DNA from: Clostridiales bacterium | Lineage (GTDB): Bacteria > Bacillota > Peptococcia > DRI-13 > UBA5745 | NCBI GenBank assembly: GCA_009777025.1 | Contig: WRMS01000003.1 | Coordinates: forward strand, 1 to 36,176 | Direction of reading: 5' to 3' | DNA length: 36,176 nucleotides | Part shown: positions 1-36,176 of the stretch, piece by piece | Position numbering within the stretch: the first letter of the stretch is position 1 | Layout of the letters: each line of letters starts with the position of its first letter | The notes under the pieces: generated by a model | Told to the model about the DNA's origin: nothing | Seen by the model: only the letters and a program-made list of their open reading frames with translations | The model's database searches: none | Program-made: the position numbers and the translations under genes

Positions 1-2
1 TG

Positions 3-476
3 CCTAAGCTGGCCATGGCGGGGCTCCTGCATGACGGAGCGAAAGCTCTTGAACCAAAGGAATTAATCCGCTACGGGGAATCTCATGCTTTACTAACCGA
101 CCCGGCGGAAAGACTGAACCCTTCCCTGCTCCATGGCCCGGTGGCTGCCTGGCTGGCCTGCCATGCATGGGGGGTCGAAGACCCGGTCGTCCTGGAGGCG
201 ATACGCTTGCATACCGCAGGAGATGCGGGGATGAGTAAAGAAGCGGGTATCGTCTTTATGGCGGATTTGATTGAAGCCGGACGTAACTATGAAGGCGTGG
301 AGAAGCTCCGGCGTCTCTGCCGGGAAGATCTGCAAGCCGCCATGATCGAAGCGATCGAGCAAACCATGGTCTACCTGGAACACATGAAAAAGCCCCTGCA
401 TGGCGGAACGATCCGTTGCCTTGCATGGCTGAAGAAAGAGAGGGGCATGGAATGGAGAGCAAAGAGCAGGCCATAA
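3..476 (+). CDS. yqeK: YqeK-type HD-domain hydrolase, 3' part (5' end outside window)
   Basis: The frame is open to the left edge (P-K-L-A before the first in-window Met at 15), so the gene starts outside the window. The LLHDGAK segment is the HD metal-binding motif, and the order HGPVAAWLA, AIRLHTAG, then MADLIEAGR follows the YqeK family, which hydrolyses diadenosine tetraphosphate symmetrically to ADP. YqeK normally sits between nadD and rsfS, and rsfS does follow here with a 25-bp overlap, which supports the call and suggests translational coupling. The first His of the HD superfamily motif would lie upstream and cannot be checked. The C-terminal tail is basic (KKERGMEWRAKSRP). Confidence 0.9.
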   Translation, partial: PKLAMAGLLHDGAKALEPKELIRYGESHALLTDPAERLNPSLLHGPVAAWLACHAWGVEDPVVLEAIRLHTAGDAGMSKEAGIVFMADLIEAGRNYEGVEKLRRLCREDLQAAMIEAIEQTMVYLEHMKKPLHGGTIRCLAWLKKERGMEWRAKSRP

Positions 477-835
477 TATCCGCAAGGGCAATGGACCAGC
501 GAGGCGGCACAAAGATTACCGTATTGGAGATTGAGCGTCTGTCAACCTTGACGGATTACTTCGTCGTAGGCACGGGCAATACCCGTGTACAGACCCAGGC
601 GATGGCGGACAATATAGCAGACGGGCTAGTTAAGGAGGGGATACGTCCTATTCGAATAGAAGGCTTTGAAGAAGGACGCTGGATCCTTATGGACTACGGG
701 CATGTTATCGTTCATATATTCCAGGAGGATCAACGCAATTTCTATAACCTGGATCGCCTGTGGGCCGACGCCCCCGCGCTGCCCTTTGCGGAAGTCTTTC
801 CGGATAAGGTGACGGAGGATGCCAGGGAAACGTAA
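452..835 (+). CDS. rsfS: Ribosomal silencing factor RsfS (Iojap family)
   Basis: This 127-residue protein matches the RsfS/Iojap family, which binds ribosomal protein L14 on the 50S subunit and blocks subunit joining when nutrients are short. Family marks are LTDYFVVGTGNTRVQTQAMADNI, RIEGFEEGRWILMDYGHVIVHIF and a C-terminal YNLDRLWADAP segment. The ORF track starts at a TTG (416), but ATG at 452 fits better: a GAAAGAGAGG ribosome binding site precedes it and family members begin near this point. It overlaps the end of yqeK, as expected for the nadD-yqeK-rsfS operon. Its stop is only 4 bp from the stop of the convergent histidine kinase gene, and no clear terminator lies between them. Confidence 0.95.
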   Translation: MESKEQAIISARAMDQRGGTKITVLEIERLSTLTDYFVVGTGNTRVQTQAMADNIADGLVKEGIRPIRIEGFEEGRWILMDYGHVIVHIFQEDQRNFYNLDRLWADAPALPFAEVFPDKVTEDARET

Positions 836-839
836 GCGA

Positions 840-3446
840 CTATTGCGCGCTGTCGGCGGCAGGATTTGATTTCTTTAAGTATTTATGCATGATTTCCAAA
901 ACGTCATTGATATGAAGCGGTTTCCCCACATGATCATTCATGCCGGCTGAGAGGCATTTCTTGATATCCTCATGAAACACATTGGCGGTCATGGCAATGA
1001 TGGGAATGGTTTTCGCGTTCTGCCTGTCCAGTGCGCGAATGCGGCGCGTCGCTTCGTAGCCGTCCATTTCCGGCATTTGGACGTCCATAAAAATCATATT
1101 GTAGCGTTCCGGGTTTTCGCTGAACATCTGTACAGCCTCGACGCCGTTCTCCGCAATGTCGATTTGCGTTAAGGTCGGTTCCAGCAGGGTCAGGACTATC
1201 TCCCGGTTGATCTCTACGTCCTCCGCCAGCAATATGCGACTTCCCTCGAAAACACCGCTGATATCCGCGGTGTTTTGCGTCTCTTCCCCCGATATACGGT
1301 GATAGCCAAGAGATTCGCTGATGGTGTCTACGATAGAGGAGGGGAACAGGGGTTTGGGTAGAAAGGTGTGAATACCGGCTTCTTTCGCGTCCTTCTGGAT
1401 CAAGTCCCAGTCGGTGGACGAAATCATCACGACAACACTATTTGTGTCGGATTCCTTTTCTTTCAGCATTTTGCTTAGCTGGATGCCGTTTATACCGGGC
1501 AGCTTCCAGTCCACAAAGTAAATGTTATACGGCCCGTTTTTTTCCACCAGGGCCAGCGCTTCTTCACCGCTTGTCGTGGTATCGCAGGACGTTCCCATTC
1601 CCTGGACTATTTTTTCAAAATACGCTAAAATTTCCGGATCGTCGTCCACGGCAAGAATGCGAATGCCGGCTCGGTCGATGTTTGGATTTGCATACAGGCT
1701 GCGCTTTTGCGCTTGATCTTGAGGTACTTGATTGACCTGAAACGTAAAGGAGAAGGTAGAGCCTTTTCCCGGTTCGGATTCAACCCAAATATCCCCTCCC
1801 ATCATTTCGATAATGTTCTTGGAAATCGAGAGGCCGAGCCCGGTTCCGCCGTACATTCGCGTTGTGTCGCTCTTTGCCTGCGAAAAAGGTTGAAACAGAC
1901 GGGCCTGCTGTTCGGGATTGATGCCGATTCCCGTATCGATCACGGATAGCTTAATCGTACACACGCTGTCTTCTTCGGCCAGAAAACCGGTTTCGATCCG
2001 GATAGATCCGCCCTCCGGAGTGAACTTGATCGCGTTGCCTACCAGGTTCGTGATCACCTGCGCCAATTGTTGGTCGTCTCCAAAAAGAATTTCCGGTATG
2101 CTGCTGTCTATATACACGGAGAACTTCAGATTTTTTTCTTCCGCTTTAAAACTGACCACATTTACTACGCGCTGCAGCATCCTTTCAAAATTAAACTCGG
2201 ATGGGGAAAGCTCAAACTTCCCGGCTTCGATTTTTGACATATCCAGAATGTCGTTGATAATGCCCAAAAGGTGCTTTGCCGCGTCGTCAATTTTGTCGAA
2301 GCTATAATCCTTCCGATTAATATCAGCGGAAGATTTCCCAATCATAGCCATGCCGATGATCGCGTTCATCGGCGTACGGATTTCATGACTCATATTGGCG
2401 AGAAAGTCACTTTTCGCACGGCTCGCTTTTTGGGCGTCCTCCAGCGCTTCGGCGAGTTTTTCCTGAAGATCGATGATTACCGTCATATCATCGATACTCC
2501 CGACCACGCCGGATATCTGGTCGTTTTCATCGTACACGGGTACCGTTCGCGCGCGGAATTTTTTGCCGTCTATCTCGGAAATCCAATCCTGAGGGCCTTC
2601 AATCAGCGTCTTGTGTACATTGTCAATGATGTCGAAATGCCGCCCTTTATGTCTGGCGTAGGTCAGACTTTTCCCTTCGATGAAATCAGGCTCTACGCCG
2701 ATGGTTTTCAGATACAGTCCATTGAAAAGGGTAATCGTTTCATCCTTGTCCACGCTCCAGATCACACCGGCGTAATTCCTGATGACGGCGTCCAGCTTCG
2801 CATTGGTGGCATTGATTCTCCGGGTCATCTCATTTTTCAGTACGGCATTGGAAATCAACAGCCCAACGGAGTACAGGGCATGGATTTCCTCATCGGACCA
2901 GACCCGTTCCTTCCGGCAGTCGTCAACGCTGAAAAGGCCCCAGAACTTATTCTGCAAAAACAGGGGGATGATGACTATGGATTTTACATCATATCCACCC
3001 AGGAAATCCTGGTTGTAATGCGGCATTTTGGACAAGGGACCGTTGATGTACCCTTTACGGATAAACATGTTTTCCCATTCCGGCTTATCGCCGTAGGGGA
3101 ACTTCATCCGTACGGGAACCGGTTTTATCTGATTCCCGCTCTCACTCTGCCATGTGCATTGCTGGACAAAATGCGTGGCGCCATCGATTTCCTCATTTCG
3201 CCAGATATGGATACGGTCTGCGTCTACGCAGCTTCCGATAAGCTCAAAACATTCCACAAGGGATGCTTCAAACTCCGCTTCCGTATCTGCGTCCAGTAAC
3301 ACGACGGCTACACGGTTTGCCATGTTCAGTAAACGGTCCCGTTCTTCGATGAGGAGGATCACCTGTTTGTACTCTTCCGGACTTACGCAATCTGAGGTGC
3401 TAACTCTGTCGTTTTGCTGTATATTACGGTTGTCAATATTTACCAT
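840..3446 (-). CDS. Soluble hybrid sensor histidine kinase (GAF-PAS-HisKA-HATPase-REC-REC)
   Basis: The protein has 868 residues and no membrane segment, so it is probably cytoplasmic. Visible order: GAF-like region (about 45-210), PAS-like region (about 215-335), HisKA with the H-box [14 protein letters not shown] (phospho-acceptor His near 353), HATPase with N-box ([13 protein letters not shown]), DTGIGI and [10 protein letters not shown], then two receiver domains. The first has AVDDD and VDWKLPG, the second LAEDVEINR and [13 protein letters not shown]. There is no HPt domain or DNA-binding output, so the phosphate must end on its own receivers or pass to another protein. Its ATG lies 14 bp inside the end of the upstream chemoreceptor gene, so the two are co-transcribed and probably translationally coupled. 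The signal is unknown. Confidence 0.95.
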
Positions 3447-5208
3447 TATTATCGGCGCCTGCTATCAACATATAATCATAGAGAGGTGCGGCAGGGGAGC
3501 TTTTCATCTGCCTATTGAACTCCGGCGAAGAGCCATGTGCCACGCTATCCTGCTTGAGTTTAAACTGTGAGATATACGTTCTCAGCATGTCGGACTGTGA
3601 ACTCATTTCTTCCGAAGCGGCTGCGCTTTCCTGAGCGGTTGCACTGTTGTGCTGCACGACCTGTGCGACTTGATCGACGCTGGAATTGATTTGTATAATA
3701 TCCAAAGCCTGCTTTTCCGACGCTTCGGTAATGGCTTCCACAATATGGCTGCTTTCGTTAATGCCGGTGACTATCTCTGTTAAGCTTGCTGCGGTTTCGC
3801 CGGCAATCCGTACGCCCAGATTCGCTTTTTCAATTGAGTTTTCGATCAGGCTGCCTGTGTCTTTTGCTGCAGCAGCGCTTTTGGCTGCAAGATTACGTAC
3901 TTCTTCCGCAACAACCGCAAAGCCTTTTCCCGCCGCTCCCGCTCTGGCCGCTTCCACCGCGGCGTTTAGCGCGAGAATGTTCGTTTGGAAAGCGATATCG
4001 TCAATCACTTTGATAACCTTACTGATCGAACCGCTGGCTTCGTTGATTTCGTTGACCGCCTCGATCATTTCATCCATCTGCTGGCTGCCTCTTTCCGCGT
4101 TGTCTTTTATTAAGTCGGCCAGTTTATTGGCTTGTTCAGCCAGTTCCGCGTTTGCTTTGATTTTCTCCGCAATCTCGGCAATGGAGCTCGATAGCTCCTC
4201 GATGGACGCGGCTTGTTCGGTGGAGCCCTGGGCGAGTGATTGCGCGCCGTCGGCAACCTGCTTCGAGCCTGTGGAAACCTGTTCGGAGGACTGATGGATT
4301 TCTACAAACATATCATTCAGCTTTGTGCTCATCTGATCCAGGGAGTTACCGATCACATCCTGATCCGATAAAACCGATAGCTCGGAGGTCATGTCGCCAG
4401 CCGCGACGGTCTCCAGCACTTTGCTCACATTGGTAATCCGCCCAACGAAATCGGCGCAGGACTTGATCGTTTTCCCGATTTCGTCATTCACCCGGGAAAG
4501 GTGCTTAATCGTCTCCTGATCCTCCGCACTGAGAGAAATGTCGCCATAGGTACTGGCTTTCGTCATATAGGCAACAAGCGGGACGAGCGGCTTGACGATG
4601 CTCTTGGTAATGAACCATGCCAGGATGCAGGATATAGCCAGGGCGACGCCGATCAGCGCAAGGATCACGGCATTCATCAGGACCCCGAATTTTTCAATTT
4701 CAACGCTTTTTCCCTCCATGATGGTGGTATATCGATTCTCCATGCTGGATAACAGGTTGATCACTTCCTGGGTCTTGGGAAGAACGATGTTCGTCAGATG
4801 CTCCCTGGCTTCCCGGGTATTCCCCGACCTTATATATGCGACGATATCTTGCGCTTCATGATGGATCAAGTCGTGGGGTTCTGTGATCTTGCTCAACAAA
4901 GCGCGAATTTCTTGATCCTGTAAGTTTCTGGCTACCTCGCTATCCGTCCATCTGCCGAAGGCGCAAGCGCTCGGGTCGAGGGAACCTGTGAAATCCGCTC
5001 CTGTCATCACGGTTTCGGTAAGCCCCTGCCTCCATACAAAATGGGCGTTCAACACTTCGCTGATGCCGACGCTTTCCTTATGCATAACGTCTAATTCCCG
5101 GGACATACGCGTGAGAATACTGGAAGCCCCCAACCCGACGATACCGGTAATCACCCCGACTACCGCTACAAGAATGAATCCGAATAGAACTTTTTTACGA
5201 ATTGTCAT
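3433..5208 (-). CDS. Methyl-accepting chemotaxis protein with CZB-like sensor motif
   Basis: This is a 591-residue chemoreceptor. It has an N-terminal membrane segment (about 7-29), a roughly 145-residue outer region, a second membrane segment (about 175-200), a HAMP-type linker, and a long coiled signalling domain. The conserved hairpin tip reads [39 protein letters not shown] (shown here in full only as the family hallmark). The outer region contains HFVW, then CAFGRW, then PHDLIHHEA, which resembles the HxxW / CxxGxW / H core of CZB zinc-binding domains. ATG 5208 has an AAGGG site 8 nt upstream. The hybrid kinase gene overlaps its 3' end. No cheA, cheW or cheR lies nearby, so it could feed a distant chemotaxis array or act with the kinase. 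Confidence 0.95.
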
Positions 5209-5251
5209 ATGACTGCCCTTCTTTTTTTTTTGAGTTATACATTTTTACTAT

Positions 5252-5318
5252 AGGAATCCCTATGTATAGAATCATTTAGGGGATTCATATAATAGAATCC
5301 TTTGCGGGATTCCTTTGC
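5252..5318. repeat. GAATC-type short repeats and small hairpins upstream of the chemoreceptor operon
   Basis: Read on the minus strand, GATTCTA or GATTCCTA recurs three times about 20-30 bases apart, ahead of the chemoreceptor gene. On the plus strand the same stretch forms small hairpins, for example GAATCC-TTTGCG-GGATTC near 5296-5313, and GGAATCCC at 5252 is mirrored by GGGATTCC near 5307. Spacing and position would suit binding sites of a regulator, but this is inference. Confidence 0.45.
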
Positions 5319-5343
5319 ACGAGTTTTTTCTGTTGAAATGGAT

Positions 5344-5383
5344 CGAATTTTCGTTTAACACAGGATTCAAACCTATGTTCAAA
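5344..5383 (+). repeat. 40-bp dispersed structured repeat, copy 1
   Basis: It aligns without gaps to the copies at 9132-9171 and 11788-11827 (minus). By eye about 29 of 40 bases match the minus-strand copy, including CGAAT at the start and CACAGGATTC in the middle. This is the most diverged of the three copies and lies in intergenic DNA upstream of the chemoreceptor gene. Confidence 0.6.
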
Positions 5384-5751
5384 ATATTCCGTACATTATT
5401 AAAGTAGGAATTATCTTTTCAAATATTGTAAATCTTGCGTACTATGACTATAATACCCTAAAATTGAAAAGACGAACCACAAAATACACCCAGAAAACAG
5501 CCGGGTGTTTGTTAAGCCTTGTCCAATTGGCAATCTGTCCGGCGGCGAAGCCTCCGGTTGGCAACATCCTTTACCGTAATTCCGTTCAACGAACCGGGTC
5601 AACGAAGTCGTTTTTTCCCGCGGCGTTAGCAACTGACACTTTTGACTTCTTGTTTTAATATTGATGCCTTTAGGGTGTCAGTTACTAAATTGCTCTAATG
5701 AGTTTTCAAACACGTCCTAAAGCAAGTGATCGGAAAGATACAATCTCCTAC

Positions 5752-5780
5752 TTGACAGGAAGGCAATATTATAGTAGTAT
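5752..5780 (+). promoter_or_regulatory. Sigma-A type promoter of the SPFH operon
   Basis: TTGACA at 5752-5757 is followed after 17 bases by TAGTAT at 5775-5780. TATAAA at 5779-5784 is an alternative -10. It lies about 65 bases upstream of the SPFH start codon and points to it. Confidence 0.7.
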
Positions 5781-5784
5781 AAAT

Positions 5785-5805
5785 ATGATATCATTATAGT
5801 ATCAT
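5785..5805 (+). promoter_or_regulatory. Operator-like inverted repeat over the expected transcription start
   Basis: ATGATA at 5785 and TATCAT at 5800-5805 form an inverted repeat with a 9-base centre. The first ten bases, ATGATATCAT, are themselves a palindrome. The site sits at the expected +1 of the SPFH promoter, a natural repressor position. The small ribbon-helix-helix protein encoded in the same operon is a candidate ligand (inference). Confidence 0.5.
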
Positions 5806-5844
5806 TCTTATTGGGAAGAGCATATGAAACAGGAGGTATTTAGC

Positions 5845-6846
5845 ATGGAAACCAAAAGCTACACAGAAACAGAAAAGGTCGTTCAGGGGCTAAACGGTCT
5901 CGTACTTATGCCCATCCTCATCCTGCTGCATATCAGCACGATAGCCGGTTTTATCATCAGCGCGATACATTCTTCCGTAATGAGCATAGTCCTCTGCGGG
6001 CTTGGGTTTATCATTATACCCCTGTGTTATCCAGGACTGAAGATCATCAACCCAAACGAAGCGCTGGTCCTTGCCTTATTTGGCAAGTATTATGGCACCA
6101 TCCGGCAAGCGGGTTTCCACTGGGTTCATCCTTTTTGTGTGGGGATCAACCCAACGGCGTCGTCAGCGTCCACGCAGTCGAACCTCAAGGAAACGACGAA
6201 GTCGCTTTTCGTCGGTCAACTGAGTTCGGGCGTCGCGGAGGAAAGCAGGACCTCGGGCAAGAAATTGTCCCTGAAAACATTGACGTTGAAAAACGACATC
6301 CAGAAAGTCAACGATGTGCTCGGCAATCCTGTGGAGATCGGCGTCAATGTGATCTGGCAGATTGCGAACACCGCAAAAGCCGTATTCAACGTGGACAATT
6401 ACAAGGAGTATCTTTCGATCCAGTGTGATTCGGCGCTGCGCCACATTGCCAGGAGTTATCCTTACGACGTTTCCGAGCAGGGGGATGAACGATCGCTGCG
6501 AGGCTCCAGCCAGGAAGTAGCGGAAAAGCTCAAGGATGAGCTTCAGGCTAAAGTGGAGGTCGCGGGAATCAAGGTCCTGGAAGTCAGGATCACCCATCTG
6601 GCCTATGCGCCGGAGATTGCCGCAGCTATGCTGCAGCGCCAACAGGCTGTCGCGGTCATCGAAGCCCGGCAGAAGATCGTTGAAGGGGCGGTCGGTATGG
6701 TGGAGATGGCGCTCCATAAGCTGAGTGAGAACAATATCGTCACGCTGGACGATGAAAGGAAAGCAGCGATGGTCAGTAACCTGCTGGTGGTACTCTGCGG
6801 CAACAAGGACGCCCAGCCGATCGTCAACAGCGGCTCGATTTATTAG
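5845..6846 (+). CDS. SPFH/band-7 domain membrane protein
   Basis: The protein is about 333 residues. Two hydrophobic segments near the N-terminus ([19 protein letters not shown] and [16 protein letters not shown]) are followed by an SPFH-like domain starting at [17 protein letters not shown], and then by a helical region rich in Ala, Glu and Lys ([28 protein letters not shown]). SPFH proteins oligomerise on membranes and organise lipid or protein microdomains. The ORF track starts at 5824, but AGGAGG at 5831-5836 sits 8 bases before ATG 5845, so I use 5845. A small ribbon-helix-helix gene follows 46 bases downstream, a pairing common for this SPFH subgroup. The client and physiological role are unknown. 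Confidence 0.88.
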
Positions 6847-6892
6847 CGCTCCGAACCACTCGTCAATTGAGCGGAGAAAACGAGGGAAGCCG

Positions 6893-7078
6893 ATGGACAA
6901 AGAACAGAAAAACAGAGATGGGCCGGACAAAGAGAAAAAGCAAATTCTGCTGCGGCTGTCTCCTTCTCTGTGGCGGGACCTGGCGCGATGGGCGGAAGAC
7001 GATTTCCGTTCCATCAACGGGCAGATAGAGTATCTGCTCACAGACTGTGTGAAAAACAGGAAAAAGGAGCGGAAGTAA
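6893..7078 (+). CDS. Small Arc-like ribbon-helix-helix protein
   Basis: It has 61 residues. The core KQILLRLSPSLWRDLARWAE followed by DDFRSINGQIEYLLTDCV has the strand (ILLRLS), helix, S-x-N-x-Q-I-E-Y-LL pattern of Arc/MetJ-type ribbon-helix-helix DNA-binding proteins. Both ends are highly charged. The ORF track embeds it in a longer frame starting at 6725, inside the SPFH gene; ATG 6893 is preceded by a GAGGG site and is the sensible start. It lies 46 bases after the SPFH stop, so it is probably in the same operon. Autoregulation through the inverted repeat at 5785-5805 is a testable guess. A role as a scaffold partner of the SPFH protein is also possible. Confidence 0.8.
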   Translation: MDKEQKNRDGPDKEKKQILLRLSPSLWRDLARWAEDDFRSINGQIEYLLTDCVKNRKKERK

Positions 7079-7272
7079 ACGGGATATTGATCGCGGATTG
7101 AAAACATGAATGGATTTGCGCGGATGGGAACGGATTGAAACAAGCGGCGGGGAGTAAAGCGATTTTAGGGTGTACTCTGCGATAGGGAAGTCTGATTTAA
7201 TGGGGGAAAATACCAAGTCGAATCCATCCATGGATCCTGTCTTCGGATGGATAGAAAAAGGAGTGAACCCCC

Positions 7273-8607
7273 ACGAGTAAGGTAATTGTCATTGGCGCCA
7301 ATCATGCCGGCACTGCCGCCGTTAACACCATATTGTCTCAAAATCCGAAACCGGAAGTCCTTGTATTTGACCGCAATTCCAACATCAGCTTTTTGGGCTG
7401 CGGCATGGCGCTTTGGATCGGCAACCAGATCCGTACATCTGACGGTCTGTTCTATTCCAATCAAGCGCTGCTGGAGGAAAAAGGCGCAAAAGTCTATATG
7501 GAAGCCGACGTAACAGAAGTCGATTTTGATCAAAAAAAAGTCTCCGTCACATTGAAGAACGGCGACTGTATCAACGAATCCTATGACAAACTGATTATCG
7601 CAACCGGTTCCTGGCCGATCATTCCAGACGTGCCAGGCGTAGATTTACAAAATGTGCAACTTGTCAAACTGTTTCAAAACGCGGAGGAAGTGATCGAAAA
7701 GCTAAAAAATCCGGAAATTCAAACGATCTCCGTGATCGGCGCAGGCTATATCGGCGTTGAACTGGCGGAAGCGTTCCAACTGCATGGAAAGAAAGTAGAC
7801 CTGATCGACGTGATGCCGCGCTGCCTGTCTTCCTACTACGACGAGCCCTTTTCTCTCGCAATGGACGAAGTCCTTCGCAGCCACGGCATACGCTTGCATT
7901 ACGGTGAAAAACTGTTGGAGATTCAAGGCGGTCAGAAAGTGGAAAGCGTCGTCACAGATAAAGGCAAATACCCTTCCGATATGGTCATCCTCTGCGTTGG
8001 CTTTCGTCCCAACGCCCAATTGGGAAAGGGAAAACTGGAGCAATTCAGAAACGGCGCGTATCTGGTGAACAAGCGGCAGGAAACATCCGTGAAAGACGTC
8101 TATGCCATCGGCGACTGCGCCACCGTATATAACAACGCTATCGATTCCCGCGACTATATTGCGCTGGCTACCAACGCGGTGCGCAGCGGCCTTGTCGCCG
8201 CGTATAATATCTGCGGGATCGATGTGGAGAGTATCGGCGTACAAGGGTCAAACGGCATTTGTATTTACGATTATAAAATGGTCTCCACCGGTATTTCTGT
8301 CCAAAGGGCGGCATCGATGGGAATGGATGTGGCTTATACGGACTACGAGGATCTACAGAAACCGGAATTCATCGAAACGGAAAACCCCAAAGTCAAGATT
8401 CGCATCGTTTATGATAAAAAAAGCCGTGTGGTCATCGGCGCGCAAATGGCGTCCTCTTACGATATGTCCATGGGAATACACATGTTTTCCTTGGCCATTC
8501 AAGAAAAAGTAACCATTGACCGGTTGAAACTGCTGGATATTTTTTTCCTGCCCCATTTCAACAAACCCTATAATTACCTGACCATGGCCGCCCTTAGCGC
8601 CGAGTAG
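7273..8607 (+). CDS. nox: H2O-forming NADH oxidase / CoA-disulfide reductase family flavoprotein, ACG at the start position
   Basis: FAD-dependent pyridine-nucleotide-disulfide oxidoreductase, 444 residues if read from 7273. N-terminal FAD motif VIVIGANHAGTAA, active-site Cys43 in ISFLGCGMALW, NAD motif SVIGAGYIGVELAEAF, second FAD motif DVYAIGDCA, and the dimerisation domain ending HFNKPYNYL. This pattern fits the Nox branch that reduces O2 to water with NADH, protecting anaerobes from oxygen. The ORF track starts at TTG 7333, which would delete the FAD-binding glycines. In frame upstream the sequence runs ACG-AGT-AAG-GTA-ATT with an AAGGAG site 9 bases before the ACG and a TGA at 7264, so ACG 7273 occupies the exact place of the start codon. 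Either ACG is used, or ATG was lost by mutation or sequencing error. Confidence 0.85.
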   Translation, partial: TSKVIVIGANHAGTAAVNTILSQNPKPEVLVFDRNSNISFLGCGMALWIGNQIRTSDGLFYSNQALLEEKGAKVYMEADVTEVDFDQKKVSVTLKNGDCINESYDKLIIATGSWPIIPDVPGVDLQNVQLVKLFQNAEEVIEKLKNPEIQTISVIGAGYIGVELAEAFQLHGKKVDLIDVMPRCLSSYYDEPFSLAMDEVLRSHGIRLHYGEKLLEIQGGQKVESVVTDKGKYPSDMVILCVGFRPNAQLGKGKLEQFRNGAYLVNKRQETSVKDVYAIGDCATVYNNAIDSRDYIALATNAVRSGLVAAYNICGIDVESIGVQGSNGICIYDYKMVSTGISVQRAASMGMDVAYTDYEDLQKPEFIETENPKVKIRIVYDKKSRVVIGAQMASSYDMSMGIHMFSLAIQEKVTIDRLKLLDIFFLPHFNKPYNYLTMAALSAE

Positions 8608-8635
8608 CGCTTGCAGGCCAGAACAAAAATGGCTA

Positions 8636-8664
8636 TTGACAGAATGAGAAACGCGGTCTACAAT
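8636..8664 (+). promoter_or_regulatory. Sigma-A promoter of the T-box leader
   Basis: TTGACA at 8636-8641, a 17-base spacer, and TACAAT at 8659-8664. Transcription should begin near 8671, just before the T-box stem I sequence. Confidence 0.85.
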
Positions 8665-8808
8665 AGCACAATATGATCCACAAGAAATAGAGCGATGAAG
8701 GGGATAAAGTTCCGTACTCGGCGCTTCAGAGAGCTGTCGGATGCTGCGAGACAGCGGCCTGTACAGAACATAACTCACCCCGGAGCTTCCCGCCCGAAAG
8801 GATTGTCC

Positions 8809-8952
8809 GCAAAAAAGACAAGCAGCGAGTCTGTGACGCAGGATTTTTTGGTACTGGCAAGGCAAGCGACGACAGATGGGAAGGAGCATACACGATGGTA
8901 TGTGACTGAGCAGATGGAGGACGCGGACGCAGCCAGGAGCAAAAAAGACAAG
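8809..8952 (+). repeat. 14-bp direct repeat inside the T-box leader
   Basis: GCAAAAAAGACAAG occurs at 8809-8822 and again at 8939-8952, between stem I and the T-box core. It suggests an internal duplication that lengthened this leader. The ORF at 8695-8961 that spans it is not credible as a gene. Confidence 0.6.
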
Positions 8953-9075
8953 TCAGAGTAGGGGGGACGGTGATCCCACCGTTATCAAAGGACCAGCATT
9001 ACCTGAGCCTATCAGACGATGCCGGATAAGAGGGCGGCGAAGACCCGCCAAAGAGAGTGGTACCGCGGAAGTTGA

Positions 9076-9124
9076 GCTTTCGTCTCTCACTGTTTTACCT
9101 GACAGTGAAGGACGAAGGCTTTTT
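9076..9124 (+). terminator. T-box intrinsic terminator
   Basis: GCTTTCGTC (9076-9084) pairs with GACGAAGGC (9111-9119) with one G-U pair. Inside it TCACTGT pairs with ACAGTGA, and TTTTT follows. Formation of the antiterminator on uncharged tRNA would disrupt this stem. Confidence 0.9.
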
Positions 9125-9131
9125 CATTGAA

Positions 9132-9171
9132 CGAATCTTCGTTCAGCAGAGGATTCGGACCCGTGCCGAAC
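9132..9171 (+). repeat. 40-bp dispersed structured repeat, copy 2
   Basis: Gap-free match to the minus-strand copy at 11788-11827, 35 of 40 bases identical by eye. It can fold as GTTC-GCA against TGC-GAAC around a GGATTCGG loop, and with flanking bases also as TGAACGAA/TTCGTTCA. It lies directly after the T-box terminator and before the acyl-CoA synthetase gene, so it would be in that mRNA's 5' region. Confidence 0.7.
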
Positions 9172-9287
9172 GTTAGATGCGTCCATGCACACACGATTCA
9201 CAGCGGCGCTCATTGATTGTGGAAGGCCGGACGGCTGGGAGGAAATACCGATAAGCCGCCGAAAGTATAAGAAAGAGGTGAAGGGCA

Positions 9288-10952
9288 ATGGAAAAGCTTT
9301 GGGAAATCACCCTGGGGGATCTGCTGGACTATCAGGCGGAGCGGCATCCGGATCAGGACTGCGTCATATACAATGACAGGCCTTTCCGGACTACGTACCG
9401 GGAGTTTCGGGACAAGGTCAATTTGGTAGCCAAAGGTTTTCTAAAACTGGGCGTCAAAAAAGGGGATCACATCTCCATGTGGGGAACGAATGTACCGGAA
9501 TGGCAGCTCGCCTTATGGGCGGCTTCCAAGATTGGCGCCGTCCTGGTGACGGTCAATACCGCGTACAAAATCTTTGAGGCGGAGTACCTGCTGCGCCAGT
9601 CGGATACCCATACGCTGGTCATGACAGAAGGCTTCAAGGACAGCGACTATGTGGCGATCATGCAGGAGTTGGTACCGGAGCTGGAAGGCGCAAGCCCGGG
9701 CGAATGGGAAAGCGATGTGCTGCCCTGCCTGAAGAACATCCTCTTATGCGGCGGCAAGGAGCTGTCCGGTATGCGCAACTGGGAATCGCTTTACGAACTC
9801 GGAAAAGAAATCAGCGACGAGACGCTGGCGGAGGCGCAGAAAGCCTGTCATTTCCACGACGTGGTGAATATGCAATACACATCCGGTACGACAGGCTTCC
9901 CGAAGGGCGTCATGCTGACGCACCTGAACATTTTAAATAACGGTTTATCCATCGGCGACTGTATGAAATTCTCGACGGCGGATAGATTGTGCCTGACTGT
10001 TCCCCTGTTTCATTGCTTCGGTTTGGTGCTGGCAACCATGGCGGCGGTCACCCACGCTTCGACGATGTGTATCGTCGAAGCCTTCAGCCCTGCGGCTGTG
10101 CTGAAAACCATCCATGAAGAAAAATGTACTGCCTTTCACGGCGTTCCCACAATGTTTATCGCGATGATGGACCACCCGGACTTTGCCAGGACGGATTTTT
10201 CCCAAATGCGGACCGGTATCATGGCCGGTTCTCCCTGCCCGGTCAAAGTCATGCGGCAGGTGGTGGATCAGATGAATATGTCAGAAATTACTATTGTCTA
10301 TGGGCTGACAGAGTCTTCTCCCGGCTGTACACAGACCACTACGGAAGATTCCCTGGAATTGCGGGTTTCTACGGTGGGGCGCAGTCTGCCCTTCGTCGAG
10401 ACAAAAGTTGTAGACCCGGATACGGGGGAGGAATGCATACCCGGCGTTCCCGGTGAATTTATGGCCAGGGGATATAATATAATGAAAGGCTATTATAAAA
10501 TGCCGGAAGCTACGGCTGCCGCGATTACGGAAGATGGTTGGCTTCACTCCGGCGATCTGGCGACGGTGGACGAAAACGGGTATTATAAAATTACAGGCCG
10601 TATTAAGGATATGATCATCCGGGGGGGCGAAAACATCTATCCAAAGGAGATCGAGGAATGCTACTATACTCATCCAGACATTCAGGATGTACAGGTGATC
10701 GGCATCCCCAGCGAAGCGTATGGAGAGGAAGTTATGGCTTATGTCATACTGAAGCCGGGCATAAGCATGACAGAGGACGAAGCCAGGGAATTCGTACGGA
10801 CGCGGATCGCCCGTCATAAAGTGCCGAAATACGTAGCGTTCATTGATGAATTCCCCATGACCGCCAGCGGCAAGATCCAGAAATATAAACTCCGTGATAT
10901 GGCAGTGGATATGCTCAAGTTGCATGACGCCGCCAGTATCGAGACAGCGTGA
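9288..10952 (+). CDS. Acyl-CoA synthetase (AMP-forming fatty acid/carboxylate CoA ligase)
   Basis: A 554-residue member of the AMP-dependent ligase superfamily, which makes an acyl-adenylate from a carboxylic acid and ATP and then the acyl-CoA. Motifs: P-loop YTSGTTGFPKGVMLTH (about 192-207), the GLTESSPG adenine/acyl region, GWLHSGDLATVDENGYYKITGR, the hinge RIKDMIIRGGENIYPKEIE, and the C-terminal catalytic lysine in SGKIQKYKL. It resembles medium/short-chain acyl-CoA synthetases of the YngI/ACSF2 type more than acetyl-CoA synthetase. The start follows an AGGTGA-type site. The TIM-barrel gene begins 17 bases after the stop. Expression is under the upstream T-box, apparently leucine responsive, so a branched-chain acid such as isovalerate or a keto-acid-derived product is a possible substrate (inference). 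Confidence 0.92.
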   Translation: MEKLWEITLGDLLDYQAERHPDQDCVIYNDRPFRTTYREFRDKVNLVAKGFLKLGVKKGDHISMWGTNVPEWQLALWAASKIGAVLVTVNTAYKIFEAEYLLRQSDTHTLVMTEGFKDSDYVAIMQELVPELEGASPGEWESDVLPCLKNILLCGGKELSGMRNWESLYELGKEISDETLAEAQKACHFHDVVNMQYTSGTTGFPKGVMLTHLNILNNGLSIGDCMKFSTADRLCLTVPLFHCFGLVLATMAAVTHASTMCIVEAFSPAAVLKTIHEEKCTAFHGVPTMFIAMMDHPDFARTDFSQMRTGIMAGSPCPVKVMRQVVDQMNMSEITIVYGLTESSPGCTQTTTEDSLELRVSTVGRSLPFVETKVVDPDTGEECIPGVPGEFMARGYNIMKGYYKMPEATAAAITEDGWLHSGDLATVDENGYYKITGRIKDMIIRGGENIYPKEIEECYYTHPDIQDVQVIGIPSEAYGEEVMAYVILKPGISMTEDEAREFVRTRIARHKVPKYVAFIDEFPMTASGKIQKYKLRDMAVDMLKLHDAASIETA

Positions 10953-10969
10953 GGGAGAAAGGAGAGAAT

Positions 10970-11779
10970 ATGATGAAATACGGTTTTTCTACCATAGGCT
11001 GTCCCGAATGGTTATGGAAAGAAGTCGTTTCCACAGCGAAAGACCTGGGCTATGACGGCATAGAGCTTAGAGGCCTTGCGAACAAAGAGTACCTTCCTTC
11101 AACCCGCAGTTTTTCCATAGAGAATTGCAGCGAGATCCGGCTTCAGCTGGAGGCGCTGGAGCTCTCGATTCCCTGCCTGAGTACTTCCGCGTTTATCTAT
11201 GACAAGAATCTGCAGGAGAAAGCTCAGACAGAGATGCGGGACTACATTAACCTGGCGCCGCTTCTGGATACGCCTTTCGTACGGGTGTTAGCGGATAAGG
11301 AAGCTGTACCGGGTAAAGATGTGGACGAAGGGGTCGTGCTGGAGAACTTACGGGAAATCTCAAGCCTTGCCGAAGACAAAGAAGTCATGATTTTGGTGGA
11401 GTCCAACGGCGTATTTGCGGATTCCCGGCGGCTTGCCGCCCTCATGGAGAAGCTGGACGACCCGAATATCGGCGTCCTCTGGGATATCCATCATCCTTAC
11501 CGATTTTTCGGGGAAAGCCCGGCGGAGACCTATAAGCGCTTACAGGATTGGATATGCTATGTCCACATCAAGGATTCCCTCATGGAAAATGGCAAGGTAG
11601 TGTATAAAATGCTGGGGTACGGCGATATACCGCTCAGGGAAGCGCTGCACAGCCTGCAGGAAGCCGGCTACGACGGCTTTATCGTATTGGAATGGCTAAA
11701 GCGCTGGGTGGCGGACCTGGAAGACCCGGGCGTTGTTTTCGCCCATTTCCCCTTTGCCGTGAAACGGATTATGAAGTAG
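10970..11779 (+). CDS. Xylose isomerase-like TIM-barrel protein (sugar phosphate isomerase/epimerase family)
   Basis: It has 269 residues with the IolE/xylose-isomerase-like TIM-barrel signatures: GYDGIELRG near the start, ILVESNG in the middle, IGVLWDIHHPY, YVHIKDS, and GYDGFIVLEW near the end. The Glu, Asp, His and Glu residues in these motifs are the usual divalent metal ligands. The ORF track begins at GTG 10949; ATG 10970 (or 10973) follows an AAAGGAG site and starts MMKYGFSTIG, as family members do. It is 17 bases downstream of the acyl-CoA synthetase, so it shares its T-box control. The substrate is unknown; the family covers sugar, inositol and hydroxypyruvate isomerisation, and this pairing with a CoA ligase does not identify it. 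Confidence 0.87.
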   Translation: MMKYGFSTIGCPEWLWKEVVSTAKDLGYDGIELRGLANKEYLPSTRSFSIENCSEIRLQLEALELSIPCLSTSAFIYDKNLQEKAQTEMRDYINLAPLLDTPFVRVLADKEAVPGKDVDEGVVLENLREISSLAEDKEVMILVESNGVFADSRRLAALMEKLDDPNIGVLWDIHHPYRFFGESPAETYKRLQDWICYVHIKDSLMENGKVVYKMLGYGDIPLREALHSLQEAGYDGFIVLEWLKRWVADLEDPGVVFAHFPFAVKRIMK

Positions 11780-11787
11780 AATGAGAT

Positions 11788-11827
11788 GTTCAGCATGGGC
11801 CCGAATCCTGTGCTGAACGATGATTCG
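11788..11827 (-). repeat. 40-bp dispersed structured repeat, copy 3, between convergent genes
   Basis: On the minus strand GTTCAGCA pairs perfectly with TGCTGAAC around a 15-base loop containing GGATTCGG. The repeat ends two bases from the stop codon of the BCCT gene and eight bases from the isomerase-like gene's stop, so it may serve as a two-way transcript end. No U-tract is present on the plus strand. Confidence 0.7.
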
Positions 11828-11828
11828 T

Positions 11829-13469
11829 TTAGTCAATATCCACTACTTTTCCCGGCCCTTCCATCATCAAAACGGCTTCCGTATCCATCTCGATTTCGGT
11901 TTTGTACTCTCTGTGCCTGGAGGTTATTTCCTCCAGGTATTCTTTCGCATCCTTAAAGAAACTCGCAATGATCAGACAAAACACGATGCCGATGGGAAAG
12001 GCGGCGATGATGGACACCGATTGAAGGCTGTTGATGGAGTTCTCCGCGAAAATCAAGCCGATGGGAAAGATGATGAAAACACAGGCCCAGAACGCCCTGA
12101 CCGGTTTCGCAGATTCTTCGTCCGGGGGAAGGTGGATATAGGAATACGCCGAAATGACCAGGGTCAGGGAATCAAATGTGGTCGAGTAGAACGTCACCAT
12201 CATGACAAAGAGCGCGATCAGCAGGACCTCTGTCAGCGGTAACGTCTCAAAGATTTGGATGATACCCAGATTGACGTCGGTTCCGTCAGCCACCATGCTG
12301 ATGACGTCAATCTTTCCCGCGAGCTGCTGCGAAAGACCATAATTCCCGAATATGATAAAGCTGAGAAAGGTACCGGCAATCCCGTAACCATAGGTGCCGA
12401 GGATCACATTCTTGATCGTCCTTCCGCCGCTGATCATCCCGATAAAGAATGGCGTCGCCACACACCAGGCCATCCAGTATGCCCAGTAGAATATGGTCCA
12501 GTTCTGGGCGAAGCCGTTAATGCCGTCGCCGGAGGCGCGAAGGGGATCCATCCAGGTGGACAGCCCGATGAAGTTTTGAAACAGATTGCCGATCGAGGTT
12601 ATACCGGTCTCGATGATATATCTTGTCTCGCCGCCGACAAATAGGAAGTAGAGCAGCATGGCAAAAAAGATCGTCGTGCATATCGCCGCGGACTTAATGA
12701 TCCCCTGTATCCCGCTGAGGACAGAAATCGTATAGACGGCCGCGATGCAGACGAGGACGCCGATGGTCAGCCCCGCGCTCATAGGAATCGCGAAAACCCG
12801 GCTGAGAGAGGCCGCCAGGAGGGGCGTCGCCAGGGAGAAAGTAGTCGCCGTTCCCGCGAGAAGGGCTAATATAGCGATAAAATCAATGAGTTTACCCACT
12901 GCACCGTCCACTTGATCGCCAAAGAGCGGGCGGCAGGATTCGGAAAACTTTTGCTTGGTCCGTCCTCTGACATGGAGCATAAACGCGAAAGCGACAGCCA
13001 GCATAACGTAGAAACCCCAGGGAATCGGTCCCCAGTGAAACAAAGGGTAGGTGGAAGCCCAGTCCTGGATCCCGCCAAGTTGTTCGACGCGGGGTTCTGC
13101 GGCGTAGAGCGCCCATTCGATAAACGAATAGAAGATAATGTCGGCTGCAAAGACGCCGGTGAAGATCATCGTCGCCCACTGGAAATCGTTATAATGCGGT
13201 TTATCCATACTGCCCAAGCGGATGTGCCCGTATTTGGAAAACGCGATATAAAGGGTGATAAACAAGATTCCCAGCCCGATGAGTATATAGAAAAAACCGA
13301 GCTCATTGCCCAGGAATCCGCGTATCACGTCAGTGATTGCAGTGGATTGCTCCGGCGCGAAAATAAAAATGGCGCAGAGCGCCGCAACGCAAATAAGCGG
13401 TAAAATGATCAGCGGCCAATCCAGCGCTTTCAGCAAGTTGCTCAGCCTATCCTTTGTCATTTGATTCAT
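11829..13469 (-). CDS. BCCT family transporter (choline/betaine/carnitine type)
   Basis: A 546-residue membrane protein with about 12 hydrophobic segments. The BCCT signature region is WTIFYWAYWMAWCVATPFFIGMISGGRT (aromatic substrate box in the eighth helix), and other family marks are FHWGPIPWGFY and TTFDSLTLVIS. BCCT carriers take up quaternary ammonium compounds with Na+ or H+, or exchange them. The gene starts 57 bases after the LicC/LicA fusion gene on the same strand and shares its promoter, which points to choline as substrate. This carrier would replace the LicB permease of classical lic loci. The C-terminal tail is acidic. Glycine betaine or carnitine remain possible substrates. Confidence 0.93.
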   Translation of the reverse strand: MNQMTKDRLSNLLKALDWPLIILPLICVAALCAIFIFAPEQSTAITDVIRGFLGNELGFFYILIGLGILFITLYIAFSKYGHIRLGSMDKPHYNDFQWATMIFTGVFAADIIFYSFIEWALYAAEPRVEQLGGIQDWASTYPLFHWGPIPWGFYVMLAVAFAFMLHVRGRTKQKFSESCRPLFGDQVDGAVGKLIDFIAILALLAGTATTFSLATPLLAASLSRVFAIPMSAGLTIGVLVCIAAVYTISVLSGIQGIIKSAAICTTIFFAMLLYFLFVGGETRYIIETGITSIGNLFQNFIGLSTWMDPLRASGDGINGFAQNWTIFYWAYWMAWCVATPFFIGMISGGRTIKNVILGTYGYGIAGTFLSFIIFGNYGLSQQLAGKIDVISMVADGTDVNLGIIQIFETLPLTEVLLIALFVMMVTFYSTTFDSLTLVISAYSYIHLPPDEESAKPVRAFWACVFIIFPIGLIFAENSINSLQSVSIIAAFPIGIVFCLIIASFFKDAKEYLEEITSRHREYKTEIEMDTEAVLMMEGPGKVVDID

Positions 13470-13526
13470 ACGTTTTTTTTAACCTTTCTACATCTGATCG
13501 GATGGATGATCACAGACCAAACTCGT

Positions 13527-15284
13527 TTAAACCTCAAGCTGGTTCAGCGCCTTTTCGATGAGCTTTTTCGCATACTGATGGAAGCGTTTGGAGTATCGGT
13601 ACTGCCGCAGGGAATAATCCCCGTAGTTTACGCCCATTCTGTTTTTGTATTCACACCACACGGACCAGAGGAGGCCTCCGGCTGCGGCGTAGGCATAGAC
13701 TTTAAACCGGTTCAGATCACTGGCTTCCCCATCGAAATATTGATCGATGACGCGATCGGCGCAGCTTTTATCATAGTTGGCATAAAGGCAAAACATGGCA
13801 ATGTCGATGTGGGGATCGCACATGCCGGCGTACTCCCAATCGATCAGATATACCTGGTCGCCGATAAATACAAAATTGTCCGACACCGCGTCGATATGGC
13901 AAAGGCATTTTTCTTTCGGCATGACGCTGAGCAGAGCGGTCAGTTCGAGGATTTTCTCTTTGGTTTCTTCATAATCCGAAAACTGTGGCTCTCCGTCACG
14001 CAGACTCTCATAATGATCAAGTCTCTCCAACAGGTCAAAGGAATGGGAGACTTGCAATTTCATTTCATGGAGCTTCCGAAGATGCCGCATACAGACGCCC
14101 ACATCCTCGTCGTTCTGGATATCGCATACCCTGGCATCGGTCCAATACTCCGCAACTTTGTAACCGTCGTCCGGCGAGATATAGACGATCTTGTCGGAAA
14201 GGTTTTTGTCAGCAAGGAGTTTGTAGACTTCGGCTTCCTGCCGGCGGTTGATGAGTTCATTGCTGCCTTCACCCGGTACACGCAGGATGTAAGGGGAATC
14301 TGCAACAGAAAAGCGCATAAGGCGGTTGGTCATTCCTTTAAATAAACCGGATATATCGGTGATGTCTTCCGGTGTGACGCCGAATATTTCGCCGATCAGG
14401 TTGATTCGCCTTGAGCGCAGATCCTTCGATTCGCTGTCCAGTTCACGCAATTCTTCATACGTGTTGATCACGTAAGCGGTCTGACCGAGCATAACCCGGG
14501 CATAAGGGAGCATCTTGTTGCCGAAGAACAAGGCCCTTTCCCAAGTTTCTCTATAGAATCTGCGCTGCCTGTCCAACCGGATGACCTGCTCCCTGACTTT
14601 CGCCGCTTCGTCTTCCATGAGATAACACAGGCCCGTCATCGAGTTGCCGGCGCTTTCATCCTCTGTATAGACCAGTTCCATCTTGCGGTTCAAGCGTACA
14701 AAGCTATCGTCGTCCACATATTCAGAAATCGCGTACCAGGAAAAGAATTCATTGCTGTTAAATGGATTGCGGGAGACCCATATATTGCTCGGCACGATGT
14801 AGCAATTGGACAAATGACCGGATGCCAGCCTGAGGGTGTGTAGACTGTCCCGGTTGGCAAACTCGTGATCGTAGATTAATTCTACATCAAAGGCGTCCAT
14901 GAGATACTCCAGCTTCTCCATCATGTAGCCGACGACCACATGGATTTCCGTTACGTTCACGTCGTGAAGCTGCCGTATAATCCGTTCGATAAGGGGCTCG
15001 TTGTTTATCTTCAGGAGGCCTTTCGGAACCCGATTGATCGGTACCATCCGGTGTCCCATTCCTGCCGCGAGGATGACGGCTCGCTGCGGCCTGGCGCCCT
15101 CCATATACTTTGCTGTTTTTTCAGTGATGCAGAAACTGTCGTCAATGTAGCCTTCATCGATCAGTTTCTTTAGCGAAGAATTCACAAGCCCGATGGAAAA
15201 ACCGGTTCGCCTTACGATTTCTCTATGGTTAAGATAGCTATAGTTGGCTAGGACCGCCAATACGATCCAATCCCTCTTGTTCAT
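13527..15284 (-). CDS. Winged-helix / CTP:phosphocholine cytidylyltransferase (LicC) / choline kinase (LicA) fusion
   Basis: About 585 residues in three parts. Residues 1-60 look like a winged helix-turn-helix (LNHREIVRRTGFSIGLVNSSLKKLIDEGYI). Residues 65-290 carry the nucleotidyltransferase motif RAVILAAGMGHRMVPINRVPKGLLKINN. Residues 290-585 are a choline/ethanolamine kinase-like phosphotransferase with CHIDAVSDNFVF (catalytic HxD...N) and YLIDWEYAGMCDPHIDIAMF. Together they would phosphorylate choline and activate it as CDP-choline for decorating surface glycans or making lipids. The ORF track begins at TTG 15335, but the sigma-A promoter's -10 ends at 15336, so transcription starts inside that frame; ATG 15284, with AGGAG upstream, is the real start. 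The gene is first in an operon with the BCCT carrier. Confidence 0.9.
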   Translation of the reverse strand: MNKRDWIVLAVLANYSYLNHREIVRRTGFSIGLVNSSLKKLIDEGYIDDSFCITEKTAKYMEGARPQRAVILAAGMGHRMVPINRVPKGLLKINNEPLIERIIRQLHDVNVTEIHVVVGYMMEKLEYLMDAFDVELIYDHEFANRDSLHTLRLASGHLSNCYIVPSNIWVSRNPFNSNEFFSWYAISEYVDDDSFVRLNRKMELVYTEDESAGNSMTGLCYLMEDEAAKVREQVIRLDRQRRFYRETWERALFFGNKMLPYARVMLGQTAYVINTYEELRELDSESKDLRSRRINLIGEIFGVTPEDITDISGLFKGMTNRLMRFSVADSPYILRVPGEGSNELINRRQEAEVYKLLADKNLSDKIVYISPDDGYKVAEYWTDARVCDIQNDEDVGVCMRHLRKLHEMKLQVSHSFDLLERLDHYESLRDGEPQFSDYEETKEKILELTALLSVMPKEKCLCHIDAVSDNFVFIGDQVYLIDWEYAGMCDPHIDIAMFCLYANYDKSCADRVIDQYFDGEASDLNRFKVYAYAAAGGLLWSVWCEYKNRMGVNYGDYSLRQYRYSKRFHQYAKKLIEKALNQLEV

Positions 15285-15335
15285 CGTATCATATTCACTC
15301 CTGTTCATGAAAAGACGATAATTGCATTTGACCAA

Positions 15336-15364
15336 AATATAAAGCAGACGGACAGGTTTGTCAA
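15336..15364 (-). promoter_or_regulatory. Sigma-A promoter of the choline operon
   Basis: On the minus strand: TTGACA (15364-15359), 17-base spacer, TATATT (15341-15336). Transcription should begin near 15329. This rules out the TTG start at 15335 given in the ORF track. Confidence 0.85.
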
Positions 15365-15375
15365 TACACTGTCCG
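15349..15375. promoter_or_regulatory. Operator-like inverted repeat over the -35 box
   Basis: CGGACAG (15349-15355) and CTGTCCG (15369-15375) form a perfect 7-bp inverted repeat with a 13-base centre that contains the -35 hexamer. A dimeric repressor bound here would block RNA polymerase. The winged-helix domain of the fusion protein encoded just downstream is an obvious candidate (inference). Confidence 0.6.
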
Positions 15376-15416
15376 CCTATTTCTAATTTATTTCTACCTA
15401 TGATTCTACTTTAAGA

Positions 15417-15429
15417 CGAGCTTCGCTCG
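15417..15429 (-). terminator. Small hairpin after the zinc-ribbon gene, possible weak terminator
   Basis: On the minus strand CGAGC-GAA-GCTCG lies right after the stop codon and is followed by TCTT. The stem is only 5 bp and the T-run is poor, so termination is uncertain. Confidence 0.35.
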
Positions 15430-15430
15430 A

Positions 15431-16102
15431 TTATTTAAGGATTCTGAAAGTGCCGATGAAAGGCAGCTCTTTTGCCTTGCCGGAAAACCCGTTAAGCAAA
15501 CCGATGACGCCGAGGGCTAGGATGACAAGCCGGACCACAGTCCTGATCAGGCTTGTAATAAAAGCAAGCCTCCAGGTAAGAAGGGAAGCCAGTAATCGGA
15601 CAACCAGTTCGGCGGCGACGCCCAGAATCGCCAGGATTAGGCCCTGGTTCGCGTGAAAACGGGCGTATTTTGAATCAGGACAGGAAATAAGCGGCAGAAA
15701 AAACAGAATGTAGGCAAGCCCGCCCATGTTCTTGTTTTTCTCGATATCCGCCGGATCATAGGCTTCGGTTTCATCTGCGGTACTTTCGACGATCGTCTTC
15801 AGCGTGTCTAAATTCAGTTGGCTTTGCAAGCCGGACGCTGCTTTCTCCGGAGGCGGCTGACCCTCCGTTTGCTGGGCTTCGGTTTGCTGTGGGTTTTGCT
15901 GCCCTTCGACGGCCGTCTCCGCTTCAACTACTTGATCCTGGGTATCCTGGGTTTCCTGGTTATCCTGTGCGTCCTGGAATTCAGGCTGCTGTTGATCTTG
16001 CTGCGCATCAACAGCTTCGTCGCCGGCGACCGGCTGACCGCAGGAACCACAAAACCGCGCGTCCTCTGCAATCTGCTCCCCACAATTGTTACAAAATGCC
16101 AT
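15431..16102 (-). CDS. Zinc-ribbon membrane protein with Gln-rich linker
   Basis: The protein has 223 residues. The N-terminal double CxxC zinc ribbon (FCNNCGEQIAEDARFCGSCGQPV) is followed by a low-complexity linker rich in Gln, Asp, Glu and Thr (about 28-100). A C-terminal region then has several hydrophobic segments (GGLAYILFFLPLISC, GLILAILGVAAELVVRLLASLL, LVILALGVIGLLNGFSG) around the motif KYARFHANQGLI, as in DUF4870-like small membrane proteins. The ORF track begins at 16135; ATG 16102 with a GGGGG site upstream and the immediate MAFCNNCG is the better start. It is probably a single-gene unit. Function is unknown; family members are thought to be membrane-located with a cytoplasmic ribbon. 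Confidence 0.85.
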   Translation of the reverse strand: MAFCNNCGEQIAEDARFCGSCGQPVAGDEAVDAQQDQQQPEFQDAQDNQETQDTQDQVVEAETAVEGQQNPQQTEAQQTEGQPPPEKAASGLQSQLNLDTLKTIVESTADETEAYDPADIEKNKNMGGLAYILFFLPLISCPDSKYARFHANQGLILAILGVAAELVVRLLASLLTWRLAFITSLIRTVVRLVILALGVIGLLNGFSGKAKELPFIGTFRILK

Positions 16103-16197
16103 ACGTAATCCCCCTGTTCTAAGTTTATTATCCATATCTATATACTGATGAAGAAGCTGGGCATTTGGCCGCTATCGGCATTATGCTTGTACTTCAT

Positions 16198-16590
16198 CTA
16201 CTTTTTTGATGAGCGCATAGCTTTGAGATGCTTGATACTCCCGTCAGAAGCAAGGCGTTTGTAGTCTTCTGATTCCACACCGTATATTGCTATTTTACCA
16301 TCTTCGTTGCAGTGAACACCCCAACCGTATTTTTTGCCAAGCGCAGAAGCACGGAAACATGGTTGTGGCTTTGCAAAAAAATCCTCACGCGCAAGTCCCT
16401 TGCGGTTGCCATTTGATTCGTACAGTACATCATCCGAACTGTACGTATATGGCTGATCAATGAGCATTTCATATTCTATCTGAACAGCAGTACGCGGTTC
16501 CTTTACAGGTGGCTTTTCAGCAACAGTTACCGGGCAATCCTCCGCAACTTCAATAAAAGTGTCAAAATAATTTGTGCTATTCTTAGCCAT
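16198..16590 (-). CDS. DUF6157-like hypothetical protein
   Basis: A 130-residue soluble protein beginning MAKNSTNYFDTFIEVAEDCP, with later segments QIEYEMLIDQPYTYSSDDVLYE, FFAKPQPCFRASALGKKYGWGVH and YGVESEDYKRLASD, ending in LKAMRSSKK. I recognise this pattern as the DUF6157 family, small proteins of unknown function. ATG 16590 has AGGAGG 8 bases upstream, so the longer frame from 16647 is rejected. It is transcribed away from the aminotransferase gene and seems monocistronic. No catalytic motif can be claimed. Confidence 0.8.
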   Translation of the reverse strand: MAKNSTNYFDTFIEVAEDCPVTVAEKPPVKEPRTAVQIEYEMLIDQPYTYSSDDVLYESNGNRKGLAREDFFAKPQPCFRASALGKKYGWGVHCNEDGKIAIYGVESEDYKRLASDGSIKHLKAMRSSKK

Positions 16591-16716
16591 AACCAATCCT
16601 CCTTCCGATAGGATCGATGCCAGAATCTTCCGGTTATTCCCGACCATAGTAGAGCAGAAGCCATTTATGAAATAGTATACCCCTTGATTTGTTCCTTGAC
16701 AAGCAGTAGGAGAACA

Positions 16717-16740
16717 ATTCTGAGTCAGATTCTGAGTCAG
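16717..16740 (+). repeat. 12-bp tandem duplication
   Basis: ATTCTGAGTCAG occurs twice in direct contact (16717-16728, 16729-16740) in the intergenic region between DUF6157 and the aminotransferase gene. Two sites one helical turn apart could be a binding site, or simple slippage. Confidence 0.6.
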
Positions 16741-16832
16741 GTTTATTTGGTTTATACGCAGTTATGCCGCAGGCAGTGATCGCGGCAGGCCGTTTCGATA
16801 TCCCTATAATAATGCGCAGGTTAATCGGTGCT

Positions 16833-16862
16833 TTGACAAGATAGGACGAAACCAATTATACT
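16833..16862 (+). promoter_or_regulatory. Sigma-A promoter of the aminotransferase gene
   Basis: TTGACA at 16833-16838, an 18-base spacer, and TATACT at 16857-16862. It leaves a leader of about 67 bases before the GTG start. Confidence 0.7.
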
Positions 16863-16935
16863 GAGGCATAAAACCGTCGTTTGCATGCGGGAGAAAGCGT
16901 TTTTTCCATAGCGCAGCCGCGGGAAGGAGGATGTT

Positions 16936-18111
16936 GTGATTTTATCCGATAAAATGCAGTATTTTGGACCTTCCATCTTTGTCAAACTGAAGGATGCGGT
17001 TGCTTCGTGTTCTTTGCCGATCTGCGATCTGAGCGTGGGAACGCCAGACTTACCGCCGCCGAAGCACATCATAGACGCTTTTCTTGCGGCTGCAGCCGAT
17101 GTCGAAAACTATAAATATGCTCTGGCGGATACGCGCGAATTGCAGGACGCGGTTGTGGAATGGTATCAACGCCGATTTTCCGTGTATCTGGAACGTGAGA
17201 ATATCTGCGGGCTCGTCGGGTCGCAGGACGGACTTGCTCATCTTCCCCTTGCGCTCGCAAATCCGGGCGATCCTATTCTTGTACCGAATCCCGGTTATCC
17301 CATGTTTCTCAGCGGCGCGCGGCTATCGTCAGCCGCTATTGTCTATACCCCGATTCAGGAAGAGAATGGTTATCTTGTAGATTATGAAAGCATATCGCCT
17401 TCTGTCGCACACAGCGCTAAGCTTCTGATTCTGTCATACCCCGCGAATCCGTTGGGACGGCTTGCCCCGATGGAGTTTTTTGAGAAAACCGTTTGGTTTG
17501 CGAAAAAATATGGCATTTACGTATTACATGATAATGCGTATGTGGAGCTTACCTTCGATGGCGCGCAGGGACACAGCTTTCTGGAAATCAAAGGGGCAAG
17601 CGACATAGGCGTGGAGTTCAACAGCCTGTCGAAAAGCTACAATCTTACAGGCGCCCGTATTTCCTTTATGCTTGGCAACGCGGATCTGTGCGCCGCGTTG
17701 ACGCAGCTTAAATCGAATATTGATTATGGGATCTTTAAGCCTGTGCAAGCTATGGCGATTGCCGCAATCTCGGGACCACAGGACGGATTGGTCTCCTTGC
17801 GCGCCGAATACCAGGCAAGGCGAGACGCGCTGTGTTCCACTCTATCGGAGGGAGGATGGCGCGTAACGCCTCCTCAGGGGACGATGTTTGCCTGGCTGAA
17901 ACTTCCGGAAAGATTCCAAGATTCGTTGGACTTTACTTTGAAGTTATTGGATAATACGGGAGTCGCCCTGGTACCCGGCGTCAGCTTCGGGTCCCTCGGC
18001 GAGGGCTATGTGCGTATTGGCCTGGTACGCCCGGCTACTGAAATGACGTCGGCTGCGCAAAAAATCATGGCGTTTATGGAAAAGCCGAACGATGGGCCCC
18101 CCGTGGTATAG
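16936..18111 (+). CDS. PLP-dependent class I/II aminotransferase
   Basis: This 391-residue fold-type I PLP enzyme resembles LL-diaminopimelate/aspartate aminotransferase-like proteins. Seen: an N-terminal DLSVGTPDLPPPKHIIDAF segment, VPNPGYPMFLSGARL, LILSYPANPLGRLA (Asn of the PLP pocket), YVLHDNAYVELTFDG (Asp that contacts the pyridine nitrogen), the Schiff-base lysine in NSLSKSYNLTGARISFMLGN, and a C-terminal EGYVRIGLVRP that supplies the substrate-binding Arg. The start is GTG 16936, five bases after AGGAGG; the ATG at 16931 runs straight into TGA. Upstream is its own promoter. Which amino acid it uses cannot be told from sequence alone, and no biosynthetic genes surround it. Confidence 0.93.
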   Translation: MILSDKMQYFGPSIFVKLKDAVASCSLPICDLSVGTPDLPPPKHIIDAFLAAAADVENYKYALADTRELQDAVVEWYQRRFSVYLERENICGLVGSQDGLAHLPLALANPGDPILVPNPGYPMFLSGARLSSAAIVYTPIQEENGYLVDYESISPSVAHSAKLLILSYPANPLGRLAPMEFFEKTVWFAKKYGIYVLHDNAYVELTFDGAQGHSFLEIKGASDIGVEFNSLSKSYNLTGARISFMLGNADLCAALTQLKSNIDYGIFKPVQAMAIAAISGPQDGLVSLRAEYQARRDALCSTLSEGGWRVTPPQGTMFAWLKLPERFQDSLDFTLKLLDNTGVALVPGVSFGSLGEGYVRIGLVRPATEMTSAAQKIMAFMEKPNDGPPVV

Positions 18112-18289
18112 CAGCGAAGCTTTAGGCTGCCATTGCTCCTCGTACGAGTAGCAATACGTCATGCCAATCGTTTTCATTACGTTGCCGCTTCTCGGATTGT
18201 TCACGTCATGCGTTGCGGTGATAAATGGCAAGCCAGCTTTTTATCACAGACCCAATTCGTTCTAGCCCGTTATTGTGCGATTTTGCGAT
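18112..18289. other. Intergenic region with two hairpins
   Basis: After the aminotransferase stop, ATTGCT-C-CTCGTACGAG-T-AGCAAT (18132-18155) is an almost perfect palindrome, but without a T-run. A second hairpin, GTGATAAA (18218-18225) against TTTATCAC (18240-18247), follows. They lie between convergent genes and probably end both transcripts. No gene is seen. Confidence 0.5.
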
Positions 18290-18559
18290 TTATTGTGGAG
18301 ATAGCAGTTGACCAACAAATAGTATTATTTCTTCTTCCGTTAATGCTTTCGCCCTTTTAATGGCGAGTACATCTTCACCGCTTGGTAATTTGGTTGTAAG
18401 GTGTATATCACTTGAAAGCTGAAACTTAATTCCACCTTTTGTAGTAGCTTGTACTTCTCCATTTACAAGCAACTCAAAATTGCCCGAAGTAGGCTTGAGT
18501 TCTATTTTGTAATCACCATATTGATAGGTCAACACTTTGCCTTTCGATACGACATCCAT
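18290..18559 (-). CDS. Small conserved-looking protein of unknown function
   Basis: It has 89 residues: MDVVSKGKVLTYQYGDYKIE, then beta-rich sequence (FELLVNGEVQATTKGGIKFQLSSDIHL), then a probable C-terminal helix (LTEEEIILFVGQLL). There is no signal peptide or membrane segment. The ORF track starts at 18622, but AGGAGG lies 8 bases before ATG 18559. A possible promoter on the minus strand, TTGTGA-17-TACGAT, lies about 40-70 bases upstream and abuts the tandem repeats at 18627-18707. I do not recognise the family. The good ribosome binding site and balanced composition argue that it is a real gene. Confidence 0.65.
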   Translation of the reverse strand: MDVVSKGKVLTYQYGDYKIELKPTSGNFELLVNGEVQATTKGGIKFQLSSDIHLTTKLPSGEDVLAIKRAKALTEEEIILFVGQLLSPQ

Positions 18560-18626
18560 ATTCATTCCCTCCTCAACAATAAAATAACAAAGCCAATCGT
18601 ACCATAGTTTCCATAAAATCACAACT

Positions 18627-18707
18627 GCATATTCAGAAGTTGTGCATATTCAGAAGTTGTTTTTCTCAGAGAGTGTTTTTCTCAGAGAGTGTTTTTTTCA
18701 GAGAGTG
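18627..18707 (+). repeat. Two adjoining tandem repeat arrays (17 bp x2, 16 bp x3)
   Basis: GCATATTCAGAAGTTGT is present twice back to back (18627-18643, 18644-18660). Then TTTTTCTCAGAGAGTG is present three times with a 16-bp period (18660-18675, 18676-18691, 18692-18707; the last has TTTTTTTC). The arrays fill the space between the divergent promoters of the small unknown gene and the trpS leader and end 7 bases before the -35 box. Confidence 0.85.
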
Positions 18708-18714
18708 TTTTTTA

Positions 18715-18743
18715 TTGACGCATAAGACGATTCGTGCTAAAAT
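18715..18743 (+). promoter_or_regulatory. Sigma-A promoter of the trpS leader
   Basis: TTGACG at 18715-18720, a 17-base spacer, and TAAAAT at 18738-18743, with transcription expected from about 18750. Confidence 0.8.
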
Positions 18744-18749
18744 CCAGTA

Positions 18750-18985
18750 AAATCAATACAAAACCGATGATTAAGAATAGTAATCATAACAGCGAAATCA
18801 CAGAGAGCCGCCGGCGGTGGGAATGCGGTATTTCAAATTATGATGAATGGGCTTAGGAGGGCAATCCAAAAGGCTTATGCCGAGTAGGCGTTGACGAAAA
18901 ATCCCGGTCGTTATACGGGAAGCGCATGATGGTGCGAACACATGGAGGTGGCTAACAGAAAACTTCTGTCCTTATGGGATGGGGG
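18750..18985 (+). promoter_or_regulatory. Tryptophan T-box riboswitch (specifier TGG)
   Basis: The stem I sequence CACAGAGAGCCGCCGGCGGTGGGAATGCGG carries the AGAGA bulge and apical loop. The specifier is TGG at 18848-18850, followed by GCTTAGGAG. The antiterminator element GGAGGTGGCTAACAGAAAAC (18944 on) has a UGGC tetrad that would pair with a GCCA tRNA end, matching the G73 discriminator of tRNA-Trp, and ACAGAA-AAC-TTCTGT forms the upper helix. A GGGGGTTTTTG run at about 18972-18981 follows, but I could not find a convincing long terminator stem, so the off-state structure is unclear. The downstream gene is trpS, as the specifier predicts. Confidence 0.88.
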
Positions 18986-19078
18986 TTTTTGTTATGTAAG
19001 CCCATTATCCGATTGCCATTGGCGTCAGGGTAATCATGAAAATCGGCGGCAGCCCATTTTAGAAAGAAGGTTATAGAG

Positions 19079-20062
19079 ATGAGAAAACGCATTCTAACAG
19101 GAGACAGGACAACCGGCAGGCTGCATCTCGGACATTATATCGGGAGTTTGCAAAACCGCGTCAGGCTTCAAGACGAATACGAAACCTTTATCTTGCTTGC
19201 GGACGTACAGGCGCTCACAACCCACTTCGATAAGCCGGAACTGATAAATGAAAGCATCTATGACGTCGCAATCGATAACTTGTCTGTCGGGCTTGATCCG
19301 GAGAAGGCCACGCTTGTTCAGCAATCTCAGGTTTCAGCAATCGCGGAGCTCACTGTTTTCTACTCTATGCTGGTGTCGGTCAATGCGCTCAGGCACAACC
19401 CGACGATTAAGACAGAGGCAAAGCAATATGGTTATGATGATCTATCGTATGGATTCTTAGGTTATCCTGTCAGTCAGGCAGCGGATATTACCTTCTGTAA
19501 TGCCGATCTTGTCCCGGTGGGGGATGACCAGTTGCCTCACATGGAACAAGCCCGGAAAATCGTACGCCGATTCAACGATCTCTATGGCGAAACCATTAAA
19601 ATCCCCAAAGAACTCTTAAGCAAAACACCCCGTCTGGCGGGGCTTGACGGAAACAGTAAAATGGGAAAGAGTTTAGGAAACGCCATCTATCTATCGGACG
19701 ATGAGAATACAGTCATAGATAAAGTGAAATCCGCATTGACGGATACCCATCGAATCGCCATTTCCGATAAAGGCAATCCGGATTTATGTATGGTCAGCCA
19801 ATACCAGAAATCTTTCAATGCGGAAGAATACGACAACATTTGCGAAATGTGCCGCGCCGCAGATATCGGCTGCGTCGCATGTAAAAAAGTACTGTATACA
19901 AAACTGAACGAGATCCTGGCTCCGATCCGTGAGCGCAGGACATTCTACGAGAATCGAAAAGAGGCTGTACGTGAAATGATTGTGACGGGCACGATGAAGG
20001 CGAACGAAATTGGCGCTGAAACCATGCAAAAAGTAAAGCACGCGATGAAGATCGCGTTATAG
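19079..20062 (+). CDS. trpS: Tryptophanyl-tRNA synthetase
   Basis: A class I aminoacyl-tRNA synthetase of 327 residues, the usual length for bacterial TrpS. HIGH-type motif GRLHLGHYIG near residue 17, KMSKS-type motif SKMGKSLGNAI near 195, and the Trp-specific stretches LLADVQALTTHF, YPVSQAADITFCNADLVPVGDDQ and HMEQARKIVRRFN. It charges tRNA-Trp with tryptophan. The start has an AGAAAGAAGG site upstream. A Trp T-box lies directly before it, so expression rises when uncharged tRNA-Trp accumulates. Genomes sometimes carry two trpS genes; whether this is the only copy cannot be told here. Confidence 0.97.
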   Translation: MRKRILTGDRTTGRLHLGHYIGSLQNRVRLQDEYETFILLADVQALTTHFDKPELINESIYDVAIDNLSVGLDPEKATLVQQSQVSAIAELTVFYSMLVSVNALRHNPTIKTEAKQYGYDDLSYGFLGYPVSQAADITFCNADLVPVGDDQLPHMEQARKIVRRFNDLYGETIKIPKELLSKTPRLAGLDGNSKMGKSLGNAIYLSDDENTVIDKVKSALTDTHRIAISDKGNPDLCMVSQYQKSFNAEEYDNICEMCRAADIGCVACKKVLYTKLNEILAPIRERRTFYENRKEAVREMIVTGTMKANEIGAETMQKVKHAMKIAL

Positions 20063-20200
20063 TCGAAAAATATGGACAAGCGCATCTTATACGTACTATT
20101 GAAGACCACTACCAGACATTGGAGTATAATGGATCTATAGAATACAGCAAAATGACTGCGCATAATCGAGCCAATGGAATATCAGAAAAAATGGGAAGAT

Positions 20201-20650
20201 ATGTTGATCATGAATTATGAACTAAAGGAAAATATATTAGCAGCGAAAGACTTCATAAAATTGCGCGATTCTGCGGGGTGGGGCGCTGCGCCGCCAGAGC
20301 ATCAAATTGAAGAGGCTCTAAAAAATTCACTTGTTACGATTTCTGCGGTTTTTGAAGGCCGGATCATAGGCATGGGAAGGCTTGTTGGCGATGGCATGAG
20401 TATTTGTTATGTACAGGAGATGATCATTTATCCCGAATATCAAGGAAAAGGAATTGGAAAAGCGATAATGGATAAACTGATCTCCTATATCATAAAGAAC
20501 GGTTTTACGAATACTTATGTCACAGTAGGACTTTTTTCTGCAAAGGGGAAAGAAGGGTTTTACAGTAAACTTGGTTTTGTAGAACGCCCTAATGAAAAAC
20601 GTGGCGCCGGAATGGAGTTGATTTTGAAAGTAGGTGATCGTGATGATTAG
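20201..20650 (+). CDS. GNAT family N-acetyltransferase
   Basis: A single GNAT domain of about 149 residues. The acetyl-CoA binding motif A reads MIIYPEYQGKGIGKAIMDKLI (V/I-x-x-x-x-Q-G-x-G-K type), followed by the beta-5 region TYVTVGLFSAKGKEGFYSKLGFVERP. The substrate is not predictable. The start is uncertain: ATG 20174, 20201 and 20210 are all in frame; GGGAAG at 20193-20198 favours 20201 or 20210, and family members usually begin close to the YELKEN strand. The next GNAT gene overlaps its end by 8 bases, so the two are translationally coupled. Confidence 0.88.
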   Translation: MLIMNYELKENILAAKDFIKLRDSAGWGAAPPEHQIEEALKNSLVTISAVFEGRIIGMGRLVGDGMSICYVQEMIIYPEYQGKGIGKAIMDKLISYIIKNGFTNTYVTVGLFSAKGKEGFYSKLGFVERPNEKRGAGMELILKVGDRDD

Positions 20651-21152
20651 GATAATGACTTTGGCCGACGTGCCTCGTGTAGCGGAGATACATGTGTTTG
20701 GTTGGAGAGATGCGTATCGGGAGATCATTTCTGATGATTATTTATTCAACACTATGCTTGTATCAAAGCGCATGAAATATTTCGAGGAAGCTGTTGTCAA
20801 TAATTCGGAAGAAAGCTATGTGTTTGATGATGGAATTCTAAGGGCATTTATGACAATAGGCGCTTGCAGGGATACAGACAAGCCGGATTCGTTCGAGCTT
20901 TGGGGGATTTATGTTGACCCATTCATGCAGAAACATGGAATCGGCTCCAAAATGGTTGGCTATTGTGAAACGAAAGCTTCGGAGAGGGGTTTTAGTGAGA
21001 TATATTTATGGGTGCTTGAGAAAAATGTGAAAGCCATTACTTTTTATGAAAAGTTGGGCTATGTACCGGACGGTTCGGCGAAAACCAGTGACCATCTTCC
21101 GGTCAGTGAGTTAAGATATGTAAAGCATCTATACCAGCAAAGTTCCACATAA
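20643..21152 (+). CDS. GNAT family N-acetyltransferase (second of a pair)
   Basis: A 169-residue acetyltransferase. It starts with IRIMTLADVPRVAEIHVFGWRDAYREIISDDYL, a common opening in the RimI-like/YhhY-like group, and carries motif A as GIYVDPFMQKHGIGSKMVGYCE and the late YLWVLEKNVKAITFYEKLGY strand-helix. The usual Q-x-x-G-x-G/A is Q-K-H-G-I-G, which is intact. The ORF track begins at GTG 20634; ATG 20643 with an AGGTGA site fits better. It overlaps the preceding GNAT stop by 8 bases, although the two share little visible identity, so this is not a recent duplication. The substrate is unknown. Confidence 0.9.
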   Translation: MIRIMTLADVPRVAEIHVFGWRDAYREIISDDYLFNTMLVSKRMKYFEEAVVNNSEESYVFDDGILRAFMTIGACRDTDKPDSFELWGIYVDPFMQKHGIGSKMVGYCETKASERGFSEIYLWVLEKNVKAITFYEKLGYVPDGSAKTSDHLPVSELRYVKHLYQQSST

Positions 21153-21216
21153 AGTAGAACACAGATGGAATTTCGAAAAAGATTTCCTGGTAATAAATTC
21201 ATTTGCGTATGGAGTC

Positions 21217-21429
21217 ATGCGCATCGCCGTTGTATTCGCTCCTGATTTGCTCCGCAGCCGGTACGTTTCATTAGCTAGAGCGGACGCGCCCTTGCCACTA
21301 CGATACCAAGATCCCGGGATGAAGAGCCTCGCAGTGAGGGAGTGGGAATGCCCGGGGTGCGGGACGCGCCACGACCGCGACCAAAACGCAGCGGCGAGCA
21401 TCCTGCACAACAATAATAGTTGCAAATAA
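21217..21429 (+). pseudogene. C-terminal fragment of a TnpB-type (IS200/IS605 OrfB) protein
   Basis: The segment SLAVREWECPGCGTRHDRDQNAAASIL is the zinc-ribbon end and the RuvC-III motif (DRDxNAA) of TnpB proteins, which are RNA-guided nucleases of IS605-type elements. Only one CxxC pair and the last motif remain. The upstream 120 bases do not encode the rest of the family, and no TnpA gene or second half is present, so this is a relic of an insertion. The first 25 codons of the ORF track entry are probably unrelated sequence. Confidence 0.75.
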
Positions 21430-21467
21430 TCGGTTCAAGTACAAAAGTGGTGTATCAGTAGAGGATC

Positions 21468-22058
21468 TTGACGAATAACTTGAGTAAAAACAGAAATTGG
21501 ACAGTCCTCTTAGTCGGCGGAGCATCCGGAACGGGTAAATCCTGTTTCGCGAAGGCAATAGCTCGTCACTACGGGATAAGTGTTCTGGAAATCGATGATA
21601 TTAACCAATCCTTAAAAGCGATGACTACGAAGGATACGTTGCCAGCCATGCATTACTTTAGTACCGGTCTGGACTGGATGAACATTGGCGTTTCGGAAAA
21701 CGTGAACTGGCTTATACGTGTCAGCAAGGAAATGATACCCGCACTTACGGCAATAATTAAACGGCATCTGGAGGACGATGTCCCCATCATTATGGAAGGC
21801 GACTTTCTTTGTCCTGATCTTGCGGCAAGCTTTAGTGGAAGTGAGGTTAAATCGTTGTTTATTATGGAGCGGGACAAAAATCAGATATTGCAGAATTTGA
21901 TGAATAGAGAAGGCGGCAGTCCGCAGCACTCTAGAGCCGACATAAGCATTGCCTATGGGGAATGGCTAACTGAGGTATGCAAAAAGAAAGGGATAAATGT
22001 CATTGAATCGAGACCATGGAATAATGCATTAAGCAGGGCATTGGAATATCTGGAATAA
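21468..22058 (+). CDS. P-loop kinase-like protein (2-phosphoglycerate kinase/AAA-type)
   Basis: It has 196 residues. The Walker A motif is LLVGGASGTGKSCFAKAIAR at about 14-33, followed by a probable substrate Asp-Asp (LEIDDINQSL) and a Walker B-like strand IIMEGDFLCPDLA. The layout resembles 2-phosphoglycerate kinase-like and other small-molecule or zeta-toxin-like P-loop kinases. The start is uncertain: TTG 21468 lies only 2 bases after GAGGA, and TTG 21480 (MSKNRNW) is also possible. It follows the TnpB relic and stands alone, so context gives no clue to substrate. It is not long enough for a chaperone-type AAA protein. Confidence 0.75.
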   Translation: MTNNLSKNRNWTVLLVGGASGTGKSCFAKAIARHYGISVLEIDDINQSLKAMTTKDTLPAMHYFSTGLDWMNIGVSENVNWLIRVSKEMIPALTAIIKRHLEDDVPIIMEGDFLCPDLAASFSGSEVKSLFIMERDKNQILQNLMNREGGSPQHSRADISIAYGEWLTEVCKKKGINVIESRPWNNALSRALEYLE

Positions 22059-22181
22059 CGAGGACGTTGTATTGCTATCGCTGAACCGGACACAACGCAA
22101 GACTTAATAATTGTCATTTGCAGCCGAATAGTGTATAGTATTGGCAAGTAAGGAATCCAATGAATTTAAAAAGGAGATCCC

Positions 22182-22445
22182 ATGGAACTGGCAAAAATAA
22201 CGTCAAAAGGACAGATTACCCTTCCAATCAATATCAGGCGCACACTCAAGCTTAACGATGGCGATAAGGTTGCCTTTATCGAAAAAGACGGCCAGTATGT
22301 GGTCATCAACCCTACAATGCTCGCATTCGAGAATGCGCAGAAAGCATTCGAGGGGGAGGTTGAACGGCTTGGTCTCAGAGATGTTGATGATGTTGTGTCC
22401 TTGGTCAAGGAGGTTAGGGCTGAACGGAAAGCGACGCAGGCATGA
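22182..22445 (+). CDS. AbrB/SpoVT-type DNA-binding antitoxin
   Basis: An 87-residue protein. The N-terminal swapped-hairpin AbrB domain is seen in AKITSKGQITLPINIRRTLKLNDGDKVAFIEKDGQYVVINP, followed by a helical tail (AFENAQKAFEGEVERLGLRDVDDVVSLVKEVRAER) that in this subgroup binds and neutralises a PIN-domain toxin. AAAAAGGAG lies 6-7 bases before ATG. Its stop overlaps an ATG in the ATGA arrangement typical of toxin-antitoxin pairs, but the downstream frame is broken after 25 codons. It is therefore probably an orphan antitoxin left after toxin decay. Confidence 0.88.
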   Translation: MELAKITSKGQITLPINIRRTLKLNDGDKVAFIEKDGQYVVINPTMLAFENAQKAFEGEVERLGLRDVDDVVSLVKEVRAERKATQA

Positions 22446-22519
22446 GAGTGATGCCTGATATCAACCAAGACATAAGCTGCCGGGCTGTCTGGTATTTTAG
22501 TTATCATCAAATGGCTTGA
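22442..22519 (+). pseudogene. Decayed 5' end of a PIN-domain toxin gene
   Basis: The ATG overlaps the antitoxin stop codon (ATGA). The frame reads MRVMPDINQDIS before degenerating and ending at 22519. PIN toxins paired with such antitoxins usually begin with a strand followed by a catalytic Asp and Asn (pattern MRVM-x-D-x-N-xx-IS), which matches M-R-V-M, D, N and IS here. Only this start remains; the next gene begins 27 bases later. Confidence 0.5.
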
Positions 22520-22546
22520 ACTGAAACGATGAAGAGATGAAGAAAA

Positions 22547-24175
22547 ATGAAGAAATTACCGCTTGGAATACAGAATTTCAACGAAATGATCACAGGGGAT
22601 TATGTGTATGTCGATAAAACCCGGGACATTTATAATCTCATCAGAGGTGCGAAATATTACTTTCTATCCCGCCCGAGGAGATTCGGGAAATCCCTGCTCC
22701 TTGACACGATCGGCGAGGTCTTTCAGGGTAACAGGGAACTCTTCAAAGGACTTTGGATAGACGACTCCGATTATGATTTCGCCAAGCATCCGGTGATCCG
22801 CCTCGATATGAGCAATATCCCCAATAAAACGCCGGATATATTGGAGCGTTCTCTTTTCGAAGAATTGAATGCCTGTATTCAGCGAGAAAAAATGAATGTA
22901 AGCGGAACAGAGTCCGCTGTTCTTTTTAAGCGCCTGATCGAAAACTTGCGGGAGAAATACAATCAAAGGGTCGTCGTACTCATCGACGAGTATGACAAAC
23001 CGATACTCGACCACATCGACGATAGGGAGACTGCTGAAGCCAACAAGAAAGTCATCCGGGAATTCTACGGTATCCTCAAGTCGATGGATCCCTATCTCCG
23101 GTTCAGCTTCTTTACAGGGGTGTCGAAGTTCACGAAAACTTCCCTGTTTTCCGAACTTAACAATTTGAAAGATATCACTCTGGATGAAGACTACACAAAT
23201 ATATGCGGCATTCCTATCAATAGCCTCGACTACTATTTCGGCGAACATATCAAGAACCTGGAGAAGCATAAAAGGTTTAAAGATATTCACAATATCCGGG
23301 AAAGAATACTGGCGTGGTACGACGGCTACTCATGGGACGGGGAAACAAAGCTGTTAAACCCCTTTTCGCTCCTCAGTTTTCTCGATCAAAAAAAGTTTTC
23401 TGCGTTTTGGTACGCCAGCGGTACGCCAAGGTTTCTACTGGACTACATCAAGAAGCAGCCGGAATCGTTTTCCGGCCTTAAAAACGCGGAGATTACAGAA
23501 AACATGCTGGATGCGGTAAATCTAGACAATATTATGGTAAGCTCCATGCTCTTTCAAACCGGTTATCTTACGGTGAAGGAAATACCGACCACACAGCACA
23601 CGCCTGTCTATCTGGTGGACATTCCGAACTTTGAAGTCAGGGACGCGTTTAACCATCACGTCCTGTCGTCTCTCATAGAAAGAGACGACGAGTACACGGG
23701 GCGCGCAAAACTGGCCATAGACAGGGCGCTCCGGACGAGCGACCTGCAGCAGATGCTTACCATACTGCGGGGGCTATTCGCTTCTATCCCATACGAACTC
23801 CACGTAGACGCCGAAGCGTACTACCATTCCATATTCTACGCCGTGATGACGGTACTCGGGTTTGACATAGACGCCGAAGTCTCCGTATCCACGGGCAGGG
23901 TGGACGCTGTACTCGATCTTGACGATAAAGTGTACATCATAGAGTTTAAATTTGAACGCTGCCCTGCTAATGCAAGCGAAGAAGACCGGCAAAAACACTT
24001 CGATCAGGCTTTAAGCAAAGCAATGGATCAGATCAAAGACAGGGGTTATCACAAAAAGTACGCGGGAACCGGAAAAACAGTGTATCTGGCGGCTTTCGCA
24101 TTCCTCGGCAGGGACGATATCGAGATGCGGTGTGAACAGGACGTCGCGAAGCACTTGGATCGAGGTTCGATATAA
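22547..24175 (+). CDS. AAA-ATPase-like / PD-(D/E)XK nuclease-like protein (PF09820-PF08011 type)
   Basis: A 542-residue protein of a kind found in many copies in gut and anaerobic bacteria. The N-terminal part begins LPLGIQNFNEMITGDYVYVDKT and has the Walker A-like RPRRFGKSLLLDTI and a Walker B-like VVVLIDEYDKPILD. The C-terminal part has AEVSVSTGRVDAVLDLDDKVYIIEFKF, with the D...E-x-K pattern of the PD-(D/E)XK fold. Function is unknown; roles in mobile elements or defence have been suggested for relatives. The ATG has a GAAGAGATGAAG sequence upstream. It stands next to the antitoxin relic in the accessory stretch, and its codon use looks similar to its neighbours. Confidence 0.9.
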   Translation: MKKLPLGIQNFNEMITGDYVYVDKTRDIYNLIRGAKYYFLSRPRRFGKSLLLDTIGEVFQGNRELFKGLWIDDSDYDFAKHPVIRLDMSNIPNKTPDILERSLFEELNACIQREKMNVSGTESAVLFKRLIENLREKYNQRVVVLIDEYDKPILDHIDDRETAEANKKVIREFYGILKSMDPYLRFSFFTGVSKFTKTSLFSELNNLKDITLDEDYTNICGIPINSLDYYFGEHIKNLEKHKRFKDIHNIRERILAWYDGYSWDGETKLLNPFSLLSFLDQKKFSAFWYASGTPRFLLDYIKKQPESFSGLKNAEITENMLDAVNLDNIMVSSMLFQTGYLTVKEIPTTQHTPVYLVDIPNFEVRDAFNHHVLSSLIERDDEYTGRAKLAIDRALRTSDLQQMLTILRGLFASIPYELHVDAEAYYHSIFYAVMTVLGFDIDAEVSVSTGRVDAVLDLDDKVYIIEFKFERCPANASEEDRQKHFDQALSKAMDQIKDRGYHKKYAGTGKTVYLAAFAFLGRDDIEMRCEQDVAKHLDRGSI

Positions 24176-24186
24176 AAATGATATAA

Positions 24187-24215
24187 TTGACAAAGCCTTA
24201 TGCGGTTGATATAAT
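24187..24215 (+). promoter_or_regulatory. Consensus sigma-A promoter of the yceD-rpmF-plsX-acpP operon
   Basis: TTGACA at 24187-24192, exactly 17 bases, TATAAT at 24210-24215: a full match to the consensus. The ORF track treats this TTG as a start codon. Confidence 0.92.
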
Positions 24216-24252
24216 GACGCTTGATGTTTTTGAGACAAGGTCGGGAATTCCT

Positions 24253-24726
24253 ATGATTGCAGAAATCGGCCGGTTAAGGGACGATCCGGGAGAGTTTACG
24301 GATTATGACTTTGTGTTTGTTCCGGCGGACAGTGGAGAAGATTGCATACTGCTTACCTCGGTTCATTTTACCGGAGCAATGACCTATGGCGGCACTGCAT
24401 TTCTGCTCAAAGGTAAATTGTCCGCCCGTGTGCAGTTGCCTTGCAGTCGCTGTTTAACGCCTGTTGAAGAAAAACTGGACATCGATTTTGATGAAGAGTT
24501 TGATGAGCAGGAGTACCCCGATGAGGATGCGGTAATCGATTTGGAAGATATTGCCTCTGAGATATGGATTACTTCGATCCCCATGCAGGTGCTATGCCGC
24601 GAGGACTGCAAAGGCTTATGTTCGCTATGTGGCAAAAATCTGAATGAAGGCGAATGTGATTGCCTCACAGAAAGCATAGATCCAAGGCTGGAGATCCTGC
24701 GGGATCTGATCAAACCGCAGGATTAA
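24253..24726 (+). CDS. yceD: YceD/DUF177 family protein (23S rRNA accumulation protein)
   Basis: A 157-residue YceD/DUF177 protein, usually encoded directly before rpmF and linked to 23S rRNA or 50S assembly. The family core is LPCSRCLTPVEEKLDIDFDEEFDE, followed by IDLEDIASEIWITSIPMQVLCREDCKGLCSLCGKNLNEGECDC, with a cluster of Cys pairs that could bind zinc, and the C-terminal DPRLEILRDL. The ORF track start (24187) and the Met at 24214 lie within the -35 and -10 boxes, upstream of the expected transcription start, so I choose ATG 24253 (MIAEIGRLRDDPGEF), where family members begin. A weak AAGG lies 12 bases upstream. Confidence 0.9.
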   Translation: MIAEIGRLRDDPGEFTDYDFVFVPADSGEDCILLTSVHFTGAMTYGGTAFLLKGKLSARVQLPCSRCLTPVEEKLDIDFDEEFDEQEYPDEDAVIDLEDIASEIWITSIPMQVLCREDCKGLCSLCGKNLNEGECDCLTESIDPRLEILRDLIKPQD

Positions 24727-24909
24727 GGCGGACGACGCAGACAACACAGATAACGCCGTATGGCGGAATAAGAACAAGCTGTTAAGTCTGGCGAAGGAAT
24801 TATTTTGCCAGACAAGGCGTCAAGGAAGGCCGTCGAAGGAGTGTATCCAAACATACATGACTGAGGCGGACGACGCAGACAACGCCGTATGGCGGAATAA
24901 GAACAAGCC
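24727..24909 (+). repeat. About 130-bp operon-internal repeat before rpmF (one full unit, one partial)
   Basis: GACGACGCAGACAAC starts the full unit at about 24731 and the partial one at about 24869; the first carries a 9-bp extra ACAGATAAC. Each unit contains a GCCGTATGGC hairpin, a TCTGGC/GCCAGA hairpin (about 24787-24812), and ends in AAGAACAAGC. The last partial unit runs directly into the AAAGGA ribosome binding site of rpmF. It is homologous to the array before acpP. Confidence 0.88.
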
Positions 24910-24927
24910 AGAAAGGATTGGATTGAA

Positions 24928-25116
24928 ATGGGCGTACAACAACACCGTCACTCGAAAGCCAGGGTACGGAGGAGCCGCGCGGTGGTCATGAAAATGCAGA
25001 CCCCCAAATTCGTGGAATGCCCCAAGTGTCATGAGTTTAAGATGCCTCATCGACTCTGTCCGTCGTGCGGTTATTATAATGACCGTATCACGGTTCCGGT
25101 TAAGAACGAGGACTGA
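24928..25116 (+). CDS. rpmF: 50S ribosomal protein L32
   Basis: A 62-residue ribosomal protein of the L32 family. It has a basic N-terminus (MGVQQHRHSKARVRRSRAVVMK) and a zinc ribbon with two CxxC pairs (ECPKCHEF and LCPSCGYY), so this is the zinc-binding form. The N-terminal VQQHRHSKARVRRSR replaces the more usual VPKRKTSKARRDKRR pattern. It follows yceD by 201 bases because the repeat array is inserted between them; the two genes are normally almost adjacent. AAAGGA lies about 10 bases before ATG. plsX starts 18 bases after its stop. Confidence 0.95.
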   Translation: MGVQQHRHSKARVRRSRAVVMKMQTPKFVECPKCHEFKMPHRLCPSCGYYNDRITVPVKNED

Positions 25117-25134
25117 CAACTAAAGGGGAAACGG

Positions 25135-26121
25135 ATGAAGATCGCTTTGGACGTCATGGGCGGCGATCGCGCGCCGGATGAAATCCTGATCGGCGCCAAG
25201 GAAGCCTTAACTTCATTGGAAGAATTAGAATTGCTACTTGTCGGGGACAGGGGAGCCATATTGCAACTCTGGCCTGAGGCGGAGTCAAATCCCAGAACCG
25301 AGATCGTGCATTGTACGGAAGTCATCGAAATGCAGGAATCTCCGGCGGCCGCATACCGCAGAAAGAAAGACGCTTCTATCACGATCGCCTCAAGACTGGT
25401 GAGGGATCAGGAAGCGGAAGCGGTGGTTTCCGCCGGAAGTACAGGCGCTCAACTGGTGGCGGGCTTATTTGAGCTTGGACGCATGGAAGGCGTTGCCCGT
25501 CCGGCGATTGCCACATGTATACCGACGCTGCGAGGGCCGAGAGTGATGTTGGACGTCGGCGCGAATACGGACTCCTCTACGGAGAATCTCCGGCAATTCA
25601 GCTGGTTGGGAAAGATTTACTGCGAGATTGCGCTGGGCATTCGAAATCCAAGAGTCTACTTATTGAGTAACGGCACAGAGCAAGAAAAAGGAAACGAGTT
25701 GACGGTCAATACCTATCAGGTTCTGATGGCGGAAGAAGGCTTGGGTTTCTGTGGTAGCATTGAAGGCAGAGACTTGTTCAACGGAGAAGCGGACGTCATC
25801 GTTACGGATGGTTTTGCCGGCAATGTTGCGCTTAAGACCATGGAAGGAACTGCAGAAGCGCTGTTTACGATGATGAAAGAAGCATTTCGGAAGAGTGCGC
25901 GCAGTAAGCTTGGCGCCTTCCTGCTCATGCCGGCGCTGAAGAAAGTCAAGAACAGTCTGGACTATGAGGAAATCGGCGGCGCCCCTTTGCTTGGCGTCAG
26001 AGGACTCAGCGTAGTATGTCACGGCAGTTCCGGCGCAAAAGCGATTTGCGCGGCGCTGATCAAGACAGCCCAATGGATCGAATCCGGGCTGCAGGAGAAA
26101 CTGGCCGCCAATAAATTTTAA
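25135..26121 (+). CDS. plsX: Phosphate acyltransferase PlsX
   Basis: A 328-residue protein of standard PlsX length. PlsX makes acyl-phosphate from acyl-ACP and orthophosphate, the first step of phospholipid synthesis with PlsY. Family motifs: MKIALDVMGGDRAP at the start, VSAGSTGAQLVAGLF, PAIATCIPT, LLDVGAN-type MLDVGANTDS, SNGTEQEKGNELT, ADVIVTDGFAGNVALKTMEG and APLLGVRG near the end. ATG is preceded by AAAGGGG. It lies between rpmF and acpP. In many Firmicutes plsX is followed by fabD, fabG and acpP; here fabD and fabG are absent and a repeat array fills the gap. Confidence 0.97.
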   Translation: MKIALDVMGGDRAPDEILIGAKEALTSLEELELLLVGDRGAILQLWPEAESNPRTEIVHCTEVIEMQESPAAAYRRKKDASITIASRLVRDQEAEAVVSAGSTGAQLVAGLFELGRMEGVARPAIATCIPTLRGPRVMLDVGANTDSSTENLRQFSWLGKIYCEIALGIRNPRVYLLSNGTEQEKGNELTVNTYQVLMAEEGLGFCGSIEGRDLFNGEADVIVTDGFAGNVALKTMEGTAEALFTMMKEAFRKSARSKLGAFLLMPALKKVKNSLDYEEIGGAPLLGVRGLSVVCHGSSGAKAICAALIKTAQWIESGLQEKLAANKF

Positions 26122-26234
26122 TGAAATAATCGGATTCCGGTCAAAAACAAGCCGGAAAGTATTGACCGATGCATAGCAACTTGTTATTCTGAATTGAAGC
26201 AAATGCAAAACGATGACACACCGTATGGTGTAAA

Positions 26235-26530
26235 GCAGACAACGCCGTATGGCGGAAAAAGAGCAAGCCGTTTAAGTTTGGCGAAGAAGTTTTTTCGCCA
26301 GACAAGGCGTCAAGGAAGGTCGGTGAAGGAGTGTATTCAGACATACATGACTGAACCGAACGACGCAGACAACGCCGTATGGCGGAAAAAGAGCAAGCCG
26401 TTTAAGTTTGGCGAAGAAGTTTTTTCGCCAGACAAGGCGTCAAGGAAGGTCGGTGAAGGAGTGTATCCAGACATACATGACTGAACCGAACGACGCAGAC
26501 AACGCCGTATGGCGGAAAAAGAGCAAGCCA
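26235..26530 (+). repeat. 130-bp tandem repeat array before acpP (two full units, one partial)
   Basis: Units begin GCAGACAACGCCGTATGGCGG at 26235, 26365 and 26495, an exact 130-bp period. The two full units differ at few positions (one is GTATTCAG against GTATCCAG), so the duplication is recent. Each contains the GCC-GTAT-GGC hairpin and TTGGCGAA/TTCGCCAG. The upstream flank has a related ACACCGTATGGTGT. The partial third unit ends at the acpP ribosome binding site. A 423-base gene-free gap separates plsX from acpP. The 96-codon ORF at 26194 crosses the units in a shifting frame and is not a gene. Confidence 0.9.
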
Positions 26531-26544
26531 AAGGGGGTGGCGAT

Positions 26545-26775
26545 GTGAGCTTATCTGACCAAATCAAATCTATTTTGTCCGCCCATTTAAGCGTTGAGCC
26601 GGATGATTTGACTGATGGCACGAGTTTTGACGATCTGAACGCGGACTCCTTGGATGTGGTGGAAATTATTATGGCGCTGGAAGAGGAATTTGACATTGAG
26701 ATTCCTGATGAGGACGCCGAAAAAATACGTACAGTCGGAGACGTCACGGAATATATCAAAGAGCGCATCAACTAG
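26545..26775 (+). CDS. acpP: Acyl carrier protein
   Basis: A 76-residue ACP. The serine that takes the 4'-phosphopantetheine arm lies in [18 protein letters not shown], and the protein is strongly acidic as expected. It carries growing acyl chains in fatty acid synthesis and supplies PlsX upstream. The ORF track starts at ATG 26509, which is part of the repeat unit and would add a 12-residue [12 protein letters not shown] tail. GTG 26545 has AAGGGGGTG about 7 bases upstream and gives the normal N-terminus [11 protein letters not shown], so I prefer it. A terminator follows. Confidence 0.93.
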
Positions 26776-26790
26776 CAGGCAAGGTTTTTA

Positions 26791-26830
26791 CCGCCTCTTG
26801 ACACCTTTTCCAGTGCAGGAGGCGGTTTTT
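26791..26830 (+). terminator. Intrinsic terminator after acpP
   Basis: CCGCCTC (26791-26797) pairs with GAGGCGG (26819-26825), and TTTTT follows. It separates the fatty acid/ribosome operon from rnc-smc-ftsY. Confidence 0.85.
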
Positions 26831-26890
26831 ACATTATAGGAAACGCATGGGTATGGGCGAAGCTCACCTTAGAGAACAGAAGGAAAAAGA

Positions 26891-27628
26891 ATGCAGGAAT
26901 ACCCATTATCAGATATCATTGAGGCACTGAAACTGGACTCTCTGGAAGGCTTTTCCGCGCGAGAAGACTTGCTCCGTCAGGCATTCCGGCACCCTTCCTA
27001 TACGATGGAGCATCCGGAGGAATGCGGTAGGAATCCCTATCTGGAAAGCAACCAAAGAATGGAGTTTTTAGGCGACGCTATCCTGGGGTTTATCGCTGCA
27101 TATAGACTATATCAGGCGAACCCGCAATGCCAGGAGGGAGAGCTGACAAAGAAGCGAGCTTCCCTGGTGCGCGAGAAATCCCTTGCCGCCGCGGCGTCCT
27201 TCATGGGATTGGACCGGTATATCAGGCTGGGCAAAGGGATCGCTGCCAGCGGTGGCGCCGGACAGCCTTCGATCCTGGCGGATACGTTTGAAGCCCTGCT
27301 GGGTGCGCTGCATCTTTGCGGCGCGACGATGCCGGCGCTAGAGGATTTCGTATTCCGGGCTTTGGAGGATAGCCGCCAAATGACCGGCGAAGCGGAAGAT
27401 GAGGATTATAAAGGGCAGTTGCAAGCGTGGATCCAGAAAACGAATGTCCAAAAGCTGTCCTATGCTATACTGGACGAGAAGGGGCCGGATCACCGCAAGG
27501 TGTTTCTGGCTGCGGCCTATCTCGATCAAGATGAAATTGGCAGGGGTTGGGGCAATACGAAGCAGGAAGCCCAGAAAGCCGCGGCAAAGGCTGCCTTGCA
27601 GCAATTGCATGAGGAGACAAAAAACTGA
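26891..27628 (+). CDS. rnc: Ribonuclease III
   Basis: A 245-residue RNase III of standard domain order. The catalytic domain has the signature NQRMEFLGDAILGFIAAYRLY, with ADTFEALLGALHLCG for the second catalytic acidic cluster. A double-stranded RNA-binding domain follows, from about DYKGQLQAWIQ to the C-terminus, with the KKEAAKAA-type loop as KQEAQKAAAKAALQQL. It processes rRNA precursors and structured mRNAs. The start has AGAAGGAAAAAGA upstream. smc begins 43 bases downstream, so rnc-smc-ftsY form one operon, the order common in Firmicutes. Confidence 0.96.
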   Translation: MQEYPLSDIIEALKLDSLEGFSAREDLLRQAFRHPSYTMEHPEECGRNPYLESNQRMEFLGDAILGFIAAYRLYQANPQCQEGELTKKRASLVREKSLAAAASFMGLDRYIRLGKGIAASGGAGQPSILADTFEALLGALHLCGATMPALEDFVFRALEDSRQMTGEAEDEDYKGQLQAWIQKTNVQKLSYAILDEKGPDHRKVFLAAAYLDQDEIGRGWGNTKQEAQKAAAKAALQQLHEETKN

Positions 27629-27671
27629 GCGCACAAGGGCTGACTGAAGATTGCGGAGGATTCGATAAGCG

Positions 27672-30600
27672 ATGTTCCTGAAAAGATTGGACATACATGG
27701 ATTTAAATCTTTTGCGGATAAAACCTCATTTGAGTTTCAACCCGGGATTACGTTGGTCGTGGGTCCGAACGGCAGCGGTAAATCCAACGTAGCCGACGCC
27801 ATTCGCTGGGTACTCGGTGAGCAGAGCGCAAAGACGCTCCGCGGGGGCAAAATGGAAGACGTTATCTTTGCCGGCAGCGAGAAGCGAAGATCCCTTGGCA
27901 TGGCGGAAGTATCCCTGACAATCGACAATACCAACGGCGGCCTTGCTCTGGAGTTTCAGGAAATCACAGTGACGCGCCGTCTGTACCGCTCAGGAGAGAG
28001 CGAATACTTAATCAACAAAACACCTTGCAGGTTGAGGGATCTCCACGAGCTGTTTATGGATACGGGCATTGGCCGCGAGGGCTTTTCCCTGATCGGGCAG
28101 GGGCGTGTGGAAGAAATCCTCCTGGCCAGACCGGATGAAAAACGGATGATCCTGGAAGAAGCCGCCGGGATCATCAAATATCGTTATCGTAAAAAAGAAG
28201 CTGCAAAAAAACTGGAGGAAACAGGTCAACATTTGCTGCGAATCGAAGATTTGCTGCTCGAACTCAAAGCCCAGGAAGAGCCTTTGGCCCGCCAGGCGGA
28301 AGAAGCGCGGGCTTACAGGATCCTCAAGGAAGAACTGGACGGCTTGGAGATTGGGATGATGGTGGCGGAGATTCGCCAGGCTGACGACCGCCTGCAAAGC
28401 CTGCAGACGGAGCTTTCGGCATTAGAAGAGTCGCTGCTGACCCAGAGGAGCGGCTTTCTGTCGGCGCAAGGCCATGAGGAAAGCCTCCGTTTGGCGCTGG
28501 ATCAAGCCGGCGAGCAGATCAACGGTCTGCAAGAGGATATTTATCGGCGCAGCTTGGAACGGGAGAAGGCGGAAAATGAACAGCGTATAGAGACGGAGCG
28601 CAGCGAAGATCTGGAGAAGCAAGCCAAAACCCTGTCCGACGAGGCCGTCGTGTTGGAAGAAGAATGGAAGGAATTGTCCGAGCAATGGCAGACGCGGAGA
28701 GAACAGGAAGCCCTTTTGGCGGAACGGGTCGACAGAGCAAGCAAGCTTGTCGAAGAGGAAGAAGCCAGTCAGAAAGAAGCAGACGCTGAGACGGAACACA
28801 TCCGGCAAACCCTGGATAAAGGGGACGAGGATCATTTTGAATTGCTTCGGAAAGACAGCGCCCTGCAGAATCAGGAAGTCGGCTTCAGAGAAAACCTGTC
28901 CTCCGCGGAGAGAATGAAGGAACGGATGGCGGAAACCGGCTTGAAGCTTCATCAGGATCTGCAAAATGTGCAGGAACGTATCGCTTCGCTGGAAGCCAGG
29001 CGAACCTTGCATCAAGCGGAGAGCGCCCAAATGGAGAAAGATATACAAACCGCCGGAGCAGCTTTGGAAAAGGCGGCAGGGGAGCAGCAGGCAAAGCAAC
29101 AGGACAACCGGACGCTGGCTGGGGAAAGAGGACAGGCGTTGTCCAGATACAAGTTGCTGGAAGAAATGGAAAAAGAAGGACAGGGTTATGCCCAGGGCGT
29201 CCGGGAAATACTGCAGCGTCGCAGCAAGGAAAGGCTTCCCGGCATTATCGGGACGGTGGCGCAGAACCTTCGCGTCGATAAGGAGTATGAGCTGGCCGTC
29301 GAGACGGCTTTGGGCGGGCAGGCGCAAAACATCATCACCGAGACGGAGCGTAGCGCCCAGGACGCCATTCGCTGGCTGAAGAACTTTGATAAAGGCAGGG
29401 TGACCTTTTTGCCCCTGGATACCGTCAGAAACCGACCAATGCAGGAAGGCGCAGGCCCGAAAGGCAAGGGTATGATCGGCAGGTTGGCGGACCTGGTGGA
29501 TTTCGAAGACCGGCTGCTTCCGGCGATGGAGTTCGTGCTGGGCAGAATATGGCTGGTGGACGAGTTGTCCAATGCAGTAGCAAGAGCAAGAGAGACGGGA
29601 TTTCAATACCGTATGGTGACATTGGACGGGCAGATGGTCAATGCCGGAGGATCCCTGACCGGCGGCAGCGTGCGCTTAAGCGGCGGGGGCTTTATCAGCC
29701 GGCGCAGGCAGTTGGAAGAACTGGACCGGGATATCCGCCAGATGTCCAGAGACCTGGTAGCGGGAGAAGAGCAGGAAGAGGCTTTGCGCGGCAAACGGCG
29801 TCAGGCGAACGATGCGCTGGAAGCGCTGAAAGAACAGCAGAGCCGGAACGGTTTAGCCGCCGCGGCTGTGGAGAACGATATGCTTCACTGCCGACAGGAA
29901 GAAAGCAGGCTCTTACAAGAGCAGGAAATGATCGGCAGGCAGCAGGAAGAAGAAGAACAGGAGCAGGCCAGGATTAGCGCGATGCTGGACGGGTCCGGCA
30001 TCGAGAGAAAACGTTTGGCGCAGGATATCGCGGCAAATCGCGAAAGCATGGAGGCGCTGAGACAGGAACTCCAGACGCGGCAGAGCCAGCGGGCAAACCG
30101 GCAGAGCAGGCTGACAGAGTTGAAGGTGCAGCTTGCCGAGGACAAGGCGAAGACCGACGCCTTTGATCGGGAGGGCAGCTTTCTCCGGAGCCGGATGGAG
30201 CAGATCCAAAGCAGAATCGCCTCGCAGAAAGAAAATAGCGCCCTGAGCATGAGCCGCAGCCGCCAGCATAAGGAAGCGGCGGAGCGCAGCAGCGGGGAGA
30301 TACGATATATAGACGAAATCCTGATTGCACTGGAGGAAGAAAAGAAAAAAGCGCAGGACAAGAGGCTTGCACTGCAGCAGGAAGCAGCCAGCCTGGACGA
30401 AAGCCAGAAGGCGGTCAGCGCGGAGATCGAGAAAAAGCAGGAGAGGCGGCAGCAACTCCTGGTTCAGGAAGGCCGACTCCAGGTAAATCTGGAGGAATGG
30501 AAAAACCGGATGAGCGAACAGTTTTCCCTGGATTGGGAAATTGCTCTGGAAACGGTTCAGCCGGTGCAGGAAAAGCGGCGGGGGCAGCAAAGAGTGAAAG

Positions 30601-31235
30601 AACTCAGAGAAGAGCTGGCTGCTATGCCCGAGGTGAATCTGGCTGCGGTGACAGAGTACGAAAAGCTGCTGGCGAGGCTGGAACTGTTGGGTACACAGAC
30701 GGAGGACCTCCGGCGCGGCAAAGCAGACCTCGAGGCGATTATCAGCGAAATGGACGCTTTGGTATCGGAGCGATTTAAAGAAACCTTTGACCAGGTCAAT
30801 GTCCATTTTGATGCGATATTTCAGCGACTGTTTGCCGGAGGAAGAGCAAGTCTTGTCCTTACCCAGCCGGATAATTTGCTGGAGACGGGAGTGGACGTCA
30901 TAGCCCAGCCTCCCGGTAAGAAGCTGCAGCATCTTGCGCTGCTTTCCGGCGGAGAAAAAGCCCTGTCCGCTATCTCCCTTCTGATGGCGATGCTGCGGGT
31001 CCGTCCCAGTCCTTTCAGTATACTGGATGAAATCGAATCCAATTTGGACGACGCCAATGTGGATCGCTTCGCGGAGCTGATCAAAGAATATAGAGATAGC
31101 GGCAGTCAGTTTATTATTATCACGCACAGGCGAGGCACGATGATAGCGGGAGACGTCATTTACGGCATATCCGCCCAGGAGTTTTCCGGCGTTTCCAAAG
31201 TGATTAGCGTACGATTGGAGGAAGCGGCAAAGTGA
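27672..31235 (+). CDS. smc: Chromosome segregation protein SMC
   Basis: A 1187-residue SMC ATPase. Walker A is GPNGSGKSNVADAIRWVLGE near residue 32. Two very long coiled coils (rich in Glu, Gln, Arg, Ala) flank a hinge domain at about 510-660 (LPGIIGTVAQNLRVDKEYELAVETALG). The C-terminal head has the ABC signature LLSGGEKALSAISLL and Walker B FSILDEIESNLDDANVDRF. It condenses and segregates the chromosome together with ScpA and ScpB. The Walker B region reads DEIESNLDD, where DEVDAALDE-like sequences are common; the catalytic Glu is kept. Its stop overlaps the GTG of ftsY by 4 bases. Confidence 0.97.
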   Translation: MFLKRLDIHGFKSFADKTSFEFQPGITLVVGPNGSGKSNVADAIRWVLGEQSAKTLRGGKMEDVIFAGSEKRRSLGMAEVSLTIDNTNGGLALEFQEITVTRRLYRSGESEYLINKTPCRLRDLHELFMDTGIGREGFSLIGQGRVEEILLARPDEKRMILEEAAGIIKYRYRKKEAAKKLEETGQHLLRIEDLLLELKAQEEPLARQAEEARAYRILKEELDGLEIGMMVAEIRQADDRLQSLQTELSALEESLLTQRSGFLSAQGHEESLRLALDQAGEQINGLQEDIYRRSLEREKAENEQRIETERSEDLEKQAKTLSDEAVVLEEEWKELSEQWQTRREQEALLAERVDRASKLVEEEEASQKEADAETEHIRQTLDKGDEDHFELLRKDSALQNQEVGFRENLSSAERMKERMAETGLKLHQDLQNVQERIASLEARRTLHQAESAQMEKDIQTAGAALEKAAGEQQAKQQDNRTLAGERGQALSRYKLLEEMEKEGQGYAQGVREILQRRSKERLPGIIGTVAQNLRVDKEYELAVETALGGQAQNIITETERSAQDAIRWLKNFDKGRVTFLPLDTVRNRPMQEGAGPKGKGMIGRLADLVDFEDRLLPAMEFVLGRIWLVDELSNAVARARETGFQYRMVTLDGQMVNAGGSLTGGSVRLSGGGFISRRRQLEELDRDIRQMSRDLVAGEEQEEALRGKRRQANDALEALKEQQSRNGLAAAAVENDMLHCRQEESRLLQEQEMIGRQQEEEEQEQARISAMLDGSGIERKRLAQDIAANRESMEALRQELQTRQSQRANRQSRLTELKVQLAEDKAKTDAFDREGSFLRSRMEQIQSRIASQKENSALSMSRSRQHKEAAERSSGEIRYIDEILIALEEEKKKAQDKRLALQQEAASLDESQKAVSAEIEKKQERRQQLLVQEGRLQVNLEEWKNRMSEQFSLDWEIALETVQPVQEKRRGQQRVKELREELAAMPEVNLAAVTEYEKLLARLELLGTQTEDLRRGKADLEAIISEMDALVSERFKETFDQVNVHFDAIFQRLFAGGRASLVLTQPDNLLETGVDVIAQPPGKKLQHLALLSGGEKALSAISLLMAMLRVRPSPFSILDEIESNLDDANVDRFAELIKEYRDSGSQFIIITHRRGTMIAGDVIYGISAQEFSGVSKVISVRLEEAAK

Positions 31236-32122
31236 GCTTGTTCGGCGGTTTATTTCAAAGAATCAGCCAAGCTATGGGCTTAAGCAGAATCAGTGACGAA
31301 TTTTTCGACGCCTTGGAAGAGCAGTTGATCATGGCGGACGTAGGCGCGGCGATTGCCCTTGAATTGACGGAAGAACTGCGTAAGGAAGCCAAAAAGCAAG
31401 GCTTCAGCACAGTGGAGGCTTGTGAAACCTACTTTCGGGAGCGGATTACCGCCATGTTGGCGGAAGGGGAACATGCGCTCCAATTTGCGGAGTCCGGCTT
31501 GACCGTCATTCTGTTTCTCGGTGTAAACGGCGTGGGAAAGACCACGACCATAGGGAAACTGGCCCTTCAATTAAAGGAAAAAGGCTTGTCGGTTCTCGTC
31601 GCCGCCGCGGATACCTTCCGGGCGGCGGCCATCGATCAGTTGGCGATCTGGTGTACCAGGGCGGGAGTCGACCTGATCCGTCAGCAGGAGGGCGTCGATC
31701 CGGGTTCCGTGGTCTATGACGCCATTGCGGCAGCGCACTCCCGCAAGTCGGATGTTCTGCTGGTGGATACGGCGGGAAGACTGCAGACAAAGCATAATTT
31801 AATGGAAGAATTGAAGAAACTGCGCAGAATCATTGAACGGGAGCATCCAGGGCAACCCCGGGAGGTGCTTCTTGTGTTGGACGCCACCACCGGGCAGAAC
31901 GCCCTGTCCCAGGCAAAAATGTTCAAAGAAGCAGCCGGCGTCACCGGCGTGGTACTCACCAAACTGGACGGAACCGCAAAGGGCGGCGTGGTCTTGGGCA
32001 TTACGCACGAGTATGGGCTTCCGGTTAAATTTACCGGCTGGGGAGAGAGTATAGGCGACTTGGAGCTGTTTGACGCCACAGAGTTCAGCCGTCGCCTTTT
32101 TGAGAACGCGGAAGCAGAATGA
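31232..32122 (+). CDS. ftsY: Signal recognition particle receptor FtsY
   Basis: A 296-residue SRP receptor GTPase made of the N and G domains only. G1 is GVNGVGKTTTIGKLA, the insertion box region LVAAADTFRAAAIDQL, G3 VDTAGRLQTKHNLMEELKKL, G4 TKLDGTAKGG, and the end GWGESIGDLELFD is typical. It docks ribosome-SRP complexes at the membrane. The acidic A domain of larger FtsY proteins is missing, as in many Gram-positive bacteria; a short amphipathic N-terminus (SLFGGLFQRISQAMG) could bind lipid. The GTG start overlaps the smc stop (GTGA), which implies translational coupling. Confidence 0.96.
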   Translation: MSLFGGLFQRISQAMGLSRISDEFFDALEEQLIMADVGAAIALELTEELRKEAKKQGFSTVEACETYFRERITAMLAEGEHALQFAESGLTVILFLGVNGVGKTTTIGKLALQLKEKGLSVLVAAADTFRAAAIDQLAIWCTRAGVDLIRQQEGVDPGSVVYDAIAAAHSRKSDVLLVDTAGRLQTKHNLMEELKKLRRIIEREHPGQPREVLLVLDATTGQNALSQAKMFKEAAGVTGVVLTKLDGTAKGGVVLGITHEYGLPVKFTGWGESIGDLELFDATEFSRRLFENAEAE

Positions 32123-32196
32123 GGCGCACAAGATTGTGAATCCCGATCCTGTGGAAGCAAAGAACAGTCGGACGCTTTGGGGAAAGGATGATGACG

Positions 32197-33483
32197 ATGC
32201 GGTTGCAAATCAGAGAATATCCGGTCACTTCTTTGGAATGGGCGGATATGAACGGATATGCGGAGGGCAGCCTGACGCTGCATAAGGAGGCGCTCATTCG
32301 CTTTCTGGAGGAAGACGGCGGATTAGCGGAGCTGATGCTTACCGATCTGGAACTGATCTGCCCGCAGACGTCTGCCAGGGTGATCAATATTGCGGAAGTA
32401 CTGCCTGCCCATGCTCGCCTGGGGGAGGGCGCTTCCGACTATCCCGGCTTGGCGGGGCCCTTGCAAACTGCGGGAGAGGGTATATCCGTGCAGCTAAGCG
32501 ACTTTTCTGTGCTGGCTATCGCGAGTCTCCCCAGCCGCTATGTCAAAGTGCTGGATAAAGAAGGGCCGGGAAATGCGCTTTCCCCTTATAGCGGACACTT
32601 TCATCTGGCTTTCCGGGCTGTGCCGCGTAAGCAAGATATGAGGCGAAGCGACTACTTTGCACAATTGAAGAAAATGGGACTTATCCTTGGCGCCTATGTC
32701 GCCAGGGTCGCAGCCGGATCCGGCGCTGCGCCGCATCGGGCGGCTGACTATGACTTGACCCCTTGTGCGGATAAACTGCCGAGGGCGGTCTATGTTTGCA
32801 TGCTCGCTTCCCTCCAGAACTGGGATAAGGGCGAGCCCATACTCTACGGCAACGATCTGGCCAACATGCTCCCCTGCGTCCTGCATCCGAACGAGATGCT
32901 CGACGGCGCCATAACGGCCCAGAACTTCAATCTGGGTATCGATACCTACTCCTTTGTCAACAATCCGGTCGTCAAGGAGTTGTACGCCAGACACGGTAAG
33001 GATCTGGATTTCGCCGGCGTCGTCGTGTACGCATCTCACGCAACCCGTGAGCAGAGAGAACGTTCGGTGCAGATGACCTGCACGCTCGTTAAGCACGTTT
33101 TGCACGCGGATATGGCGATATTGACGAAAGTGGGCGGCGGTATTCCCGAATCTGACGTAATGATGGCGGTGGAGAACCTGGAGAAACAAGGCGTGACGAC
33201 TACGGCTATCCTGTGGTCGCAATGGGGCGACGGCACAATCAAGGATATCCTTTCGGCCTTTTCTCCGGCAGCCGACGCTATGGTTTCGGTGGGCATCAAC
33301 GACACAGCGATCTGCCTGCCGCCGCAGAAGCGCGTGGTGGGCGGACTGACTCTGGATCCGCTGTCAGACGACCCGGAAGCATTACCCCAGCCTGCGGATC
33401 AGGAGATCGTACTGCGTACAAGGGAGTACTGTGGGGCGATCAACCAGCTTGGGGCCTCAAAAGTAGCAATGATCGAGCGATGA
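32197..33483 (+). CDS. Glycine/sarcosine/betaine reductase component B alpha/beta-like protein, pyruvoyl Cys position replaced
   Basis: A 428-residue protein related to GrdE/GrdG, the proprotein that normally cleaves itself at an Asn-Cys bond to give alpha and pyruvoyl-bearing beta subunits. Shared features: the MRLQIREYPV start, LHKEALI, MLDGAIT, then NNPVVKELYARHGKDLDFAGVVV and KVGGGIPESDVMMAVENLE. Where family members, as I recall them, read GNCVSACDKN, this protein reads QNFNLGIDTYS, so Asn243 is followed by Phe244 instead of Cys. Unless another residue serves, no pyruvoyl group can form. ATG 32197 has AAAGG 9 bases upstream and fits family N-termini better than 32188. The Sec-containing partner begins 19 bases downstream. 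Its substrate is unknown. Confidence 0.82.
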   Translation: MRLQIREYPVTSLEWADMNGYAEGSLTLHKEALIRFLEEDGGLAELMLTDLELICPQTSARVINIAEVLPAHARLGEGASDYPGLAGPLQTAGEGISVQLSDFSVLAIASLPSRYVKVLDKEGPGNALSPYSGHFHLAFRAVPRKQDMRRSDYFAQLKKMGLILGAYVARVAAGSGAAPHRAADYDLTPCADKLPRAVYVCMLASLQNWDKGEPILYGNDLANMLPCVLHPNEMLDGAITAQNFNLGIDTYSFVNNPVVKELYARHGKDLDFAGVVVYASHATREQRERSVQMTCTLVKHVLHADMAILTKVGGGIPESDVMMAVENLEKQGVTTTAILWSQWGDGTIKDILSAFSPAADAMVSVGINDTAICLPPQKRVVGGLTLDPLSDDPEALPQPADQEIVLRTREYCGAINQLGASKVAMIER

Positions 33484-33502
33484 CGCCAAAGGAGGAAGCG
33501 GC

Positions 33503-34807
33503 ATGAGCGGGAAAACCTATCGCGTTGTGCAGTATTTGAATCAGTTCTTTGCCGGCGAAGGCGGAGAAGAACAAGCGGGCGCGCGCCCCCATTCCATCGA
33601 TGGACCCGTCGGTCCGGGCCGCCTGCTCGAAGAATCCTCAGGCGGCGCTCTTCGCGTAGCCGCTACGGTCATATGCGGCGATAACCGCTTTGTGGAAGAT
33701 CCCCAGGCGGAGGAGGAGCTCCTTTCCATGATAGCCGGCTTTCGTCCGGAAGCCTTTGTCGCGGGGCCTGCTTTTCTGGCGGGGCGTTACGGAGAGGCCT
33801 GTGCGGAGCTATGCAAAGCAGTGCGGGAAAAGCTCGCCATACCCGTGATCACCGGGCTTGCGCCCGCGCATCCTGCCGTAGACAGATACCGGAGCGCCCT
33901 CCGTATCGTGCGGACGGGGGCGAACGCCGCCGATATGCGAAAAAGCATGCCGCTGATGACAGCCGTTCTGCTGAAGGATCTGTGGGAAGAGGAGCTTTCT
34001 CAGGATGAACAGGACGCGCTATTCAAACGCGGCCTGATTGAAAACGCGGTTTTGTCAGAAAACGCGGCCCGGCGTGGAGTGGCTATGCTGCTGGCAAAGC
34101 AGCGGGGAGAAACGTGGCAAAGCGAGATACCCATTCCCGTATTCGATTATTCGCCGCCTGCGCCACCGGTAACTGGACAGCCGCTCAAGGTCGCCCTTGT
34201 GACCGACGGCGGGCTGATGCTGAGAGGCAATCCGGAGAAAATGCCCTCCGGCCGCTGTGTCCGCTACTATACCATCGATCTGCATGACAGAGCGAGTCTC
34301 GATCCTTCCTGGCTGGAAGTGAATCATTTCGGATACGATACCCGCTATGTAGCCGCCGATCCCCATAGGCTGACGCCCTATGATGTGGTCAGAGATTTAG
34401 AAAAGGCAGGGGAGCTTACCCTTCATCCCAGGCTCTTCACGCTGGCAGGCGTAGCCACCGCAGTGGAAAGCGCAGCCGCTATCGGCAGAGGGATAGCCGG
34501 GGAACTCAAGGAAGCGGGAATTCAGGCGGTCATCCTGACCTCCACCTGAGGCACCAGCACGCGCTGCGGTGCAGTGATCGCCAAAGAACTGGACAGAGCC
34601 GGCATTCCGACCGCGCACATCTGTACGATGCTCAATGTATCCAAAGGCATGGGCGGGAATCGCCTGATCCCTTCGCGAAGCGTACTCCACCCCACAGGGG
34701 ACCCTGAACTCTCCCCCGATGAGGAGTACAGCCTGCGTCTGGAGATCGTCAGAAACGCAATCCGCGCCCTGGGGGCGGACATTCAGGCGCCGCAAGTATT
34801 TGAGTGA
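33503..34807 (+). CDS. Selenoprotein: glycine/sarcosine/betaine reductase component B gamma-like subunit (in-frame UGA = Sec)
   Basis: The ORF track splits this gene into 33503-34549 and 34574-34807, but both are in the same frame, joined across TGA at 34547-34549. The junction reads VILTST-U-GTSTRCGAVIAKELDRAGIP, the active site of GrdB/GrdF/GrdH selenoproteins, so the UGA is selenocysteine 349 of a 434-residue protein. Canonical members read U-G-T-C-T-R-C; here the first Cys is Ser and the second is kept. The tail has HICTMLNVSKGMGGNRLIPS, as in the family. A hairpin directly after the UGA can act as SECIS. The RBS is AAAGGAGG. It pairs with the upstream alpha/beta-like gene; grdA, grdC and grdD are not in this window. 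Confidence 0.92.
34551..34572 (+). promoter_or_regulatory. bSECIS-like hairpin after the Sec codon
   Basis: GCACC and GGTGC form the lower stem and AGC/GCT an upper stem around a short ACGC loop, starting two bases after the UGA. Position fits bacterial SECIS elements bound by SelB, though the stem also overlaps codons for conserved residues. Confidence 0.65.
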
Positions 34808-34892
34808 AGCGAAAATCTCCGGACGATTGCGTGATTCTGGATTCCGGACATCCAAATTTTCTAATTGAAATTCTATAGTACATATGATATAC

Positions 34893-34922
34893 TTGACTGC
34901 ATTGTTAATTTTCTACTTTAAT
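34893..34922 (+). promoter_or_regulatory. Probable promoter of the repeat-containing secreted protein
   Basis: TTGACT at 34893-34898, an 18-base spacer, and TTTAAT at 34917-34922 in AT-rich DNA, about 80 bases before the start codon. Confidence 0.55.
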
Positions 34923-35002
34923 ACTGTATTTTTCCACAAACGGATGGAGAACATCATCTTCAACCCGCATTGACAGGAACCATGGAGGAGGGAGAATTCT
35001 TG

Positions 35003-36176
35003 ATGACAAGAAAAATCTTAGCCGTATTTGTTTTAGCAGCCATGATACTCACCGGTATGCCCATGACGGCATGGGCGGGCGGTGTGCAGACAGGGACGAA
35101 TACCGAAATCAATGTCTACGGTTCTGTTATAGAGGGACCCGACAGGCCTGTGCTTGTGCAGCCGATCGGTAACCTGGACGGAAATGGCGATGGCGCGGAA
35201 TTTAACCTGACGATTATCTCACAGAGTGGCTTTGCCGCAGGGGATGAGATATACGTCGCCTCCAGACGGTGTCTTGTGGATTATTTCTATTATTGGGATG
35301 GGCAGGGGAACTGGATTCCTTTTGGCAACGCGCCTGGCGACACGATCGGCAATCCCGGGGAGATGCAGCAAACGGACAGTACGTATGCCCTGCAGATCAC
35401 CTATGGCGATATGCTTCGTCCGGTTGGCAGCAGCGAAACGGTAGCGACAGCGAGAATTAAAGTGGTTTCCGTCGCTGCCGGAGTTTCGCAGATCGTCTTT
35501 GGCAGGGACGCGGCGGATACAGCCACCTATGCCGGGGGTGTGATACCGTTTGACGGGCTTAGCCAAATCATTGGACAAAGAAGTTACCCGGCGGAATATG
35601 CCGCTTCCTTAGGCGGCGGCGTACAGACGGGGACGAATCCCAAAGTCAATGTCTATGGCTCCGTTGTTGAGGGACCCGATAGCGCTGCACCCGTGCAATT
35701 TATTTACAGCTTAGACGGAAATGGCGACGGCGAGGAATTTGATCTGGCAATCCTCTCCGAGAGTGGTTTTGCCGCGGGGGATGAGATATACGTCGCCTCC
35801 AGCCGATATGCAGTCGATTATTTTTTTTATCAGGACGCGCAGGGACGCTGGATCCCTTTTGGTAACGCGCCCGGCGACGAGATTCTCCATCTTAGCAAAA
35901 TGCAGCAAGCAAACAATTCTCATGCTTTGCAGATCACCTATGGCGACATGCTCCGTCCGGTTGATGGCAGCGATACGGTAGCGACAGCGAGAATTAAAGT
36001 GGTTTCCGTCGCAGCCGGGACTTCCCAGATCGTCTTTGGCGCGGACGCGGCGGATACCGCCTCCTATGCCATGGGTGTGACGCCGATTGACGGATTAATC
36101 AGAATTATTGGAGTCAGAAGATATCCGGCCGAATATACTTTTTCATTGGGCGGCGTGCAGACGGGGACGAATACCA
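35003..36176 (+). CDS. Secreted protein with about 179-residue tandem repeats (3' end outside window)
   Basis: This frame is open from ATG 35003 to the end of the window (391 codons) and is missing from the ORF track because it has no stop here. GGAGGAGGGAG lies 8 bases upstream. The N-terminus MTRKILAVFVLAAMILTGMPMTAWA is a signal peptide with an Ala-x-Ala-like cleavage site. The mature part repeats a unit that starts GGVQTGTN, continues NVYGSV-EGPD, then LDGNGDG-EF (a possible Ca-binding loop), SGFAAGDEIYVAS, WIPFGNAPGD, ALQITYGDMLRPV, VATARIKVVSVAAG and QIVFG, and ends YPAEY. Two complete units and the start of a third are visible. I do not recognise the family; surface or extracellular structural use is likely. 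The whole length and any anchor domain lie outside. Confidence 0.85.
   Translation, partial: MTRKILAVFVLAAMILTGMPMTAWAGGVQTGTNTEINVYGSVIEGPDRPVLVQPIGNLDGNGDGAEFNLTIISQSGFAAGDEIYVASRRCLVDYFYYWDGQGNWIPFGNAPGDTIGNPGEMQQTDSTYALQITYGDMLRPVGSSETVATARIKVVSVAAGVSQIVFGRDAADTATYAGGVIPFDGLSQIIGQRSYPAEYAASLGGGVQTGTNPKVNVYGSVVEGPDSAAPVQFIYSLDGNGDGEEFDLAILSESGFAAGDEIYVASSRYAVDYFFYQDAQGRWIPFGNAPGDEILHLSKMQQANNSHALQITYGDMLRPVDGSDTVATARIKVVSVAAGTSQIVFGADAADTASYAMGVTPIDGLIRIIGVRRYPAEYTFSLGGVQTGTNT
35081..36151 (+). repeat. Two full tandem repeats encoding the secreted protein (about 535 bp each)
   Basis: Unit 1 is 35081-35617 (179 codons), unit 2 is 35618-36151 (178 codons), and unit 3 starts at 36152. DNA identity is high in patches, for example the stretch encoding ITYGDMLRPV...VATARIKVVSVAAG, which suggests recent duplication or gene conversion. 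Confidence 0.85.

Follow-up and report, generated by a model that had tools for sequence, protein, structure and literature searches.

A selenocysteine-containing protein B pair without the pyruvoyl-forming cysteine in a Clostridiales genome

In a window of 36,176 nucleotides (the whole stretch of contig WRMS01000003.1 analysed here), ORF reading and profile matches revealed an intact protein B-type gene pair on the + strand (32188/32197–34807, Table 1) that retains selenocysteine (Sec) and lacks the cysteine at which GrdE and GrdG are cleaved. Among selenoenzymes, glycine reductase is the standard example of amine activation through a pyruvoyl group. The pair described here is probably a protein B of a non-pyruvoyl kind, in which the selenolate would displace a non-amine substituent and the resulting carboxymethyl-selenium group would be passed to GrdA. 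Judged from its sequence, it appears to combine an ordinary fold and family with unusual chemistry, and to belong to a deep, little-described branch.

Table 1. Coordinates of the gene pair and of its diagnostic features in the window
Feature	Position	Strand	Basis
Alpha/beta-like subunit (GrdE/GrdG/GrdI/FarE homologue), putatively of unprocessed type	32197..33483	+	PF09338
Asn-Phe codons AAC TTC at the GrdE/GrdG Asn-Cys cleavage position	32923..32928	+	alignments
Gamma-like selenoprotein subunit (GrdB/GrdF/GrdH/FarB homologue)	33503..34807	+	PF07355, TIGR01918
In-frame TGA read as selenocysteine U349 (codon 349)	34547..34549	+	read-through homology, SECIS, selB + tRNA-Sec
AGC, Ser at U+3, replacing the first Cys of UxxCxxC	34556..34558	+	alignments
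SECIS-like hairpin CGCUGC-GGU-GCAGUG within the coding sequence, beginning 12 bases past the UGA	34562..34576	+	alignment-based pairing
Second Cys of UxxCxxC, kept	34565-34567	+	

The alpha/beta ORF extends from 32188 to 33483 (431 aa) with candidate ATG codons at 32188, 32191 and 32197, the last being favoured by a GGAAAGG seen by eye 9 bases 5' of it. Its product matched PF09338 (Gly_reductase) with 239.9 bits over positions 1–424 of 426, and the gamma product matched PF07355 (GRDB) with 336 bits and TIGR01918 with 374.9 bits (cut-off 65.45) over positions 1–431 of 431. Adjacent PF09338 and PF07355 genes with Sec place the pair in the broad protein B superfamily. However, the cut-offs of all named NCBIfam equivalogs were missed by far: the alpha/beta subunit scored 141.4 bits against 675 for FarE, its best model, and 133 against 780 for GrdG, and the gamma subunit scored 403 against 800 for GrdF, 349 against 602 for GrdB and 342.8 against 775 for betaine_GrdH. 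By these scores the pair is a protein B in the broad sense, and not of the glycine, sarcosine, betaine or fluoroacetate type. The AF2 model of the alpha/beta subunit had a pLDDT of 84.6 and a pTM of 0.87; a sequence search of solved structures gave no match, and Foldseek with the AF2 model returned nothing better than E 0.01. Upstream lie rnc-smc-ftsY, with ftsY immediately before the pair, and an unrelated secreted protein is encoded downstream; no catabolic or transporter gene adjoins the pair in the window. The secreted protein (34970–36176) carries internal repeats and has no Pfam match, and a homologue with 34% identity over 386 columns is encoded beside selB on another contig (L042, 2944–4107). 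Elsewhere in the window, on the − strand (11829–15335), a BCCT transporter gene (11829–13469) adjoins a winged helix/nucleotidyltransferase/choline kinase fusion, which recalls phosphocholine (lic) genes.

The original prediction had placed Asn-Phe at the position where GrdE and GrdG carry Asn-Cys, and alignment confirmed it. The site (N246-F247 counted from the ATG at 32188, N243-F244 from that at 32197) is anchored by a conserved HPNExLDGA just upstream; at the site itself canonical GrdE and GrdG read GN/C, with the slash at the cleavage point. A Phe at this site cannot yield a pyruvoyl group, as had been proposed. Formation of the pyruvoyl from a neighbouring Ser or Thr was considered and rejected, because the Thr-Tyr that follows the site occurs in processed relatives too. 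In addition, the second conserved cysteine region (CDKNT) is absent and the loop is three residues shorter than in GrdE/GrdG, and each of the 23 columns that are invariant in an alignment of 26 non-Cys sequences is kept. Two GrdE-like proteins at other loci (L099, 3004–4260; L118, 3019–4275), which fall within the Asn-Cys clade, have Asn-Ser at the cleavage site and may represent a serine-derived pyruvoyl or inactive copies.

The motif of the gamma subunit is STUGTSTRCG, that is, U-G-T-S-T-R-C against the canonical U-G-T-C-T-R-C, and translation through the UGA continues to the family C-terminus; the earlier reading that Sec and the last Cys are retained and the first Cys is replaced by Ser was thus borne out. 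A genuine stop at the UGA was rejected, because homology reads through it and a SECIS hairpin is present. Folding of the window hairpin alone gave no significant signal (z −0.4), and this uninformative single-sequence fold was replaced by a test resting on the alignment. The six pairs of the hairpin are formed in 93–100% of 104 distinct sequences, compared with 17–48% for slid partners, and one pair alternates between U-A (92 sequences) and C-G (12), the window having C-G. Folded as an alignment (alifold), the hairpin reached −4.9 kcal/mol, whereas 30 shuffles of synonymous codons gave −0.3 ± 0.7 kcal/mol. When the published GrdB and GrdF motifs (PMC9751293) were applied, none of the 24 gammas with Ser at U+3 (hereafter Ser-type), window included, matched, while 51 (GrdB) and 2 (GrdF) of 66 gammas from Asn-Cys loci did. 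The HGG of the glycine and sarcosine types and the HAG of GrdH become HxG in the Ser-type group, where x is S, R, A, T or N, and F in the window.

We compared more than 140 alpha/beta proteins, collected by a phylum-wide search, a GTDB genome profile scan, plasmid references and the Rokubacteria-type phylum, for the cleavage-site residue and the residue at U+3. Asn-Cys was found in 93 GrdE/GrdG-type loci, and the 67 with a readable partner had UGTCTRC (65) or UGTDTRC (2). Ser at U+3 was accompanied by absence of the cleavage Cys in 23 of 23 pairs, window included, from Bacillota, Chloroflexota, Rokubacteria and Thermodesulfobacteriota. Since the same pairing occurs at 22 other loci in at least four phyla, neither feature of the window is due to chance. 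Strict coupling of Cys loss to the change at U+3 was rejected, however, because GrdI-type loci without the cysteine keep UGTCTRC in the gamma (15/15). Their site is Ser-Phe in 13 of the 15 loci (14 if a Ser-Phe-like one is included) and Ser-Tyr in one; in the named reference, the GrdI-type operon of Enterococcus gilvus (L162), it is Ser-Phe and the partner scores above the betaine_GrdH cut-off. A gamma-first group likewise has no cysteine. It shows Asn-Tyr/Leu together with either UGTCTRC, kept in L035, L028, L082, L038, L090, L143 and L151, or UATGTRC; in L035 and L038 an aldehyde dehydrogenase gene adjoins the pair. The gammas of L131 and L133 have UATGTRC, with neither Cys nor Ser at U+3. 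Among the Rokubacteria-type loci L193–L200, several genomes carry at least two protein B types, one with UGTSTRC and one with UGTCNRC; in the UGTCNRC type the processing site reads Pro-Tyr-Arg.

Phylogenetic analysis set the pair apart, as the original prediction of a separate branch had suggested, and identified both residues named there as marks of that branch. In the alpha/beta tree the window joined the Ser-type pairs (100/98), and in the gamma tree the Cys-type groups were split from the others (100/93). A concatenated tree from which ten motif columns had been removed united the Ser-type pairs, 20 rows in all, in one clade (100/99); the window fell within an 18-row part of it (99/98), near Rokubacteria, Chloroflexota and Bacillota lineages. 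The window therefore belongs to the Ser-type non-pyruvoyl clade as defined here by absence of the cleavage Cys, Ser at U+3 and support without the motif columns. AU tests on the concatenated alignment rejected placing the window among Asn-Cys proteins of the glycine/sarcosine type (p 4e-5) or with betaine GrdI (p 1.6e-5), excluded a grouping with the gamma-first group only weakly (p 0.057), and gave p 0.13 for a position outside the other Ser-type pairs; on alpha/beta alone, other placements were still allowed (p 0.05–0.10). In the alpha/beta tree the branch of the window reaches a great length, 2.3 changes per column. With concatenated data, too, no end branch was longer than that of the window, which makes its detailed placement uncertain. 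The window is a deep, lone lineage within the Ser-type clade, with a loose place near the base.

The partner genes expected elsewhere in the genome were located in part. The host assembly comprises 170 contigs and is 85% complete; on contig C47 selB lies next to the tRNA-Sec gene, and contig C27 carries a canonical grdE-grdB pair, with Asn-Cys and UGTCTRC, followed by a Sec-containing GrdA. The GrdB of C27 scored 653 against the glycine reductase cut-off of 602. GrdC was not found in the 85%-complete assembly with either the PF19364 profile or the E. gilvus protein as query, PF19364 having matched in a genome of the host's family; neither was GrdD, for which PF02504 matched only plsX, inside the window. 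The acetyl-phosphate end may thus be missing or run differently. The C27 locus (L037, 5082–17999) also has a grdX-like ORF before grdE-grdB-grdA and adenine deaminase and aldehyde dehydrogenase genes after them; also after them, genes recognized by eye as MmgE/PrpD-like, argininosuccinate-lyase-like and of a dipeptide ABC transporter complete a catabolic island without grdC/grdD. Among nine genomes of the family, one other has a protein B pair, of a different type, and no close relative of the window pair was found in the genus or, in a contig scan with alpha/beta alone, in 84,980 species genomes. In the same family (G001), GrdC and GrdD are apparently fused in one protein of 908 aa (DUF5940 + FA_synthesis), encoded between grdA and hydantoinase-like genes (L159, 6347–9073).

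The operons of Ser-type relatives, in which neighbours without a Pfam result were named by eye, are more complete. L154 encodes TRAP DctM, a URO-D-like protein, alpha/beta, gamma, thioredoxin reductase with a thioredoxin domain, GrdC (DUF5940), GrdD and acetate kinase. L155 and L156 encode an IclR-like regulator, the pair, a C_GCAxxG_C_C protein, two CoA-transferase subunits, GrdA, GrdC and GrdD. In L052 the order is GrdA-like, the pair, thioredoxin-like, GrdC-like and TRAP transporter genes, and in L057 the pair is followed by GrdC-, GrdD- and thioredoxin-like genes. The Rokubacteria pair is preceded by a 2-hydroxyacid-dehydrogenase-like gene and followed by a DsbA-like gene, with a GrdC-like gene farther on. 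Each of the genomes that hold L049, L050 and L051 encodes a Sec GrdA. Such contexts indicate that the branch very likely supplies proteins A and C, and they speak for substrates that are organic acids or linked to CoA, not for a single amino acid. Next to the Ser-type pair of L153 (2858–10704) are genes for an amidohydrolase and a dihydroorotate-dehydrogenase-like protein, and further neighbours were recognized by eye as carbamate kinase and carbamoyltransferase, a setting that suggests purine or hydantoin breakdown.

A relaxation or change of function would be compatible with the very long alpha/beta branch as well. On that account the pair could be a decaying or repurposed copy, either on its way to becoming a pseudogene or a redox selenoprotein pair that has ceased to supply GrdA, as the lone occurrence in the genus and the failure to find grdC/grdD in the 85%-complete assembly would allow. 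We consider this unlikely, as both frames are intact, the invariant residues are kept, the SECIS has a compensated pair, the alpha/beta fold is predicted with good pLDDT, and the gamma is 46–47% identical to that of Rokubacteria L049. The Rokubacteria pairs (L049, L193–L200; gamma 42–46% identical) share UGTSTRC, the absence of the cysteine and the same shortened loop, but have Gly-Phe-Met at the site and a DsbA-like gene followed by grdC. The two-gene order, both Pfam domains, the UGA Sec codon, the SECIS and the HPNE region are shared with GrdE/GrdB and GrdG/GrdF as well (e.g. GrdG/GrdF of Peptoclostridium acidaminophilum), whereas the window lacks Asn-Cys, has U-G-T-S-T-R-C, and has HFG for HGG, with identities of about 30% (alpha/beta) and about 38–41% (gamma).

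The original prediction held that the complex does without the amine-binding carbonyl chemistry of glycine, sarcosine or betaine reductases, as a new branch or with another substrate. The missing pyruvoyl Cys, the retained Sec and the separate branch sustain that view, but the contrast with betaine reductase fails, because GrdI-type proteins also lack the cysteine; Phe at the cysteine position itself is therefore precedented. The Ser that precedes this Phe in GrdI is absent from the window. GrdI/GrdH of E. gilvus resembles the window further in its Sec gamma, and a divergent betaine-type (quaternary ammonium) component, acting on betaine or a similar onium acetate, would accord with these likenesses and with the BCCT transporter gene of the window. 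We find this improbable, since GrdI/GrdH fall in a different clade by the AU test, GrdH retains UxxCxxC and HAG, the window lacks the three residues and SSK stretch that GrdI retains in this region, its betaine_GrdH score is far too low, and the choline-kinase/nucleotidyltransferase neighbour of the BCCT gene suggests choline use. A fluoroacetate/haloacetate reductase component like FarEB of Cloacibacillus/Pyramidobacter, in which both processing cysteines and the CxxC after Sec are also absent (PMC10838667) and whose FarE is the best NCBIfam match, has only a slim chance, because the window falls far under the FarE cut-off and has no farA/farC, far transporter or radical SAM gene adjoining the pair, FarEB being compared here through model scores and its published description.

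The NCBIfam FarE minus GrdG score was +8.5 bits for the window, −4 to −88 for other Ser-type members and −79 to −437 outside the clade, and FarEB may thus belong to the Ser-type clade, an indication from model scores rather than a placement. GrdI and FarE are reported not to be pro-proteins, fluoroacetate has been argued to need no Schiff base, and the action of FarE on fluoroacetate was reported from operon induction and degradation assays (PMC10838667), so that Sec without pyruvoyl is already known for one operon type and for betaine reductase. With these precedents, the feature is not a unique oddity; it characterizes a branch, one relative of which has been studied in part. What seems distinctive is the combination of an absent cleavage Cys with Ser at U+3 in one clade; Cys loss itself is not new. 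Our literature search found no paper treating the Ser-type clade as such.

For the favoured non-pyruvoyl protein B, we propose that the alpha/beta subunit would remain a single uncleaved chain and bind X-CH2-COO-, from which X would depart without a prior Schiff base; neither primary nor secondary amines would then qualify as X. The reduced Sec of the gamma subunit would attack the alpha carbon and free X, forming a carboxymethyl selenoether. Its carboxymethyl group would pass to the Sec of GrdA, whose gene lies elsewhere in the genome, and would be converted to acetyl phosphate where protein C exists. With Ser at U+3 the selenium cannot make a selenenyl-sulfide with that neighbour, and the second Cys remains. 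More speculatively, and with less than even confidence, the clade may be a deep, phylum-spanning protein B class that was never pyruvoyl/Schiff-base dependent and strips non-amine substituents from carboxymethyl compounds via a selenoether, the window lineage having its own substrate and possibly no protein C.

The Grd phylogeny of PMC9751293 was filtered by sequence motifs, and since no member of the Ser-type branch matches them, the branch would be omitted from it. A widespread Sec branch without pyruvoyl implies that selenoether chemistry extends beyond the reduction of amino acids. Many genes annotated as glycine, sarcosine or betaine reductase would then have other substrates, and the cleavage-site residue and U+3 provide two marks that separate such cases by sequence.
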